From: Flagellimonas lutaonensis
GTDB lineage: Bacteria > Bacteroidota > Bacteroidia > Flavobacteriales > Flavobacteriaceae
NCBI RefSeq assembly: GCF_000963865.1
Contig: NZ_CP011071.1
Location: 248,001 to 312,000 of the forward strand
Direction: 5' to 3'
Length of the DNA stretch: 64,000 bases
Shown here: piece by piece, positions 1-64,000 of the stretch
How positions within the stretch are numbered: position 1 is the stretch's first letter
How the letters are laid out: every line of letters begins with the position of its first letter
Position numbers and translations under genes: made by a program
Notes under the pieces: generated by a model
What the model was told of the DNA's origin: nothing
What the model saw: the letters and a program-made list of their open reading frames with translations, nothing else
The model's database searches: none

Positions 1-747
1 ATCATGAGGGCCAAGTTGCGCGATAACCAACTTACAAACAAAGAAATACTGTACAAAGGGGTGCCCAACACCACCCGAGGGCACCATTTTGGTTCTCGAC
101 TGGAATTTGATGACGAGGGATATCTTTATTTCTCGATAGGAGACCGGGGCAACCGTGATGAAAACCCACAGGATATAACCCGCGATGGTGGTAAAATCTA
201 TCGCCTACACGATGATGGGCGCATACCGACCGACAATCCGTTTGTTGGTAAATCCGGTGCCAAAACTGCCATATATAGTTATGGACACCGAAACCCGCAG
301 GGATTGACCAAACATCCTAAAACTGGTGAGATTTGGGAGCATGAGCATGGTCCGCGCGGGGGCGATGAAATCAATATCATCGAAAAGGGCAAAAACTATG
401 GCTGGCCGGTGATTACCTATGGCATCAATTACAGTGGCACAAAAATCACTGACGAAACCACACGACCGGGTATGGAACAGCCCATTTACTATTGGGTGCC
501 CTCCATTGCACCCAGTGGCATGACCTTTGTCTCGTCTGATAAATACCCCTATTGGAAAGGCAACCTTCTGGTAGGATCGCTCGCTTTTCAATACCTCGAG
601 CGATTGGTTCTGGAAAACAACAAGGTCACCTATCGCGAAAAATTGCTCGATGGCATGGGGCGTGTGCGAAACGTACGCCAAGCACCCGATGGCCATATCT
701 ATGTGGGCATCGAAGGAAAAGGCATTTATCGGTTAGAGCCGAAATAG
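1..747 (+). CDS. PQQ-dependent sugar dehydrogenase, C-terminal part (5' end outside window)
   Basis: The frame is open from the first base, so the gene starts upstream of the window; 248 residues are visible. The family (soluble glucose/sorbosone dehydrogenase, YliI-like aldose dehydrogenase) oxidises sugars with PQQ in a six-bladed beta-propeller, normally in the periplasm. Family signatures seen, numbered from the first Met of the visible part: GHRNPQG (94-100), WEHEHGPRGGDE (111-122) and NYGWP (131-135), which in the family lie near the PQQ and calcium sites. The C-terminus GIYRLEP ends as expected. It converges on the next gene with a 12-bp gap. The missing N-terminus means signal peptide and full length cannot be judged. 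Confidence 0.85.
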   Translation: MMRAKLRDNQLTNKEILYKGVPNTTRGHHFGSRLEFDDEGYLYFSIGDRGNRDENPQDITRDGGKIYRLHDDGRIPTDNPFVGKSGAKTAIYSYGHRNPQGLTKHPKTGEIWEHEHGPRGGDEINIIEKGKNYGWPVITYGINYSGTKITDETTRPGMEQPIYYWVPSIAPSGMTFVSSDKYPYWKGNLLVGSLAFQYLERLVLENNKVTYREKLLDGMGRVRNVRQAPDGHIYVGIEGKGIYRLEPK

Positions 748-759
748 TCGTTTCTGCCA

Positions 760-2100
760 TTATCTGTGCTGTTTGGCCAAATCTTCCAAGGCTTTTATCA
801 CATTTCGGGCCCTGTCTCTATCGGGTTGGCGATTGAGAAACAGAAAAACTTCGGTGTCAGATGGAAAATAGACATTGAACAACTCAAATCCACGGTCAGA
901 TCCGTCCATATTGGCAGTAGGTCCTTTGAAAAATAGGCTGTTCTCTTCGTTGAGTACATCCCCAGAGCGAATGAGTCTGTAAAAACCCAAGAGGTCGTTT
1001 AAGGTCGAATACATTCCCCCACTGCCTTTTACCAACCAAGAGGTTTTCCCCCAATTTGGGGGAATATTCGGAATACCGATGGAAGATGGTCCATGGCCCA
1101 CGGCAAAATCCGTTAAGGTCAAGCCGCGTGACTCACCATATTCACCGGTGCGCGTCATATTTGCTGGATCTAGAAAGTTCTGGCGGATAAACGTGTAATA
1201 CGGTTCCCCAGAAATAATTTCAATAAGGGCCGCCAACAGGCCAAAGGCCCCATGGGAATGTTTTTTGCCTTTTCCGGGCTCGAAGAGCAACTCTTGGGCC
1301 AGCAGGCGTTGCACCGCCTCTTTTCGGTCAATGTACCTCAAATCAGCATCCCAATCTTCGTTGGTATGGAAGAAATCAGGAAATCCAGACTGGCCCGTCA
1401 ATAGGTGATGTATGGTGATAGAAGATTTATCCTCGGGAACATTGTCAAGATATTTATCAATGGTGTCTTCAAGAGCTATTTGACCTTTTTGACGAAGCAA
1501 AAAAATGGCCGCTACCGTAAAGTCTATGGGCCGGGATCCAATGCCAAAAATTGTATTTACAGTGTTTTTTTGGTTTAGCTTTTCATTGGCCATACCAAAA
1601 CCCTTTTCGAAAAAAACCTCACCTTTGATCCGCACGTGAACGAGGCCAGCAAATCCCTCCTGTTCCAAATTATCAATAGTTTGCCCCAAATTCTCCAATG
1701 TTATCGTCATGGCATCCGCTGCCTTCATTACTTCCAGATTGGAAATAACATCGTTTTCATGGTCTAAAACTACCTTGAGTTGCTTGCTCCCGTTGTCCGA
1801 AGACAGATTGAACAGTACTATATTGTTCATCAAATCAACACCTATACCATCCAAATACGGTCGTAGTTGACTACGCAGTCGCTTCAAATATTCAAAGGTT
1901 TTCTTGCGGCTCTCGCCAGACATTTGGGCCATATTTCTATCGATAAAAGCATTGATGGCCCCATCATCGTTGGATAAGAGGAATTTCTCTACATTTCGCT
2001 CGGCCTTGGCCTCAAGGGCTTCTGGTGAAAGCTGGGCCTGCCCCGTGGAGACCGTACAAATCATAATAAAAAGGAAAAAGAATCTGTTCAATGGCAACAT
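760..2100 (-). CDS. serine hydrolase / beta-lactamase-fold protein with degenerate active site
   Basis: 446 residues. An N-terminal hydrophobic segment (about residues 5-22, ending in GQAQ) looks like a signal peptide, so the protein is probably periplasmic or secreted. Residues 24-140 form an unassigned N-terminal domain; from about 150 on the chain follows the class C beta-lactamase / PBP4-like fold (IFGIGS, then a TVAAIFLL helix, then HHLLTGQSGFPDF at 231-243). The family nucleophile motif SxxK reads S189-R-P-I192, so the general-base lysine is gone; the YxN motif position reads H281-S-H283. Ser189 is kept but classical acyl-enzyme chemistry is unlikely. It may be a pseudoenzyme that binds a ligand or partner. 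It stands alone on the minus strand behind its own promoter. Confidence 0.8.
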   Translation of the reverse strand: MLPLNRFFFLFIMICTVSTGQAQLSPEALEAKAERNVEKFLLSNDDGAINAFIDRNMAQMSGESRKKTFEYLKRLRSQLRPYLDGIGVDLMNNIVLFNLSSDNGSKQLKVVLDHENDVISNLEVMKAADAMTITLENLGQTIDNLEQEGFAGLVHVRIKGEVFFEKGFGMANEKLNQKNTVNTIFGIGSRPIDFTVAAIFLLRQKGQIALEDTIDKYLDNVPEDKSSITIHHLLTGQSGFPDFFHTNEDWDADLRYIDRKEAVQRLLAQELLFEPGKGKKHSHGAFGLLAALIEIISGEPYYTFIRQNFLDPANMTRTGEYGESRGLTLTDFAVGHGPSSIGIPNIPPNWGKTSWLVKGSGGMYSTLNDLLGFYRLIRSGDVLNEENSLFFKGPTANMDGSDRGFELFNVYFPSDTEVFLFLNRQPDRDRARNVIKALEDLAKQHR

Positions 2101-2131
2101 ACTACGGTTATTTGATTGAATGTAAGCACAT

Positions 2132-2139
2132 CAAATATA
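2132..2139 (-). promoter_or_regulatory. -7 box (TATATTTG) for the serine hydrolase-like gene
   Basis: The minus strand reads TATATTTG here, matching the Bacteroidota -7 consensus TAnnTTTG, about 30 bp upstream of the ATG at 2100. The box overlaps the first copy of the 20-bp tandem repeat, so a protein bound to the repeat would cover the promoter. Confidence 0.5.
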
Positions 2140-2174
2140 ACTATTTTTTTAGTTATATAACTATTTTTTTAGTT
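2135..2174. repeat. perfect 20-bp tandem direct repeat with internal inverted repeats (operator-like)
   Basis: Two exact copies of a 20-bp unit lie head to tail (2135-2154 and 2155-2174). Each contains AACTA and TAGTT arms separated by six T, and the junction forms the perfect palindrome TAGTTATATAACTA. A further related site, TAGTTTTTAAACTA, follows at 2170-2183. Overlap with the -7 box suggests a repressor operator. No regulator gene for it is adjacent; the DeoR gene at 3138-3887 is the nearest candidate but this is unproven. Confidence 0.55.
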
Positions 2175-2320
2175 TTTAAACTAAAATGACAGTTTTCCAT
2201 ACGATAGAAATTTCGAAAATGCTATCCCGAATCGAAACAGGTGATAAGCAGTATATCTGAGGGGATTCCTTTTAAAACCCATTATGGCTTTAGGCCATGT
2301 ATCCGGTCATTGGAAGGATA

Positions 2321-3136
2321 TTAATTTTGAAGGGCTTTCAGGGCCTCCCGTACCGACCCGTATTTTTCAAGTGCTTTTCCCGCTTCTTCATAATCCATCC
2401 CCAGGGCTTCTACCAAATAGCGGGTACCCCGATCTACCAATTTGTTGTTGCTCAGTTGCATATCGACCATTTTGTTGCCCTTTACCCGACCGATTTTGAT
2501 CATCAGGGCGCTGGAGATCATATTGAGGGCCAATTTTTGGCTTGTACCGCTCTTCATGCGGGTGCTGCCCGTAACAAACTCAGGCCCCACCTCTATTTCA
2601 ATGGCGATATCGACCAATTTGGCCAACGGCGACCCCGGATTGTTGGTGATGCCAGCGGTCAAAATTCCATGTTTTTTGGCATCTTCAAGACCACCCAAGA
2701 CATAGGGGGTGGTACCCGAAGCGGCAATGCCCACCAGCACATCGTTTTTGTTGATGGCATATTCCTGCAAATCTTTCCAAGCTTGTTTGGTATCGTCCTC
2801 TGCAAACTCAACCGCTTTTCGAATGGCTACGTCGCCACCCGCTATCAAACCGATGACCCTATCGTGTGGCATACCATAGGTGGGCGGAATCTCTGAGGCA
2901 TCTAAAATGCCAAGTCGTCCGCTCGTGCCCGCACCGATATAGAACAGTCGGCCTCCTTTTTGAAAACGTTCCACGGTGGCATCGACAAGTTTCGTGATTT
3001 GCGGAATCACCTTTTCTACCGCAAAGGCCACCTTTTTATCTTCCTCGTTGATATTCCGCAATATTTCAGCGGTCGACATTTTTTCCAGGTCATTGTACAA
3101 CGACGGCTGCTCGGTAATCTTCTTATAGTCGGCCAT
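2321..3136 (-). CDS. murQ: N-acetylmuramic acid 6-phosphate etherase
   Basis: 271 residues, a little shorter than E. coli MurQ. The enzyme removes D-lactate from MurNAc-6-phosphate, giving GlcNAc-6-phosphate, in the cytoplasm; it is the committed step of MurNAc recycling. The SIS-type sugar-phosphate fold is shown by GAGTSGRLGILDASE (68-82, with Glu82 at the position of the E. coli catalytic Glu83), FAEDD (111-115, Glu113 matching Glu114), GIAASGTTPYVLG and TGSTRMKSGTSQK. The upstream deoR stop is one base from this start region, so the two genes are one operon. The AnmK product made at 10432-11517 is its substrate. Confidence 0.95.
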   Translation of the reverse strand: MADYKKITEQPSLYNDLEKMSTAEILRNINEEDKKVAFAVEKVIPQITKLVDATVERFQKGGRLFYIGAGTSGRLGILDASEIPPTYGMPHDRVIGLIAGGDVAIRKAVEFAEDDTKQAWKDLQEYAINKNDVLVGIAASGTTPYVLGGLEDAKKHGILTAGITNNPGSPLAKLVDIAIEIEVGPEFVTGSTRMKSGTSQKLALNMISSALMIKIGRVKGNKMVDMQLSNNKLVDRGTRYLVEALGMDYEEAGKALEKYGSVREALKALQN

Positions 3137-3137
3137 A

Positions 3138-3887
3138 TTACAGCAAACGTATTTCTTGGTTTCTAAAATTGTCCAATAAAGGGTGGTCTGGGTCCAGTTC
3201 GGTGACCATCACATCAATGTCGTTCAGTTCGCAGGTCTTGAAACGGTGCTGCGAATTCAGTTTTTCAGAAATGCAGAGCAAAACGGTTTTCTTGGAGGCC
3301 TGTATAACCGCTTTTTTGGTCTGCACGATATCCCAGTCAAATTCTGTCAATCCGAATTGGGCATCGACATAACCGGTTCCTATAAAGCTGTAATCTGCCT
3401 TGATCTGTGACAGGTTGTGCACAGCATTGGCCCCAATGGCAATCTGTGAATCTTTTGACAACACACCTCCAATGAAAATGGTCTCCACATTGGGTTTGTT
3501 CAGTAGCTCCATGGCCACGGGCAAGCTCAGTGTAAAACAGGTCAAATTCAGTTTTGGGGGTAAAATTCTCGCCAACTCCAAACAAGTTGTACCCCCGTCT
3601 ATCAATATTACGCTGTTATCTTTCAGTAGTTTAACGGCCTTTTCGGCAATGGCCATTTTTTGTTCAAGTGCATAGACATTGTTTCGTGCGGGGCTATAGT
3701 TTGCAAATCCAAGTGAAACAGCCCCTCCATGTACCTTTCTAAGCTTGTTGTCGGCATCGAGCTCTTTTACATCGCGCCGCACCGTATCAATGGATACATC
3801 CAGCTTCTCGGCAATGTCGGTCAGCAAGACACGATTGTGCAGTTCAACTTCGTTCAAAATGGTTCTTTGGCGCTCTTCTTTAAGCAT
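3138..3887 (-). CDS. DeoR-family transcriptional regulator of the amino-sugar locus
   Basis: 249 residues. The N-terminus has the DeoR winged helix (about 15-50; LTDIAEKLDVSIDTVRRDV) followed by the linker motif KVHGGAVS. The effector domain has IDGGTTCLELARIL (about 96-109), FTLSLPVAMEL and FIGG, typical of the sugar-phosphate sensing DeoRC domain. It is cotranscribed with murQ and divergent from the NagB fusion, so it most likely controls both sides of the intergenic region in response to an amino-sugar phosphate. The ligand is inferred from context only. Confidence 0.9.
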   Translation of the reverse strand: MLKEERQRTILNEVELHNRVLLTDIAEKLDVSIDTVRRDVKELDADNKLRKVHGGAVSLGFANYSPARNNVYALEQKMAIAEKAVKLLKDNSVILIDGGTTCLELARILPPKLNLTCFTLSLPVAMELLNKPNVETIFIGGVLSKDSQIAIGANAVHNLSQIKADYSFIGTGYVDAQFGLTEFDWDIVQTKKAVIQASKKTVLLCISEKLNSQHRFKTCELNDIDVMVTELDPDHPLLDNFRNQEIRLL

Positions 3888-3915
3888 TTTCTTTTGTCTA
3901 TTTTCAGAACGGTTG

Positions 3916-3923
3916 CAAAGATA
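3916..3923 (-). promoter_or_regulatory. -7 box (TATCTTTG) for deoR-murQ
   Basis: The minus strand reads TATCTTTG, an exact TAnnTTTG match, about 29 bp upstream of the deoR ATG at 3887. No clear TTG -33 element was found at the right distance. Confidence 0.5.
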
Positions 3924-3979
3924 ATCAATTTACCAACATGCCGTTTTATTCAGGTAAATTGTTAAAAAAGGTTGTTAAG

Positions 3980-4015
3980 AGCAAAAAACAGCAAATAAAA
4001 AAGCAAAAAACAGCA
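3980..4015. promoter_or_regulatory. paired direct repeats, candidate DeoR operator
   Basis: The 14-bp word AGCAAAAAACAGCA occurs at 3980-3993 and again, exactly, at 4002-4015. The start-to-start spacing is 22 bp, about two helical turns, so both copies face the same side of the DNA. They lie between the two divergent promoters and just upstream of the -7 box of the NagB fusion. DeoR-family regulators often use direct repeats, so these are the best operator candidates for the adjacent regulator. Confidence 0.5.
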
Positions 4016-4033
4016 GATTATGATTTTATTGCT

Positions 4034-4041
4034 TATTTTTG
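4034..4041 (+). promoter_or_regulatory. -7 box (TATTTTTG) for the NagB/PIG-L gene
   Basis: Exact TAnnTTTG match 31 bp before the ATG at 4073. Its position excludes the longer reading frame beginning at 3938, because that start would lie upstream of the predicted transcript start. Confidence 0.55.
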
Positions 4042-4072
4042 CCTCGATAAATCTGTTCAACAAGTCAAGATT

Positions 4073-5992
4073 ATGCTAGAAACCAAAAAAAGAGACATTT
4101 CGTACCAACCTGCCGGCCAGTTCGAAGAGACCCGTTTCGAAAAAATCCACAATGTAATTTTTGAAAGTTCCGACGAGGCCTCCCTTCAGGTGGCTGAAGA
4201 AATAGCCAATTTGATTAGGGACAAACAATCAAAAGGAGAGACCTGTGTACTTGGCCTTGCTACGGGCTCATCCCCTATTAGGGTGTACGAAGAGTTGGTG
4301 CGTATGCACCGTGAAGAAGGGCTGAGTTTTAAAAATGTCATCACCTTCAATCTTGACGAATACCTGCCAATGGAAAAGGATAACCGGCAGAGCTACCATC
4401 ACTTTATGCACGAACATTTGTTCAACCATGTAGATATCGATCCAGAAAATATCAACATTCCCGATGGAATGGTGCCCCCTGAAAAAACCAAGGAGTACTG
4501 CCTGTCTTATGAGAAAAAAATTAAAGATGCCGGCGGAATCGATTTTCAACTCTTGGGTATCGGCAGAACGGGCCACATCGGGTTCAACGAACCGGGTTCC
4601 CACTACAATTCGGGCACGCGCGTCATTACGCTCGACCATATAACCCGTGTCGATGCGGGTCCAGCTTTTTTGGGCATCGACAATGTACCGCGCAAGGCCA
4701 TTACCATGGGCATCGCTACCGTTAGAAGCGCCAGAAGAATTGTGTTGCTCGCGTGGGGGCAGAACAAGGCCGACATCATCAAAAAAACCATTGAAGGCGA
4801 AATCTCTTCAGAAGTGCCCGCCACTTACTTACAAGAACATGATAACTGTACCTTTGTATTGGACGAGGCCGCGGGCAGCGAGTTAACCCGTAACAAAACA
4901 CCTTGGTTGGTCGATGAATCATTAGAGTGGACCGAGCCCCTGACCGCAAAGGCCGTGGTATGGCTCTGCAGCAAAACCGACAAATCCATCCTTCGCCTTA
5001 CCGACAAAGATTACAACGACAACGGCATGTCGGGACTGTTGACACAAGAAGACTCGTACGACCTGAACATTCGCATGTTCAACCGGCTGCAACACACCAT
5101 CACGGGCTGGCCCGGGGGCAAGCCCAATGCAGATGACACCAAACGGCCCGAGCGTGCCGAACCTGCCAAAAAACGGGTCATTATCTTTAGTCCGCACCCC
5201 GATGACGATGTCATTTCGATGGGGGGCACCTTCGACAGGCTCGTTCAACAAGGGCATGAGGTGCATGTGGCCTATCAGACCTCTGGAAACATTGCAGTTT
5301 CTGACAAAGATGCGCTTCGGTATGCCGAAATAGCCAATACCATTGCCCCCTCGAAAGAGGCACAGGCCATTATCGATGCGATCAAGGCGAAAAAAGATAG
5401 TAGCATCGATCCCATAGAGGTCAGAAAACTGAAAGGTTATATCAGAAGGGGCGAATCGTACGCCGCTACGAGATACCTGGGCCTTGACGACCGGTACGTT
5501 CATTTTTTAGACCTGCCCTTCTATGAAACGGGCACCATCAAGAAAAAAAGTCTTTCTGAGGAAGACTACCAAATTATGGTCGACATCATTAAAAAGGTGA
5601 AGCCCCATCAAATCTATGCGGCAGGCGACCTGGCCGACCCACACGGCACCCACAAGGTCTGTCTTGATGCGGTATTGGAAGCGGTAAAACGACTCAAAAA
5701 AGAACCATTTATGAACGACTGCTGGCTATGGCTCTACCGCGGTGCATGGCATGAGTGGGACATTGACCAGATTGAAATGGCCGTCCCCATGAGTCCTGAT
5801 CAGGTGCTCAGAAAACGGAATGCCATTTTCTGCCACCAGTCACAAAAAGACGGGGTCATGTTCCAAGGCAACGATTCGCGTGAGTTTTGGATGCGTGCCG
5901 AGGAACGCAACAAAGAAACCGCTGAATGGTACAATAAATTGGGCTTGGCCGATTATGCCGCCATGGAAGCATTCGTCCGTTACCATTTTTAG
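4073..5992 (+). CDS. nagB: glucosamine-6-phosphate deaminase fused to a PIG-L (LmbE-like) deacetylase domain
   Basis: 639 residues from the ATG at 4073; the frame is open to 3938 but that stretch overlaps promoter sequence. The first ~300 residues are NagB-like: FNLDEYLPM (catalytic Asp95 position) and GIGRTGHIGFNEPGS with His168 and Glu173. The usual NDGH of NagB reads RTGH, so the Asp141 position is Thr166. The C-terminal ~270 residues are a PIG-L zinc deacetylase: SPHPDDDV (about 373-380) and DPHGTH (522-527) supply the metal ligands. The first half should convert GlcN-6-P to Fru-6-P plus ammonia; the second may deacetylate GlcNAc-6-P. Such fusions are known in Bacteroidota. It heads the plus-strand side of the recycling locus. 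Confidence 0.9.
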   Translation: MLETKKRDISYQPAGQFEETRFEKIHNVIFESSDEASLQVAEEIANLIRDKQSKGETCVLGLATGSSPIRVYEELVRMHREEGLSFKNVITFNLDEYLPMEKDNRQSYHHFMHEHLFNHVDIDPENINIPDGMVPPEKTKEYCLSYEKKIKDAGGIDFQLLGIGRTGHIGFNEPGSHYNSGTRVITLDHITRVDAGPAFLGIDNVPRKAITMGIATVRSARRIVLLAWGQNKADIIKKTIEGEISSEVPATYLQEHDNCTFVLDEAAGSELTRNKTPWLVDESLEWTEPLTAKAVVWLCSKTDKSILRLTDKDYNDNGMSGLLTQEDSYDLNIRMFNRLQHTITGWPGGKPNADDTKRPERAEPAKKRVIIFSPHPDDDVISMGGTFDRLVQQGHEVHVAYQTSGNIAVSDKDALRYAEIANTIAPSKEAQAIIDAIKAKKDSSIDPIEVRKLKGYIRRGESYAATRYLGLDDRYVHFLDLPFYETGTIKKKSLSEEDYQIMVDIIKKVKPHQIYAAGDLADPHGTHKVCLDAVLEAVKRLKKEPFMNDCWLWLYRGAWHEWDIDQIEMAVPMSPDQVLRKRNAIFCHQSQKDGVMFQGNDSREFWMRAEERNKETAEWYNKLGLADYAAMEAFVRYHF

Positions 5993-6012
5993 GAAGCTTT
6001 TCATCAATTCTT

Positions 6013-6020
6013 TACCTTTA
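6013..6020 (+). promoter_or_regulatory. possible -7 box (TACCTTTA) before the DigH-like gene
   Basis: TACCTTTA differs from TAnnTTTG only in the last base and lies 24 bp before the ATG at 6044, in the 51-bp gap after the NagB fusion. The gene may be read from here as well as by read-through. Confidence 0.3.
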
Positions 6021-6043
6021 GTCATTGTCCTTGGAAACTTAAA

Positions 6044-7546
6044 ATGGGGAGAAAATTTTTATTGCTCTTAATATTGGCTCTTGGTTCCTGTGCCGGTCTG
6101 AAATACGAAAAATATCCAGAACAAGAATTTAGGGGCGTATGGGTGGCCACCGTGGTCAATATCGATTGGCCCAAAAGCGGAAATGATTCCGTAAAAAAGC
6201 AGAAAGAAGATTTTCTTCGGATTCTCGACTTCTACGATAGCCTTAATTTCAACACGCTGATCGTACAGGTCAGAACTGCCGGTGATGCCTTCTACCTGTC
6301 TGAGATGGCCCCATGGTCTCGTTTTTTGACAGGCGCCGAAGGTGTGCCCAAAGAGGGGTTTGAAGATCCCTTGCAATGGATGCTCGATAAGACCCATGAA
6401 CGGGGTATGCAATTTCACGCCTGGTTCAACCCCTATCGGGCAACCTTTGACCTCGATACCACTATTTTGGCCGAAACCCATGATTTTTACCGGCACCGCG
6501 ATTGGATGTTGAAATATGGCAAGAAGTACTACTATAACCCCGGCATCCCCGAGGTATGGAAGCATCTGACCAAAGTGGTAGAAGAAGTGGTCGACAAGTA
6601 TGATATTGACGGGGTACATTTCGATGATTATTTCTATCCCTATAAAATTAAGGGTGAGATTTTTAATGATTCCCTGGCCTATGCTGAGAATGCTTTGCCA
6701 CACCAAAATTTGGAGGATTGGCGCCGTGCCAATGTCGATTCGTTGGTGCAAAACATCCACCAGGTGATCGAGGGCAAAAAACCATGGGTGCGCTTTGGGG
6801 TGAGTCCGTTCGGGGTATGGAAAAACCAATCGACCGACCCTGAGGGTTCTGAAACCCAAGCTGGCCAGACCACTTACGAAGATCTGTATGCCGACCCCCT
6901 GCTTTGGATGCAAAAGGGCTGGCTCGACTATATCGTGCCACAGGCTTATTGGAGCATGCACTACCCAGCCGCCTCGCATGAAAAGATTGCGCAATGGTGG
7001 GCACAGAACAGTGAGAACACCAATTTGTACATGGGCAACGGCCCATACAAGATCAGGAACAATCCCGACAAGGCGTGGAAACGGAAAAGGGAATTGCCGA
7101 AACAATTGGCCTTGGCCCGAAACATACCACAGATCAAGGGCAATGTATTTTTTAGTGCAAAATCATTGCTTAACCGGCATGAGGATGTGGTGAACAAACT
7201 CCGAAGAAATTTTTACAAAAGGCCCGCAGCTGTGCCACCAATGGCCAACAATGCGAAAAAAAACATCCCAAAACCTGCCATTGCCTCCAAAAAACGCCTG
7301 GACAAAGAGACAGAACTCTGTGTTTCCCATTTTGATTCTGTTCCCCGTTTTGTGTCACTCTATACCATGAATGGAAGTGGTGAGCCCGATGAACTGTTGG
7401 CAAAAGGATACATTCCCGCCAACGAATCAGAAAGCTGCCTTCGGGCCACGTTTGGTAGAAGGCAGTTAAAAAAGGGTGTTGGCATCATGGTAGAGGACGC
7501 ATACGGCAATCGAAGTGATTTGCAAAGGGCGACATTTGATGATTAA
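6044..7546 (+). CDS. GHL10/DUF187 glycoside hydrolase-like lipoprotein (DigH/YddW-like)
   Basis: 500 residues. The N-terminus MGRKFLLLLILALGSC is a lipoprotein signal with Cys16 as lipidation site, so the enzyme is membrane-anchored outside the cytoplasm. Family marks follow in order: EFRGVWVATVVNIDWP (about 28-43), NFNTLIVQVRTAGDAFY, GMQFHAWFNPYRA, YYYNPGIPEVW and IDGVHFDDYFYPY. In E. coli the GHL10 member DigH (YddW) cleaves peptidoglycan strands whose peptides have been removed. Position before an AmpG-like permease, NagZ and AnmK supports a role in releasing muro-sugars. The C-terminal ~130 residues after about 375 form a separate basic linker and small domain of unknown role. Confidence 0.85.
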   Translation: MGRKFLLLLILALGSCAGLKYEKYPEQEFRGVWVATVVNIDWPKSGNDSVKKQKEDFLRILDFYDSLNFNTLIVQVRTAGDAFYLSEMAPWSRFLTGAEGVPKEGFEDPLQWMLDKTHERGMQFHAWFNPYRATFDLDTTILAETHDFYRHRDWMLKYGKKYYYNPGIPEVWKHLTKVVEEVVDKYDIDGVHFDDYFYPYKIKGEIFNDSLAYAENALPHQNLEDWRRANVDSLVQNIHQVIEGKKPWVRFGVSPFGVWKNQSTDPEGSETQAGQTTYEDLYADPLLWMQKGWLDYIVPQAYWSMHYPAASHEKIAQWWAQNSENTNLYMGNGPYKIRNNPDKAWKRKRELPKQLALARNIPQIKGNVFFSAKSLLNRHEDVVNKLRRNFYKRPAAVPPMANNAKKNIPKPAIASKKRLDKETELCVSHFDSVPRFVSLYTMNGSGEPDELLAKGYIPANESESCLRATFGRRQLKKGVGIMVEDAYGNRSDLQRATFDD

Positions 7547-7626
7547 AGACCAATATGCGCAATGGCAGAACGAGTTTCTCCAAAAAATATGGATATTCGT
7601 AACAACCAAACCCTCTAGCTTTCCCC

Positions 7627-8904
7627 ATGAAAGGAATCCAAAAAGATAAACGGGCATGGGCCTGGGTACCCCTTTTATATTTTACACAGGGCCTACCCTA
7701 TGTTGTTGTGGTGACCGTTTCGGTAATCATGTACAAAAAACTGGGCATCAGCAATGCCGATATCGGCCTGTACACCAGTTGGCTCTATTTGCCCTGGGTA
7801 TTGAAACCACTGTGGAGTCCGTTTGTGGACCTAAAAAGCACCAAACGCAATTGGTTTTTGGCCATGCAATTGCTCATTTCCATTGCCCTTTTGGGGGTGG
7901 GGCTGACCCTACCGACCAACCTCTTTTTTGTGACTACCTTAGCCTGTTTTTGGATGGCCGCTTTTGCTTCTGCCACCAATGATATTGCCTCTGACGGCTA
8001 CTATATGATAGGCCTAACAGAAAAAAAACAATCGTTTTTTGTGGGCATTCGCAGCACTTTTTACCGACTGGCCATGGTAACGGGTGAGGGCCTTATCGTA
8101 ATTCTGGCGGGCTTTTTAGAGAACCATTATGGAGATAACACCAAAGCTTGGAGCGTGACCATGACAGCCACGGCATTTTTGATGCTGGGGTTGACCATTT
8201 CCAACTTTTTTGCCGCTCCGAAATACGAATCATCGGCCAACATTGTGCTCGACAAACCAAAAGGGTTTTTAGAGGTGTTTGTGTCCTTTTTCAAAAAACC
8301 CAACATCGGTATTGCCCTGGCATTTATCCTCACCTATCGGTTGGGTGAATCACAGTTGGTGAAAATGGCGGCGCCTTTTTTGCTGGATCCCGTTGAAAAA
8401 GGCGGACTCGGTTATTCTACCGAGCAACTGGGCACCATTTTCGGCACCGTGGGGGTCATCATGCTTTCGGTCGGTGGAATTTTAGGTGGCATTCTCATCT
8501 CGCGCGACGGACTCAAAAAATGGATGTTGCCCATGATACTTTCCCTGAACGTACCGAACATCCTATATGCCATTTTGGCCCTTACCAAGACCACCAACAT
8601 AGTGGCCGTAACAACCACTGTGGTGTTCGAAAAATTTGGGTATGGCTTTGGCTTCGCTGCCTTTCTCATGTACCTCATCTACATTGCAGAGGGCAAATCA
8701 AAGACTTCACATTATGCGATCGCCACCGGTTTTATGGCATTGGGCATGATGCTGCCCGGCATGTTGAGCGGTTTTATGCAAGAATGGCTGGGTTATGGTG
8801 GATTCTTTATTTGGGTGGTCATAGCGGCACTTCCTGCCCTATTGCTGCTGCCCTTTTTAAAATATCCTGCCGATTATGGCAAAAAAGGTGTTTCCGATGC
8901 GTAA
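7627..8904 (+). CDS. AmpG-like MFS permease (PAT family)
   Basis: 425 residues, hydrophobic throughout with about twelve membrane segments. The N-terminus carries the AmpG/PAT family mark YFTQGLPYVVV, followed by LYTSWLYLPWVLKPLWSPFVD and ASATNDIASDGYY. AmpG imports GlcNAc-anhydroMurNAc muropeptides across the inner membrane by proton symport. Gene order (DigH-like before, NagZ and AnmK after) fits import of anhydro-muro-disaccharides. Substrate is inferred from neighbours. Its stop codon overlaps the next start by 8 bp, indicating translational coupling. Confidence 0.85.
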   Translation: MKGIQKDKRAWAWVPLLYFTQGLPYVVVVTVSVIMYKKLGISNADIGLYTSWLYLPWVLKPLWSPFVDLKSTKRNWFLAMQLLISIALLGVGLTLPTNLFFVTTLACFWMAAFASATNDIASDGYYMIGLTEKKQSFFVGIRSTFYRLAMVTGEGLIVILAGFLENHYGDNTKAWSVTMTATAFLMLGLTISNFFAAPKYESSANIVLDKPKGFLEVFVSFFKKPNIGIALAFILTYRLGESQLVKMAAPFLLDPVEKGGLGYSTEQLGTIFGTVGVIMLSVGGILGGILISRDGLKKWMLPMILSLNVPNILYAILALTKTTNIVAVTTTVVFEKFGYGFGFAAFLMYLIYIAEGKSKTSHYAIATGFMALGMMLPGMLSGFMQEWLGYGGFFIWVVIAALPALLLLPFLKYPADYGKKGVSDA

Positions 8905-10429
8905 CCCACTCCCCTATTCGGAAGCGGTAAAGGCACTAACCCTTGAGGAAAAAGTAGGGCAATTGTTCATGCCCGCCGCCTTTATCAATGACACAGAGGA
9001 AGAAGTACGAAAACTGGAAAAACTGATTGCAGAGCACCATATCGGAAGCATCTGCTTTTTTCACAGTCGTGCCAGTGCCGCCACGAATTTCGAGGGAAAG
9101 AAAGAGGTGGTGCACAACGAAAACAGCTATGGCCGCCTAAAAACCCTGATTGCCCGTTACCAACAAGCGGCCCAACATCCGCTGTTGGTGGCCATTGATG
9201 CAGAATGGGGCTTGGCCATGCGTATTGAAAACACCCCGCAATACCCTTACGCCATTACCTTGGGGGCCATGCAGGGCGGTTCAGATTTGGTGTTCGAGGT
9301 GGGCAAGCAGATAGCCCTCGACTGCCGCAAAGCGGGCATCCATTGGAATTTGGCCCCCGTTGTCGATATCAATTTGAATCCCGAAAATCCAGTCATTGGC
9401 TATCGCTCTTTTGGAAGCGACAAGTACCAAGTGACGCAATATGCAAAATCTTTTATGGAAGGAATGGCGAGTGCCGGCATCCTCAACTCGATCAAACACT
9501 TTCCCGGGCATGGCGATACCGCCGTGGACTCCCATCTGGGGCTTCCGAAAATAGACAAAAGTAAATTGGTACTGCATGAAAACGAACTGTTCCCTTTCAA
9601 CGAACTGATCAAAGAAGGGGTAGATTCGGTGATGGTCGGGCATTTGGCAGTACCCGCCCTTAGCAACGGCAAGGAAGCATCCGCCTCTGTATCCGAAGCA
9701 ATTATTACTGGATTTTTGAGAAAGGAATTGGGCTGGAGCGGACCGGTCATCTCCGATGCGCTCAATATGCATGCGGTCTCCAAAAGCTATACCGAAAAGG
9801 GTTTGTTGGAATACGAGGCTTTTATGGCCGGAAACGACGTACTCTGCTTTGCAGACCACGTTACAGAGGGCATTGGACAGATTATTGAAAAAGGCAACCC
9901 TGAGCAAATTGAAGCAAGCTTCGAACGCCTTTGGAAACTCAAGGAAAAAGCTTTCGCGAAAAATGTGATCGAAGGCGATTTGCAGCAAGACGAAAAATTG
10001 ATGCAAAAACTCGCCAAAGAAAGCCTTACACTGTTGAAAGGAACATCCCATACCTTGGAAAAATTCAGAACCGAGGGTTTTGGTTTGGTTGAAATAGGCA
10101 AAACGGACAACCTTTTTTCAGAACAACTTTTGGCGCAACAAAAGAACACTACAAATGTCGTTTTGGCGCTTTTTCCCCGACAGGTGAAACCAAAAAACAA
10201 TTTTGGTTTTTCAGATTCTGAGTTACAGACAATTTCCAATGTCCTAGCACAGAAAAACACCGCACTCTATCTTTTTGGCAATCCGTTTGTCTTGAACTTG
10301 CTCGACTGGCAGCAAGCAAAAGCGGTGGTTGTTGCCTACCAAGATTTTAAGGTGTTTCAAGAGAACGCCCTACAACATTTCTTGGGCAACCTAGAAGCCA
10401 AAGGACAACTTCCGGTAACCATAAAGTAA
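8897..10429 (+). CDS. nagZ: NagZ-like beta-N-acetylhexosaminidase (GH3)
   Basis: 510 residues from the ATG at 8897, chosen because it overlaps the upstream stop by 8 bp; an in-frame ATG at 8876 would add seven residues. No signal peptide is seen, so it should act in the cytoplasm. GH3 marks: the NagZ loop KHFPGHGDT (200-208) with the Asp211-Ser-His213 catalytic dyad that NagZ uses as acid/base, and nucleophile Asp287 in ISDALNM. It removes the non-reducing GlcNAc from GlcNAc-anhydroMurNAc. About 150 C-terminal residues beyond the barrel form an extra domain lacking in the short E. coli enzyme. anmK follows after 2 bp. Confidence 0.9.
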   Translation: MRNPLPYSEAVKALTLEEKVGQLFMPAAFINDTEEEVRKLEKLIAEHHIGSICFFHSRASAATNFEGKKEVVHNENSYGRLKTLIARYQQAAQHPLLVAIDAEWGLAMRIENTPQYPYAITLGAMQGGSDLVFEVGKQIALDCRKAGIHWNLAPVVDINLNPENPVIGYRSFGSDKYQVTQYAKSFMEGMASAGILNSIKHFPGHGDTAVDSHLGLPKIDKSKLVLHENELFPFNELIKEGVDSVMVGHLAVPALSNGKEASASVSEAIITGFLRKELGWSGPVISDALNMHAVSKSYTEKGLLEYEAFMAGNDVLCFADHVTEGIGQIIEKGNPEQIEASFERLWKLKEKAFAKNVIEGDLQQDEKLMQKLAKESLTLLKGTSHTLEKFRTEGFGLVEIGKTDNLFSEQLLAQQKNTTNVVLALFPRQVKPKNNFGFSDSELQTISNVLAQKNTALYLFGNPFVLNLLDWQQAKAVVVAYQDFKVFQENALQHFLGNLEAKGQLPVTIK

Positions 10430-10431
10430 CG

Positions 10432-11517
10432 ATGATGAGCAAGGTGTATCAAGTTTTGGGAATGATGTCGGGCACCTCGTTGGACGGACTCGATCTGGCG
10501 CACTGTCAAATTTGGAAAGAAGGGGAAAATTGGCACTTTGAACTCCATGAGTGCAAAACCATTGGCTACAGTGCCGACATGTACGAGAAGTTGAAGAATG
10601 CCATCCACCTTTCAGAAAAAGAGCATGACCAACTTCACGCAGTGTACGGACACTGGCTGGGCCAACAGGCAAAGATGTTTCTTGAAGAAAACCGTTTAAA
10701 GGTTGACTTTATAGCCAGCCATGGGCATACCTCGCACCACCGTCCCGATGAGGGGATCACCTTTCAACTGGGAGATGGCCAAGTGCTGGCCAATGTGTCG
10801 AAAGAAAAAGTGGTCTGTGACTTCCGTTCACTCGATGTAACCCTTGGCGGCCAAGGGGCGCCCTTGGTGCCCATTGGTGATGAACTGCTTTTTTCCGATT
10901 ATGGGTTTTGCCTCAATTTAGGGGGTATCAGCAATATTTCCTTCCGGAAGGATGGCAAACGCATCGCCTATGATATTGGTATGGCCAACATGCCCCTCAA
11001 TTATCTCACCGAGAAAATAGGGATGAAATACGATAAAGGGGGGCAACTTGCCAGGTCAGGAAAAATAGTGCCCCAACTTTTGTCAAAACTCAATGCGTTG
11101 GAATATTATCGTCAACCGTATCCCAAATCAACCGGCTATGAATGGTTTTCTGAAAAAGTGGCTCCTCTTTTAGATAATTCAAGGGCATCTGCCGAAGACC
11201 TGTTGCATACAGTGATCCGACACAACTGTGGGCAGATTTCACTGGCCATGCGAAAAGAACGTTCAAAAACCAATGGCAAAATGCTCGTTACGGGGGGCGG
11301 GGCCTTAAATGGTTTCTTTGTGGAAACGCTGCAACAAGAACTCGGGAACGACTGCACCATCCATATACCGTCAAAAAAAATAATAGAATACAAAGAAGCA
11401 TTAGTGTTTGCGCTGATGGGCGTACTGCGTCTTGAAAACCAAATCAATGTGCTGGGTTCGGTAACCGGTGCAAAGCGGGACTCGTGCAGCGGGGTGGTGT
11501 TTCGGCCCCAGGAATGA
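10432..11517 (+). CDS. anmK: anhydro-N-acetylmuramic acid kinase
   Basis: 361 residues; the start is ATGATG, so either Met is possible. AnmK hydrates and phosphorylates 1,6-anhydroMurNAc to MurNAc-6-phosphate in the cytoplasm, feeding MurQ (2321-3136). Seen: the ATP-loop GMMSGTSLDGLDLA near the N-terminus, SHGHTSHHRPD, GDGQVLA, the active-site stretch CDFRSLDVTLGGQGAPLVP, LNLGGISN and the second phosphate motif VTGGGALNGFF. It is the last gene of the plus-strand recycling operon and converges on a drug exporter with only 7 bp between them, leaving no room for a classical terminator. Confidence 0.95.
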   Translation: MMSKVYQVLGMMSGTSLDGLDLAHCQIWKEGENWHFELHECKTIGYSADMYEKLKNAIHLSEKEHDQLHAVYGHWLGQQAKMFLEENRLKVDFIASHGHTSHHRPDEGITFQLGDGQVLANVSKEKVVCDFRSLDVTLGGQGAPLVPIGDELLFSDYGFCLNLGGISNISFRKDGKRIAYDIGMANMPLNYLTEKIGMKYDKGGQLARSGKIVPQLLSKLNALEYYRQPYPKSTGYEWFSEKVAPLLDNSRASAEDLLHTVIRHNCGQISLAMRKERSKTNGKMLVTGGGALNGFFVETLQQELGNDCTIHIPSKKIIEYKEALVFALMGVLRLENQINVLGSVTGAKRDSCSGVVFRPQE

Positions 11518-11524
11518 AACAATC

Positions 11525-12736
11525 CTAAAACGTTTCCAATGCCTTCCATGGCTTACTGACCAAAAGAAAGACAACCAATGACAGTAATCCGCAAATAGCC
11601 AATCCCACAAAAAGGGGTAACACCCTGTCATCAACAAAACCACCGATAATGGTGGCGATGGGTATGGCGATCACCGTGGAAAAAAAACCGTTGATGGCGG
11701 CCCCGATACCGGCAATATGGCCTATGGGTTCCATGGCGATGGAACGAAAGTTTCCCCACATAAATCCGAGACAGAAAAACTGCAACGATAGAAAAGTGAC
11801 CAAAACAACTACGTTGGGATTGGTCGAGTTCCAGAACAAAAGCACGTAGAACAGCGCTACGGAGCAAAAAGTGGCCAATGCCATGAACGACAACCGTCGC
11901 ATGCCGAAACGAAGCACCAGTGTACCATTAAAAAATGTTGACAAACCTATGGAAATCGCCAAACCGGCAAAGATGTACGGAAAAGCTTCCTTCAATCCGT
12001 ATTGATCCTCAAAAATGTATTGTGAGGCACTGAGATATACCAAGAAAGAGCCCGTTACCAAACCTGAAATAATGGTAAAGGCAACGGTTTCCTTATATCG
12101 CAACAATTCCTTGAAACCGTCGATAAAAAGATGGTTGGAAAAGGGAATCTTGTATTGGGGCCGTAAGGTCTCTGGTTGGCGTTTCCAAAACCAAATGCCT
12201 ACCACTATGGTCAAAATCAACTGTAGATAGAAAATGGCCTGCCAATGGGCAACATCCAATATCAACTGCCCCACCATTGGGGCCACCACCGGCACCAAAA
12301 TGAAAAAGGCCGTTACGAACGACATGACCCGTGCCATCAAATCGCCCTTGTACATATCGCGGATGATGGAAATGGAAATGGTTCTGGCCGATGACAGTCC
12401 GATACCCTGCAATATGCGCCCAGCGACCATCCATTCAAGGTTTGGGGCCGCCAGACAAATGATACTTGCCACCACAAACACCATAATGCCGAGATACACA
12501 ATGGGTTTTCGACCGTAAGAATCAGAGAGTGGACCAAAGAACAACTGCCCCACGCCCAGACCCAAGAAAATCATGGTGATCAACAACTGGTTGTCGGTTG
12601 GGTCGAAACTGTTGATGGATGCCCCAATATCGGGTATGGCGGGCAACAAGGTATCTATGGACAATGCTACGATGGACATTAAAGCGGCCATCAATGCCAT
12701 AAATTCAAAGCTGGGCTTGGGAGTCTCGTTTTGCAT
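11525..12736 (-). CDS. Bcr/CflA-family multidrug efflux MFS transporter
   Basis: 403 residues with about twelve membrane segments. Family marks: SIDTLLPAIPDIG in the first helix, the MFS motif GPLSDSYGRKPI after helix 2, LQGIGLSSARTISISIIRDMY and PVVAPMVGQLI (motif C-like proline-rich helix 5). Members export drugs such as bicyclomycin, sulfonamides or peptides by proton antiport; the substrate here is unknown. It is a single gene, converging on anmK, with its own promoter whose -7 box ends 4 bp before the ATG. Confidence 0.85.
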   Translation of the reverse strand: MQNETPKPSFEFMALMAALMSIVALSIDTLLPAIPDIGASINSFDPTDNQLLITMIFLGLGVGQLFFGPLSDSYGRKPIVYLGIMVFVVASIICLAAPNLEWMVAGRILQGIGLSSARTISISIIRDMYKGDLMARVMSFVTAFFILVPVVAPMVGQLILDVAHWQAIFYLQLILTIVVGIWFWKRQPETLRPQYKIPFSNHLFIDGFKELLRYKETVAFTIISGLVTGSFLVYLSASQYIFEDQYGLKEAFPYIFAGLAISIGLSTFFNGTLVLRFGMRRLSFMALATFCSVALFYVLLFWNSTNPNVVVLVTFLSLQFFCLGFMWGNFRSIAMEPIGHIAGIGAAINGFFSTVIAIPIATIIGGFVDDRVLPLFVGLAICGLLSLVVFLLVSKPWKALETF

Positions 12737-12740
12737 TTGG

Positions 12741-12748
12741 CAAAAGTA
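12741..12748 (-). promoter_or_regulatory. -7 box (TACTTTTG) of the Bcr/CflA gene, predicting a leaderless mRNA
   Basis: The minus strand reads TACTTTTG, an exact TAnnTTTG match, ending four bases before the ATG at 12736. With transcription beginning about four bases after the box, the mRNA would start at or next to the start codon. Confidence 0.5.
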
Positions 12749-12812
12749 GGAAGCGCTTTTTTACCAACCGCTCTTCGATAACATTTTTACGATGCCCAAA
12801 AATCAATGAGTT

Positions 12813-12923
12813 GTCATTCTGAGCCTGAGCGGAGCGAAGGGGAAGAATCCTTACAAGGGAACAGGTTTCTAAAAGGCTCTTATTTAAAGATTCTTCGCTT
12901 CGTTGCTCTTCGCTCAGAATGAC
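12813..12923. repeat. interspersed inverted-repeat element with GTCATTCTGAG ends
   Basis: The segment begins GTCATTCTGAG and ends CTCAGAATGAC, and the inner arms also pair in part (GCGGAGCGAAG... against CTTCGCTTCG..., GAAGAATCC against AGATTCTTC). It can fold as one long imperfect hairpin. Elements with these ends recur in intergenic DNA of many Bacteroidota genomes and resemble REP/MITE-type non-coding repeats. It lies between the Bcr/CflA gene and the carboxylase operon, so it could also act as a terminator or transcript stabiliser for its neighbours. Confidence 0.65.
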
Positions 12924-12937
12924 AGAAAAGAACATTA

Positions 12938-14485
12938 CTACAAAGGTATATTCCCATGCTTCTTTTTAGGGGGCTTCACCTTTTTCTTCTCTAACATGGC
13001 AAAGGCCTTTATCAATTTACGGCGTGTGTTCTCAGGTAAAATCACCTCATCGATAAACCCACGGCGGGCCGCCCGATAAGGGTTGGCAAACTTTTCGGCA
13101 TACTCGGCCTCTTTTTCTTTCAGTTTGGCCTCTGGGTCTTCGGCAGCGGCAATCTCCCGCCTAAAAATGATTTCACTGGCCCCTTTGGCGCCCATTACCG
13201 CAATCTCTGCCGTGGGCCATGCAAAGTTAAAGTCCGCACCAATGTGCTTTGAGTTCATCACGTCATAGGCACCTCCATAGGCCTTTCTGGTAATCACGGT
13301 AACCCGCGGAACGGTTGCCTCACTGAGGGCGTACAACAGTTTTGCCCCGTGGTTGATGATACCGTTCCACTCTTGATCGGTGCCAGGCAAGAACCCAGGC
13401 ACATCGACCAATACCAACAACGGAATATTGAACGCATCACAGAACCGTGTAAACCGGGCCGCCTTTGTCGAGCTCTTTACCCCCAGCACCCCTGCCAAAA
13501 ACATAGGCTGATTGGCAATGACCCCGATACTTCTACCCGCCAAACGGGCAAAGCCCACAATAATGTTCTCGGCATACTCTTTATGGATTTCATAGAAGGA
13601 CTCCCCGTCAATAATGCCCTCGATAACCGCATGCATGTCGTACGGTTTGTTGGGGTTGTCTGGCACAATGTTCCTAAGTTGTTCACGAATTTCATCACCT
13701 AGCTCGTACTGAAGCTTTTTGGCGGTTTCCCTATTGTTCTGCGGTAAATACTCCAACAGTTTTTTGATGTCCTCCAAACAAGCGGCATCGTTCGGAGAGG
13801 TCTTATGGGCCACCCCTGATTTGGTGGCATGCGTGCTCGCACCACCTAATTCTTCTGAGGTCACCTCCTCATTGGTCACCGTTTTAACCACGTTAGGCCC
13901 CGTTACGAACATATAACTGGTCTGCTCGACCATGATGATAAAATCTGTCATGGCGGGCGAATAAACCGCACCCCCCGCACAAGGCCCCATGATGGCAGAG
14001 ATTTGCGGAATCACCCCCGAAGCCTGTACGTTTCTATAAAAAATATCGGCATAGCCGCCCAGCGATTTCACTCCCTCTTGAATTCGTGCGCCGCCCGAAT
14101 CGTTCAAACCAATGACGGGCGCGCCCACCTTCATGGCAAGGTCCATCACCTTACAGATTTTTTCGGCATGGGTCTCTGACAAAGCCCCGCCAAAAACCGT
14201 AAAGTCTTGTGCATACACATAGACCAATCGCCCGTTGATGGTTCCATAACCGGTGACCACCCCATCACCAAAATAGATTTCCTTGTCCATTCCGAAATCT
14301 GTCGTGCGGTGGGTGACCAAAATGCCCATTTCTTCAAACGAGCCTTCATCGAGCAGGTACTCAATTCGCTCGCGGGCGGTCAATTTATTTTTTGCATGCT
14401 GTTTTTCGATACGCTTTTCGCCACCGCCCAAATGGGCTTGGGCAATTCTATCTTGTAATTTCTTGATTTTGGAATCCATCGACAT
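12938..14485 (-). CDS. acyl-CoA carboxylase carboxyltransferase subunit (propionyl-CoA carboxylase beta type)
   Basis: 515 residues, the usual PccB/AccD5 length. It transfers carboxyl from biotin to an acyl-CoA, most likely propionyl-CoA giving methylmalonyl-CoA. Seen: [20 protein letters not shown] near the N-terminus, the first oxyanion loop [24 protein letters not shown], and in the C-terminal half [13 protein letters not shown] and [14 protein letters not shown]-type sequence. The end KKKHGNIPL is typical of the family. It is the last gene of a three-gene operon; its start shares one base with the stop of the biotin carboxylase. Substrate is inferred from family and from the methylmalonyl-CoA mutase subunit nearby. 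Confidence 0.9.
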
Positions 14486-15927
14486 CAGTTTGTTGGAATT
14501 CTTAGTTGTATTTTATCTTCGAAATAGGTCTTGAGGGCCATCATTGCTGCAATTTTTGTCTCTTCTTCTTTATTTTTTTGGATGGCCTCGGGTGAATAAT
14601 AATTCTTTACAAAATGGGTGTCAAACTTGCCTGACCTAAAAGCTTCGTGCTGCATGACAAAAGCCCCGAACGGAAGCGTGGTCTGTATCCCTTCGACCTC
14701 ATAGGCCTCAATGGCCTGGACCATAAGCGCTATGGACTCTTCCCTTGTTTTTCCGTAGGTGATCAATTTGGCCAACATGGGGTCGTAATAGATGGGGATG
14801 TCCATGCCCTCTTCAAAACCGTTATCGACCCTTATCCCCTCACCTACTGGAATTCGGTACCGTTGCAATCTGCCGACACTGGGCAAGAAATCATTCAAGG
14901 GATCTTCGGCATACACCCGAAGTTCCATTGCATGGCCATTGATTTTAAGGTCTTCCTGTTTGATATCGAGCTTTTCGCCTCGCGCGACCTTGATCTGTAG
15001 TTCGACTAGATCGACCCCAGAAATCAATTCAGATACGGGGTGTTCGACCTGTAGGCGGGTGTTCATCTCCAAGAAATAGAAATTGAGGTCGGCATCCATC
15101 AGAAATTCTACCGTGCCCGCCCCCACGTAATCACAGGCTTTGGCCACTTTGGTCGCAGCAATGCCCATTTTTTTTCTTAATTCGGGGGTCAATATCGATG
15201 AGGGCGCCTCTTCGACCACCTTCTGGTGCCGACGCTGAATGCTGCATTCCCGCTCAAAAAAATGGAGGATGTTACCGTGGGTATCGGCCATCACCTGAAT
15301 TTCAATGTGACGCGGTGAGGTAACATATTTTTCAATAAAGACCGAACCATCGCCAAAGGCCGAAGTTGCCTCGCTGATGGCCCGTGTCATCTGCGGTTCA
15401 AGGTTCTCTTCGCGGTCAACGATGCGCATCCCCTTGCCACCGCCACCGGCCGAAGCCTTTATCAAAACCGGAAAACCGATTTCTTTTGCTATTTCATGGG
15501 CTTTGTCGACATCGGTAATGGCCTCGTCGATACCGGGTACCATGGGAATGTCATATTTTTTAACGGCTTCCTTGGCGGCCAACTTGCTTCCCATCACTCG
15601 GATGGCATGCGATTTGGGCCCGATAAAGGTGATACCGTTCTTTTCAACCGCCTCGGCAAAATCGGCGTTCTCGCTCAAAAATCCGTACCCGGGGTGAATA
15701 CCGTCGACATCCAACTCTTTGGCTATCTCGATTATTTTGTCTCCCAGCAAATAGGACTGGTTAGAGGGTGGCGGACCGATACAGACCGCTTCATCGGCAA
15801 AACGAACGTGTGGAGCGTTACGGTCGGCTTCCGAAAAGACGGCAACGGTTTTTATGCCCATCTTTTTGGCCGTTTTCATGACCCTGATGGCAATCTCGCC
15901 CCGATTGGCAATCAAAATTTTGTCCAT
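14485..15927 (-). CDS. biotin carboxylase subunit of acyl-CoA carboxylase
   Basis: 480 residues. ATP-grasp enzyme that carboxylates the biotin of the carrier protein. Motifs in order: [14 protein letters not shown] (3-16), [16 protein letters not shown], the glycine-rich ATP loop [48 protein letters not shown] and [11 protein letters not shown]-type C-terminal sequence. It lacks a fused biotinyl domain, which is supplied by the separate upstream gene (6 bp away). Together the three genes give a split acyl-CoA carboxylase of the bacterial propionyl-CoA carboxylase type. Confidence 0.92.
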
Positions 15928-15933
15928 ATAACA

Positions 15934-16422
15934 TCAATCTTCAAAAGTGATCAAAACTGTTTTCTTTTCAACGGCTTGCCCTTGCTTGACCATTATTTTT
16001 TTGATGGTGCCGTCACGCGGTGAGGTGATTACATTTTCCATCTTCATGGCCTCCAAAATCAATAGGTTGTCGCCCTCTTTGACCTCTTGTCCGTTCTTAA
16101 CGGATACTTCTAAGATCAGTCCGGGCATGGGCGCCTCGATCTTATAGACTTTGGCACCCGACCCCACGGCAAAGCCCATGTCTTTGATGAGGCCATCCAA
16201 CGGATTTTCAATATCGACCGTGTATACACTGCCGTTTACCCTAAACCTGTAGGTTTTGTTGATATAGTCGCTAGATTCTAAAACCAGGTGGTACGACTTG
16301 CTGTTTTCCAACAAATGGTACGATTTGTCTTTTGTCTTTACGACATCCAAAGCGGAGAGGTCACTATCGGAAAGTTGAAATTCGTACTGGTCGTTGACTT
16401 TTAGTTTATGAGGTTTTCCCAT
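15934..16422 (-). CDS. biotin carboxyl carrier protein of the acyl-CoA carboxylase
   Basis: 162 residues. The C-terminal ~75 residues are a biotinyl/lipoyl domain with APMPGLILEV and the biotinylation site EAMKMEN, where Lys127 would carry biotin. The N-terminal ~85 residues form a small beta-rich region of the sort that docks carrier proteins on the carboxylase. It is the first gene of the operon carrier-carboxylase-transferase. No exact TAnnTTTG box was found in the short upstream region shared with divergent udk. Confidence 0.9.
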   Translation of the reverse strand: MGKPHKLKVNDQYEFQLSDSDLSALDVVKTKDKSYHLLENSKSYHLVLESSDYINKTYRFRVNGSVYTVDIENPLDGLIKDMGFAVGSGAKVYKIEAPMPGLILEVSVKNGQEVKEGDNLLILEAMKMENVITSPRDGTIKKIMVKQGQAVEKKTVLITFED

Positions 16423-16593
16423 TTAAATAGGCGCTAATTAGGTTGCTTAAATATACAATCATAAAACGAGCCGTAAAACTAATAGGTCACGATCTATGAT
16501 TATATGAATTCTGTCATGTTTTGAAAATTGTTTTTGTGGTATCTATGCCCATAGATTCAAAGTACGCATAAAGTGCAGCTGCCCGTATTTTGT

Positions 16594-16601
16594 TACTTTT
16601 G
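16594..16601 (+). promoter_or_regulatory. -7 box (TACTTTTG) for udk
   Basis: Exact TAnnTTTG match 17 bp before the udk ATG at 16619, predicting a leader of about a dozen bases. Confidence 0.5.
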
Positions 16602-16618
16602 GATTAAATTTTTCAACT

Positions 16619-17227
16619 ATGCTCGTTATTGGTATCGCCGGTGGAACAGGATGTGGAAAGACGACCGTTGTCAAACAGATTGTCGATGAATTGCCCAAAA
16701 ACCAAGTGGTGGTCATCTCTCAAGACTCCTACTACAAAGACCTTTCGCACTTGACCAAAGAAGAGCGCGGGCAGGTGAATTTTGACCATCCGAATTCCAT
16801 TGATTTTGATTTACTGATCGACCATGTAAAGTCACTGAAAAAGGGAGAACCCATTGAAATTCCTGTCTATTCGTTTGTTGAAGAGACACGAATGCCCGAA
16901 ACCGTTACTGCCGAACCCCGCGAAGTGGTGATCGTTGAAGGTATTTTGGTGTTGAGCAACCCTGCGCTGCGCGAACTGTTCGATATAAAGATCTACGTGC
17001 ACGCCGATTCTGACGAACGATTGATCCGAAGGCTTCAACGGGATATTAAAGAAAGGGGGCACGATCTGGAAAAGGTGCTGCACCGTTACCAAACCGCTGT
17101 AAAGCCCATGCACAACCAGTTTATTGAGCCCTCAAAAGAGTTTGCCGACATCATCATACCCAACAACCATTACAATACGGTGGCCGTCGACATGGTTCGC
17201 ACCATAATCAACAACAAATTGGCATGA
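16619..17227 (+). CDS. udk: uridine kinase
   Basis: 202 residues. Phosphorylates uridine and cytidine with ATP or GTP in pyrimidine salvage. Seen: Walker A GIAGGTGCGKTT (about 5-16), the nucleoside-binding ISQDSYYKDLSHL and NFDHPNSIDFDLL, the substrate loop PVYSF, VIVEGILV and the lid YVHADSDERLIRRLQRDI. Length and motifs match the bacterial Udk family closely. The stop overlaps the next start by 4 bp, so the septum gene is translationally coupled. Confidence 0.95.
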   Translation: MLVIGIAGGTGCGKTTVVKQIVDELPKNQVVVISQDSYYKDLSHLTKEERGQVNFDHPNSIDFDLLIDHVKSLKKGEPIEIPVYSFVEETRMPETVTAEPREVVIVEGILVLSNPALRELFDIKIYVHADSDERLIRRLQRDIKERGHDLEKVLHRYQTAVKPMHNQFIEPSKEFADIIIPNNHYNTVAVDMVRTIINNKLA

Positions 17228-17571
17228 TCATGGGCTGGAAAAAATTAAAGGAAAAAAAATGGTTCAAGTTCTTTACGAACACCTACATTCTGGTGTTGAC
17301 CATTTTTGTGGTGTGGATGGCCTTTTTTGACACCAATTCACTGTTGATCCACCACGAGCTCAACCAAGAAATAAAAAAACTTGAGCGACAGAAACAATTT
17401 TTGGAAGCAGAGATTGCCAAAGATAGAGAGGTATTGAAGAAATTGTCGAGCGATGACGAACTCGAAAAATATGCCCGCGAGAAATACTATATGCAAAAAG
17501 AAGGTGAGGAAATCTTTTTGATCGAATACGAGGATAGCCTGAAGAACAGCAAGGGTAAAACTAAAGATTGA
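17224..17571 (+). CDS. DivIC/FtsB-like septum formation initiator
   Basis: 115 residues. One membrane span (about 18-36, after a basic N-terminus), then a coiled coil (about 40-85, LLIHHELNQEIKKLERQKQ...) and the family ending EKYAREKYYMQKEGEEIFLIEY. FtsB/DivIC proteins link the divisome through FtsL/FtsQ. The start ATGATCATG allows initiation at 17224 or 17230. Gene order udk, ftsB-like, methylmalonyl-CoA mutase subunit is common in Flavobacteriaceae. Confidence 0.85.
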   Translation: MIMGWKKLKEKKWFKFFTNTYILVLTIFVVWMAFFDTNSLLIHHELNQEIKKLERQKQFLEAEIAKDREVLKKLSSDDELEKYAREKYYMQKEGEEIFLIEYEDSLKNSKGKTKD

Positions 17572-17578
17572 AAGTGCC

Positions 17579-18970
17579 ATGAAAGAAAATTCTATGTTCG
17601 ATGAATTCGAACCGGTTTCGGCCAAACAGTGGAAACAAAAGATCCAAGTCGATCTAAAAGGTGCCGACTATAACGAAAGCTTGGTTTGGGAAACTTTGGA
17701 AGGCATCGCGGTAAAACCCTTTTACCACTCTGAAGACCTTGAAAACAAGAAGCCCTACCCACTATCGGTGCCCAAGACTTTCAAAATTGCCGAGATGGTG
17801 GAAATCGGGGATGCCCCACAGACCAAACAGCAGGTTTTGAATGCCTTAGACAAAGGTGCGGAAAGTCTTTGGTTACGGGTAAAAAATCCTTCGATATTAT
17901 GGCAAGATGTTTTAGCGGGAGTTGATCTAAAAGATATTGCCCTCTACTTTGAGTTTACTTTTTTTGACGGGGATGCCATTTTACGATTGATGAAATTTTT
18001 TGATGGTAAAACACAACTGCACCTTATGCTTGACCCGATTGGAAATTTGGCCAAAACGGGCAATTGGTCTGGCCAAACACCGGACGACCTTGAATTATTG
18101 GTCCAAATACTCGGCCAGGCAAACAATGTTGGCGTAGGTTCTGTATTGGCGGTAGACACTGCAATCTACCAAAATGCCGGTGCCAACATGGTACAACAAT
18201 TGGCGTATGCACTCGCACATGTAAATGAATACTTGAATCAATGGGCAAATTCATCCGAAAGGGAAGATTCATTACCTGTCATATTCGAAGTGGCCGTGGG
18301 AGGCAACTATTTCTTTGAAATCGCCAAGCTTCGCGCATTGCGACTGCTTTGGGGGACCCTTGCCAAGGAATTCGGGCTAAAAGACGATTGCCACATTCTC
18401 GCAGTGCCCAGCAAACGCAATAAAACCCTGTACGATTACAATGTGAACATGCTTCGAACCACCACCGAGTGCATGTCGGCCATACTGGGTGGCGCAAATA
18501 CCGTTTGCAACCTAGCCTATGATGCCCTATATCATGACAAGAACGACTTTGCCGATCGTATTGCACGCAACCAACTCTTGATATTAAAGAACGAGAGCTA
18601 TTTTGATGGGGCCGCCTCGGCAGCCGAAGGTTCCTATTACATAGAGACCCTAACGAACCAGCTAGCCGAAAAAAGCCTTGAACTGTTCAAACAGCTCGAG
18701 AAAGCCGGTGGTTTTCTAAATCAATTGAAGGAAGGCACCATACAGCGAAAAATTAAGGAAAGTGCAGCCAAGGAACAGCGACTGCTCGATGAGGGCAAAT
18801 TGGTATTGGTGGGAACCAACAAATACCCGAATGCCGATGATAAAATGAAAAACGAACTGACCAAACAGCCTTTTACCAAAGCCAGAAACGAAAAGACTTT
18901 GATCGAACCGATTGTGCCCAAAAGACTGGCTGAAAAATTGGAGAAAGAACGGCTAGACAAGGAAGGTTAA
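17579..18970 (+). CDS. methylmalonyl-CoA mutase small (beta) subunit
   Basis: 463 residues; a second in-frame Met at 17594 is possible. Matches the non-catalytic small subunit of heterodimeric adenosylcobalamin-dependent methylmalonyl-CoA mutase, which interconverts methylmalonyl-CoA and succinyl-CoA: N-terminal EFEPVSAKQWKQKIQVDLKG, NMLRTTTECMSAILGGANTV and NQLLILKNESYFDGAASAAEG-type stretch (positions about 285-345). It has no C-terminal cobalamin DxHxxG motif, as expected of this subunit in Bacteroidota. The large B12-binding subunit, normally the next gene, is absent: an unrelated exported protein and then parA follow. Confidence 0.85.
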   Translation: MKENSMFDEFEPVSAKQWKQKIQVDLKGADYNESLVWETLEGIAVKPFYHSEDLENKKPYPLSVPKTFKIAEMVEIGDAPQTKQQVLNALDKGAESLWLRVKNPSILWQDVLAGVDLKDIALYFEFTFFDGDAILRLMKFFDGKTQLHLMLDPIGNLAKTGNWSGQTPDDLELLVQILGQANNVGVGSVLAVDTAIYQNAGANMVQQLAYALAHVNEYLNQWANSSEREDSLPVIFEVAVGGNYFFEIAKLRALRLLWGTLAKEFGLKDDCHILAVPSKRNKTLYDYNVNMLRTTTECMSAILGGANTVCNLAYDALYHDKNDFADRIARNQLLILKNESYFDGAASAAEGSYYIETLTNQLAEKSLELFKQLEKAGGFLNQLKEGTIQRKIKESAAKEQRLLDEGKLVLVGTNKYPNADDKMKNELTKQPFTKARNEKTLIEPIVPKRLAEKLEKERLDKEG

Positions 18971-18997
18971 GATATTCTTGCCCTCATCAGAACTGCT

Positions 18998-19498
18998 ATG
19001 TTATATAAAATACTTCTGCTTATCGTTTTTTCCTTTTTGGCTGTTAATTTAACCGCTGAAGCACAAGGACATCAACTGAAACTCGAAAAGCTCAGAAAGG
19101 GAAAAGTAAAACGAACCAAAATCTTTGAGGAAGGTGATTTTTTGATTATCAGAACCTATAATGGCAATCGTCATAAAGGCATATTTGCCGTAAACGATGG
19201 ACAAAGCATTATACTTGAGGGCGGCAGTATTGTTCAACTTGGTGAAATTGCAAAAATCCGTAAAAGAAACGGCAAACTATTCGGAGGTATCGCGCTGGTT
19301 TTTTTAGGCACCACCACTTCTTTTCTGGGAGCGTGGGCCACTGCCGTAGAAGGTATATTTGATGTCGATGACGACAACAATGGGGAAATAGCTACCGCGG
19401 TAGGATTAGGTACTTTGGCCGGAGGTATTTTTATGCTTTCCATTTACAATTACCATCCGCAAAATGGAAAATGGCGGTTATCGATTGTTGGGAATTGA
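18998..19498 (+). CDS. exported protein of unknown function with a hydrophobic segment
   Basis: 166 residues. Residues about 1-22 (MLYKILLLIVFSFLAVN, then TAEAQG) look like a cleavable signal peptide. A hydrophobic, glycine-rich segment lies at about 90-115 (LFGGIALVFLGTTTSFLGAW) and another at about 130-150. In between is a small region with EEGDFLIIRTYNG and LGEIAKIRKRNGK. I recognise no family. It lies 27 bp after the mutase subunit, where the large mutase subunit would be expected, and before a 247-bp gap. Confidence 0.65.
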   Translation: MLYKILLLIVFSFLAVNLTAEAQGHQLKLEKLRKGKVKRTKIFEEGDFLIIRTYNGNRHKGIFAVNDGQSIILEGGSIVQLGEIAKIRKRNGKLFGGIALVFLGTTTSFLGAWATAVEGIFDVDDDNNGEIATAVGLGTLAGGIFMLSIYNYHPQNGKWRLSIVGN

Positions 19499-19745
19499 TT
19501 GTTTTCCGCTTTCTAAAATAGCAGTAAAAAGCTAACGATAGCACCAATAACTGTGTTTGGCCAATCGTAGAAAAATTGGTTCAACTTTTAGCAATTACTT
19601 CATCCAAAAGCGATTGAAATCATCCAATAAAACAATCCTTAACGTACTTTAACGTGCAAAGTGGCACTTATTCACTTTGTGTTAACAAAATACATTTTTT
19701 GCAAGCGCAAATAATCGTATTTTTAGCCTCTAACTTACTGATGAA
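19499..19745 (+). promoter_or_regulatory. parAB upstream region with promoter and small inverted repeat
   Basis: No gene is seen in these 247 bp. A promoter-like pair is TTG at 19699-19701 and TATTTTTA at 19718-19725 (16-bp spacer), 20 bp before parA. Upstream lie two near copies of TTAACGTRC (19639-19647, 19649-19657) and the inverted repeat CAAAGTG/CACTTTG (19657-19663, 19673-19679). No sequence close to the canonical parS (TGTTNCACGTGNAACA type) was seen here. Confidence 0.4.
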
Positions 19746-20519
19746 ATGGGCAAGATAATTGCTATTGCAAACCAGAAGGGTGGTGTGGGCAAAACCACTA
19801 CCACCGTAAACCTAGCAGCCTCACTAGGTGTTTTGGAGAAAAAAGTGCTGTTGATAGATGCCGACCCCCAGGCGAACGCAACTTCTGGTCTGGGCATTGA
19901 TGTCGAAAGCATCGAAAAAGGCACTTATCAATTGCTGGAACATACGTTGCAGGCCGGGGAGGTGATCATTCAGACCGATTCGCCAAATGTTGACCTGATT
20001 CCCGCCCACATTGATTTGGTGGCCATCGAAATCGAACTGGTCGATAAAGACAATCGTGAGTACATGATGAAAGAGGCCATTAAGGGGCTGAAACAGCTGT
20101 ATGACTATATTCTGATAGACTGTGCGCCCTCATTGGGCTTATTGACACTGAATGCCCTTACGGCGGCCGACTCGGTTATGATACCGATCCAGTGCGAATA
20201 CTTTGCACTCGAGGGACTTGGCAAACTGTTGAACACGGTCAAAAGCGTACAGAAAATCCACAACATGGACCTCGATATCGAGGGGATGTTGCTCACCATG
20301 TACGACTCTAGGCTTCGTTTATCGAACCAGGTGGTCGAAGAGGTACGCAAACATTTCGGCGACATGGTGTTCAATACCATTATTCAAAGGAATGTACGGT
20401 TGAGCGAGGCACCCAGCTATGGCGAGAGCATTATCAAGTATGATGCAAGCAGTAAAGGTGCTGCCAATTATCTGAACCTTGCCAATGAACTGTTGAAAAA
20501 AAACAAGGAAAAAGTCTAG
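19746..20519 (+). CDS. parA: ParA/Soj chromosome partitioning ATPase
   Basis: 257 residues. Deviant Walker A KGGVGKTTTTVNLA (about 11-24) with the signature lysine, LLIDADPQANATSGLG, and Walker B-type ILIDCAPSLGLLTLNAL place it with the chromosomal Soj/ParA group that lacks an N-terminal HTH. ParA binds DNA as an ATP dimer and is cycled by ParB to move parS loci. Its stop abuts the parB start exactly, so both are made from one transcript. Confidence 0.95.
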   Translation: MGKIIAIANQKGGVGKTTTTVNLAASLGVLEKKVLLIDADPQANATSGLGIDVESIEKGTYQLLEHTLQAGEVIIQTDSPNVDLIPAHIDLVAIEIELVDKDNREYMMKEAIKGLKQLYDYILIDCAPSLGLLTLNALTAADSVMIPIQCEYFALEGLGKLLNTVKSVQKIHNMDLDIEGMLLTMYDSRLRLSNQVVEEVRKHFGDMVFNTIIQRNVRLSEAPSYGESIIKYDASSKGAANYLNLANELLKKNKEKV

Positions 20520-21431
20520 ATGGCGAAAGCAACCAAAAAACAGGCGCTGGGCAGGGGTCTGTCTGCCCTTTTGAGCGACCCTGAGAATGATATTAAATCG
20601 GCGAACGATAAGAATGCGGATAAGGTCATAGGTAGTGTTGTCGAGCTCGACATCGATGCCATTGAGGTCAATCCGTTCCAGCCGAGGTCAAACTTCAACG
20701 ACGAGGCCCTGAAAGAACTGGCCAGTAGTATCAAAGAACTGGGCATCATACAGCCCATTACTGTTCGAAAACTCGATTTTAACAAGTACCAATTGGTGTC
20801 GGGCGAGCGCCGTTACCGTGCGTCGAAATTGGTCGGTCTAAAGACAATTCCCGCCTATATTCGAATAGCAAACGATCAAGAGTCGCTTGAAATGGCCTTG
20901 GTCGAGAACATTCAGCGGCAAGACCTTGACCCCATCGAGATCGCCCTTTCGTACCAACGGTTGATCGAAGAGGTGCAGGTTACCCAAGAGCAGTTGAGCG
21001 AACGGGTGGGCAAAAAGCGTTCGACCATCTCCAATTACCTCAGGCTTTTGAAATTGGACCCCATCATACAAACCGGTATGCGCGATGGTTTCATCAGTAT
21101 GGGTCATGGCAGGGCCTTAATCAACATAGAAAAGCCAAAAGACCAGATACGCATTTACGAACAGGTGGTGGCCGAGGGGCTTTCAGTGCGTGAAACGGAA
21201 AAACTGGTCAAATCGTATCAACAGGCAACAGATGGCAAAAAGGCGGCAAAAAGCGGGAAGGCTTCGAAAAAACTTCCCGATTATGTGGCCGATAGCCTTG
21301 ACGAGATCAGTGAACACCTTGAAGCCAAAGTAGATATCACCGCCACCCCAAAAGGAAAAGGCAAGATCATCATTCCCTTTCATTCAAAGGAAGAATTCAG
21401 ACGTTTAAAAAAAATCTTGGCAGGTGAATAA
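20520..21431 (+). CDS. parB: ParB chromosome partitioning protein
   Basis: 303 residues. The N-terminal CTP-binding ParB/Srx domain has NPFQPRSNFNDEALKELA, QPITVRKL, SGERRYRASKL and ENIQRQDLDPIE; a KorB-type HTH follows (QEQLSERVGKKRSTISNYLRL-like, about 165-185) and a C-terminal dimer domain. It binds parS and spreads as a CTP-gated clamp. It starts on the base after the parA stop and overlaps the next gene by 8 bp. Confidence 0.95.
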   Translation: MAKATKKQALGRGLSALLSDPENDIKSANDKNADKVIGSVVELDIDAIEVNPFQPRSNFNDEALKELASSIKELGIIQPITVRKLDFNKYQLVSGERRYRASKLVGLKTIPAYIRIANDQESLEMALVENIQRQDLDPIEIALSYQRLIEEVQVTQEQLSERVGKKRSTISNYLRLLKLDPIIQTGMRDGFISMGHGRALINIEKPKDQIRIYEQVVAEGLSVRETEKLVKSYQQATDGKKAAKSGKASKKLPDYVADSLDEISEHLEAKVDITATPKGKGKIIIPFHSKEEFRRLKKILAGE

Positions 21432-22074
21432 GAGATTAGGCATCGTATGCTTGTTCCTGTTTTTGGGAAACATCGTTTTTTGTCAGGAAGACGACAAAAA
21501 AGGTGATGAAAAAGTAAAAGATTCCCTGTCTGCCGAGTTCAAGAAAAAGGGCGTTGTGGTCGAGGCAGCATCGTTTGAACGTCAGGCCATCAACCCATTG
21601 GCCCCGAGCAAGGCCGCTTTCTATTCGGCCGTACTGCCCGGTCTGGGTCAAATCTACAACAAACGTTACTGGAAAGCCCCGATTGTATGGGGGGCCATCG
21701 GTACCGGCATTTATGTGTATTCATTCAATAATGGTGAATACAATCGCTACCGTGATGCCTTTAAACGAAGAAAGGCCGGGTTTACCGATGATGAATTTTT
21801 TGACTTGGGGGCACCCGATGAGGGAAAGACCGAGCCAGACGTTTCAGATTCAGCCCTTGAAGATGCCCAAGAACGTTTTCAACGCGATCGTGATCTGGCT
21901 TTGTTGATCACCATTGCCCTGTATGCCCTCAACATTATCGATGCAAACGTAGATGCGCATTTGAAACAATACAATGTTGATGAGAACCTCAGCTTTGACA
22001 TACGGCCCTACCTAGATATAAATCCAGTGAGCTCCAATCCGAATTATGGACTCACAATGACCCTAAAATTTTGA
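21424..22074 (+). CDS. DUF5683 family membrane protein
   Basis: 216 residues from a GTG start at 21424 that overlaps parB by 8 bp. Residues about 1-20 form a signal peptide ending near VFCQ. The DUF5683 core follows: PSKAAFYSAVLPGLGQIYNK (about 61-80) with a membrane segment at KAPIVWGAIGTGIYVYSF and a second near LLITIALYALNIIDANVDAHL. Function is unknown; genes of this family are regular neighbours of parAB and dapB in Flavobacteriaceae. Confidence 0.8.
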   Translation: MNKRLGIVCLFLFLGNIVFCQEDDKKGDEKVKDSLSAEFKKKGVVVEAASFERQAINPLAPSKAAFYSAVLPGLGQIYNKRYWKAPIVWGAIGTGIYVYSFNNGEYNRYRDAFKRRKAGFTDDEFFDLGAPDEGKTEPDVSDSALEDAQERFQRDRDLALLITIALYALNIIDANVDAHLKQYNVDENLSFDIRPYLDINPVSSNPNYGLTMTLKF

Positions 22075-22076
22075 GT

Positions 22077-22775
22077 GTGAAAATAGGTCTGTTCGGATAC
22101 GGCAAAATGGGAAGGATGATAGAGCAGCTCGCAGTGGAGAGAAACCACCAAATTGTCGCCAAAGTAGATGTCGATACCCAACAAATCGACTTTCAATCAA
22201 TTGATTGCGCCATCGACTTCAGTACGCCAGATGCTGCTTTTGACAATATCAAAAGTTGTATCGACCATGGGGTTCCAGTGGTGTCTGGTACTACCGGGTG
22301 GCTTGACCAATATGACGAGGCCGTTGCCCACTGCAAACAGAAAAATGGGGCGCTCATATACGCCAGCAATTTTAGTCTGGGGGTCAACCTGTTTTTTGAG
22401 TTGAACGAAAAACTGGCAAAAATGATGGCTCCTCTTGAAAACTACAGGGTATCTATGGAAGAAGTGCACCATGTGCACAAATTGGACGCCCCCAGCGGAA
22501 CCGCCATCACCTTGGCCGAGGGCATTATCGAAAACTCAGATTATAACAATTGGACCTTGGGAAAAGCCAAGGAAACCGAAATTGCCATCAAAGTAAAACG
22601 TGAAAACGAAGTACCCGGCACACACGTGGTTACTTACAAGAGCGAAGTCGACAGTATAGATATCAAACATACCGCCCATAACCGAAAGGGCTTTGCCCTA
22701 GGTGCATTGATAGCGGCCGAATGGCTAGTGGGCAAAACGGGGGTCTTTACAATGAGAGATGTGTTAAACCTTTGA
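22077..22775 (+). CDS. dapB: 4-hydroxy-tetrahydrodipicolinate reductase
   Basis: 232 residues from GTG at 22077, which gives the family N-terminus KIGLFGYGKMGRM; a TTG at 22071 overlapping the upstream stop is a less likely start. Reduces the dihydrodipicolinate precursor with NAD(P)H in lysine and meso-diaminopimelate synthesis, so it feeds peptidoglycan. Seen: nucleotide loop GYGKMG, IDFSTPDAA, VSGTTGW, the substrate motif EEVHHVHKLDAPSGTA with catalytic His and Lys, and C-terminal HTAHNRKGFALGALIAAEWL. Confidence 0.95.
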   Translation: MKIGLFGYGKMGRMIEQLAVERNHQIVAKVDVDTQQIDFQSIDCAIDFSTPDAAFDNIKSCIDHGVPVVSGTTGWLDQYDEAVAHCKQKNGALIYASNFSLGVNLFFELNEKLAKMMAPLENYRVSMEEVHHVHKLDAPSGTAITLAEGIIENSDYNNWTLGKAKETEIAIKVKRENEVPGTHVVTYKSEVDSIDIKHTAHNRKGFALGALIAAEWLVGKTGVFTMRDVLNL

Positions 22776-22824
22776 AAAGTCGTAACATAGTTTAATTGAA
22801 TAGGTCTAAGAAATAAATATTTGT

Positions 22825-24531
22825 ATGAACACAACACAGTGGATCATTTTCATCCTTATAGTACAGGTCATTCATTTCTTGGGAACTTGGAAACTGTATA
22901 TAAAAGCGGGTCGTAAAGCATGGGAAGCTGCAGTACCCATATACAACGGCATCGTATTGATGAAGATTATCAAAAGGCCCAAGTGGTGGGTAGTCTTGTT
23001 GTTCATACCCATTATCAACCTTTTGATGTTTCCCGTGGTATGGGTCGAGACCATACGCAGTTTTGGCAAAAACAAAATCTGGGATACTTGGCTGGTTATT
23101 CTTACCCTGGGCTTTTATATCTATTACCTGAATTATGTGGAAGACGTGCAATACGTGCAAGACCGAAGCCTGAAGCCCCGATCAGCTTTGGGCGAATGGG
23201 TAAGCTCCATCGTTTTTGCCATTGTGGCCGCCACATTTGTACACACCTATTTCATTCAACCCTATGTGATCCCTACAGGATCTCTTGAGCGAACCCTTCG
23301 AGTCGGCGACTTTTTGTTCGTCAGCAAAATGCACTACGGTGCCCGTGTGCCCATGACCACCATTGCAGTGCCCATGGTTCACGATACCATACCTGGGCTG
23401 GGAATACGTTCGTACTTGAACAAACCACAATTGCCTTATATGAGGCTTCCGGGATTTCAAAAGGTCAAAAGAACTGATCTGGTCGTAATAAGCTGGCCTG
23501 CCGATACCGTACGGGTATTTTTTAAGGCTGAGGAAGCAGTAAAAAAACCCATCGACAAAAAATCAAATTACGTAAAACGCTGTACCGCGGTGCCGGGCGA
23601 CTCATTGGAAATCATCAACGGCAGGGTGCATATCAACGGTGAACCCTTGCAACTTCCCGATAGGGCAAAACTCATGTTCAACCGTATCGTATATTCGCAA
23701 AAAGGGGTATCGAGCAAGTTGCTCAATGAGGTAGGAGCCGATGATTTCTTCAGGTTTTATGTGCCGGCTGGTCTTACCCAGAACCAAATCAATATCTTAA
23801 GGCAATATGGTTATCAAATTGTGGCAGATGAAAGCGGCAAGCCCAAAATCATTACTGACGAAGAAGGTCTTCCCATAGAATTGATCCGACAATTGCGGTT
23901 ATCGTTAAAAGAGGAAACCCCCAAACAACGGATTGCCAATATGACCGATGAAATGGTGCGCAAATTGGAACAGCATGCCAGTATCGATTCAGTGGTCATG
24001 GAAGTCGAACCTGCGGGCAAGGCCGGGTATAAGACGTTTCCCCAGAGTCCGTTCTACCAATGGAACACTGATAACTTTGGCCCTATCTACATTCCTGAAA
24101 AGGGAGCCACCGTGGAAATAAACAAGAAAACCATCCCGCTTTACAAAAAGGTGATAAGGGATTACGAGCACAACGATGTGGTGGTCAAAGGCGACCAAGT
24201 TTTCATCAATGGCAAGGAAGCCCATTCATATACCTTTAAACAAGATTATTACTGGATGATGGGAGACAACCGCGATCATTCTGAAGACAGCCGCGCATGG
24301 GGCTATGTACCCGAAAACCATATTGTGGGCAAACCTGTTTTCATATGGATGAGTTTCGACAATTTTGACAAGGGAATTGCCAAATGGCGCCCACGGTGGG
24401 ACCGCTTTTTTACCACTGTCGGTGGTAGCGGTGAACCGGTTTCTTACCTCAAGTACTTTTTGATGCTGCTGGCGGGTTGGTTCATTTTTGATTTCTTTAG
24501 GAAGCGAAAAAAGTCGAACTCAAAATCGTAG
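22825..24531 (+). CDS. lepB: signal peptidase I with extra N-terminal membrane segments and a large insertion
   Basis: 568 residues, much longer than E. coli LepB (324). Three or so hydrophobic segments occupy residues about 5-105 before the canonical membrane anchor at about 125-145. The catalytic serine is Ser153 in PTGSLERTL and the general-base lysine is Lys251 in YVKRCTAVPGDS. The C-terminal box MGDNRDHSEDSRAWGYVP is intact and a last membrane span lies near the end. Between the Lys box and the C-terminal box is an inserted ~200-residue domain typical of Bacteroidota enzymes. It cleaves Sec signal peptides at the outer face of the inner membrane. Confidence 0.9.
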   Translation: MNTTQWIIFILIVQVIHFLGTWKLYIKAGRKAWEAAVPIYNGIVLMKIIKRPKWWVVLLFIPIINLLMFPVVWVETIRSFGKNKIWDTWLVILTLGFYIYYLNYVEDVQYVQDRSLKPRSALGEWVSSIVFAIVAATFVHTYFIQPYVIPTGSLERTLRVGDFLFVSKMHYGARVPMTTIAVPMVHDTIPGLGIRSYLNKPQLPYMRLPGFQKVKRTDLVVISWPADTVRVFFKAEEAVKKPIDKKSNYVKRCTAVPGDSLEIINGRVHINGEPLQLPDRAKLMFNRIVYSQKGVSSKLLNEVGADDFFRFYVPAGLTQNQINILRQYGYQIVADESGKPKIITDEEGLPIELIRQLRLSLKEETPKQRIANMTDEMVRKLEQHASIDSVVMEVEPAGKAGYKTFPQSPFYQWNTDNFGPIYIPEKGATVEINKKTIPLYKKVIRDYEHNDVVVKGDQVFINGKEAHSYTFKQDYYWMMGDNRDHSEDSRAWGYVPENHIVGKPVFIWMSFDNFDKGIAKWRPRWDRFFTTVGGSGEPVSYLKYFLMLLAGWFIFDFFRKRKKSNSKS

Positions 24532-24535
24532 GGTT

Positions 24536-25168
24536 TTGAAAGTTTTGTTGCATCCTACCTATTTTCCGAGTATAGAAACATTTTCTGTAATGGCCCAGAG
24601 AGCCATTATATGGGAAGCCAACGACAATTATCAAAAACAGACCTATCGAAATCGGTGCTATGTCTGCACCGATCAAGGGCGGCAAATGTTGAACATTCCT
24701 ATAAAGCACGTAGGCGGCGAACAAGGCAGACAAAAATATTCAGAGGTTCGAATCGACAATACCTACGGATGGCAGCGGCAGCATTTCAAGACATTGCAGA
24801 CGGCTTATAGGTCCTCGCCCTTTTTCGAATTTTATGAAGACCATTTGGCCACGTTGTTCGAAACAGAATTTGAATTCTTGCTCGCTTTTAATTTTAAGGC
24901 CATAGAAATTATCTGCTCGCTATTGGGCATGGATTTTCCTTTGGAAAAGACCATGAAGTATGAAACCAAGCCGACCCAAATGGTCGATGCCCGCTTTTTG
25001 GTCAATGCGAAAACGGCCCTGGATCCGCAGCAAGAGCCATACACCCAAGTTTTTTCAGATAGGCACGGTTTTGTGCCCAATTGCAGTATTTTGGATCTAC
25101 TCTTCAACGAAGGCACGAATGCCCTGGACTATCTGAAACGGCAAAACCTAGATTTCTTACGTGCTTAG
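24536..25168 (+). CDS. WbqC family protein
   Basis: 210 residues from a TTG start at 24536, which gives the family N-terminus KVLLHPTYFPSIETFS; the frame extends upstream into lepB but without similarity. Further family marks: WEANDNYQKQTYRNRCYV, LNIPIKHV, IDNTYGWQRQHFKTLQTAY and FEFYEDHLA. WbqC-like proteins occur in O-antigen and surface-glycan contexts, but their reaction is not settled. The gene overlaps the next start by 8 bp. Confidence 0.8.
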   Translation: MKVLLHPTYFPSIETFSVMAQRAIIWEANDNYQKQTYRNRCYVCTDQGRQMLNIPIKHVGGEQGRQKYSEVRIDNTYGWQRQHFKTLQTAYRSSPFFEFYEDHLATLFETEFEFLLAFNFKAIEIICSLLGMDFPLEKTMKYETKPTQMVDARFLVNAKTALDPQQEPYTQVFSDRHGFVPNCSILDLLFNEGTNALDYLKRQNLDFLRA

Positions 25169-25481
25169 GCTTATTGCACATTACGGCATCCATTTTTTGG
25201 TGCCCTTGGCCATAGGCTATTTTGGGTTTCCGAGAAGACGTTTTTTTGCAATTGCCATACTTCTTTCAGGCATCTTGATCGATGTAGATCATTTATGGGC
25301 AAACCCCATCTTTGACCCCGATCGATGCAGTATCGGTTTCCATTTTCTGCACAGTTATTGGGCCATTGGTCTATATGCCATTCTTCTTGTCTTTAGAAAA
25401 ACCCGCATTTTTGGCTTGGCCTTGATGCTGCACATTTTGGCCGATTTGGTAGACTGTCTATTCTTGCGACTTGAACTTTAG
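25161..25481 (+). CDS. DUF6122 family small membrane protein
   Basis: 106 residues from a GTG start inside the end of the WbqC gene. Three or four membrane segments contain a conserved pattern of polar residues: HYGIHF, DVDHLWANPIFDPDRCS, FHFLHSYW and LHILADLVDCL, which resembles membrane metal-dependent hydrolases of the YdjM type. Function is unknown. The last 24 bp overlap tail-to-tail with the gene on the other strand. Confidence 0.75.
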   Translation: MLRLIAHYGIHFLVPLAIGYFGFPRRRFFAIAILLSGILIDVDHLWANPIFDPDRCSIGFHFLHSYWAIGLYAILLVFRKTRIFGLALMLHILADLVDCLFLRLEL

Positions 25482-26489
25482 CGTCGCCATGATCGGGTAA
25501 TGGTCTGAAAGTTCTACATCAAAGTTTTGGTGGTCGAGCACCTCAAATGATCGGTCGGCAAAGATATAGTCGATTCTAAAGGGCATGCCCATTAAACTAT
25601 ACGTTCTTCCAAATCCTCTGCCTGCTTCATTAAAGGTGTCCAACATATCTCCTTTTAGCAGCTTGTAGATTCTGGAGAAAGGTGTGTTATTCAAATCTCC
25701 ACAAATTATCGTCGGATAATTTACCTGTGACAAATGTTTCTTCAATATTTCAACTTGCTCTTCTTGTTTGACAAATGTATTGGTCAACCGTTTAAAGAGT
25801 CGTCCAGAATTTTCTTTAGAAATGGCAGATGGATACAATCGCAACGATTGTAAGTGCCCGTTGTAAACCCTGATGGTGTCATGATTGTACAACAAATCAA
25901 CATAAATACTATTGTTAGTGGTATTGGGGAAATCCAATGCCCCTTTGTCTATAATAGGATATTTAGAAAATATGGCTTGTACAACATACTTTTTCCCATT
26001 ATGAAATATATAGTTGACAAATTTGTAGGGGTAACTTTCAAAATCCTTTGTTCTTCTGTTGTCAAACTCTTGAAAAACCAAAATATCGGGGTCAAGACCT
26101 AAGGTAAACTCAACAATTTGATTTCCGGTATCTTTTTCGGGAATCCAGTCATACAGATCAAAAGCCCTTACGTTGTAGCTAAGTATTGTAAGCCCCTCAA
26201 TATCTTGTCCTTTCTTGTATGGAACTTTAAAGAATGAATCGAAGAACAAAAAGTTAAGCAGCAAAATACAGAGGGAAGGAATGGCATAATTTCGTTTTTT
26301 CGACAACATCCAAAATATCATGAAAAGGAAGTTTATTATCATCAGGTAATAAACCATCAATGACAGAAAAGACAAAATCGGAAAATATCTTATGGGGGCA
26401 TACTGCACAAAGTAGGAGGCAAACAATAGAAAAGCGAAAAACATGTTAGCCACAAAAACGATTTTCTGAAACCTCGACAACTTTCCCAC
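25458..26489 (-). CDS. membrane-anchored endonuclease/exonuclease/phosphatase family protein
   Basis: 343 residues. Three hydrophobic segments lie at about 10-30, 35-60 and 68-85; the EEP domain follows with LTILSYNVRAFD, DPDILVFQEFDN (metal Glu), VRVYNGHLQSLR, ICGDLNNTPFSRIY and the final RIDYIFADRSFEV plus SDHYPIMATL. These are the usual Mg-dependent catalytic marks (N, E, D-x-N, D, S-D-H). Substrate could be DNA, RNA, phosphoinositide-like or other phosphodiester; no guess is supported. It is the last gene of the operon running from 30225 and converges with a 24-bp overlap on DUF6122. Confidence 0.85.
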   Translation of the reverse strand: MGKLSRFQKIVFVANMFFAFLLFASYFVQYAPIRYFPILSFLSLMVYYLMIINFLFMIFWMLSKKRNYAIPSLCILLLNFLFFDSFFKVPYKKGQDIEGLTILSYNVRAFDLYDWIPEKDTGNQIVEFTLGLDPDILVFQEFDNRRTKDFESYPYKFVNYIFHNGKKYVVQAIFSKYPIIDKGALDFPNTTNNSIYVDLLYNHDTIRVYNGHLQSLRLYPSAISKENSGRLFKRLTNTFVKQEEQVEILKKHLSQVNYPTIICGDLNNTPFSRIYKLLKGDMLDTFNEAGRGFGRTYSLMGMPFRIDYIFADRSFEVLDHQNFDVELSDHYPIMATLKFKSQE

Positions 26490-26492
26490 CTG

Positions 26493-27362
26493 CTAGTCTT
26501 CTTTACCTGCTTTGAACAAAAAATCTTTTTCCGCCTGTGAGAGACTTTCGTAGCCAGACTTGCTTATCTTATCCAAAATGGTATCGATCTTTCGTTGCTT
26601 GGTCTCTTTATCGTAATCGACCTTGGCCGATTTGCCCTTTGTGGAATTCTTCTTGTAAACGGTTTTTAAGGGAGCCTTTTTATCCTTGGGCTTGAACAAG
26701 TTTTCCATCGTATCAAAAAGACGGGCAAACCCGACACCGATATCGCTGCCTTTTAGTAGTTGGCGTGCGTATACATACCCCAAAAAGGCACCGCCCAAAT
26801 GGGCCAATCTCCCTCCCGTATTGCCACCATAGGCTATCTGTACCAAGTCGACCAAAACGAAGAAAAGCCCTATGTGCCACAACTTGACATTGAAAAAAAT
26901 AATACGTACCTCTTGGTTGGGAATGTAGGCACAAATAAAGATGAGCACTGCGGTGACCCCGGCCGAGGCACCGATCAAGGCTGTGTTTTGGTTTATCAGG
27001 GTAGGAAAAACATTATAACTCAGCAAAAAGACAAGTCCGCCCACGATTACCCCCAAAAAGTAAACCGATAACAACCGCTTGGCATCGAACAGGTTCATAA
27101 AAATTCGCCCGGCAAAGTAGAGCATGAGCATATTCCAAAATATATGGCCCAGGCCCGCATGAAAAAAGGAATAGGTTACCAACGACCACGGCTGTTGCAG
27201 AAAATCGAAAAACTCTTTGGGCAATTGGAACCAGTTAACAGTAGACATTCCTATCAGGCCCTTCAGAAGTCCATCAACAATGAACACCAGTACATTGAGA
27301 ACAATCAGCTTTTCGGCCATGTTCAATCGTGCATAGTAATATCGTATACCTCCTGTGTTCAT
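26493..27362 (-). CDS. rhomboid family intramembrane serine protease (second of a pair)
   Basis: 289 residues, six membrane segments and a basic soluble C-terminal tail of about 80 residues (KDKKAPLKTVYKKNSTKGK, then a Lys-rich helix). Active-site marks: HIFWNMLMLYFAG in TM2, the serine in GASAGVTAVL, and the partner histidine in LAHLGGAFLGYVYAR. The Gly after Ser in the usual GxSG is Ala. It shares one base with the stop of the upstream rhomboid. Substrates are unknown. Confidence 0.9.
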   Translation of the reverse strand: MNTGGIRYYYARLNMAEKLIVLNVLVFIVDGLLKGLIGMSTVNWFQLPKEFFDFLQQPWSLVTYSFFHAGLGHIFWNMLMLYFAGRIFMNLFDAKRLLSVYFLGVIVGGLVFLLSYNVFPTLINQNTALIGASAGVTAVLIFICAYIPNQEVRIIFFNVKLWHIGLFFVLVDLVQIAYGGNTGGRLAHLGGAFLGYVYARQLLKGSDIGVGFARLFDTMENLFKPKDKKAPLKTVYKKNSTKGKSAKVDYDKETKQRKIDTILDKISKSGYESLSQAEKDFLFKAGKED

Positions 27363-28099
27363 TATCGATCCCAGCGATTTTTGTTAAACCGGTTCTTTTT
27401 CCAATACCACATAATGATAAATCCGACCAAGGCCCCGCCCACGTGCGCAAAATGGGCCACGCCCGTATTCGCATTGGTGAAGCCAAAAATCAGGTCCCCC
27501 AATATCAAAAGGGGAACAAAGTATTTGGCCTTTATGGGAATTGGTAAAAATATCAACATCAGTTCGGCCTCTGAATACATAAAGGCAAAGGCCACCAAGA
27601 TACCGTAAATTGCTCCTGAAGCCCCTACTGCCGGGGTATTGAAGGCATTCAAAAAGCTATCGATAGTTGTCTTCGGGGCAACATTGTACCATGCAGGGCT
27701 GTACTGCCCGTTGGATATCACCTCTAAAACCTGCTGAGAAGAAGTCCCCGCATCTACGATCGCGTTTAGGCCTTCCGAGAAAAAATAGTAGTTGACACCT
27801 GTGTGCAACAATGCGGCCCCCAATCCGGCCGAAAAGTAAAAGAACAAAAACTTGTTTCGCCCCCAGATACGTTCCAAAGGGGTGCCAAAGGCCCAAAGGG
27901 CGTACATGTTGAACACGATGTGCATCACACCGCCGTGCATGAACATATGGCTTACAACCTGCCACCACCTAAAATTGGGGTGTTCAAAAAACCACAGCGC
28001 CAACCACTCATATAGTAGGTCTCCGTAGAGGTATACCCCAAAAAAGAGCAGTACGTTGATGATCAATAAATGCTTAACACCTTCTGTCAATCCGCCCAT
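27362..28099 (-). CDS. rhomboid family intramembrane serine protease (first of a pair)
   Basis: 245 residues, about six membrane segments with an enlarged loop of some 40 residues between TM3 and TM4. Catalytic serine in GASGAIYGIL and catalytic histidine in VAHFAHVGGALVGF; HMFMHGGVMHIVFNMYAL supplies the TM2 signature. Both residues are present, so it should be active. It starts immediately after mutL (28100) and is followed by the second rhomboid. Confidence 0.92.
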   Translation of the reverse strand: MGGLTEGVKHLLIINVLLFFGVYLYGDLLYEWLALWFFEHPNFRWWQVVSHMFMHGGVMHIVFNMYALWAFGTPLERIWGRNKFLFFYFSAGLGAALLHTGVNYYFFSEGLNAIVDAGTSSQQVLEVISNGQYSPAWYNVAPKTTIDSFLNAFNTPAVGASGAIYGILVAFAFMYSEAELMLIFLPIPIKAKYFVPLLILGDLIFGFTNANTGVAHFAHVGGALVGFIIMWYWKKNRFNKNRWDR

Positions 28100-29941
28100 T
28101 TACCTAAATTTTTTATCAATATCGCTTTCTGAAATGGTGATGTAGGTCATTTTCTGAAAGGGACTCAACATTGGTTCTTTACAACTGAAGAGGCCATTGA
28201 CCAACGCCAATTGCGATTCGGCTGCCAAGGCCTCCCCGTTCTTAACTGCCAATGCCTTGCTCAAAGTTCTTGCCAAAATCTCTGCTGGTGACAATTCGCC
28301 ATGTGAAATGCCTTCACGGTAACCGGCGATAAGCTCATCCAGTAACTGCTGTATATCTCCCCGTTCGGCTGACAACGGCACTCCCTCAACAGACAGCGGG
28401 CCATTGGCCCTATAGGTGAATGAAAACCCCATCGACCGTAGGTTCTCTTCTATTTCCTTCAGCAACCTCAATTCCTCGCTTGAAAAATTCAATTCGAGCG
28501 GAAATAGCAACTGTTGGCTCAGACCCTCGTCAATAGTCATTTCACGTAAAAACTGCTCGAACAATACCCGTTGGTGTGCCCGGTTCTGGTCAATGACCAA
28601 GAGGCCTGATTTTATGGTGGTAACAATATATTTTCGCCGCAACTGAAAAGTGGATACATCATGTAAAACCGTCTCATCGGTATCATCAAACAGTTTTTCG
28701 GTAGGTGCGGTTTCCACTGAGTTGCCTTGAAATTCATGCGAGGCAATGGTCTCAAGGCCGGTGTAGAGGTTTTCCCACCCCTTGGCCGATGTCCTTTGGC
28801 TTGCCCGGCGAACACCCTCGGGTCCCGACTTTTCTTCAAACGGGTTAAAATCTGCATCGAAGGTCACTTTGGGCATGACGGCCCCCTTTCGCTGGTAAGC
28901 ATAGGGGGGGTCAAGATTGGGGTCGCGTTCAAAGTCCAACGCCGGTGCCACGTTGAACTGCCCCAGGGCATGTTTGACCGCAGAACGCAAAATAGCATAC
29001 AACGTGTTTTCGTCATCAAATTTGACCTCGGTTTTGGTAGGATGGATGTTGATATCAATAGAATTTGCGGCCACTTGTAAATACAGAAAATATCCCGGAA
29101 CGGTGTCTGGTTTTATAAGACCCTCGAATGCGGCCATAACCGCATGGTGCAAATACGGGCTCTTTATAAAGCGGTCATTGGCAAAGAAAAACTGAGACCC
29201 CCTACTCTTTTTCGCAAATTCAGGTTTGCATATAAACCCGGATATCTTCGCCACTTGGGTCTCTTCTTCCACCGGTACCAGCCGCTCGTTCATTTTTGAT
29301 CCAAAAACATGTACGATCCGCTGCCGCAGATTGGTCTTTGGCAAATTGAACAATTCAAAGCCGTTGTTGAAAAAATGGAACCCAATATTGGGGTGCGCCA
29401 GGGCCACCCGGTGAAACTCGTCAGTAATATGGCGCAGCTCGACTTGGTTCGATTTCAAAAAATTGCGCCTCGCCGGAATGTTGAAAAAAAGGTTCTTGAC
29501 CGCCACTGAGGTACCCTTTGGTGCAACGGTAGGCTCTTGCATAACCACTTTGCTGCCCTCGATACGCAGCTGTGTGCCCAGTTCTTGGTTCTCTGTTCGT
29601 GTCTGCATATCGACATGGGCAATGGCGGCTATGGATGCCAGGGCCTCGCCACGAAAGCCTTTGGTATTTAAATTGAACAGGTCTTGGGCATCTGTAATCT
29701 TTGAAGTGGCGTGTCTTTCAAATGAAAGACGCGCATCAGTGGCGCTCATGCCCATACCATCGTCGACCACCTGAATAAGTGATTTACCACCATCTTTTAC
29801 AATGAGTTTGATGATCGAGGCTTTGGCATCTATCGCATTCTCTATCAACTCTTTAACCACAGAAGCTGGTCGCTGAACCACTTCACCCGCTGCGATTTGA
29901 TTGGCAACATGGTCTGGTAAAAGTCGAATGATATCGGCCAT
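28100..29941 (-). CDS. mutL: DNA mismatch repair protein MutL
   Basis: 613 residues from the ATG at 29941, which gives the family start MADIIRLLPDHVANQIAAGE; longer frames upstream have no similarity. GHKL ATPase marks: ELIENAIDA, DDGMGM, TKGFRGEALASI, GTSVAVKNLFFNIPAR. The C-terminal dimer domain has DQNRAHQRVLFE at 451-462 where endonuclease MutL proteins have DQHAxxExxxxE, and SPFQKM at 593-598 where they have CPHGRP. Metal ligands His and Glu are therefore Asn and Gln and the cysteine is missing. The ATG overlaps the stop of the small upstream membrane gene (TAATG). Confidence 0.93.
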   Translation of the reverse strand: MADIIRLLPDHVANQIAAGEVVQRPASVVKELIENAIDAKASIIKLIVKDGGKSLIQVVDDGMGMSATDARLSFERHATSKITDAQDLFNLNTKGFRGEALASIAAIAHVDMQTRTENQELGTQLRIEGSKVVMQEPTVAPKGTSVAVKNLFFNIPARRNFLKSNQVELRHITDEFHRVALAHPNIGFHFFNNGFELFNLPKTNLRQRIVHVFGSKMNERLVPVEEETQVAKISGFICKPEFAKKSRGSQFFFANDRFIKSPYLHHAVMAAFEGLIKPDTVPGYFLYLQVAANSIDINIHPTKTEVKFDDENTLYAILRSAVKHALGQFNVAPALDFERDPNLDPPYAYQRKGAVMPKVTFDADFNPFEEKSGPEGVRRASQRTSAKGWENLYTGLETIASHEFQGNSVETAPTEKLFDDTDETVLHDVSTFQLRRKYIVTTIKSGLLVIDQNRAHQRVLFEQFLREMTIDEGLSQQLLFPLELNFSSEELRLLKEIEENLRSMGFSFTYRANGPLSVEGVPLSAERGDIQQLLDELIAGYREGISHGELSPAEILARTLSKALAVKNGEALAAESQLALVNGLFSCKEPMLSPFQKMTYITISESDIDKKFR

Positions 29942-30225
29942 TATGGATTTAGGAATATAGATAAATCGAAGTCGATGATAAAGAGGAAAATCAAGACCAA
30001 AACCGCCACAATTATCCAAAAACGCAATTTAAGGTTTTTGTCGCCCTCTACCTTGAGGTCTTCAATAGCCGAGTTGACCTTGTTTTTCAACCCTCGTTGC
30101 GTATGTGCCGTACTTCTGAATTTATCAAGTTTGTGTTCAATCTTAAAAGGATTGCCCTCGCCCTTGTAATATCGGGGCTTGTACTCAAAATCCTTGTTTT
30201 TTTTAAGTTTCAGGAAATTCCGCAT
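29941..30225 (-). CDS. small membrane protein upstream of mutL, function unknown
   Basis: 94 residues from the ATG at 30225, selected because a good promoter lies 21-48 bp upstream of it; the frame continues to 30306 but that would run through the promoter. A basic, helical N-terminal part (FLKLKKNKDFEYKPRYYKGE) precedes one membrane span near the C-terminus (LRFWIIVAVLVLIFLFIIDF). I do not recognise a characterised family. It is the first gene of the operon with mutL, two rhomboids and the phosphodiesterase-like gene. Confidence 0.65.
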   Translation of the reverse strand: MRNFLKLKKNKDFEYKPRYYKGEGNPFKIEHKLDKFRSTAHTQRGLKNKVNSAIEDLKVEGDKNLKLRFWIIVAVLVLIFLFIIDFDLSIFLNP

Positions 30226-30245
30226 GACATCCTTTTCATGTATTT

Positions 30246-30273
30246 CAAAGGTACTTAAAATCATAGGATGCAA
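30246..30273 (-). promoter_or_regulatory. promoter of the mutL operon (TTG-N17-TACCTTTG)
   Basis: On the minus strand TTG (30273-30271) is followed after 17 bp by TACCTTTG (30253-30246), an exact -7 match with a -33 element at the expected distance. It lies 21 bp before the ATG at 30225. Confidence 0.6.
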
Positions 30274-30826
30274 AAACCAAGCCATGCCAAAAAATGTTAA
30301 CAGCATGGGGTTGAAGGTTGCAGCGTTTTAATTGTTTTTGGTTTTTAGGGTTTCTGGCTGGAATTTGGTCCTTGGTTGGCATTTGACCCATAACGGATAA
30401 CCAGTGTATGCACTCGGTGCAAAGCGTATGACGGCAGCGTTTAAGGTCAGAAAGTGCTGATTGCGGGTTGAGGGTCCAAAGTTTAGGGCTTAGGGTGCAA
30501 GGTTTCCCTTGTTTCTAGGTTCAGGTTCTTTTGTACATGCTCTAGGCTTTATATATTCAAAACCATGTTTGAAAACAACCATTGAAGTTTCATTTTCTTT
30601 GAGAAACTCATTTTTGACTCTGTGCGGCTCTGTGAAAAATTTATTGCGGGGAGGTTCACTAAGCAACCACAGCGGTTCACTGAGATTTGATTTTGCACCT
30701 GAACTTGGCACTTGCCCTTCACTGTTTCTGGTTTCTATTGTTCCAAATTGGGATTTGGAATTTGGGGCTTGGGATTTTAATTTTTGATGCTTGAATCCAA
30801 TTGTTTGGGTATTCAGGTTTCCCTTC
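30274..30826. repeat. non-coding patch of degenerate short repeats
   Basis: About 550 bp between ribH and the mutL operon with no credible gene. It contains G/T-rich word repeats (GGGTCCAAAGTTTAGGGCTT, TTTAGGGCTTAGGGTG, GGGATTTGGAATTTGGGGCT), the tandem word CTCTGTG in CTCTGTGCGGCTCTGTG, and a pair GGTTCACTAAG / GGTTCACTGAG. Such degenerate filler recurs in Flavobacteriaceae intergenic DNA. The one long frame across it (minus strand, 30490-30897) has no protein-like composition and overlaps ribH. Confidence 0.5.
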
Positions 30827-31306
30827 TTAACCAAGGGTTGCCATCTTAATGGCCGCCACCGCTGCCTCTGACCCCTTGTTGCCATGCTTGCCACCACTAC
30901 GGTCTATGGCCTGCTGCTTGGTATCATCGGTAAGTACGCAGAAAATGACCGGGGTGTCGAATTGCAGGTTGAGGTCTTTGATGCCCTGTGACGTGGCGTG
31001 GCACACAAAATCAAAATGACTGGTTTCACCACGAATTACGCTCCCGATGGCAATCACCGCATCCACTTTCTGTGTTTGCAACAGCTTTTTGCAACCGTAG
31101 GTGAGCTCAAAACTGCCGGGTACGTTCCATCTAAGGATATTGTCTGGCAGCACTCCGCAATCCATGAGGGTTTCATTGGCGCCGCGATAAAGGCCTTCCG
31201 TGATTTCTTCGTTCCATTCTGATACCACTAGGCCGATGCGGAGCTTCGAGGCATCGGGGAGCTGCCCTTTGTCGTACGCTGATAAGTTCTTGCCTTCAGT
31301 GGCCAT
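30827..31306 (-). CDS. ribH: 6,7-dimethyl-8-ribityllumazine synthase
   Basis: 159 residues. Condenses the ribityl-aminopyrimidine with dihydroxybutanone phosphate in riboflavin synthesis. Seen: IGLVVSEWNEEIT, VPGSFELTYGCKKL, AIGSVIRGETSHFDFVC with the catalytic His of the TxHFD stretch, TPVIFCVLT and SGGKHGNKGSEAA. It lies 7 bp after the TPR gene and is probably read from that gene's promoter. Confidence 0.95.
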   Translation of the reverse strand: MATEGKNLSAYDKGQLPDASKLRIGLVVSEWNEEITEGLYRGANETLMDCGVLPDNILRWNVPGSFELTYGCKKLLQTQKVDAVIAIGSVIRGETSHFDFVCHATSQGIKDLNLQFDTPVIFCVLTDDTKQQAIDRSGGKHGNKGSEAAVAAIKMATLG

Positions 31307-31313
31307 TTACTGC

Positions 31314-32075
31314 TTAGTTTTCGGCCAATCCTATGAGGACATCGATATTGGTGGCCTCTTGTGACTTTGAAAACTCTTCCTTTATCCTTTTGAAAAAAGT
31401 AAGTGCCTTGTCTTTTTGTCCCAAATCCAAGGCCGTGACACCGGCCTTGTATAGATACATGGGGGTGGTATAGTCGTTGGTACTGTGGCCAAAGGCCTTT
31501 TCGTAGTACTCCAAAGCCTCATTGGGCTGGTTCAATTGTGCAAAGGCATCGCCGATGGCACCCTTGGCCATTGCTCCCAAAATGTCATCGTCAGATTCAA
31601 AATCCTCTAAATGGTCAATGGCCTCTTGGTACTGCTGTTTTTGCAGATAGGCCATACCAGCCGAGTAATGCGCCAGATTGGCCGCCTTGGTACCTTTGTA
31701 TTCTTCGATAATATCCAGAAAACCAAACTTGCCCTCGGCACCATTCAAGGCCAAGTCCAAAAGGGAATCTTTGGCCACCTCGTTGCCCAAAGCTTGGTCA
31801 AAATACTGCTGTGGATAATACAGTTCATTCGCCGCAGTGGCTTCTTTGGGCTGTTGTATATACCGCCCGTAGACCAGGTAACCCAATACACCCAAGGCAA
31901 TTACGATGATGCCCCCAAGAATGTAGTTCTGGTTTTTGGAAACCCAAGCCTCTGTTTTGGAAGCGCTCTCATCCAAGGTGCTGAATACCTCCGCCGTCGT
32001 ACTGTCTTTATGCTGAATTTCAGCCTCTTCTTGCTTATTCTTTGGTTTAAAGCCCCGCTTCTTGTATGTAGCCAT
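31314..32075 (-). CDS. membrane-anchored tetratricopeptide repeat protein (YfgM-like)
   Basis: 253 residues from the ATG at 32075; a frame opening at 32117 lies upstream of the promoter box and is rejected. A cytoplasmic N-terminal segment rich in Lys and Glu, one membrane span (about 54-75, NYILGGIIVIALGVLGYLVY) and then TPR-like helices to the end (e.g. YSAGMAYLQKQQYQEAIDHL, IGDAFAQLNQPNEALEYYEK). The layout matches the YfgM family of periplasmic chaperone-associated TPR proteins. It precedes ribH. Confidence 0.8.
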   Translation of the reverse strand: MATYKKRGFKPKNKQEEAEIQHKDSTTAEVFSTLDESASKTEAWVSKNQNYILGGIIVIALGVLGYLVYGRYIQQPKEATAANELYYPQQYFDQALGNEVAKDSLLDLALNGAEGKFGFLDIIEEYKGTKAANLAHYSAGMAYLQKQQYQEAIDHLEDFESDDDILGAMAKGAIGDAFAQLNQPNEALEYYEKAFGHSTNDYTTPMYLYKAGVTALDLGQKDKALTFFKRIKEEFSKSQEATNIDVLIGLAEN

Positions 32076-32095
32076 GCTGTATTTAATTGATCGCG

Positions 32096-32103
32096 CAAAA
32101 ATA
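32096..32103 (-). promoter_or_regulatory. -7 box (TATTTTTG) for the TPR-ribH operon
   Basis: Minus-strand TATTTTTG, an exact TAnnTTTG match, 21 bp before the ATG at 32075; it fixes the choice of start for the TPR gene. Confidence 0.5.
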
Positions 32104-32303
32104 AAGTTTTTATCCAAAACTTAAGAACCTGTTTAAGAATTTGTCAATTATTTTCTTATGCCCCTTTTTGCGTGGCACTTTGTTGAAATTTTAGCCCGCA
32201 GCCATGGCCATGCCCGAAAATTTTGCCTCGTCCCGCATCAAAAATGATTCTATAACAATTCTAATCACAAACTCCTGAACAGGCTCTAAAGGCAAATATT
32301 CGT

Positions 32304-32311
32304 TATTTTTG
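32304..32311 (+). promoter_or_regulatory. -7 box (TATTTTTG) for recF
   Basis: Exact TAnnTTTG match 56 bp before the recF ATG at 32367. The remaining sequence of the 32104-32303 divergent gap shows nothing else I can name. Confidence 0.4.
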
Positions 32312-32366
32312 AAACCCTATATAGCCACGGTCATTAGTGGCCCCCACAGTTTGTACAAGTACCTGT

Positions 32367-33455
32367 ATGTTTTTAAAGCATTTATCCTTAGTCAATTACA
32401 AAAATTTTTCTTCGGCCGATTTCGAATTTAAACCTACCATCAACTGTCTGGTGGGCGAGAACGGCGTCGGAAAGACCAATATTCTCGACGCTATTTATCA
32501 CCTTTCATTCGGCAAAAGTTATTTTAATCCCATATCGACACAGAATGTCAAGCACGGTCAGGAGTTTTTTGTGGTAGAGGGCCTCTTCGAAAAGAATGGC
32601 CGCGAAGAAAAAGTGGTCTGTAGTTTTAAAAAAGGACTCAAGAAAATTATCAAGCGAAACGGAAAGCCCTATGAACGCTTCTCAGAGCACATTGGTTTCT
32701 TGCCCTTGGTGATCATCTCGCCCGCAGACCGTGATCTAATTATAGAAGGAAGCGAGACCCGAAGAAAATTTATCGATGGGGTCATTTCGCAGTCTGACAA
32801 AACCTACCTGCAGACTTTGCTCAAGTACAACAAGACCTTGGCTCAACGAAATTCATTGTTGAAATACTTTGCCCTGAACCGTACGTACGATGCCAAGACC
32901 TTGTCGGTCTATAACGAGCAGCTGTCACAGTTCGGACAAGAGATTTTTGATAAAAGAAGAAACTTTCTTGAGCGTTTCATCCCCATCTTTGAACGGCAGT
33001 ATCGCAACATATCTGATAAGGACGAGGCCATTTCACTGAGCTACGAAAGCCAGTTGTTCGAAGATGGTCTGCTCCCTTTACTCGAAGGCGCACTCGAAAA
33101 AGACAGGGCACTGCAATATACATCGGTGGGCATTCACAAAGATGATCTAGGCTTTACCATTGCCGGTCTCCCCATTAAAAAATTTGGCAGCCAGGGACAG
33201 CAAAAATCTTTTTTGATCGCCTTAAAATTGGCGCAATTCAACTTTATCAAACAGCAAGCGGGCACCGAGCCCATTCTATTGCTTGATGATATCTTTGACA
33301 AATTGGACGAGAAAAGGGTGGCGCATATCGTTGGGTTGGTCAACGACGATAATTTCGGACAGCTATTTATAAGCGACACCCATGCCGAACGTACCGAAAA
33401 AGTAGTTAAAACAATCCATCAAGACTATAAAATCTTTAACTTGAACCAACCTTGA
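32367..33455 (+). CDS. recF: RecF DNA repair and replication protein
   Basis: 362 residues from ATG at 32367, giving the family start [15 protein letters not shown]; ten upstream in-frame residues are not family-like. SMC-like ATPase: Walker [17 protein letters not shown], signature [19 protein letters not shown], Walker [14 protein letters not shown] and the D-loop that follows, plus ISDTHAERT. RecF loads RecA at gaps with RecO and RecR. It heads a run with a lipoprotein gene and a DciA-like gene. Confidence 0.93.
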
Positions 33456-33468
33456 ATTCATTTGTGGG

Positions 33469-33885
33469 ATGCGATCATTGCTAGTAGTAGTTTTTATTTG
33501 TGTGTTGGGATGCCGGCCCACGGTTTCAGAGAGCGACCTCCCGTTGTTGAACGGCTACTGGGAAATTGAGAAAGTGGTCTTTTCTGATGGAAATACCAAA
33601 CAGTACCAATCTAGCACCACAATCGATTATATTGAGTTGGAAGGAAGAAAAGGTTTTCGAAAAAAAGTCTATCCGAAACTCGATGGAAGCTTTGAAGTTA
33701 CAAACGATGCAGAATTCTTCACCTTGAAGGTCTCTGAAAAGGGCTTTGTGTTCGACTACGATACAGGGTTGAGCGAATGGCAAGAAGAATTGACCCAGCT
33801 TTCAAGTGACCATTTTTCAGTGGTCAATGAAGACGGGGTCACTTACAAGTATAAACGTTTTGACCCCATAAACATAACTAGGTAA
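33469..33885 (+). CDS. small lipoprotein, lipocalin-like, function unknown
   Basis: 138 residues. MRSLLVVVFICVLGC is a lipoprotein signal with Cys15. The rest is beta-rich (LLNGYWEIEKVVF, GSFEVTNDAEFFTLKV, FVFDYDTGLSEWQEELTQLS), in the style of small Bacteroidota lipocalin-like lipoproteins. The WEI-EKV opening is the only recognisable mark. It shares one base with the next start (TAATG) and lies 13 bp after recF. Confidence 0.7.
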   Translation: MRSLLVVVFICVLGCRPTVSESDLPLLNGYWEIEKVVFSDGNTKQYQSSTTIDYIELEGRKGFRKKVYPKLDGSFEVTNDAEFFTLKVSEKGFVFDYDTGLSEWQEELTQLSSDHFSVVNEDGVTYKYKRFDPINITR

Positions 33886-34181
33886 TGCCAAAGAGACACA
33901 GCGAGCACCTAAGTTTGGGCGATGCCTTGAAAGAGTTCATTTCAGAGAACAAATTGCAGAAGGGAATCGACAAGGTCGATGTACGCACCGCGTGGACCAA
34001 TCTGATGGGGAATGGGGTGAACAACTATACCACTGCGGTTGATTTGGTCAACGACACCCTGTATGTTTCGCTCTCTTCCTCCGTGCTACGACAAGAGCTG
34101 AGCCTTGGCAAATCGAAGATCATCGCCATGCTCAACGAAGAATTGGGCAAAGATTTGATCAAAAAACTGGTCTTGCGCTAA
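33885..34181 (+). CDS. DUF721 (DciA-like) protein
   Basis: 98 residues. Matches the DUF721/DciA family: LGDALKEFISENKLQKGIDKVD, WTNLMGNGVNNYT, LYVSLSSSVLRQELSLGKSKI and a terminal KDLIKKLVLR. DciA is the replicative helicase operator in bacteria without DnaC, so a role in replication initiation is likely. It follows recF in the same run and is closed by a terminator hairpin at 34194-34215. Confidence 0.8.
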   Translation: MPKRHSEHLSLGDALKEFISENKLQKGIDKVDVRTAWTNLMGNGVNNYTTAVDLVNDTLYVSLSSSVLRQELSLGKSKIIAMLNEELGKDLIKKLVLR

Positions 34182-34193
34182 TCGGGCAACAAA

Positions 34194-34215
34194 AAAGCCG
34201 CCATAGGGCGGCTTT
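34194..34215. terminator. bidirectional terminator hairpin
   Basis: AAAGCCGCC, a four-base loop ATAG, then GGCGGCTTT: a nine-pair perfect stem. It has A-rich sequence before and T after, and it lies between the convergent DUF721 and ndk genes, so it can serve both. Confidence 0.8.
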
Positions 34216-34238
34216 GTGCTTTCAGCAATGCTATTTCC

Positions 34239-34658
34239 TTAGAAAATCTCTCTTCCGGCAAAATGGAAAGCACTTTCAATAGCGGCGTTTTCATCACTGT
34301 CTGAACCATGAATGGCATTTTCGCCAATATCTTTCGCATACAGCTTTCTGATGGTGCCCTCAGCTGCCTCAGCAGGATTGGTCGCCCCGATCAATGCCCT
34401 GAAATCGTCAACGGCATTGTCTTTTTCGAGAATGGCCGCCACAATGGGCCCGCGGGTCATAAAGGCTACCAGCTCATCAAAAAAGGGCCGCTCTTTATGA
34501 ATGGCATAAAACTGCTCGGCATCCCTTTTGCTCAATTGGGTGTACTTCATGGCCACAATCTTAAAGCCTGCTGCCGTAATCTTTTCTAAAATGGCGCCAA
34601 TATGACCGTTCTCAACAGCATCTGGCTTTATCATGGTAAATGTTCGGTTTCCTGACAT
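34239..34658 (-). CDS. ndk: nucleoside diphosphate kinase
   Basis: 139 residues from ATG at 34658, giving [20 protein letters not shown]; a frame to 34685 would start within 10 bp of the -7 box and is rejected. Transfers phosphate from ATP to NDPs through a phospho-histidine. Seen: [30 protein letters not shown] and the catalytic histidine in [12 protein letters not shown]. Length and motifs match the family closely. Confidence 0.95.
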
Positions 34659-34674
34659 CTGAAAAATTTTTGCG

Positions 34675-34682
34675 CAAAAGTA
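34675..34682 (-). promoter_or_regulatory. -7 box (TACTTTTG) for ndk
   Basis: Exact minus-strand TAnnTTTG match 17 bp before the ndk ATG at 34658. Confidence 0.5.
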
Positions 34683-34707
34683 CACTTTTTACAGTAACCT
34701 GCAAGGC

Positions 34708-35751
34708 TCAATACTGTTGCGAAAGGGCCTGTAAGACGGTTCCGTTTTCCCCCATTATCTGAAAGAAAGCGCTATGGTTTTCCAAATCGAGGGTTACGAG
34801 CCCGAAACTGGTTTGCGAGACCACCTCGCCCACCCTAAGGGAATTCGGCTCTCCTGAAAAATCGGCGTAAGAATGGGTAAGGCCGCTACTGGTAAAATCG
34901 ATCAGTGGATATGACAATCCCCCAAGGTTCATTTTTGAAAACTCCGAGATATGGCGGTCACCTGAAAGAAAAAGAACCCCTTGGGCCTTGGAATCTACAA
35001 TCAATTTTTTCATACGGTCGACCTCATGTGGAAAGTTTGCCCATTTCTCAAAACCATGCTCGCTTGACAAAAACTGGATACTGGTCACCAGTATGTTGAA
35101 ATCGGCATTGGAATTTCTGAGTTCGCTCTCAAGCCATTGCCACTGTGCCTCGCCCAAAACAGTGCCCTCGCCATATGCACTGGGTCTATATCTTCGGTCG
35201 GGCGTTGGGTCTTTCGTCAATTCTGACCTGAAAAAACGGGTGTCGAGTACCAAGATCTTCACCGTCTTATGGCCTACTTTATATTGGTGTGCGGCATATA
35301 CACCGTCTCGGTTTCTCCGCGTACTCGTATCGGCGACTCCCATAAAATCAAGAAAAATCTGTTGGCTCTCTCTTTTTTTTACAAACTCGGCCCCTCCGTC
35401 GTTCAGGCCATAATCATGGTCGTCCCACGTGCCGATGACCTCCACCTTTTTGGTGAGCTTCGCATAGCCGTCCACCTTTCTCTGGGCTTCGTACATGGCC
35501 CTCATTTTTGCCATATCATCGGTATCGGCATAGATATTATCGCCACCCCATATCCATACATCGGGCCGTGCATCGAGAATATCGTCCCAGTACGGGTTTT
35601 CGGCATCATGCTTGTTGCAGGAGCCAAAGGTAATTACAAAGGTTGCTGGTTTTTTTGAAGGGCTTGTTGCTGGGGCTTCAACCAAATCACGGGCAGATTT
35701 ACAGCCAAAGAGCAAGAAAAACAGAAGCGAAATTTGAAAGATAGTTCTCAT
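34708..35751 (-). CDS. PhoD-like alkaline phosphatase/phosphodiesterase lipoprotein
   Basis: 347 residues. MRTIFQISLLFFLLFGC is a lipoprotein signal with Cys17. The calcineurin-like metallophosphatase of the PhoD type is shown by FGSCNKHD, WIWGGDNIYADTDD, GTWDDHDYGLND, KILVLDTRFFRS and FLSGDRHISEF. These residues hold the metal centre, so it is probably active against phosphate esters outside the cytoplasm. It is divergent from the NrnA-like gene. Confidence 0.88.
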   Translation of the reverse strand: MRTIFQISLLFFLLFGCKSARDLVEAPATSPSKKPATFVITFGSCNKHDAENPYWDDILDARPDVWIWGGDNIYADTDDMAKMRAMYEAQRKVDGYAKLTKKVEVIGTWDDHDYGLNDGGAEFVKKRESQQIFLDFMGVADTSTRRNRDGVYAAHQYKVGHKTVKILVLDTRFFRSELTKDPTPDRRYRPSAYGEGTVLGEAQWQWLESELRNSNADFNILVTSIQFLSSEHGFEKWANFPHEVDRMKKLIVDSKAQGVLFLSGDRHISEFSKMNLGGLSYPLIDFTSSGLTHSYADFSGEPNSLRVGEVVSQTSFGLVTLDLENHSAFFQIMGENGTVLQALSQQY

Positions 35752-35771
35752 TGTGGATGGTAATCGGTTTT

Positions 35772-35779
35772 CAAAAATA
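35772..35779 (-). promoter_or_regulatory. -7 box (TATTTTTG) for the PhoD-like gene
   Basis: Exact minus-strand TAnnTTTG match 21 bp before the ATG at 35751; back-to-back with the plus-strand box at 35815-35822. Confidence 0.5.
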
Positions 35780-35814
35780 CTTCATCGCCTACAATCGACA
35801 ATGTTATATTATTG

Positions 35815-35822
35815 TATCTTTG
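35815..35822 (+). promoter_or_regulatory. -7 box (TATCTTTG) of the NrnA-like gene, predicting a leaderless mRNA
   Basis: Exact TAnnTTTG match ending six bases before the ATG at 35828, so the expected transcript start is within about two bases of the start codon. It also excludes the longer frame from 35753. Confidence 0.5.
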
Positions 35823-35827
35823 CGCCC

Positions 35828-36844
35828 ATGAATGTGGAGGATATCTCGACCGTACGGTCACTACTTTCCAAAGCCCAGAATATTGTTGTTGTGCCCCACA
35901 AAAACCCTGATGGTGACGCCATTGGGTCATGTCTGGGGCTCTATCATTTTCTAAAGCAAAAAGGACTACAGGTACAGGTAGTAGCACCCAACGATTACCC
36001 CCGTTTTTTAAAGTGGATGCCCGGTAATGATACCATTTTGAACTTCGAAAAAGAAAATTCACAGGCGGTCGAAGCCCTTCAAAAGGCCGACTTGATTTTC
36101 ACGTTGGATTTCAACCATTTTTCAAGAACGGGGCAAATGGAAAATATTTTAAAGGTGTCCAAAGCCGATTTCATAATGATCGATCACCACCAAGAGCCCT
36201 CGGGGTATGCCAGGGTAACCTATTCAGATGTGTCGATGAGCTCTACCTGCGAAATGGTCTATAACTTTATTGAAAAAATAGACCATACCGCTGCCATCAC
36301 AAAAGACATGGCCACATGTCTGTACACCGGCATTATGACCGATACGGGCTCGTTCAAGTTCTCGAGCACCACGAGCCGTACACACCGTGTGGTGGCCGAC
36401 CTGATCGATAAGGGCGCAGACAATATGCTGATACACCAAAAGGTTTTTGACACCAATTCAGCCAGCCGTCTGCACTTATTGGGGGTGGCCCTTAAAAACA
36501 TGGTGATCCTTGAAGAATTCCACACCGCCTATACCACCCTTTCGCAGAACGAACTGGATGCCCATGACTACAAAAAAGGTGATACCGAGGGTTTTGTGAA
36601 CTATGGGCTTACCATAGAGGGAATTAAATTTGCGGTAATCTTCATTGAGAACAGGGAGGAAGAAATTATAAAGATATCGTTTCGGTCGGTCGGCAGTTTC
36701 TCGGTCAACGAATTCGCCCGAACGCACTTCGGCGGTGGTGGGCACACCAATGCCGCCGGCGGAAAAAGCGAATTGTCCATGGATGAAACGGTCAGCCGTT
36801 TTATGGCACTCCTTCCGAAATACAAAAAACAACTGGCCGTATGA
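35828..36844 (+). CDS. DHH/DHHA1 phosphoesterase (NrnA-like oligoribonuclease / pAp phosphatase)
   Basis: 338 residues from ATG at 35828. DHH-family marks: PHKNPDGDAIGSCLGLYHFL (about 22-41), FTLDFNHFSRTG, IDHHQEPSG, the GIMTDTGSFKFSSTTSRTH stretch, and the C-terminal DHHA1 glycine motif FGGGGHTNAAGG. NrnA-type enzymes degrade short RNA oligomers and dephosphorylate 3',5'-pAp in species without Orn. It is the first gene of a run with gldI and the double prolyl isomerase; its stop overlaps gldI by 4 bp. Confidence 0.9.
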   Translation: MNVEDISTVRSLLSKAQNIVVVPHKNPDGDAIGSCLGLYHFLKQKGLQVQVVAPNDYPRFLKWMPGNDTILNFEKENSQAVEALQKADLIFTLDFNHFSRTGQMENILKVSKADFIMIDHHQEPSGYARVTYSDVSMSSTCEMVYNFIEKIDHTAAITKDMATCLYTGIMTDTGSFKFSSTTSRTHRVVADLIDKGADNMLIHQKVFDTNSASRLHLLGVALKNMVILEEFHTAYTTLSQNELDAHDYKKGDTEGFVNYGLTIEGIKFAVIFIENREEEIIKISFRSVGSFSVNEFARTHFGGGGHTNAAGGKSELSMDETVSRFMALLPKYKKQLAV

Positions 36845-37389
36845 AAAAATTGCTGCCCATTTTAATGATAGCAACGATTTTTGCCTGTAAGGAGCCCGAG
36901 CCAAGACGCCCGGTACAGGTAAAATCAGGGAGTTTTCTCAAGGAGACCGTAGAACGCAACAAACAGATCCTTGCCGCCGAGGAAGCCCTTATAGCAAACA
37001 TTATAGCGAAAGACACCGCCAACCAATACCGGGAAAGTGCTTCGGGTTTTTGGTACTACTACGAAAAACAAAATGATACCAGTGCCTACACCCCTAGGCC
37101 AAAAGACGGCGTGCTACTATCGTACAACGTATTGACCCTTGCCAACGACACCATTTATAGTGCAGACGACATCGGATTGGTTCCGTATGTGGTCGACAAG
37201 CAACAGCTTTTCCCCGGATTGCGAAATGCGGTGAAACTATTGAAAGAAGGTGAACGGGCCACCTTTTTGTTTCCCTCATCACTAGGGTATGGGTACCATG
37301 GCGATGACGATAAGATTGCCCCCCTCACCCCTTTGAAGTCAACTGTGGAGATATTGGAAATAAAAAAACATAAAGACAGTATTAATTAA
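36841..37389 (+). CDS. gldI: gliding-motility-associated FKBP-type prolyl isomerase lipoprotein
   Basis: 182 residues. MKKLLPILMIATIFAC gives a lipoprotein signal with Cys16. A helical linker (about 30-60) leads to an FKBP domain (about 80-178) with LSYNVLTLANDTIYS, QLFPGLRNAVKLLKEGERATFLFPSSLGYGY and a final STVEILEI. GldI is a periplasmic peptidyl-prolyl isomerase required for gliding in Flavobacterium. It starts inside the end of the NrnA-like gene and abuts the next prolyl isomerase gene. Confidence 0.88.
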   Translation: MKKLLPILMIATIFACKEPEPRRPVQVKSGSFLKETVERNKQILAAEEALIANIIAKDTANQYRESASGFWYYYEKQNDTSAYTPRPKDGVLLSYNVLTLANDTIYSADDIGLVPYVVDKQQLFPGLRNAVKLLKEGERATFLFPSSLGYGYHGDDDKIAPLTPLKSTVEILEIKKHKDSIN

Positions 37390-38511
37390 ATGATTAGAAA
37401 CAAAATGAAGAATAGATTTTTATATCTGATTGCCATCGCCATTGCCTTTACCGCCTGCAAATCGAGCAAATATGCCGATTTGGGCGACGGTATTTTTGCC
37501 GATATCCAAACCACCAAAGGCGATATCGTGGTGAAACTCTACCACAAGGCCACACCGGTAACCGTGGCCAACTTTGTGTCACTTGCCGAAGGCAACAGCC
37601 CTTATGTCGCAGAGGAATATAAAGACAAAAGGTATTACGACGGACTGACCTTTCACCGTGTGATGAAAGATTTTATGATACAGGGTGGCGACCCAGAGGG
37701 CACCGGCAGGGGCAATCCCGGGTATAAGTTCAAAGATGAATTTGTCGATACCCTGAAACACGACAGAAAAGGAATTCTTTCAATGGCCAATGGTGGCCCC
37801 AAGACCAACGGGAGCCAGTTTTTTATCACCCACAAAGAGACGCCTTGGTTGGATGGGAAGCACACCGTTTTCGGCGAGGTGGTCAAAGGTATCGAAGTGG
37901 TCGATAGTATTGCCAGCGTAAAAGTGGGGCCGCGCAACAAACCTATTGTTGACGTGAAGATGAACAAGGTCGAGATCATTCGAAACGGAAAAGAGGCCAA
38001 AAAGTTTGATGCCGTTCAAGTCATGACCGACTATTTTAAGGAAGCTGAAAAAGAAGAAGCTGCCTTTAACCAGATGAAAGCAGATCTGGCCGCTGAGTTT
38101 GAAAGCCAAATGGCCGAAGCCGAAGAAACAGAATCAGGTCTTAAAATCTATACCTTTAAGGAAGGTGAGGGCGAAAAACCCAAGATCGGGCAAAAAGTAT
38201 TGGTCAACTACGCGGGCTACTTTACCCACGGAGATCTATTTGACAGCAACATTGAGGAAGTGGCCTTGAAGTTCAACCAGTTGGATCCGGGTCGAAGGGA
38301 TCAGGGTGGTTATCGACCCTTTCCCATGCTCTATAGTCCCGAGGCCCGTCTAGCGGCTGGGTTCAGGGAGGCTCTTATGACCATGAGGGTTGGCGATAAA
38401 ATCAGGGCATTTGTACCCCCACACTTGGGGTATGGCGATCAAGACTACGGCCCCATTCCAGGGGGATCTACCTTGGTGTTCGACCTTGAGGTTGTCGGTA
38501 TCGCCCAATAG
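37390..38511 (+). CDS. cyclophilin-FKBP fusion peptidyl-prolyl isomerase lipoprotein
   Basis: 373 residues; ATG at 37405 is an alternative start. Lipoprotein signal AFTAC with Cys23 counting from the first Met. A cyclophilin domain (about 33-200) has YYDGLTFHRVMKDFMIQGGD, the GSQFFITHKETPWLDGKHTVFG stretch split around catalytic Phe and Trp positions. After a charged helical linker rich in Glu, an FKBP domain (about 250-372) has VLVNYAGYF, GFREALMTMRVGDKIRAFVP and HLGYGDQDYGPIPGGSTLVF. Two isomerase types in one periplasmic chain next to GldI suggests a folding aid for exported or gliding proteins. Confidence 0.9.
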   Translation: MIRNKMKNRFLYLIAIAIAFTACKSSKYADLGDGIFADIQTTKGDIVVKLYHKATPVTVANFVSLAEGNSPYVAEEYKDKRYYDGLTFHRVMKDFMIQGGDPEGTGRGNPGYKFKDEFVDTLKHDRKGILSMANGGPKTNGSQFFITHKETPWLDGKHTVFGEVVKGIEVVDSIASVKVGPRNKPIVDVKMNKVEIIRNGKEAKKFDAVQVMTDYFKEAEKEEAAFNQMKADLAAEFESQMAEAEETESGLKIYTFKEGEGEKPKIGQKVLVNYAGYFTHGDLFDSNIEEVALKFNQLDPGRRDQGGYRPFPMLYSPEARLAAGFREALMTMRVGDKIRAFVPPHLGYGDQDYGPIPGGSTLVFDLEVVGIAQ

Positions 38512-38517
38512 GTAACT

Positions 38518-39585
38518 GTGAAGGCCCGTGTAAAAAATGGCATCGCACTGGCGCTGCTTCCCCAGATTCTCTTGGTGAAGTGGGTGGCGCGACATCCTGA
38601 TCGGGTCGAGGTTTTTTACAGCGAGGGAATCTATCCGGTATTGTCCCGCTTTTTGCGGTTGCTGTTCGGATGGATTCCTTTTTCGTTTGGCGACCTGCTC
38701 TATACCGTTCTGGCCGTTCTGGCCATTCGATACCTTTATCTTCGTTGGAAAACCATCCGAAGAAAACCTTTTCCCTTTTTTAGAAACATCATTACGGTGC
38801 TTTCCGCTGTGTATTTCGTGTTTCACCTGTTCTGGGGCATGAACTATTACCGATTGCCGATCGAAGAAAAAATGGGCATTGCCACCAATTACACTTCCAG
38901 AGAGCTACAAGCCCTCTCCGAAAAGCTTGTTCAAAGAACCAATAGCCTGCACCTTCAAATTACCCGTGACAGCACTATGCCCGTTACGGTGCCCTTTTCC
39001 GATAGGGACATCTACAAAATGACCTACCGAGGGTACCAATTGATCAAAGAAGAACATCCTTTTTTGGAATATAAGACGCGTAGCCTAAAATCATCCCTTT
39101 ATAGTTTGCCCCTGACCTATATGGGGTATGGGGGGTACTTGAACCCGTTCACCAACGAGGCACAGGTCAATGCCAAAGTGCCCGCTTTTCGTTTGGCCTC
39201 TATAAGCGGACATGAAGTAGGGCACCAAATTGGCTATTCGGCCGAAGATGCCACCAACTTTATCGGTTTTTTGGTTACCTCAAGGCACCCAGATCCCTAT
39301 TTTAAGTATGCCGCCCATACCCATGCCCTTGCCTATTGTCTTTCTGAACTTTCGGTGGCAGACCCTGAAATGTTCGATATGCTCTATGCGGGTTTGAACG
39401 AGGGGATCAGAAAAAACTACCAAGAACTGGTACAATTTTGGGAACGCTACCAAAACCCGTTGGAACCCTTGTTCAAATCGGCCTTTAGTACCTTTTTAAA
39501 GGCCAACAACCAAGAAAAGGGCATTGAGAGCTACAATGCCGCGGTGGGTTTGTTGATAGGTTATGACCGAGCCTATGGATTTTAG
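38518..39585 (+). CDS. DUF3810 membrane zinc metallopeptidase-like protein
   Basis: 355 residues from a GTG start 6 bp after the prolyl isomerase stop. Two or three membrane segments (about 8-25, 55-75, 90-112) precede a soluble domain with SSLYSLPLTYMGYGGYLNPF and the metallopeptidase motif SGHEVGHQIGY (HExxH) at about 228-238, followed by AEDATNFIGFL with a likely third ligand and HALAYCLSEL. The family is annotated as DUF3810; the HExxH motif points to proteolysis but no substrate is known. Confidence 0.8.
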   Translation: MKARVKNGIALALLPQILLVKWVARHPDRVEVFYSEGIYPVLSRFLRLLFGWIPFSFGDLLYTVLAVLAIRYLYLRWKTIRRKPFPFFRNIITVLSAVYFVFHLFWGMNYYRLPIEEKMGIATNYTSRELQALSEKLVQRTNSLHLQITRDSTMPVTVPFSDRDIYKMTYRGYQLIKEEHPFLEYKTRSLKSSLYSLPLTYMGYGGYLNPFTNEAQVNAKVPAFRLASISGHEVGHQIGYSAEDATNFIGFLVTSRHPDPYFKYAAHTHALAYCLSELSVADPEMFDMLYAGLNEGIRKNYQELVQFWERYQNPLEPLFKSAFSTFLKANNQEKGIESYNAAVGLLIGYDRAYGF

Positions 39586-39593
39586 CGTTTTGG

Positions 39594-39624
39594 TTGCGAA
39601 ATAAGCCTGCTTCGGTTACCTTTA
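39594..39624 (+). promoter_or_regulatory. promoter of the amidohydrolase pair (TTG-N20-TACCTTTA)
   Basis: TTG at 39594-39596 and TACCTTTA at 39617-39624, separated by 20 bp, 25 bp before the ATG at 39650. The -7 box differs from the consensus only in its last base. Confidence 0.45.
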
Positions 39625-39649
39625 GGCAGACTAATTCAAAAATGCATAT

Positions 39650-42598
39650 ATGAAAACGAGACTTCTCGCGCTGGCCTGCCTATGGTGCAGCATTTCTTTA
39701 TTTGCCCAAGATTATTTTCCAAAAAATGACGGGGTAAAATCAAAAAACAACAATTATAGGGCGTTCACCAATGCCAAAATCTATGTGACGCCCACGCAGA
39801 TTATCGAAAATGGCACCTTGCTCATCCAAAATGGCAAGGTGGTGCAAGTGGGCCGCTCGGTATCACTTCCTGCCAATACCGTGGTAGAAGATATTGATGG
39901 CAAATGGATATATCCCTCGTTCATAGATGCCTTTTCCGATTTTGGGGTAAAAAAACCTGAAAGAGCCCGCGGTCAGGGCCGGTCGCCCCAATACGAGCCC
40001 ACCCGTGAGGGCTTTTATTGGAACGACCACGTGATGCCCGAGAACCGGGCAGTCGAAAAATTCAAGTACGATGATAAAAAGGCCCAAGAGCTCAGAAAGG
40101 CGGGCTTTGGCGTGGTCAACAGCCATATACAAGATGGTATCGCTCGTGGTACAGGGGTTTTGATAGCACTCAATGGCGACGGTAGCGATGCCGACCGTAT
40201 TCTAGAAGACGATTCGGCGCAGTACTTCTCGTTTTCAAAAAGCGTTGCCAAACGGCAGTCGTACCCCACCTCGCTGATGGGCGCCACGGCCTTGATGCGC
40301 CAAGTCTATCATGATATGGACTGGTACAGCAAAGGCAATGTGGACAGCAAGGATCGTTCGCTGGAAGCTTTGATCGAAAACCGAAACCTGCCCCAAATAT
40401 TCGCTGCCGGTGCCAATGGCAACGTGCTACGGGCCGATAAGATCGGAGACCAATTCGGCATTCAATATGCGATTTTGGGGGGTGGCGACGAATATGAACA
40501 TATCAATGCCGTTAAGGCCACCAATGCCAAATTAATATTGCCCATCAATTTTCCGGAGGCCTACGACGTTTCAAATCCCTATCAAGCCCAATATGTGGCA
40601 TTGAAAGACATGAGGCATTGGAACCTGGCCCCGTCGAACCCAAAAGTGCTTGAAGACAATGGTGTACAGTTTTCATTGACCCTACATGGGCTAAAATCAC
40701 CATCAGACTTCAACAAAATGCTGATGAAAGCCATTAATCATGGCTTGTCTGAAACCAAGGCCTTAGAGGCCCTTACCACGGTTCCGGCAGCCATTCTAGG
40801 AAAATCCGATCAAATTGGGTCACTCCAAGTGGGGCGTCAGGCCAATTTTTTGATCACCTCAGGAAATATTTTTGATAAAGCCACCACCCTTTATGAGAAT
40901 TGGGTACAGGGCACCAAGAACATAATCACCGACAAAGACCTAAAAGACATTCGGGGTGAATACAACCTGATGGCCGGGGGAAAAACCTATCAAATGTCCG
41001 TAACCGGTGATGTCAGCAAACCCAAATTGGAAATCAAGCAAGACACCATCAAGCTAAAATCAAAAATCAACTATAAAAATAATTGGGTCGAGTTTTCATT
41101 TACCGAGGATGATGGAGAGAAGATTTATAGGATGACGGCCATGGCCGCGCCCGACTCAGACAACCTAAAAGGAAAACTGGTACTGCCCGATGGTACCGAG
41201 ACCTTCTTTACAGCCAATAAGAACGCCCCTTTCGAGGAAAAGGAAAAAGAAGGGAAAAAGGATGCCGAAAAGCCTGAGTTAATGTCAGTGACCTATCCAA
41301 ATATTGGGTATGGGTACGATTCAAAACCAAAACCTGAAAACATACTTTTTAAAAATGCCACAGTTTGGACGGGCACCGAGATACTCGAAAACACCGATGT
41401 AATGGTCAAGAATGGTAAAATCGCCAAGATGGGCGCCAATCTTAGCCCAGAGGGCGCCAAGACCATAGATGCCACCGGAAAGCACCTTACGGCCGGTATC
41501 ATCGATGAGCATTCACATATCGCGGCACTTGCTATCAACGAGGCCGGGCACAATTCTTCAGCAGAGGTTAAAATGGCCGATGTGGTAGATCCAAAAGACA
41601 TCGACATCTACCGTAATTTGGCAGGGGGCGTGACCACCATACAACTATTGCATGGTTCGGCGAACCCCATTGGGGGGCGTTCGGCCATCCTACGGTTGAA
41701 ATGGGGCGAAGATGCCGATGGCCTGCTCTTTCCCAACATGCCCAAATTCATCAAGTTTGCACTTGGCGAGAACGTGAAACAATCGAATTGGCAAAGTTTT
41801 GACCGGTTTCCACAGACCCGAATGGGTGTTGAACAGGTGTTTATCAACTATTTTCAACGTGCCAAAGAATACGATGCCAAAAAGAAAAGTGGCCAACCCT
41901 ACCGCTATGATGAAGAGCTGGAGGTTTTGGCCGAAATACTCAACGGCGAACGCTTTATCAGTTGCCACTCGTACGTACAGAGCGAGATCAATATGCTGAT
42001 GAAAGTCGCCGAACGTTTCGGTTTTAGGGTAAACACCTTTACCCACATTTTAGAGGGCTACAAGGTAGCCGACAAAATGGCCGAGCATGGCGTGGGCGGT
42101 TCAACCTTTAGCGATTGGTGGGCCTACAAATACGAGGTAAAAGATGCCATACCCTACAACGCCGCCATCATGGCAAAACAGGGGGTTACCGTAGCCATAA
42201 ACAGTGACGATGCCGAAATGTCAAGGCGTTTGAACCAAGAGGCCGCAAAGACCATCAAATATGGTGGATTGTCAGAAATCGAGGCTTGGAAAACCGTTAC
42301 ATTGAACCCTGCAAAACTCTTGCACATCGACGACCGCGTGGGCAGTATCGAAGAAGGCAAGGATGCCGATTTGGTATTATGGAGCGGCCACCCCATGTCG
42401 GTTTACTCCAAGGCCGAAAAAACGATGATTGAAGGGGCCGTTTACTTTGACCTTGAAAAAGACAGGCAAAAACGTGAGGCCATCAGAAAAGAGCGGGCCA
42501 AGCTCGTAAAAATGATGCTACAAGAAAAAGAGGGCGGTGGCAAGACCCAGGGCCCCAGACAGAACAAGAAACAAAGATTTGAATGTGAAACCCTTTAA
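39650..42598 (+). CDS. exported double amidohydrolase-domain protein (imidazolonepropionase-like)
   Basis: 982 residues with a signal peptide (about 1-20, ending SLFAQ). It holds two amidohydrolase domains. In the first, the metal-binding HxH after the family lead GKWIYPSFID is replaced (D93-A-F-S-D97), so that domain is probably inactive. The second is complete: IIDEHSHIA with His621 and His623, SCHSY (His773), FTHILEG (His799) and NSDDAE (Asp853), then TLNPAKLLHIDDRVGSIEEG and DADLVLWSG. Likely a periplasmic metal-dependent amide or cyclic amide hydrolase, perhaps a dipeptidase; substrate unknown. A basic tail ends the chain. The next gene is a related, degenerate paralogue 11 bp downstream. 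Confidence 0.85.
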   Translation: MKTRLLALACLWCSISLFAQDYFPKNDGVKSKNNNYRAFTNAKIYVTPTQIIENGTLLIQNGKVVQVGRSVSLPANTVVEDIDGKWIYPSFIDAFSDFGVKKPERARGQGRSPQYEPTREGFYWNDHVMPENRAVEKFKYDDKKAQELRKAGFGVVNSHIQDGIARGTGVLIALNGDGSDADRILEDDSAQYFSFSKSVAKRQSYPTSLMGATALMRQVYHDMDWYSKGNVDSKDRSLEALIENRNLPQIFAAGANGNVLRADKIGDQFGIQYAILGGGDEYEHINAVKATNAKLILPINFPEAYDVSNPYQAQYVALKDMRHWNLAPSNPKVLEDNGVQFSLTLHGLKSPSDFNKMLMKAINHGLSETKALEALTTVPAAILGKSDQIGSLQVGRQANFLITSGNIFDKATTLYENWVQGTKNIITDKDLKDIRGEYNLMAGGKTYQMSVTGDVSKPKLEIKQDTIKLKSKINYKNNWVEFSFTEDDGEKIYRMTAMAAPDSDNLKGKLVLPDGTETFFTANKNAPFEEKEKEGKKDAEKPELMSVTYPNIGYGYDSKPKPENILFKNATVWTGTEILENTDVMVKNGKIAKMGANLSPEGAKTIDATGKHLTAGIIDEHSHIAALAINEAGHNSSAEVKMADVVDPKDIDIYRNLAGGVTTIQLLHGSANPIGGRSAILRLKWGEDADGLLFPNMPKFIKFALGENVKQSNWQSFDRFPQTRMGVEQVFINYFQRAKEYDAKKKSGQPYRYDEELEVLAEILNGERFISCHSYVQSEINMLMKVAERFGFRVNTFTHILEGYKVADKMAEHGVGGSTFSDWWAYKYEVKDAIPYNAAIMAKQGVTVAINSDDAEMSRRLNQEAAKTIKYGGLSEIEAWKTVTLNPAKLLHIDDRVGSIEEGKDADLVLWSGHPMSVYSKAEKTMIEGAVYFDLEKDRQKREAIRKERAKLVKMMLQEKEGGGKTQGPRQNKKQRFECETL

Positions 42599-42609
42599 AT
42601 TTTAGTAGG

Positions 42610-43893
42610 ATGAAAAAATTTATATTAACATTGACAGTTCTTTGGGGTTTCACCGCATTCGGGCAGCAGACCCCCGCCCCAGAACAGACCGGGGCCATCA
42701 CCATCACCGGAGCCACCGCCCATATCGGCAATGGGGAGGTAATAGAAAATTGTACCCTTGTTTTTGAAGACGGCAAGATCACCGCCATTGGCAGTACTGG
42801 TGTTTCCCCCAAGGGAAGAACCATTGATGCCACCGGCAAACACATCTATCCCGGTTTTATAGCCCCTGGCAAATCGCTGGGCCTTATTGAAATCAATGCC
42901 GTAAGGGCCACCAACGATCAAGATGAGATTGGCTCCATGATTCCCCATGTACGTAGTTTGATCGCTTATAATGCCGAGTCGCAAGTAGTCGAGAGCATGC
43001 GGCCCAACGGGGTGTTGCTCGGCCAGATCACGCCCAAGGGCGGCCGTATATCGGGTACCTCGTCCATAGTGCAGTTCGATGCTTGGAACTGGGAAGATGC
43101 CGCTGTAAAGGTAGATGACGGCATTCACCTCAACTGGCCCACAACCTTTAGACGTGGCCGATGGTGGATGGGAGAGCCCCGTGGCTTTCAGCCCAATAAA
43201 GAATATGCCGAGCAAGTGGCAGATGTAAGTACCTTTTTGATAAATGCCTCAGCCTATGGCAAGGGTACCCCAAAAGAGAAAAACCAAGCCTTCGAGGCCT
43301 CCCAGGGGCTCTTTGATGGCTCAAAAAAGCTCTATATCTACGCCCAGGGCGAAAAAGAGATCATGGATGGGGTCACCACTGCAAAAGAAGCGGGCGTCAA
43401 AGAAGTGGTGATCATGGGGGGCTACCAGGCCAACAACATTGCGGACTTCTTGAAAAAGCACAATGTGGCGGTATTAGTTCGTTTTACCCATACACTGCCC
43501 TTTCTTGAAGATGACGACTACGATTACACCTTTAAACTGCCCAAACTGTTAATGGATGCCGGGCTTTTGGTCGGACTGCAAAATGCCACGGCCAGCAACT
43601 TTCAGACCCGTAACCTGCCCTTTTACGCCGGCCAGGTAGTTGCACAGGGCTTGGACAAAGAAAAGGCCCTACAACTCATTACCGGTAACACCGCCGAGAT
43701 TTTGGGCATTGATGACCATTACGGCACCTTGGAGGTTGGCAAAAGCGCCACCTTGTTTGTTGCCGGGGGCGATGCCCTCGACATGCGGGGCAACCAGTTG
43801 ACCCATGCCTTTATCGATGGTCGCGAGCTTTCGTTAGAGACCCACCAGACCGAACTTTGGAAACGGTATTCTGGTAAGTTTGAAGGGGAGTAG
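42610..43893 (+). CDS. exported amidohydrolase-like protein lacking the metal-binding HxH
   Basis: 427 residues with a signal peptide (about 1-19, AFGQQ). The composite amidohydrolase sandwich starts normally (ITITGATAHIGNGEVIENCT, DATGKHIYPGF), but after GF the sequence is IAPGKSLG rather than IDxHxH, so the first two metal ligands are missing. The C-terminal part is typical of the family (LITGNTAEILGIDDHYGTLE, then GKSATLFVAGGDALD). It resembles the first domain of the upstream protein and may be its structural partner. It is translated from the same transcript. Confidence 0.82.
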   Translation: MKKFILTLTVLWGFTAFGQQTPAPEQTGAITITGATAHIGNGEVIENCTLVFEDGKITAIGSTGVSPKGRTIDATGKHIYPGFIAPGKSLGLIEINAVRATNDQDEIGSMIPHVRSLIAYNAESQVVESMRPNGVLLGQITPKGGRISGTSSIVQFDAWNWEDAAVKVDDGIHLNWPTTFRRGRWWMGEPRGFQPNKEYAEQVADVSTFLINASAYGKGTPKEKNQAFEASQGLFDGSKKLYIYAQGEKEIMDGVTTAKEAGVKEVVIMGGYQANNIADFLKKHNVAVLVRFTHTLPFLEDDDYDYTFKLPKLLMDAGLLVGLQNATASNFQTRNLPFYAGQVVAQGLDKEKALQLITGNTAEILGIDDHYGTLEVGKSATLFVAGGDALDMRGNQLTHAFIDGRELSLETHQTELWKRYSGKFEGE

Positions 43894-43939
43894 CAAGTAC
43901 AGAAGAAATTGAAAAACATACGCATAGCCACCCAAAAAG

Positions 43940-43966
43940 GTGCGGTATAAGTGCAACAAACCTATG
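43940..43966 (+). repeat. left copy of a short direct repeat flanking an AT-rich gene
   Basis: GTGCGGTA (43940-43947) followed by ACCTATG (43960-43966). The same two words in the same order flank the other side of the gene at 44807-44829. They may mark the ends of an inserted cassette. Confidence 0.35.
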
Positions 43967-44012
43967 CATGTAAACAAGTTACCACACATTTGAAAAAATC
44001 GAATTGGATAAA

Positions 44013-44801
44013 ATGAACAGAATTCTTTTTTTAAGTTTTCTTTCTATTCCAATATTCAGTTTTGGACAAATTGAAAATAAATGGCAACCTGACAGTATTT
44101 ATATCAACCGACAAGTAAAGAGAATATTTGTCTATATGAATTCGCCAAAAGACTTGTCTGAAATTATAGAATTTGACCGAACTGGAAGAAGAATACGCAC
44201 GACAAAATATAGGGCGTCGCACAATCGGAGAACTCGGAAACATAAAACAATTGATAAAATCAACTTCTTTGAATATGACGAACAAAATCTACTGACCAGA
44301 ATAGTAGATTCTATTGGACAAGACTCAATCACCTATAATTACAATCCGAATGGGAAATTAATTTCTTCAAGAAAGAACTTGGGAAGTTTTGTCTATGAAA
44401 CATCTTATAATTATCAACCCTTTGAATCTACAACAACAAGGAAAAATGATTCAATAATTATATATCATAAGACTAAAGAATACGACAAGGACTTTTACGT
44501 GAAAAGGTTTTATGGATTTTATTTTCAGCCAAAACTTAAAAAAGTGACGGACACCATTAATGGAATTCCAAACACAACTGCTTACAAGGACTATACGGAC
44601 TTAGAGAAATTTGAAGATGACAAGACGATTAAGAATATTTTTAACGAGAATGGGCAACTAATAAAGTCTAACATCTATTCGAAATTTATGAACGACCGAT
44701 TAAACGAATATCAACTGACTTATAAGTATTACGACAATGGACTTTTAAAAAGTATTGGTGGATATGTACCAAGATATTTTGAATATGAATTTTGGAAATA
44801 A
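44013..44801 (+). CDS. exported protein of unknown function, AT-rich, probably acquired
   Basis: 262 residues from the ATG at 44013; a TTG at 44004 would add three. The N-terminus (NRILFLSFLSIPIFSFGQ) is a signal peptide. The rest contains spaced YD-like tracts (FFEYDEQNLLTRIVDS, TYNYNPNGKLISSR, ETSYNYQPFES, YQLTYKYYDNGLLKSIGG), as in RHS/YD-repeat type secreted proteins, but too few to call a toxin. Codon use is strongly A/T-ending and the gene is visibly more AT-rich than both neighbours. It sits between direct repeats and disrupts nothing obvious. Confidence 0.6.
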   Translation: MNRILFLSFLSIPIFSFGQIENKWQPDSIYINRQVKRIFVYMNSPKDLSEIIEFDRTGRRIRTTKYRASHNRRTRKHKTIDKINFFEYDEQNLLTRIVDSIGQDSITYNYNPNGKLISSRKNLGSFVYETSYNYQPFESTTTRKNDSIIIYHKTKEYDKDFYVKRFYGFYFQPKLKKVTDTINGIPNTTAYKDYTDLEKFEDDKTIKNIFNENGQLIKSNIYSKFMNDRLNEYQLTYKYYDNGLLKSIGGYVPRYFEYEFWK

Positions 44802-44806
44802 AAAAC

Positions 44807-44829
44807 GTGCGGTAACATTGTGACCTATG
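44807..44829 (+). repeat. right copy of the short direct repeat flanking the AT-rich gene
   Basis: GTGCGGTA (44807-44814) and ACCTATG (44823-44829), six bases after the stop codon of the AT-rich gene; see the left copy at 43940-43966. The remaining 200 bp up to the next gene show no gene. Confidence 0.35.
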
Positions 44830-45020
44830 AAAAGCACTAAGGGATTCTCCCAAAGATAACGATTATGTTGTTTTTGTCTTAAACCACCTTTTTTCTTTTA
44901 ACAATACTTGTTGCTACCGAACAGCTTGCCTGTTTTTGGCAGGAGTTCTTTGGTGTGGCATGCACTCTTTCCATTTTTTGTAAACCCTTGACCTGGCAAC
45001 AACATTTCACAATCTTTGGC

Positions 45021-45028
45021 TACTTTTA
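45021..45028 (+). promoter_or_regulatory. possible -7 box (TACTTTTA) of the TrmH-type gene, predicting a leaderless mRNA
   Basis: One mismatch to TAnnTTTG (final A). It ends five bases before the ATG at 45033, which again points to a transcript beginning at the start codon and argues against the longer frame from 44955. Confidence 0.35.
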
Positions 45029-45032
45029 CCCC

Positions 45033-45827
45033 ATGCCAGAACCAAAGATCATCACCAGTGCCCAAAATCCTTTTATCAAGGAGGTTGCGGCACTTCTGCA
45101 CAAATCAAGGACCAGGAAGAAAACAGGGCGTTTTGTCATCGAAGGGCAGCGAGAATTGCAATTGGCCTTAAAAGGTGGTTATGAAATCGAAGCGCTGCTG
45201 GTGTGTCCTGAAATCGCTTCTGAAGAATTGGCCATCGAACAATCCAACTATCCAATAGTCCAAGTATCCAAATCCATCTACGAAAAACTGGCCTATCGGG
45301 GCAGTACGCAGGGGGTAATGGCCATTGCCAAGGCAAAAGAACATACGTTGGGGCAAATCCGTTTTAAAAACAAGAATCCTTTGATTTTGGTGGCCGAAAG
45401 TCCTGAAAAACCTGGTAATCTCGGGGCCTTGCTACGTACCGCCGATGCCGCCGCCATCGATGCAGTACTGGTGGCCAACCTGCAGTCAGACCTGTACAAC
45501 CCCAATGTCATCAGGTCAAGCGTGGGCTGTCTGTTCACTACCCAAGTGGGCATTGGCACTTCTGGTGAAATCATTGCTTTTTTGAAGGATCGGCACATCA
45601 AAATTTACTGTGCGGCCCTCACTGCTTCCAAAAACTACGTAGAAATGGATTTCAGAGGTTCCTCAGCCATCGTGGTCGGCACCGAATCGACCGGATTGAC
45701 CGAAGCATGGCTAAACAATTCCGACCAAAACCTGATTATACCGATGCAGGGCGAAATCGACAGCATGAACGTATCGGTATCTGCCGCAATACTTATCTTT
45801 GAGGCAAAGCGACAGCGCGGATTTTAA
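45033..45827 (+). CDS. TrmH/SpoU-family RNA 2'-O-methyltransferase
   Basis: 264 residues from ATG at 45033. N-terminal substrate-binding domain (FIKEVAALLHKSRTRKKTGR, FVIEGQRELQLAL) and a C-terminal SPOUT knot with the three SpoU motifs: ESPEKPGNLGALLRTADA, NPNVIRSSVG and VVGTESTGLT, and IIPMQGEIDSMNVSVSAAI. It methylates a ribose 2'-OH in rRNA or tRNA with SAM; the RNA target cannot be read from sequence. Confidence 0.9.
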   Translation: MPEPKIITSAQNPFIKEVAALLHKSRTRKKTGRFVIEGQRELQLALKGGYEIEALLVCPEIASEELAIEQSNYPIVQVSKSIYEKLAYRGSTQGVMAIAKAKEHTLGQIRFKNKNPLILVAESPEKPGNLGALLRTADAAAIDAVLVANLQSDLYNPNVIRSSVGCLFTTQVGIGTSGEIIAFLKDRHIKIYCAALTASKNYVEMDFRGSSAIVVGTESTGLTEAWLNNSDQNLIIPMQGEIDSMNVSVSAAILIFEAKRQRGF

Positions 45828-45832
45828 TATCT

Positions 45833-47065
45833 ATGGATAAAAGTTTACTCTTCTACGCCATCATCATTATTCTGGTGGTGCAATTTGTGATTGAACTGAT
45901 ACTCGACTACCTGAATGCCCAAAAATTTGATGAACCCATCCCCCAAGAGCTGCAGGATGTTTTTGACCAAGAGGAATATAAAAAGGCCCAGCAGTACAAA
46001 AAGACCAACTATCGCTTCGGGCTCATCAGCGATACCTTTGCTTTTGCCGTGACCCTTTTGTTTCTGGTTTTTGGCGGTTTTGAGTGGATTGACCAACTGG
46101 TACGCCAGTATTCGCAAGAGACCATACCCTTGGCCCTTCTCTTTTTCGGTTTTATTTTTTTGGCCAACAGCCTGATCTCTATCCCGTTTAGCTACTACAA
46201 GACATTTACCATCGAAGAACGCTTCGGTTTCAACAAAACCACCAAAAAACTATTTTTTGCCGATCTGCTCAAAGGGTGGCTGCTGGCCGCCCTTATCGGC
46301 GGGCCGGTTCTGGCATTGATCCTTTGGTTTATCGAAAAGGCAGGAAATGACTTTTGGCTCTATGCCTGGTTGCTGATGACCCTGCTGATGTTGTTCATGA
46401 ACCTTTTTTACAGCAAGTTGATCGTGCCTCTTTTCAACAAACAGACGCCTTTGGAAGAAGGAAGTTTAAAAAAATCCATCGAAGCCTATGCCCAAAAGGT
46501 GGGCTTTGAACTCAAGAACATTTTTGTCATAGATGGTTCAAAACGATCTACCAAGGCCAACGCCTATTTTACGGGGTTGGGAAAAGAAAAAAGGGTAACC
46601 CTCTACGATACCCTGATCAATGATTTGGACGAGGATGAGATTGTGGCCGTTCTGGCCCATGAGGTAGGGCATTACAAGCGGCATCACATTGTGTACAACC
46701 TCACATCTTCGATTGTACTTACGGGACTGACCCTTTTCATTCTCTCACTATTCATAAACAATCCCGAAATGTCGTATGCCATAGGGGTTTCGCAACCCAG
46801 TTACCATGCAGCGCTGATTGCCTTTGCACTGTTGTACAGCCCTATTTCGCAGGTCACCGGCCTATTGATGAATTACCTGTCTCGCAAGTTTGAGTTTCAG
46901 GCCGACAATTTTGCCAAAAAGACCTTTAGGCCCGACCCGTTGGTATCTTCATTGAAAAAGCTCTCAAAGAACAATCTGAGCAACCTGAATCCACACCCCG
47001 CATACGTTTTTGTACATTACTCGCACCCACCGTTAAAAGAGCGCATCCGCAACCTCAGGGCATAA
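45833..47065 (+). CDS. M48 family (CAAX prenyl protease Ste24-like) membrane metalloprotease
   Basis: 410 residues with about seven membrane segments. The zinc motif is VLAHEVGHYKRHH (HExxH) at about 278-290, and a downstream FEFQADNFAKK supplies the third ligand (Glu) as in Ste24/HtpX relatives. The N-terminal domain FTIEERFGFNKTT and the end YSHPPLKERIRNL are typical. Bacterial members probably act in membrane-protein quality control. It lies 5 bp after the methyltransferase gene. Confidence 0.88.
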   Translation: MDKSLLFYAIIIILVVQFVIELILDYLNAQKFDEPIPQELQDVFDQEEYKKAQQYKKTNYRFGLISDTFAFAVTLLFLVFGGFEWIDQLVRQYSQETIPLALLFFGFIFLANSLISIPFSYYKTFTIEERFGFNKTTKKLFFADLLKGWLLAALIGGPVLALILWFIEKAGNDFWLYAWLLMTLLMLFMNLFYSKLIVPLFNKQTPLEEGSLKKSIEAYAQKVGFELKNIFVIDGSKRSTKANAYFTGLGKEKRVTLYDTLINDLDEDEIVAVLAHEVGHYKRHHIVYNLTSSIVLTGLTLFILSLFINNPEMSYAIGVSQPSYHAALIAFALLYSPISQVTGLLMNYLSRKFEFQADNFAKKTFRPDPLVSSLKKLSKNNLSNLNPHPAYVFVHYSHPPLKERIRNLRA

Positions 47066-47109
47066 TTTTTGTTGGTATAGTTTAAAGTTTGGCGTAATTT
47101 TAATTGATA

Positions 47110-49314
47110 ATGACACAGGAGGCCATAGAAAAGGAAAACAAAGAAATTGCGAAGCAATATAAAGAGTTGCTCCGTATAAGCTACCAGACCTTGTCAAAAG
47201 AGGACAAGAAGCTGATACGCTCTGCCTTTGACGTGGCTGTGGATGCCCATAAAGACCAACGTCGAAAGTCTGGTGAGGCCTATATTTTTCACCCCATAGC
47301 TGTGGCCAAAATAGTGGCCTCTGAAATTGGCCTCGATGCCGTCTCGATTGCTTCTGCCCTACTGCACGATGTGGTGGAAGACACCGCTTACACCCTTGAT
47401 GACATAGAACGCATGTTCGGCGAAACGGTGGCCCGAATTGTGGACGGCCTTACCAAGATAGCGCACCTGAAAAAAGATAAGGATATAAGCCAGCAGGCGG
47501 AGAATTTCAGAAAGATGCTGCTGACCCTTCACGACGATGTACGTGTCATCATCATCAAGATCGCCGACCGTTACCACAATATGCTGACCCTTGATGCGAT
47601 GTCGGAGGACAAACAGGTTAAAATGGCCTCTGAGACGCTCTATATCTACGCTCCCCTAGCTCACCGAATTGGGTTGTACAACATAAAAACACACCTAGAA
47701 GATTTAAGCCTAAAGTACACCGAGCCCGATGTCTACAACGACATACGCAGCAAGATTGAGGAAACGGAAGAAGAGCAGCAGGCCTATATCGACAACTTTT
47801 CGAACATCATCAAAGAGTCGCTCGACAAAGAAGGCCTGAACTATGAGATCAAGGGGCGCATGAAGTCCATCTACTCCATCCGTAGAAAGATGAAGGCCCA
47901 GAATGTGGGCTTTGATGAGATCTATGATAAGTTTGCCATCCGCATTATTTACAAATCAGACCGCCAGAACGAAAAGTTTTTGGCCTGGAAAATTTATTCC
48001 ATTGTCACCGACCATTTCACCCCCAACCCCGTTCGGTTGCGCGATTGGATCACCTCACCCAAATCAACCGGTTATGAAGCCCTGCACATTACCGTCATGG
48101 GACCAAGTGGCAAATGGGTAGAAGTGCAGATTCGCAGTGAGCGCATGCACGAGATTGCTGAAAAAGGCTATGCCGCCCATTTCAAGTACAAGCATGGCGA
48201 TCAAAAAGAAATGGGCATTGAGGGCTGGCTTAACCGTCTTCAAGAAGCCCTTGAGAGCGCCAATGGCAATGCGGTTGATTTTGTGGAAGAATTTAAACTG
48301 AACCTCTACTCTAAAGAGATCTTTGTCTTTACCCCAAAAGGCGAATTAAAATCACTGCCAAAGGGGGCTACCCCGCTAGACTTTGCCTTTAGCATACATA
48401 CCGAGGTGGGCATGAAAACCAGAGGGGCACGGGTAAATGGTAAATTGGTACCGCTCAACACCGAGCTCAAAAGTGGCGACCAAGTAGAGATAATCACCTC
48501 AGAAACGGCCAAACCCACCCAAAACTGGTTGAACTATGCCAATACAGCAAGGGCCCGGGCCAAAATCCGGTCTTCGCTCAAAGAAGAAAAGAAGCAGATA
48601 GGAGAAGAAGGCAAGGAAATTTTAAGAAGAAAGCTCAAATCACAAAAAATTACCCTCAACGAAGATGTGGTCAACAAAATGGTGGTGCATTTCAAATTGA
48701 AGACGAGCCTAGACCTGTTCTATCGTGTAGGTATCGGCTCCATAGACAACCAGGCCATCAAAGATTTTGCCTCTTCTTACAACAATACCTTCATCAATTT
48801 CTTCAGGAACAAAATTCGAAAGACACCCATACCCGAAGATGTCGACAAAGAAGAGATTACCTCTAAGTACGACCTATTGGTCTTTGGCAGTGAGGAAGAA
48901 AAGCTTAGCTACAAGTTGTCGAAATGCTGTAACCCCATACCTGGCGATGATGTTTTCGGGTTTATAAGTGTTAATGATGGTATAAAGGTGCACAAAAAGA
49001 ACTGCCCAAATGCCATCGCCCTACAGTCTAACTATGCCTATCGTATCATAAGCGCCAAATGGATCGACTCTACCCAAGAAGAATTTACGTCAGAAATCAG
49101 GCTTACGGGTATCGACAACCTCGGATTGGTCAATGAAATTACCAAGGTAATCTCTGATGATCTGAACGTTAATATGAGAAACCTCAACTTTAGTACCGAT
49201 GGCGGTACCTTTAGTGGTACCATTACCGTTGTGGTAAAGAACAATTCAATCCTAAAGCGATTGGTAACCAACCTAAAACAGATTGAGGGAATCGATAAGG
49301 TGACCAGAATTTAA
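47110..49314 (+). CDS. RelA/SpoT-family (p)ppGpp synthetase/hydrolase
   Basis: 734 residues from ATG at 47110; a TTG six bases earlier is possible. Domain order: HD hydrolase (HPIAVAKIVASEIG, LLHDVVEDTAYTLDDI), synthetase (FAIRIIYKS, SPKSTGYEALHITVMGP, the catalytic EVQIRSERMHEIAEKGYAAH stretch), TGS (FVFTPKGELKSLPKGATPLDFAF), zinc/helical region (CCNPIPGDDVFGF) and a C-terminal ACT domain. Both the hydrolase HD residues and the synthetase Glu are present, so it is likely a bifunctional Rel enzyme controlling the stringent response. Confidence 0.95.
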   Translation: MTQEAIEKENKEIAKQYKELLRISYQTLSKEDKKLIRSAFDVAVDAHKDQRRKSGEAYIFHPIAVAKIVASEIGLDAVSIASALLHDVVEDTAYTLDDIERMFGETVARIVDGLTKIAHLKKDKDISQQAENFRKMLLTLHDDVRVIIIKIADRYHNMLTLDAMSEDKQVKMASETLYIYAPLAHRIGLYNIKTHLEDLSLKYTEPDVYNDIRSKIEETEEEQQAYIDNFSNIIKESLDKEGLNYEIKGRMKSIYSIRRKMKAQNVGFDEIYDKFAIRIIYKSDRQNEKFLAWKIYSIVTDHFTPNPVRLRDWITSPKSTGYEALHITVMGPSGKWVEVQIRSERMHEIAEKGYAAHFKYKHGDQKEMGIEGWLNRLQEALESANGNAVDFVEEFKLNLYSKEIFVFTPKGELKSLPKGATPLDFAFSIHTEVGMKTRGARVNGKLVPLNTELKSGDQVEIITSETAKPTQNWLNYANTARARAKIRSSLKEEKKQIGEEGKEILRRKLKSQKITLNEDVVNKMVVHFKLKTSLDLFYRVGIGSIDNQAIKDFASSYNNTFINFFRNKIRKTPIPEDVDKEEITSKYDLLVFGSEEEKLSYKLSKCCNPIPGDDVFGFISVNDGIKVHKKNCPNAIALQSNYAYRIISAKWIDSTQEEFTSEIRLTGIDNLGLVNEITKVISDDLNVNMRNLNFSTDGGTFSGTITVVVKNNSILKRLVTNLKQIEGIDKVTRI

Positions 49315-49324
49315 TTTTTAACTG

Positions 49325-49332
49325 TAACTTTG
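49325..49332 (+). promoter_or_regulatory. -7 box (TAACTTTG) for fur
   Basis: Exact TAnnTTTG match in the 37-bp gap after rel, 20 bp before the fur ATG at 49352, so fur (and perhaps purA) has its own promoter. Confidence 0.5.
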
Positions 49333-49351
49333 TCGTTCAGTAGAAAAAATA

Positions 49352-49810
49352 ATGGGGAACGCTAAGAACCAAGAGATTGTAAAAAACGTCTTCACGACCT
49401 TTCTCGAAGAAAATGGCCATCGCAAAACGCCCGAGCGATATGCCATTCTGCAAGAAATCTACAATAGCGATGACCACTTTGATGTTGAGTCGCTCTACAT
49501 CAAAATGAAAACCAAAAATTACCGCGTCAGCCGGGCCACCCTTTATAATACCATTGAATTGTTGCTCGAGTGCAAATTGGTGCGCAAACACCAATTTGGC
49601 AAAAACCAAGCGCAATACGAAAAGTCATATTTTGACCGGCAACACGATCATGTCATTTTGACCGATACGGGCGAGGTCATCGAATTTTGTGACCCGCGCA
49701 TTCAATCTATCAAAAAGACCATTGAAGAGGTCTTTGACATTGAGATAAACAACCATTCCCTCTATTTCTACGGAACCCGAAAAAAAGAAGAAAAAAACCT
49801 AACCGAATAA
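49352..49810 (+). CDS. Fur-family transcriptional regulator
   Basis: 152 residues. Winged helix with [15 protein letters not shown] and the recognition stretch [22 protein letters not shown] (about 52-73), then the metal-binding dimer domain [19 protein letters not shown]. The histidine cluster of the regulatory site is present, but the paired CxxC that binds structural zinc in many Fur proteins is absent. Iron, zinc or peroxide sensing cannot be told apart. The next gene, purA, starts 13 bp downstream. Confidence 0.9.
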
Positions 49811-49822
49811 CCCACGTATTTC

Positions 49823-51091
49823 ATGGTAGATTTATTGCTCGGCCTCCAGTGGGGGGACGAAGGAAAAGGAAAAATCGTTGATGTACTCACCAAAAATTAC
49901 GATATCATCGCCCGATTTCAGGGCGGACCCAACGCAGGCCACACGTTGGAGTTTGATGGCTTCAAACATGTGCTGCATACCATTCCCTCGGGAATTTTCC
50001 ATGAAAACGCCATAAACGTAGTCGGTAACGGGGTGGTCATAGACCCGGTAATCTTCAAAAAAGAACTCGACAACCTCGCTAAGTTCAACATCGATATTAT
50101 ATCACGTCTACTGATCTCGCGAAAGGCCCATTTGATATTGCCCACGCATCGCCTATTGGATGCCGCATCGGAGGCTGCCAAGGGCAAGGCAAAAATCGGT
50201 TCGACGCTAAAGGGCATCGGCCCTACCTATATGGACAAAACAGGAAGGAACGGTTTGCGCGTAGGCGATCTCGAATTTGATAACTGGAAGGAAAAATACC
50301 GCAATCTGGCCAACAAGCACGAGGCCATGATCGGGTTCTATGATGTTGACATACAGTACGACCTCAAAGAGCTCGAAGAAGAGTTCATCGAGGGGATCAA
50401 TACCCTCAAAGAATTGCAGTTTATCGACAGTGAGCAATATATGTTCGCTGCAATGGCCGAAGGAAAAAAGATTCTGGCCGAAGGAGCGCAAGGCTCGTTG
50501 CTCGATATCGATTTTGGCACCTACCCCTATGTAACTTCTTCGAACACCACCGCCGCAGGTGCGTGTACCGGCCTGGGCGTGGCACCCGGTAAAATCGGCA
50601 GGGTGCTCGGTATCTTTAAGGCCTATACCACCCGTGTGGGCAGTGGCCCCTTCCCCACCGAGCTGTTCGATAAAGATGGTGAGACCATGGGCCGTGTGGG
50701 CAACGAATTTGGCGCCACTACCGGTCGGCCCAGACGTTGTGGCTGGCTTGACCTGGTAGCCCTTAAATATGCGGTACAGATCAACGGCGTTACTGAACTG
50801 ATGATGATGAAGGCCGATGTGCTCAGCGGTTTCAAGACCATCAAGGTATGTACAGGCTATAAATACAAGGGCGGCACCGTGCAGCACCTACCCTACAATA
50901 TCGAGAGTGATAACGTGACCCCGATCTATACCGAACTGAAGGGGTGGAGCAAAGACCTGACCAAGTTGACCAAGGCTGGCGAACTGCCGCCTGCCCTGAA
51001 CGACTACATCGACTTCTTGGAGAAAGCGTTACATGTACCCATAAAAATTGTTTCGGTCGGGCCCGATAGGTTACAGACCATTTACAGATAG
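49823..51091 (+). CDS. purA: adenylosuccinate synthetase
   Basis: 422 residues. Joins IMP and aspartate using GTP in AMP synthesis. Seen: LGLQWGDEGKGKIVDVL (P-loop and catalytic Asp), GGPNAGHTL with the catalytic His, STLKGIGPTYMDKTGRNGLR, ILAEGAQGSLLDIDFGTYP, TRVGSGPFPTEL and GRPRRCGWLDLVALKYA. Length and motifs fit the family without gaps. Confidence 0.97.
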   Translation: MVDLLLGLQWGDEGKGKIVDVLTKNYDIIARFQGGPNAGHTLEFDGFKHVLHTIPSGIFHENAINVVGNGVVIDPVIFKKELDNLAKFNIDIISRLLISRKAHLILPTHRLLDAASEAAKGKAKIGSTLKGIGPTYMDKTGRNGLRVGDLEFDNWKEKYRNLANKHEAMIGFYDVDIQYDLKELEEEFIEGINTLKELQFIDSEQYMFAAMAEGKKILAEGAQGSLLDIDFGTYPYVTSSNTTAAGACTGLGVAPGKIGRVLGIFKAYTTRVGSGPFPTELFDKDGETMGRVGNEFGATTGRPRRCGWLDLVALKYAVQINGVTELMMMKADVLSGFKTIKVCTGYKYKGGTVQHLPYNIESDNVTPIYTELKGWSKDLTKLTKAGELPPALNDYIDFLEKALHVPIKIVSVGPDRLQTIYR

Positions 51092-51163
51092 GGAACACTT
51101 CTATAGGGTACAGGGTTGTTATCGATTTTATCCTTAGATTTGGAAGAATCGAAACAGACAGAC

Positions 51164-52615
51164 ATGGCATTAACCGACACTTCCCGAAGAGACTTTGTAA
51201 AGAAAAGCGGACTTGGCGTTATAGGCGCTGCTTTGGCCCCAAGTATTCTGAAGCATTTGGGCGCGAACGAACGATTGCGAACCGCGCACATAGGTGTGGG
51301 CAATATGGGGTTCGAAGATCTACGCGACATTTCCTCCCACCCCAAGGTCGATGTGGTGGCACTCTGCGATGTCGATTCGAATAATTTGGCCAAAGCGCAT
51401 AAACTGCACCCCAAGGCAAAGACTTTTTCTGACTATCGGGTTATGCTTGGGCAAATGTCGATTGATATAGATGCCGTAATAGTGTCCACTCCCGACCATA
51501 CCCATACGCCCGCCGCGATGATGGCCATGAACCTGAACAAACCCGTGTACTGCCAAAAACCGCTGACGCATTACGTCTCTGAGGCGAGGGCCATGAAAAA
51601 ACTGGCCGCTGAAAAGGGGTTGGTCACCCAAATGGGCATTCAGGTACACTCTTTCTACGATTACAAATTGGCCACCCTTTTGATCCAATCGGGCATTATC
51701 GGAAAAGTACATACCGTTAGGGCCTGGTCGCCAAAAAACTGGGGATATGATGGGCCACCACCAACCGGCAGTGACCCCGTGCCCGAGACGTTGGATTGGA
51801 ACCTTTGGTTGGGCACCTCGAAAGAACGGCCCTACAAAGAGGGCTTCTACCACCCCGGAAATTGGCGAAAATTGGTCGATTATGGCTGCGGAACCTTGGG
51901 AGATATGGGCGTACACATTTTTGATACGCCGTACAACGCCCTCAACCTAGACGTACCAAAGACCATAAAAAATGAATGTAGGGAGCCCAATGGTTTTGGC
52001 TATCCAGAGAACAATGTGGTCACCTACGAGTTTCCTGGCACAGCATACACGGCCGATACCTTAAAATGGGTTTGGTACGATGGCCCCGGGGCACCCGATA
52101 GGCACGAAGATTTGATATTGCCCGGAGCTGAGACCGATAGGCAGGCTTCAGGCGAAGCAAGCCAAGATGACCAGAGCGTGAAGGACAAAATATCGTTGGA
52201 GACCAAAGCAACCGGTAAAGGAAAACTGCCAGAACAGGGCGCCATGTTCATCGGTGAAAAAGGCCGCTTGCTATTGCCCCATTTTATGGAATTGCCCATG
52301 AAAATAGTCGATGGTGAATATGTTGATATTTCCAAGGAAATAGCGGCTGTGGAAAAGGCCCACAATATGGGCAAACCCATTCGCAACTATGCTTCAGAGG
52401 GGCCCAAGCACTACCACCAGTTTGTGGATGCCTGTTTGGGTAAAGGTGAGTGTACCGCACCCTTTGAATACGCCGCTAGGTTGACCGAAACCATCCTATT
52501 GGGTGTTATTGCTGGCCGTTTTCCAAACCAAACCCTACACTGGAACAGCAAAACCGCCCAATTTGATGAGCAGGAAGCAAACGAGTTCCTGCTAGCCACC
52601 TATCGCGAGTTTTGA
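51164..52615 (+). CDS. Gfo/Idh/MocA-family oxidoreductase with Tat-type leader
   Basis: 483 residues from ATG at 51164 (the open frame begins at 51116). The N-terminus SRRDFVKKSGLGVIGAALAP has the twin-arginine pattern, so export by Tat is likely. The Rossmann domain has RTAHIGVGNMG, VVALCDVD and STPDHTHTPAAMMAM, and the family lysine occurs in CQKPLTHYV (usual EKP is QKP). The C-terminal substrate domain includes WNLWLGTSKERPY and YGCGTLGDMGVHIFDT. Such secreted NAD(P)-dependent sugar oxidoreductases are common in Bacteroidota; substrate unknown. Confidence 0.88.
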   Translation: MALTDTSRRDFVKKSGLGVIGAALAPSILKHLGANERLRTAHIGVGNMGFEDLRDISSHPKVDVVALCDVDSNNLAKAHKLHPKAKTFSDYRVMLGQMSIDIDAVIVSTPDHTHTPAAMMAMNLNKPVYCQKPLTHYVSEARAMKKLAAEKGLVTQMGIQVHSFYDYKLATLLIQSGIIGKVHTVRAWSPKNWGYDGPPPTGSDPVPETLDWNLWLGTSKERPYKEGFYHPGNWRKLVDYGCGTLGDMGVHIFDTPYNALNLDVPKTIKNECREPNGFGYPENNVVTYEFPGTAYTADTLKWVWYDGPGAPDRHEDLILPGAETDRQASGEASQDDQSVKDKISLETKATGKGKLPEQGAMFIGEKGRLLLPHFMELPMKIVDGEYVDISKEIAAVEKAHNMGKPIRNYASEGPKHYHQFVDACLGKGECTAPFEYAARLTETILLGVIAGRFPNQTLHWNSKTAQFDEQEANEFLLATYREF

Positions 52616-52704
52616 TTGTTGGCGACGGTAGCTGCCTGCAACAAACTTCAGTTCAATAGGCATAGGGCACAACGGGCCTGCTCTGCTATAAATCTATCCT
52701 AATC

Positions 52705-52737
52705 TTTGAGCGGGTCAGCCAAAAAGTGCTAGTTTTG
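52705..52737 (+). promoter_or_regulatory. promoter of the OstA-like gene (TTTG-N21-TAGTTTTG)
   Basis: TTTG at 52705-52708 and TAGTTTTG at 52730-52737 with a 21-bp spacer form a good Bacteroidota promoter 17 bp before the TTG start at 52754. Confidence 0.55.
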
Positions 52738-52753
52738 GGGCAAATTTCAGCGA

Positions 52754-54484
52754 TTGTACCGAATCTTGTTAAACATATTGGCCATACTGCTTCTGGGCAA
52801 CCTATCGGCACAAGAAGGTGTACAGGTGCAAGATACCGTTCAAGGCCGCCAGATCAACATCGTCTATGGTGCCAATTTCACCAAGGATGAAGAACAGTTT
52901 CCCGGAGCCTCTATCTTCAGTAAAGACGATCAGCGCCAAGTACAGTTTGAACACCAAGGGGCCGATCTGTGGTGCGATATCGCCATCTTCTATTCTGCTG
53001 AAAATAGGCTGAAGGCCATTGGCAATGTGCGGCTCCAGCAGGGAGACTCCATTGAGATGAACAGTGGCAAACTTGATTACAACGGCAACACCAAACTGGC
53101 CCGTGCCTGGGATAATGTTGACCTCACCGACGGACAAATGACCCTGACCACCGACACCCTATATTTTAACCGTGAAAAACAACAGTCGTTCTACAACTCG
53201 GGGGGCAAGGTGGTCGATTCTGTCAATGTACTGACCAGCAAAATCGGCACCTACTTCATGGAACTGAAAAAGGTTCAGTTTCGCGATAGTGTACACATTG
53301 AAAATCCCGATTATACCATCGATTCAGAACAGCTAGATTATTACCGTATCTCAAAAAACGCCTATATGTACGGCCCCTCGACCGTTACCGGCAAAGACTA
53401 TGAGATTTACTGTGAACGAGGTTTTTATGATACCAGGCGAGAACAAGGCTATGGTGTCAAAAACACCACCATCCACTACAACAATCGCATCATTGAGGGC
53501 GACAGTGTATATTTTGACAAAGTAAGGGAGTTTGCCTCTGCCACAAACAATATCAAGGTTACCGATACCATCAATAAGGGTGTTCTAAAGGCCCATTATG
53601 CAGAGGTTTTTAAGGCCAATGACTCCGTTTTTGCAACAAAAAGGGCAGTTTCTATCGGTTTGGTCGAAAAAGACCAAGATTCGCTGTATGTGCATGGCGA
53701 TACCCTGATGATCACCGGCAAACCCGAAGCAAGGATCTTGAGGGCCTTTCGCAATGCAAAGTTTTACAAAACCGATTTGAGCGGAAAGTGCGACAGTATC
53801 CATTCCGAAGAAAAAACTGGTGTGACCCAACTTATCGGCCGGCCCATTCTGTGGAATGTTGAAAACCAGATGACCGGTGACAGCATCCATCTGATATCTG
53901 ACCTTGAAACCGATAAACTTGATTCTTTGAAGGTGATCAACAATGCCTTTATCATCTCGTTGGATACCATCGGAAAAACAGGATACAACCAGGCCAAGGG
54001 CATTAATCTATTGGGGAAATTCATCGACAATGAACTGAAAATCATTGACTTGATAAAAAATACCGAGGTCATTTATTACATGTACAACGACGATGACGAA
54101 TTGATCGGCATCAACAAGACCACCTGTAGCCGTATCAGGATGTTGATGGAGAACAGTGATATTGAAGACATCACTTTTTATGTGAACCCCGATGGCACCA
54201 TTTTTCCCGAAGAAGACTGGGCACAGCAGATTCAAAAACTGGATGGTTTTGTTTGGCGCGGTGAAGAACGGATCCGTTCAAAGGATGACATTTTTGATGA
54301 AGATGACAACAACATCGAGCTGGTTAAAATACGTGGTATAGACAACCTGATCGACATAGATGCAGAGGAACGGGAACGTAGTGGTCTGCCCGAGCTTCCT
54401 ACAAATTCCAATGATCAAAATCCAAATTCCAAAGCCATCAAACCCAAACGGCCTGCTCTGAAAAAAGTCGGCCGTAAAGAGTAA
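52754..54484 (+). CDS. OstA/LptA-like periplasmic protein
   Basis: 576 residues from a TTG start (TTG at 52766 is an alternative; no ATG lies near). Signal peptide about 1-19 (ILAILLLGNLSAQ). The OstA/LptA-type beta-jellyroll repeats are seen as many short strands with the pattern of (D/G)DS(I/V)xM and (L/F)DYNGN: GDSIEMNSGKLDYNGNTK, TLTTDTLYFNREKQ, IDSEQLDYYRISKNAYMYGP, GDSVYFDKVREFASATNNI, IHSEEKTGVTQLIGRPI. LptA bridges the periplasm for lipopolysaccharide transport. The C-terminal ~80 residues are acidic and then proline/lysine-rich. Confidence 0.82.
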   Translation: MYRILLNILAILLLGNLSAQEGVQVQDTVQGRQINIVYGANFTKDEEQFPGASIFSKDDQRQVQFEHQGADLWCDIAIFYSAENRLKAIGNVRLQQGDSIEMNSGKLDYNGNTKLARAWDNVDLTDGQMTLTTDTLYFNREKQQSFYNSGGKVVDSVNVLTSKIGTYFMELKKVQFRDSVHIENPDYTIDSEQLDYYRISKNAYMYGPSTVTGKDYEIYCERGFYDTRREQGYGVKNTTIHYNNRIIEGDSVYFDKVREFASATNNIKVTDTINKGVLKAHYAEVFKANDSVFATKRAVSIGLVEKDQDSLYVHGDTLMITGKPEARILRAFRNAKFYKTDLSGKCDSIHSEEKTGVTQLIGRPILWNVENQMTGDSIHLISDLETDKLDSLKVINNAFIISLDTIGKTGYNQAKGINLLGKFIDNELKIIDLIKNTEVIYYMYNDDDELIGINKTTCSRIRMLMENSDIEDITFYVNPDGTIFPEEDWAQQIQKLDGFVWRGEERIRSKDDIFDEDDNNIELVKIRGIDNLIDIDAEERERSGLPELPTNSNDQNPNSKAIKPKRPALKKVGRKE

Positions 54485-54503
54485 ACGGTACCTTAGTGGC
54501 CAA

Positions 54504-55694
54504 ATGAAGAAAGATTTTTTCAAATACCAGGCACAGACAACACCACACCCTCTGGCAATGGAGGTCTCCCACGCCGAGGGCTGTTATATCTATGATACCA
54601 ACGGCAACGCCCATTTGGATTTTGTGGCCGGGGTATCGGCCTGTAGTTTGGGGCACTGCCACCCAAAAGTGGTCAAGGCCGTACAAGACCAAGCGGCAAA
54701 GTATATGCACGTAATGGTGTATGGCGAATACGTGCAAGGCCCCGCTGTCAAATACACAAAACTGTTGGCATCGTTGTTGCCCGAAAACCTGCAGACCACC
54801 TACTTGGTAAATTCCGGCACCGAGGCCATTGAGGGGGCGCTCAAACTGGCACGAAGGGCCACGGGGCGCTCAGAAATCATTGCGGCCCACCATGCCTACC
54901 ACGGCAATACCATGGGCAGTTTGAGCGTGATGGGCTACGAAGAGCGCAAAAGTGCCTTCCGGCCCTTGATTCCCGATGTTCGCTTCATCCCCTTTAACAG
55001 CGAGGCCCATTTGTCGCAGATCACCCCCAAAACCGCAGCCGTTATCTTAGAGACCATACAGGGTGGTGCGGGTTTTATACTGCCGAAAAACGATTATTTG
55101 AAGAAAGTACGCGAGCGCTGTGACGAGGTCGGTGCCCTGCTGGTCTTAGATGAAATTCAGCCAGGGTTTGGCCGTACCGGAAGGCTGTTCGCGTTCGAGC
55201 ATTTTAATTGTGTGCCCGATATCTTGGTGATGGGCAAGGGCATGGCCTCAGGACTACCAGTGGGTGCCTTCACCGCATCCCATGAGATGATGGCCACTCT
55301 GCAAGACAATCCAAAATTGGGGCATATCACCACTTTTGGGGGCAATCCTGTCATTGCGTCAGCATGCTTGGCTACTTTGAAAGAACTAACTGAAAATCAG
55401 TTGATTGAACAAACCATTGGAAAAGAAAAATTGTTCCGTAAGCTTTTGGTACATCCTTTGATTGAAGAGATAAGGGGAAAGGGACTAATGCTTGCGCTCA
55501 TTATGAAAGACGAAGCCCTAGCCAACGAATTGGTGCTGACGGCCGCCAAAAAAGGCTTGATCCTTTTTTGGCTCTTGTTCGAGCCCCGGGCGGTGCGCAT
55601 ATCCCCTCCCCTGACCATTAATGAGACAGAAATTGAGAAAGGTTGTAGGCAAATCATCAGTATTCTAAACGATTACAAAAAAGCCGCCTGTTAA
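54504..55694 (+). CDS. class III (aspartate aminotransferase-family) PLP aminotransferase
   Basis: 396 residues. Class III marks: DFVAGVSACSLGHCHPKV, NSGTEAIEGALKLAR, the HHAYHGNTMGSLSVMG stretch, DEIQPGFGRTG with Asp216 contacting the PLP pyridine nitrogen, and Lys245 in LVMGKGMASG as the Schiff-base lysine. Then TTFGGNPVIASACLATL. Family members include acetylornithine and 4-aminobutyrate aminotransferases; substrate cannot be fixed. It follows the OstA-like gene by 19 bp and is probably cotranscribed. Confidence 0.88.
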   Translation: MKKDFFKYQAQTTPHPLAMEVSHAEGCYIYDTNGNAHLDFVAGVSACSLGHCHPKVVKAVQDQAAKYMHVMVYGEYVQGPAVKYTKLLASLLPENLQTTYLVNSGTEAIEGALKLARRATGRSEIIAAHHAYHGNTMGSLSVMGYEERKSAFRPLIPDVRFIPFNSEAHLSQITPKTAAVILETIQGGAGFILPKNDYLKKVRERCDEVGALLVLDEIQPGFGRTGRLFAFEHFNCVPDILVMGKGMASGLPVGAFTASHEMMATLQDNPKLGHITTFGGNPVIASACLATLKELTENQLIEQTIGKEKLFRKLLVHPLIEEIRGKGLMLALIMKDEALANELVLTAAKKGLILFWLLFEPRAVRISPPLTINETEIEKGCRQIISILNDYKKAAC

Positions 55695-55749
55695 CTAAAT
55701 TGTTGATAAGAAACCCAAATCACGGGCAAGAAAGAGGCCTTTAAAAGGC

Positions 55750-55757
55750 TAATTTTA
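55750..55757 (+). promoter_or_regulatory. possible -7 box (TAATTTTA) before the TPR gene
   Basis: One mismatch to TAnnTTTG in the last base, 28 bp before the ATG at 55786. Confidence 0.3.
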
Positions 55758-55785
55758 AGTCCATAGTAGAACCAAACCAGTATCT

Positions 55786-57189
55786 ATGGCGTTAGACCCT
55801 AACGAAAATCCTGATAAATCCATCCATAAGTTTGAATCGATGCTCAAAACAGATGATGTCTATTTCTTCGATGCCGAAGATTTTGAAGAGATCATCCACC
55901 ACTACTTGAACAACGGTAAAGTGGCGCTCGGTAAAAAGGCCATACAATTTGGGCTGCAGCAACATCCCAACTGTATAGAGCTAAAATTGTTGCATGTAGA
56001 GGTATTGGTTTTTGAGGATAAATTTGAAGAGGCCAACCGATTGTTGGATGAGCTTCAGAACATAGACGGACAGAACGAGGAAATCTACATACAGCGGGCC
56101 AACATACAGTCAAAACTCGACAACCATAAAGAAGCAGTGAGATTGCTGCAAGAGGCCCTTGAACTGGCAAACGATAGTTTCGACATCCATTCGCTCTTGG
56201 GGATGGAATACCTGTTTATGGACGATTATGAAATGGCCAAGCAAAGTTTCATGCGCTGCCTCGAGTACGACGACCGTGACTATTCATCGCTTTACAACGT
56301 GGTGTACTGCTTTGAGTTCATGGAAGATTTTGATGGGGCCATCAATTACCTAAACGACTATCTTGAACGAAACCCCTATTGCGAAGTGGCCTGGCACCAA
56401 CTTGGCAAAATGTACTTTTCCAAACAGATGTACAACGAAGCGCTGGCCTCGTTCGATTTTGCCATTATTTCCGATGATTCGTTTCTTGGGGCCTATTTTG
56501 AAAAAGCAAAGGTGCTCGAAAAATTGGGCAGGTATGCAGAAGCCATTGATTGCTACGAAACCACCATCGAAATAGACGACCCCACCTCGCACGCCTTTTT
56601 GCGAATTGGCAAGTGCCACGAAAAATTGGGCAACGATGACCTAGCAAAATATTACTACTACAACACGGTGCACGAAGACCCGCTGTTGGACAAGGGTTGG
56701 CTGGCCATCACCAATTACTATTTTAAAAAGAAGGCGTACAAGAAAGCACTGCACTACATCAACAAGGCAATCAACATCGATGGTGAAAATGCCCGGTATT
56801 GGAAAAAATGTGCAGAAATCTACGCCGCGCTGAAGAATTTTGACGAAGCTGATTTTGCTTATAAACAAGCGATAGACCTCGGTAATTTTGAGCTGGAGAC
56901 CTGGGTTAAATGGGCCACTGTACTTGAAAATACCGCCGATTTCAACTCGGCAGAGCAGGTGTTGCTGCAGGGTATGGAATTTTACCCTGAGGAAGCTGTA
57001 TTGCATTACCACCTTGCTTTGGTCTATCTGTACATGGGCAACGCCCCCGAAGCCAGAAAAAAGGTGAAAAGCGGTATGGAACTGAACGCTGACATGGTAA
57101 CCGATTTCAAAACCGAATTGTTACGGTACAAGCATCTTTCGTGGATTACCGTTATCTTCGCGAACAACAAAAAGACGTCTACCAAGTAG
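55786..57189 (+). CDS. cytoplasmic tetratricopeptide repeat protein
   Basis: 467 residues, no signal peptide or membrane span. After a ~40-residue acidic N-terminus nearly the whole chain is TPR helices (about ten units), for example IYIQRANIQSKLDNHKEAVRL, DIHSLLGMEYLFMDDYEMAK, SLYNVVYCFEFMEDFDGAI, EVAWHQLGKMYFSKQMYNEA and HAFLRIGKCHEKLGNDDLAK. A scaffold role is likely; partners unknown. This gene regularly precedes DUF368 genes in related organisms; here the gap is 22 bp. Confidence 0.85.
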   Translation: MALDPNENPDKSIHKFESMLKTDDVYFFDAEDFEEIIHHYLNNGKVALGKKAIQFGLQQHPNCIELKLLHVEVLVFEDKFEEANRLLDELQNIDGQNEEIYIQRANIQSKLDNHKEAVRLLQEALELANDSFDIHSLLGMEYLFMDDYEMAKQSFMRCLEYDDRDYSSLYNVVYCFEFMEDFDGAINYLNDYLERNPYCEVAWHQLGKMYFSKQMYNEALASFDFAIISDDSFLGAYFEKAKVLEKLGRYAEAIDCYETTIEIDDPTSHAFLRIGKCHEKLGNDDLAKYYYYNTVHEDPLLDKGWLAITNYYFKKKAYKKALHYINKAINIDGENARYWKKCAEIYAALKNFDEADFAYKQAIDLGNFELETWVKWATVLENTADFNSAEQVLLQGMEFYPEEAVLHYHLALVYLYMGNAPEARKKVKSGMELNADMVTDFKTELLRYKHLSWITVIFANNKKTSTK

Positions 57190-57211
57190 TCGCTACAAAG
57201 CACTTTTTTTG

Positions 57212-58132
57212 ATGGGGAATGTTAGAAGACCAATAGACTATATCGTCATTGCCTTAAAGGGAATGGCCATGGGTGCCGCCGATGTGGTTCCCGGGGTCTC
57301 GGGTGGCACCATTGCCTTTATTTCGGGCATCTATGAAGAATTGATCACCTCGATCAACAATATCAATTTCGGACTGCTAAAAACAGTAAGGGCAGAGGGC
57401 CTGAAAGCATCTTGGCTGAAATTGAACGGAAATTTTCTGTTGGCCTTGTTCACGGGAATCTTTATCAGCCTTTTCTCATTGGCGACCTTGGTCAGCTGGC
57501 TATTGGAGAACCTCCCAATCTTGGTATGGTCGTTTTTCTTCGGGTTGGTGGCCGCCAGTATCTTCTTCGTGGGGAAAGAGATAAAGAAATGGACCCTCTC
57601 TGTCATTATCATTTTTTTATTGGGTGCCGCAGTGGCCTATTTTGTGACCACCCTGCCCCCAAGCGAGAACATCGATAGCATGCCCTATCTGTTTTTATCG
57701 GGTGCCTTGGCTGTATGCGCCATGATCTTGCCCGGTATTTCTGGGGCCTTCATCTTGGTGCTTTTGGGTTCGTACAAGACCATACTCGATGCCATACATG
57801 AGCGAAATGTAGTAACGGTGATCACCGTGGCCCTCGGCGCAATTTTCGGACTGCTCAGTTTTGCCCGATTGCTCAAATGGATGTTCAACAACTATCGCAA
57901 CATGACGCTCGCCCTATTGACCGGCTTTATCTTGGGGTCTCTCAACAAAATATGGCCCTGGAAACAGACCCTTGAGACCAAGACCATTGGAGAGAAGGTC
58001 ATCGTAGTTCGCGAAGCGAACGTATGGCCCACGGCCTTTGACGGAGACCCACAATTAATCTGGGCCCTAATTCTAGCGGTCATCGGTTTTTCACTTATTT
58101 TTATCCTCGAAAGAACGGCCTCGAAAAAATAA
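57212..58132 (+). CDS. DUF368 (PopT-type) polyprenyl-phosphate transporter, first of two
   Basis: 306 residues from ATG at 57212. About eight membrane segments. The two family signature loops are MGAADVVPGVSGGTIAF (near residue 25) and MILPGISGAFILVLLGSY (near 170), arranged as a pseudo-repeat. DUF368 proteins (PopT) are one of the two broad families that return undecaprenyl phosphate across the membrane for reuse in envelope synthesis. A second, non-identical copy follows 18 bp downstream. Confidence 0.85.
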   Translation: MGNVRRPIDYIVIALKGMAMGAADVVPGVSGGTIAFISGIYEELITSINNINFGLLKTVRAEGLKASWLKLNGNFLLALFTGIFISLFSLATLVSWLLENLPILVWSFFFGLVAASIFFVGKEIKKWTLSVIIIFLLGAAVAYFVTTLPPSENIDSMPYLFLSGALAVCAMILPGISGAFILVLLGSYKTILDAIHERNVVTVITVALGAIFGLLSFARLLKWMFNNYRNMTLALLTGFILGSLNKIWPWKQTLETKTIGEKVIVVREANVWPTAFDGDPQLIWALILAVIGFSLIFILERTASKK

Positions 58133-58150
58133 GCCATAAGCCTACGGTCA

Positions 58151-59188
58151 ATGCATCAACCAAGAACATTTTGGGACAAATTCTATTTGGTCATCAAAGG
58201 CCTTGTCATGGGTGCCGCAAACAAGGTGCCAGGGGTCTCAGGTGGTATCGTGGCCTTTGTCGGTGGGTTTTATGAAGAGTTTATCTACTCGTTGCAAAAA
58301 GTAAACCTCAAGGCTTTTAAACTGTTGTTCAACGGCCGTTTCAAAAGTTTTTTCAGATATACCAACGCGAACTTTCTTGCCCTGTTGGTGAGCGGCATGC
58401 TCATCAGCTATTTCAGCGTCTCACGTTTACTGGATTATTTCTTGGACAAAAAAGAGCTGTTTGTCTGGGCTTCCTTTTTTGGTATGATCTTGGGGTCTAT
58501 CTACTACATCTCAAAAGACTACAACCATTGGAATAGGCAGACCATTACCGCCGGCGTGGTGGGCCTGTTGATGGGACTCTCCATCAGTTTTTTGAGTCCG
58601 GCAAAAGAAAATGACAACCTCTTGTTCATCTTTTTCTGTGGCATTATCAGCGTTTCGGGCATGACACTGCCCGGCCTCTCCGGCTCTTTCATCTTAATAT
58701 TGATGGGCAATTATGTCCTGCTTCTGGTCGATTCGGTCAATGCCCTGTACGATACCTTGGCAGAGGTTTTTAGGGGCGATTTCAGTTTTTGGCAAAATGC
58801 CGAGCGGATACGCACCCTTAAAATATTGGCCGTGTTCACCTTGGGTTCGGCCACAGGGCTCGTCACCCTATCGCATCTGTTGGGCTATGTGCTGAAACGC
58901 TACCACGAAACCACCACGGCGGTCATCATTGGGTTTATCACAGGTTCGCTGGGGGTACTATGGCCATGGAAACAAACCATTTACAAAACGGATGCCCTCG
59001 GCAACTTTCTTTTGGACTCGAACGGCGACAAGATCATCAGAAACTACCAACGGTACTGGCCCGACTGGACGAGCATGGAAACCTGGGGTGCGGTGTTTTT
59101 TATAATATTGGGCATCTTTGTGCTCTTGGCATTGGATTGGTATGGAAGAAACAGAAAAGAAAGAAAAAAGGTTCGGGCTAGTCGGTAA
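58151..59188 (+). CDS. DUF368 (PopT-type) polyprenyl-phosphate transporter, second of two
   Basis: 345 residues, about eight membrane segments, with both family loops intact: MGAANKVPGVSGGIVAF and MTLPGLSGSFILILMGNY. It is clearly diverged from the upstream copy (longer, different C-terminus ending in a basic RNRKERKKVRASR tail), so the pair is an old duplication, not a recent one. Its last 47 bp are also read in another frame as the start of aroE. Confidence 0.85.
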   Translation: MHQPRTFWDKFYLVIKGLVMGAANKVPGVSGGIVAFVGGFYEEFIYSLQKVNLKAFKLLFNGRFKSFFRYTNANFLALLVSGMLISYFSVSRLLDYFLDKKELFVWASFFGMILGSIYYISKDYNHWNRQTITAGVVGLLMGLSISFLSPAKENDNLLFIFFCGIISVSGMTLPGLSGSFILILMGNYVLLLVDSVNALYDTLAEVFRGDFSFWQNAERIRTLKILAVFTLGSATGLVTLSHLLGYVLKRYHETTTAVIIGFITGSLGVLWPWKQTIYKTDALGNFLLDSNGDKIIRNYQRYWPDWTSMETWGAVFFIILGIFVLLALDWYGRNRKERKKVRASR

Positions 59189-59891
59189 GGATATCTCCTA
59201 CTCTTTTTCAAAAGGATATTTCGAGAAAAAGTTCAAACAGCTGGACTTGCGCGACCACAGCTACGAAAATTTTGACCTAGCCGATATTTCAGGGTTCAAG
59301 TCCTTGGTCGAACAGTGTAATCTTTCGGGCCTAAACGTGACCATTCCCTACAAAGAAGCTGTAATTCCTTATTTGGACGCCATCGGCGAAACGGCCCAAG
59401 AAATCGGTGCGGTCAATACCATTGCGTTTACCGAAAACGGCTTGATCGGCCACAACACCGATGCCTACGGTTTTGAGCATTCAATACGGCCCTTGCTACA
59501 ACCACACCATACAAATGCCTTGATCATGGGTACGGGCGGCGCTTCCAAGGCCATCGCATTTGTGTTGAAAAAATTGGGCCTTGGCGTCACCTTTGTATCA
59601 CGAACCGAACAAGAGGGCATGCTGACCTACCAAGCACTCGATGGCGATGTACTGAAAGAGCACACCGTTATCGTAAACTGTACGCCACTGGGCACGCATC
59701 CGAACATTGATGAGAAGCCCGATCTGCCCTATGGCTTTCTCACCGATAAACACCTGCTGTACGACCTCATCTACAATCCCGAAAAGACTTCCTTTCTGCA
59801 AGAAGGTGAAAAACAGGGTGCCACCATCAAAAACGGACTCGAAATGCTGCGGCTACAGGCCGAAAAAGCTTGGGAAATCTGGACCTCCTAA
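59142..59891 (+). CDS. aroE: shikimate dehydrogenase
   Basis: 249 residues from ATG at 59142 (an upstream ATG at 59118 gives no family sequence). Reduces 3-dehydroshikimate with NADPH in aromatic amino-acid synthesis. Seen: FGLVGKDISYSFSKGYF (substrate serines), NVTIPYKEAVIPYLD with the catalytic Lys, AVNTIAF, GHNTDAYGF with the catalytic Asp, GTGGASKAIAFVLKKLG nucleotide loop, VNCTPLGT, and C-terminal GLEMLRLQAEKAWEIW. The gene begins inside the DUF368 gene with a 47-bp out-of-frame overlap. Confidence 0.95.
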   Translation: MEETEKKEKRFGLVGKDISYSFSKGYFEKKFKQLDLRDHSYENFDLADISGFKSLVEQCNLSGLNVTIPYKEAVIPYLDAIGETAQEIGAVNTIAFTENGLIGHNTDAYGFEHSIRPLLQPHHTNALIMGTGGASKAIAFVLKKLGLGVTFVSRTEQEGMLTYQALDGDVLKEHTVIVNCTPLGTHPNIDEKPDLPYGFLTDKHLLYDLIYNPEKTSFLQEGEKQGATIKNGLEMLRLQAEKAWEIWTS

Positions 59892-59984
59892 GGTCGTCTC
59901 CACAACGCTCGAGGAGATCCTTCCCCCATAAAACACATCCGCAGAATTGCTGTCGCCGCTAGGGTTTTCCAAAAGAAGATTGCC

Positions 59985-59992
59985 TATTTTTG
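59985..59992 (+). promoter_or_regulatory. -7 box (TATTTTTG) for the DUF349 gene
   Basis: Exact TAnnTTTG match in the 171-bp gap, 71 bp before the ATG at 60063. No clear -33 element was seen; the rest of the gap holds nothing I can name. Confidence 0.45.
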
Positions 59993-60062
59993 CCAATACT
60001 GCTTTAAGTTGTAACTTGTAAGTAGCAAAGCCATCGACCACAACCTTTAAAGAGCAATCAGG

Positions 60063-62138
60063 ATGGAGGAGAAAGATCACAAACTGCAAGATGTTGCAGG
60101 GGAGCAAGAACATAACGATAACGATTCGACCACAGCACAACCCGAAAGCCATGGGGAGGCCGCTACCGAGAAAACGGTAGAAAGCACTACGGAAGATACA
60201 GGCGCAGCCGCTGAAGAAAAGGAGGCCCCAGAGCCGGCCAATGCCGCTGAAAAGGCGGATGCTACGTCTGAGGACCCCGAAAACAAAGATGTTCTAGAAG
60301 AGATAGCCGAAGAGAACGCCGAGGATGCCGAGGACACCGAAAATGAAAAACGGCACCATATTCCCTTTTTGGATTACCACTCGATGCCCATGGAAAATCT
60401 GGTGGGCGAACTGCAACGGCTTGTCAAGAACGAAAAGGTACAGGCCATACACAAGCACGTTAGTGCCATCAAGTACGAATTCGACCAAAAGTACCAAGAG
60501 TTTATAGAGCATAAAAAGGAAGAGTTCGTCGCCAATGGTGGCAACGAAATAGATTTCAGGTACAACTCGGTCACCAAAAGGCAGTTCAACGAGGTATATG
60601 CCGAGTATCGCGAAAAAAGGGACCATTATTACAAAAACCTTGAAAAAACGCTCAAAGAGAACCTTGAAAAGCGTTTGGCGATTATTGAAGAACTCAAAGG
60701 GCTGGTAAATGTCGAAGAAGACATGAACACCACCTACAAGGCGTTTAAAGAACTACAGGCCCGATGGCGCAATGTGGGGCCCATACCCCGAAGCCATTAC
60801 AACGATGTGTGGCGCACTTACCACCACCACACCGAGATCTTCTACGATTTTCTGCACCTGAACAGAGAGCTGCGAGACCTTGATTTCAAGCACAACCTCG
60901 AAGAGAAGATAAAGCTGGTCGAACGTGCCGAGGCGCTTGCCGATGAGCCCGACCTGGGCAAGGCATTCAGGGAGCTACAGACCCTGCACAAAATCTGGAA
61001 AGAAGACATTGGGCCCGTTGCCAAAGAACACCGTGAAGAAATCTGGGAACGCTTTAGCAATGCCACCAAGGCCCTGCACCAACGGCGACAAGATCACCAC
61101 AAAGAGCTAGAAAAACAGTACCTGAAAAACCTCGAGAAAAAGAACGAACTGATCGCCGCCATTAAAGAGGTGGCCGAGAAAGTGGCCGACAACCACAAGG
61201 CCATACAGCGACAGATCAGAAAAGTAGAAGAACTGCGAGAGGCATTCTTCAAGGCCGGCAGGGTACCGCAAAAAGTGAGCGATGCCACCTGGGATGCCTT
61301 TAAAGAGGCCGTGCGTTCGTTCAACCGGCAAAAGAACCAATTTTACAAGGGCCTCAAAAAAGAACAGCACGAAAACCTTGAGAAGAAGAAAAAGCTGTTA
61401 GAGCTGGCCCTTTCGATGAAAGACAGCGACGATTTTGACACCGTTACCCCTGAGATGAAGCGTATTCAGGCCGAGTGGAAAAAAATAGGCCATGTGCCCC
61501 GAAAATACTCCGACAAGATATGGAACGAGTTCAAGGCGGCCTGCAACCACTATTTTGACCGGCTGCACTCGCGCCGCAATGCCTCACACAAAGAAGAGCT
61601 CGAAAACTACGAGAAGAAAAATGCCTGTCTTGAACGCCTAAAAGCCTTTACCATAGGCAAAGACAAAGAAAAAGACCTACAGACCGTCAAGGCATTTATA
61701 GAGGAATGGAAGGGCTACGGCCGCATTCCGTACAACAAAAAACACATCAATAGCAAGTTCAATAAGATCATCGATGCGCTGCTCAAAAAATTGGGAGTCA
61801 GCCAGCAAGAGGCCGAGTTGATAAAATACGGCAACAAGATACAACAATTGGCCAAGGCAGAGAACGATAGGGCCATTGCCAACGAACGCACTTTTATCAG
61901 ACGAAAGATAGACGAGGCCAAGAGCGAGATCCGGCAATTGGAGAACAACCTACAGTTTTTTAGCAACGCCTCAGAAGACAACCCCTTAGTGCAAGAGGTG
62001 GTCAACAACATTGAACGGCACAAAGAGACCCTGGCCACCTGGAAAGCCAAATTGAAAAAGCTGAACGTGATGGAGAACAAGCTGAACAAAGAGGCCGAGG
62101 ACGACGAAGATACGGCCGATAGTTCTGAGGAGGAGTAA
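60063..62138 (+). CDS. DUF349 repeat protein
   Basis: 691 residues. The first ~95 residues are acidic and Ala/Glu-rich with no predicted fold. At least five DUF349 units follow, each with a W-x-x-G/I-P pattern: ARWRNVGPIPRSHYNDVW, HKIWKEDIGPVAKEHREEIW, AGRVPQKVSDATWDAF, AEWKKIGHVPRKYSDKIW and EEWKGYGRIPYNKKHINSKF. The end is a long helical region and an acidic tail. Long charged helices suggest an elongated scaffold, cytoplasmic because no signal is seen. Function is unknown. Confidence 0.85.
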   Translation: MEEKDHKLQDVAGEQEHNDNDSTTAQPESHGEAATEKTVESTTEDTGAAAEEKEAPEPANAAEKADATSEDPENKDVLEEIAEENAEDAEDTENEKRHHIPFLDYHSMPMENLVGELQRLVKNEKVQAIHKHVSAIKYEFDQKYQEFIEHKKEEFVANGGNEIDFRYNSVTKRQFNEVYAEYREKRDHYYKNLEKTLKENLEKRLAIIEELKGLVNVEEDMNTTYKAFKELQARWRNVGPIPRSHYNDVWRTYHHHTEIFYDFLHLNRELRDLDFKHNLEEKIKLVERAEALADEPDLGKAFRELQTLHKIWKEDIGPVAKEHREEIWERFSNATKALHQRRQDHHKELEKQYLKNLEKKNELIAAIKEVAEKVADNHKAIQRQIRKVEELREAFFKAGRVPQKVSDATWDAFKEAVRSFNRQKNQFYKGLKKEQHENLEKKKKLLELALSMKDSDDFDTVTPEMKRIQAEWKKIGHVPRKYSDKIWNEFKAACNHYFDRLHSRRNASHKEELENYEKKNACLERLKAFTIGKDKEKDLQTVKAFIEEWKGYGRIPYNKKHINSKFNKIIDALLKKLGVSQQEAELIKYGNKIQQLAKAENDRAIANERTFIRRKIDEAKSEIRQLENNLQFFSNASEDNPLVQEVVNNIERHKETLATWKAKLKKLNVMENKLNKEAEDDEDTADSSEEE

Positions 62139-62300
62139 ACCTGCCTTTGGGCGAAAACCATCATCTTGAACAAACCTGAACAACGTCCAAATGCCACATG
62201 CCATTCGGTTTTGATAGGATGCCCTAAAACCGAACAAGGGCTATAATTTATAGCTTCAATTCGTTAACTTCAAACTGAGAAACCATCAATGGCTAGATTT

Positions 62301-62357
62301 GCCACGGCTGAAAATCCACCGATTTCCATCGCTGCCATAAATCATGGCTGTGGCCGT
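62301..62357 (+). other. imperfect inverted-repeat structure upstream of the DUF6090 fragment
   Basis: GCCACGGC (62301-62308) can pair with GCTGTGGC (62347-62354) with one wobble, and an inner GCCAT/ATGGC hairpin lies between them. ACGGC/GCCGT offers an alternative pairing. The rest of the 243-bp gap from 62139 has no gene; a separate TTCGGTTTT/AAAACCGAA stem at 62204-62234 lacks a T-run. The fold resembles a cassette boundary but no integrase is present. Confidence 0.25.
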
Positions 62358-62381
62358 TGTAAGCAATTTTAGAACCACATT

Positions 62382-62795
62382 ATGAAGTTCTTTAGAAGAA
62401 TAAGACACAAGCTAATTTTGGACAATAAAAAAATTCAATACCTGAAGTATGCGTTAGGAGAAATCATACTGGTGGTAATAGGGATTTTGATTGCTCTACA
62501 AATTAATAATTGGAATCAGTCTATTAAAGATAAAAATTCACTTAATGAATATTTGATAAAGATAAAATCTCACACAACTGAAGATATAGAACAGTTAGTT
62601 GATTTAGCAAAGGGAAGAAAGCAAATTGCCGACCTCTGTAAAAAAGCACGTAACAGTGAAGGCTTCCCTGTTTTTGAAGACTTCCCTGTTTTTGAAGACT
62701 TACCCTTTTTGAAGGCTTCCCTGTTTTTGAAGGCTTCCCTGTTTTTGAAGGCTTCCCTGTTTTTGAAGACTTACCCTTTTTCGTACAGCGGTTAA
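62382..62795 (+). pseudogene. DUF6090-type membrane protein gene, 5' fragment interrupted by repeats and an IS3 element
   Basis: The first ~90 residues are a good DUF6090-type N-terminus: a basic KFFRRIRHKLILDNKKIQYL stretch, then the membrane span YALGEIILVVIGILIALQINNW. After residue ~92 the frame runs into the tandem array at 62658-62781 and encodes only repeat-derived FPVFED/FLKASL words up to the stop inside the IS left end. Intact relatives are expected to be more than twice as long. The rest of the gene is not recognisable in the 42 bp right of the IS, so it is probably lost or beyond the window. Codon use is AT-rich, unlike neighbours. Confidence 0.7.
62658..62781. repeat. seven-unit tandem array built from the IS terminal sequences
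   Basis: Seven units in head-to-tail order: GAAGGCTTCCCTGTTTTT (62658-62675), GAAGACTTCCCTGTTTTT (62676-62693), GAAGACTTACCCTTTTT (62694-62710), then three exact copies of the first type (62711-62764) and a last 17-bp unit (62765-62781) that runs directly into CGTACAG of the IS. The 18-bp type equals the outer end of the right IS terminus; the 17-bp type equals the left terminus; the second unit is a hybrid of both. Confidence 0.75.
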
Positions 62796-62813
62796 ATTAA
62801 ACAAAATGTTTTT

Positions 62814-63644
62814 TCAAAGGGGCATGCCCCTTTGAAAAACCTCTAAAAATTCTTTCGGGCTGCTTCTTCCCAGAGACTTATGGGGATGGAACCGATTGTA
62901 TTCCTCCCTGAAGCGTTCCGTTTCCATATTTACTTCCTCGATGTCCCTGAACAAATGGGCATCGAGTACATCTTCGCGATATGTCCGGTTGAACCTTTCG
63001 ATAAAACCGTTCTGGCTCGGCTTGCCCGGTTGTATGTATTTTATCTCGATATCCTCCACTTCGCAATAGTTGACAAAGACTCTGGATAGGAATTCGGGGC
63101 CGTTGTCCACTCTTATGGCCAAGGGCTTGCCATGGATCTCTATGGCCTCCCTTAGGTACTCCACCACCCTTATTCCGGGCATGGAGAAGTTTCCTTTCAT
63201 ACAAAGTGCCTCACGGTTGAAATCGTCCATCAGGTTGAACACCCTGAAGTTCCTTCCCGTTATCAGGCTGTCGGACATGAAGTCCGCGCTCCATACCTCC
63301 CTTGGGGCATCGGGTACCTCCAGCGGCTCCTTTATCCGCTTGGGCAATCGCTTCTTGGTCTTTCTCCTTAGTTGCATGCCCAAGAACCGGTAGACCCTCA
63401 GTACACGTTTACGGTTCCATTTATGGCCTTGCTTGCGCATGCGGTTATAGAGCCAGTCGAAGCCCCGGTTCGGCTTGGCCTCTGCAAGTTCCGTCAACTT
63501 GTCGATGACCTGCGTATCGTCACGACGGCTCCGATAGTACCACATCGAACGGCAAAGGCATACTATCGTACAAGCACGTGAAATGCTCAGCCCCTCTTCC
63601 TTTACGATGCCTTCCGCCAGTTCCCTGCGCCCGCAAGGCCTCAA
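62814..63644 (-). CDS. IS3-family transposase OrfB (DDE integrase core)
   Basis: 276 residues. An HTH_21-type region (KPNRGFDWLYNRMRKQGH, about 52-69) precedes the rve catalytic core with its DDE triad in SADFMSDS, RVDNGPEF and NGFIERFNRTYRED; YNRFHPHKSLGRSSPKEFL ends the domain. It overlaps orfA by 4 bp in the -1 frame and its first possible start is TTG, so it is most likely made as an OrfAB fusion by frameshifting. Confidence 0.92.
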   Translation of the reverse strand: MRPCGRRELAEGIVKEEGLSISRACTIVCLCRSMWYYRSRRDDTQVIDKLTELAEAKPNRGFDWLYNRMRKQGHKWNRKRVLRVYRFLGMQLRRKTKKRLPKRIKEPLEVPDAPREVWSADFMSDSLITGRNFRVFNLMDDFNREALCMKGNFSMPGIRVVEYLREAIEIHGKPLAIRVDNGPEFLSRVFVNYCEVEDIEIKYIQPGKPSQNGFIERFNRTYREDVLDAHLFRDIEEVNMETERFREEYNRFHPHKSLGRSSPKEFLEVFQRGMPL

Positions 63645-63907
63645 AGCTTTTTTTCGATGATGTCCTTTAAAATCCTATGGTCAAGGCTCAGGTCTGCGTA
63701 CATCGCCTTGAGCCTCCTGTTTTCTTCCTGCAAAGACTTGAGCTCCTTGAGCTGTTGGGCGTCCATACCACCGTACTTGCGCTTCCAACTGTAAAAGGTG
63801 GCCGTGGTGATACCCTTGTCACGACAGATGTCGGTGACCTTCATTCCCGAATCGTACTGGTGGAGCATGGATACAATCTGTGCTTCCGTGAATCTGCTTT
63901 TCTTCAT
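63641..63907 (-). CDS. IS3-family transposase OrfA (HTH and leucine zipper)
   Basis: 88 residues. The helix-turn-helix KKSRFTEAQIVSMLHQYDSG...VTDICRDKGITTATFYSWKRK, split over about 1-46, binds the IS ends, and a heptad-type coiled coil follows (LKELKSLQEENRRLKAMYADL). It ends IIEKKL just after the slippery heptamer. Stop-start overlap with orfB is 4 bp. Confidence 0.92.
   Translation of the reverse strand: MKKSRFTEAQIVSMLHQYDSGMKVTDICRDKGITTATFYSWKRKYGGMDAQQLKELKSLQEENRRLKAMYADLSLDHRILKDIIEKKL
63647..63653 (-). promoter_or_regulatory. programmed -1 frameshift site A_AAA_AAG of the IS
   Basis: In the orfA frame the minus strand reads GAA AAA AAG CTT TGA; the heptamer A AAA AAG is in the zero frame, two codons before the orfA stop, and the -1 frame is orfB. 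This is the canonical IS3-family arrangement for OrfAB production. Confidence 0.75.
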
Positions 63908-64000
63908 AAGCTAAAAATAATTGATTTTTAAACTGTACGAAAAACAGGGAAGCCTTCAGAAACCGATCAAAAGAACCTCCCGACCGTTATGGCGGGCCTT

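Follow-up and report, generated by a model that had tools for sequence, protein, structure and literature searches.

Tandem repeats of the outer 17 or 18 bp of IS3-family element ends, a possible by-product of aborted copy-out transposition

Directly outside the left tip of a complete IS3-family insertion sequence (IS) in Flagellimonas lutaonensis, six short units lie head to tail at 62657-62763 in the order R, R variant, L, R, R, R, and units of the same kind are linked to IS ends in 16 genomes including this one (DNA, protein and pattern searches; manual tally with truncated ends counted). Each extra unit consists of the outer 17 bp of a left end (L17) or the outer 18 bp of a right end (R18), with rare one-base exceptions. 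What is new here is that such arrays are an unusual, repeatable product of an ordinary IS3-family element. The reading preferred here, held at about even confidence from comparison of the sequences, is that the arrays arise when copy-out transposition fails: a tip would become attached at position 17/18 of a second end in direct orientation, and two insertion sites would be fused. The window is the whole stretch of 64,000 nt that was analysed (positions 248,001 to 312,000 of contig NZ_CP011071.1), and the coordinates of its features are collected in Table 1.

Table 1. Features at and beside the array, in positions of the window.
Feature	Coordinates	Strand	Remarks
DUF6090 gene, 5' fragment of about 92 codons that stops at the array	62382..62656	+	PF19578, profile positions 1-55 of 182
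Unit 1, R18	62657..62674	+	no difference from the right end's outer 18 bp
Unit 2, R18 with one base changed (earlier 'hybrid')	62675..62692	+	1 difference from R, 4 from L
Unit 3, L17	62693..62709	+	0 differences from the outer 17 bp of the left end
Unit 4, R18	62710..62727	+	0 differences from R
Unit 5, R18	62728..62745	+	0 differences from R
Unit 6, R18, adjoins the IS element	62746..62763	+	0 differences from R
IS3-family element, 1195 bp, tips TGAAG...CTTCA	62764..63958	-	without target duplication
Left terminal inverted repeat	62764..62789	+	outer part 62764-62780 = L17; inner block TCGTACAG starts at 62781
30-bp palindrome just inside the left end	62810..62839	.	100% match to its own reverse complement
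OrfB, DDE integrase core	62814..63644	-	rve, rve_3; NF033516 (transpos_IS3) 189.9 bits, cut-off 160
OrfA, 88 aa, helix-turn-helix	63641..63907	-	PF01527, 3.8e-22
Right terminal inverted repeat	63933..63958	-	outer 18 bp = R18, then TCGTACAG

The element itself is an ordinary member of the IS3 family, with a helix-turn-helix OrfA and an OrfB with a DDE core in two overlapping frames (OrfA ends at 63641 and the listed frame of OrfB extends up to 63644). OrfB scores above the cut-off of the NF033516 profile, with OrfA alone falling below it. At the overlap lies an A7G run (63648-63654, minus strand), presumably a -1 frameshift site of the type common in the IS3 family. Terminal inverted repeats are combined with a short target duplication of fixed length, as is characteristic of the family, a 4-bp duplication flanking both of the unit-free copies in the same genome. 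The length of this duplication, the only subgroup feature compared (the transposase was compared at the level of IS3), would be compatible with an IS407-like subgroup. The palindrome just inside the left end is present in all five copies in the genome, nearly unchanged in relatives in two other genomes (G132, with the coordinates of Kriegella aquimaris DSM 19886 of the Flavobacteriaceae, and G352), and is possibly a terminator-like hairpin behind the transposase gene.

Tandem Repeats Finder, run on the window, recovers an 18-bp period at 62657-62781, in agreement with the extent and period given in the initial annotation of this DNA. Seven units had been counted there, the last of which (62764-62780) is the element's own left tip, leaving six; the four R18 copies and the order up to the element were read correctly, one of the two supposed left-end copies is that same tip, and the supposed hybrid is R with a single G>A at position 6, for which recombination is not needed. 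Unit-by-unit comparison with the IS ends also bears out the earlier remark that all units are equally oriented, the orientation of all six being that of the left end that they adjoin. A 12-bp tip core, with one mismatch allowed, has eight matches in the window; 100 dinucleotide-shuffled versions average 0.94 matches and never exceed 4, and the array is not a product of chance. No sign of a function was seen for the array, through which the reading frame of the DUF6090 gene continues to 62795, a lengthening by about 45 residues.

The gene that stops at the array has its nearest relative in a genome of the same genus (G001), an open frame of 271 residues of which only residues 16-108 match the fragment. 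No counterpart of the relative's residues 109-271 was found by family search in the whole genome or beside its own IS copies, and the genome holds no second match to PF19578. About two thirds of the DUF6090 gene are therefore estimated to be missing beside the array, a length taken from the non-syntenic G001 relative; because this relative is not at a syntenic place, the original length of the gene is an assumption, and this counts against the preferred reading. G001 (L159) has 25 matches to the DUF6090 fragment, many of them tightly clustered, and the genome studied here has one truncated copy. In the flanks of the array-bearing copies, Pfam names one domain only, the N-terminal domain of GmrSD next to the copy at 157916.

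The genome holds five copies of the IS, with 0-3 differences per 1195 bases. Two are free of units and have the 4-bp target duplications AAAC and CTTA, while the survey of further copies that had been proposed earlier shows extra units at three of the five (six at a left end, and one R18 at a right end, twice), none of which has a duplication; the copy in the window has ACAG before the array and GAAA after its right end. In genome coordinates the three arrays are situated near 310657 (that of the window), 157902 and 2000119. The element is absent from three other genomes of the genus that were searched. Elsewhere, units are found at left and at right ends and also mixed, as in L071, where L17, L17 and R18 precede a right end. 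A second IS family, with TGTAG tips and an OrfB about 51-57% identical to that of the window, carries R18 units before its right end (L050, L304 and L324) or before its left end (L052 and L312), and strings that cross families, with TGTAG-type units preceding TGAAG-type ends, are present at L056, L094, L125 and L130. A third group, with TGTAAG tips (Flavobacteriaceae, Nitrospirales), has no units beside its 14 complete copies. There are likewise no units near three plasmid relatives, taken from 203 plasmid records listed (identity <60% in all), and the viral contigs contain no relative of the element. Five pairs of genomes with the same coordinates are duplicates (G400 and G414, G403 and G410, G401 and G089, G402 and G352, G405 and G132), and repeats were removed by flanking sequence from the counts of copies, arrays and spacings.

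The spacing of the units follows a narrow rule. Measured between successive tip cores, with no unit length presupposed and pairs with intact tip cores counted, 47 of the 48 same-strand pairs within 60 bp are 17 or 18 bp apart (17 bp in 15 pairs, 18 bp in 32, 24 bp in one), and the spacing is 17 after L-type units and 18 after R-type units with three one-base exceptions. The loci were partly picked by match to an 18-base pattern, by which the spacing of neighbours is not fixed; a reversed control core gave no hits, a weak control given that the loci had been picked for the core. Each unit runs from the tip to the inner conserved block T[CA]G[TG]ACAG, where it is joined to what is usually a tip of the same orientation, and head-to-head pairs of tip cores within 30 bp are absent from all loci examined. 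In both the TGAAG and the TGTAG family the boundary lies directly before this block, so that it tracks the inner block and not the distance from the tip alone. The TGTAG family reads AAAAA/TGTAG at the boundary (marked by the slash; written AAAAA/TAGGACAG), other bases than in the first family. Unlike the direct arrays elsewhere, inward-facing pairs of units occur at L210 (minus strand near 1534) and at L195:1500-1545, and L177:1501-1542 is a 42-bp miniature element in which a right and a left end are fused via shared inner bases.

In a small sample, copies with units and copies without them differ in their target duplications. In the TGAAG and TGTAG families, a perfect 4-bp duplication is present in none of the eight copies with units versus nine of the ten without (Fisher two-sided p=4.1e-4), with L312, which has a unit, left out of the count because one of its flanks is a contig end. 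The grouping by tip type was chosen after seeing the rows; all 33 complete copies taken as rows, third group included (31 have both flanks), give 0/9 with units versus 13/24 without (p=0.005), and a first, smaller count gave 0/5 and 5/6 (p=0.015). Two results count against the preferred reading: L073, the sole unit-free exception in the two families, has neither units nor a target duplication, and the third group has a duplication in four of 13 copies with both flanks and no units. The frequent lack of both in this group means that a missing duplication alone does not imply an array.

Arrays also occur with no complete element attached. Fifteen such solo sites, with at least two units or with one and the start of a second, were tallied manually, single units being left out. 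At 14 of these sites tblastn finds no transposase in the surrounding stretch, and the fifteenth (L071 near 6294) is 2.4 kb from a complete element. The unit pattern is not free of background: it has 66 matches in 29 of 397 genomes, and its reversed form has nine. Single-unit matches without an element were rejected as partly chance or coding; L172 and L179 are one stretch in two genomes, and L175 lies within a long open frame.

The joined flanks of ten sites were searched in 16 genomes. Where both flanks have homologues that could be aligned (L138, L230 and L217), these are at different loci in all three cases, and the search table places the flanks of the single unit L227 at different loci as well. 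One flank only was matched at L136, L120 and L202; L180, L196 and L071 had no match beyond their own site in the 16 genomes, and dedicated searches saw no intact empty site for L180 or L178. Several solo flanks are multi-copy (the 3' part of a tRNA, repeats), which counts against the preferred reading, and intergenic divergence could also be the cause of the two flanks not being recovered side by side. The flank alignments therefore support fused sites but do not decide the matter. At L230 the match to the left flank ends no more than one base from the outer tip, and what follows in the matching sequence was not recovered in the right flank. Past the last full unit, at least nine of the 15 solo sites show by eye a further 5 to 16 tip-like bases before the sequences diverge, which fits either tip-like host sequence or copying that ended mid-unit. 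The right part of L120 has transposase codons up to the tip-like stretch (a match of 77 bases at 78%), presumably those of an IS256-type transposase, to judge by a motif, and the site is compatible with tip-like host sequence or microhomology. At L138 (minus strand near 2035) a 3' tRNA fragment is joined to other DNA at a solo R,L array. An exact insertion into the anticodon loop of a tRNA-Met was considered for this site and rejected, as the tRNA of relatives continues differently from that point, and ARAGORN finds no tRNA with the units included or removed. Two of the relatives' loci compared, L272 and L275, have the 3' part of the L138 tRNA ending abruptly close to that position, the picture expected where mobile DNA has integrated.

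In the proposed origin by aborted copy-out transposition, a tip X that the transposase has cleaved, or host DNA resembling a tip, would be joined to position 17/18 of a directly oriented end Y. The product would consist of the old flank of Y, the outer 17/18 bp of Y, element X and the other flank of X, with the DNA between lost. Repeated rounds in which X or Y already carried units would give arrays that mix left and right units and families, slippage may extend runs such as RRR, and a solo array would be left if X were tip-like host DNA only or if the IS were lost later. A single-copy process would keep its own target duplication, which none of the eight copies has, and a single end does not suffice for mixed and cross-family arrays; both observations argue that the joints were made between copies. 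The intact tip points to cleavage by transposase, and the constant inner boundary points to the inner block, presumably bound by transposase. The units lack the inner block TCGTACAG and are therefore expected to be poor binding sites; by analogy with IS2, as described in the portion of PMC3299598 drawn on here, this block would lie in the part of the end to which protein binds. This lends no support to a recruitment of transposase by extra termini, which the initial annotation had considered.

For the joint-making step, the balance leans tentatively towards template switching in aborted copy-out over direct strand transfer, the same product being expected from both. In template switching, a polymerase would enter an end, copy its outer part, stop at the presumably bound transposase and restart at an exposed tip, and such switching in aborted copy-out is proposed for the loss of ISApl1 in the section of PMC5821093 consulted. 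The 'repeated abortive one-ended transposition' of the initial annotation comes close to this origin, to which are added joints between different insertion sites, suggested by the absence of duplications in all eight copies and by the truncated DUF6090 gene, and a boundary at the edge of the inner block. Several points count against it. A search of the literature brought up no experimental example of joining at position 17/18. None of 44 inner blocks lacks its outer part, which would leave only deletion or copying at work, and inversions might be expected too. Further, the copies in the genome are so similar that six separate additions at a single site would have had to follow one another quickly, unless slippage contributed.

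Direct DDE strand transfer is a tenable if somewhat unlikely alternative, in which position 17/18 of an end would serve as a preferred target for the 3'-OH of another end (e.g., one in the IR-IR junction between tandem copies), an intramolecular attack deleting the intervening DNA. The constant tip-to-tip distance (the core used requires an intact tip) and the occurrence of cross-family joints speak for it, as does IS30, which, according to the passages of PMC9333248 used here, inserts next to its own ends and whose IR-IR junctions cause deletions and inversions. However, targeting of the IS30 and IS911 type produces head-to-head ends outside the target tip and not direct units inside it, and its hallmark, a new head-to-head IR-IR junction at the targeted end, is not found, as none of the loci examined has two tips head to head within 30 bp; the absence of orphan bodies (0/44) also stands against it. 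The same lack of head-to-head pairs, with all units direct, argues against the circle-junction origin raised earlier, which would give head-to-head ends.

Local slippage or stuttering at a single copy via TTTTTGAAG, with no second copy needed, is improbable. Tandem repeats of 18 bp expand easily, the window contains an RRR run that may have been expanded in this manner, and in both families an intact right end has a T directly behind the unit, the base with which the tip begins. Against this, the copy's own target duplication would persist (0/8), mixtures of left and right units and of families are impossible from one end, and the TGTAG family, with the boundary given above, has no T run at the right-end boundary, so that slippage at TTTTTGAAG, suggested earlier, fails as a general origin. 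Marginally more improbable is nested insertion at position 17/18 of an end followed by homologous recombination that collapses both copies. It would add exactly one unit in direct orientation per round, but the collapse retains the outer target duplication, seen in none of the eight, and the expected intermediate (far tip, 4-5 bases, inner block), looked for under loose conditions, had two matches, neither near a tip core. The paucity of these intermediates, together with the lack of inner blocks without an outer part (0/44), leans towards copying or deletion. It is very improbable that the arrays are older than the IS and served as favoured targets, as solo arrays without an attached element might suggest, given that a 4-bp duplication would be expected outside element and array (none in eight) and that the array of the window is built from the same terminal variants as the local IS has. 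Finally, mis-assembly can affect short tandem repeats, but an assembly error is most unlikely for an array of only ~125 bp in a single-contig genome with equivalents under the same spacing rule in other assemblies.

If the preferred reading of aborted copy-out is right, the arrays would be a sequence signature of a step normally invisible in genomes and would show where a rearrangement fused two insertion sites, allowing normally inserted IS copies to be easily separated from copies at rearrangement joints. The 17/18-bp limit suggests a physical boundary inside the IS end. A bolder and distinctly doubtful extension is that the outer 17/18 bp would be a self-contained module that the transposition machinery writes repeatedly into chromosomes, alone or strung together, as it jumps from one exposed tip to another among several copies and even across two IS families; were this true, the order of left and right units would be a readable record of the ends that met in past rearrangements.

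With IS911, IS2 and IS150, IS3-family elements that move by copy-out/paste-in, the element shares an OrfA/OrfB transposase and imperfect terminal inverted repeats divided into outer and inner blocks, and the 4-bp duplication in nine of the ten unit-free copies is common ground with elements of this type. The tandem 17/18-bp outer-end units set it apart, a full-text literature search, with subscription papers mostly outside its reach, having found no description of such arrays in IS3 elements or elsewhere. IS30 likewise uses its own ends as recombination partners, with deletions and other rearrangements, although in the parts of PMC9333248 that describe them its joints are left-right, head to head and beside the target end, whereas the units described here are direct, with a joint 17/18 bp into the end. 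For ISApl1, it has been proposed that replication fails while the ends are synapsed, the joint having a few bases in common; there the IS itself is deleted, and the pertinent part of PMC5821093 describes no unit arrays. One-ended transposition of IS801 and IS91 leaves fragments with one end only, a point of similarity, but this is another type of transposition, and the fragments, as given in the relevant portion of PMC3189936, are 229-679 nt long rather than fixed units of 17/18 bp.
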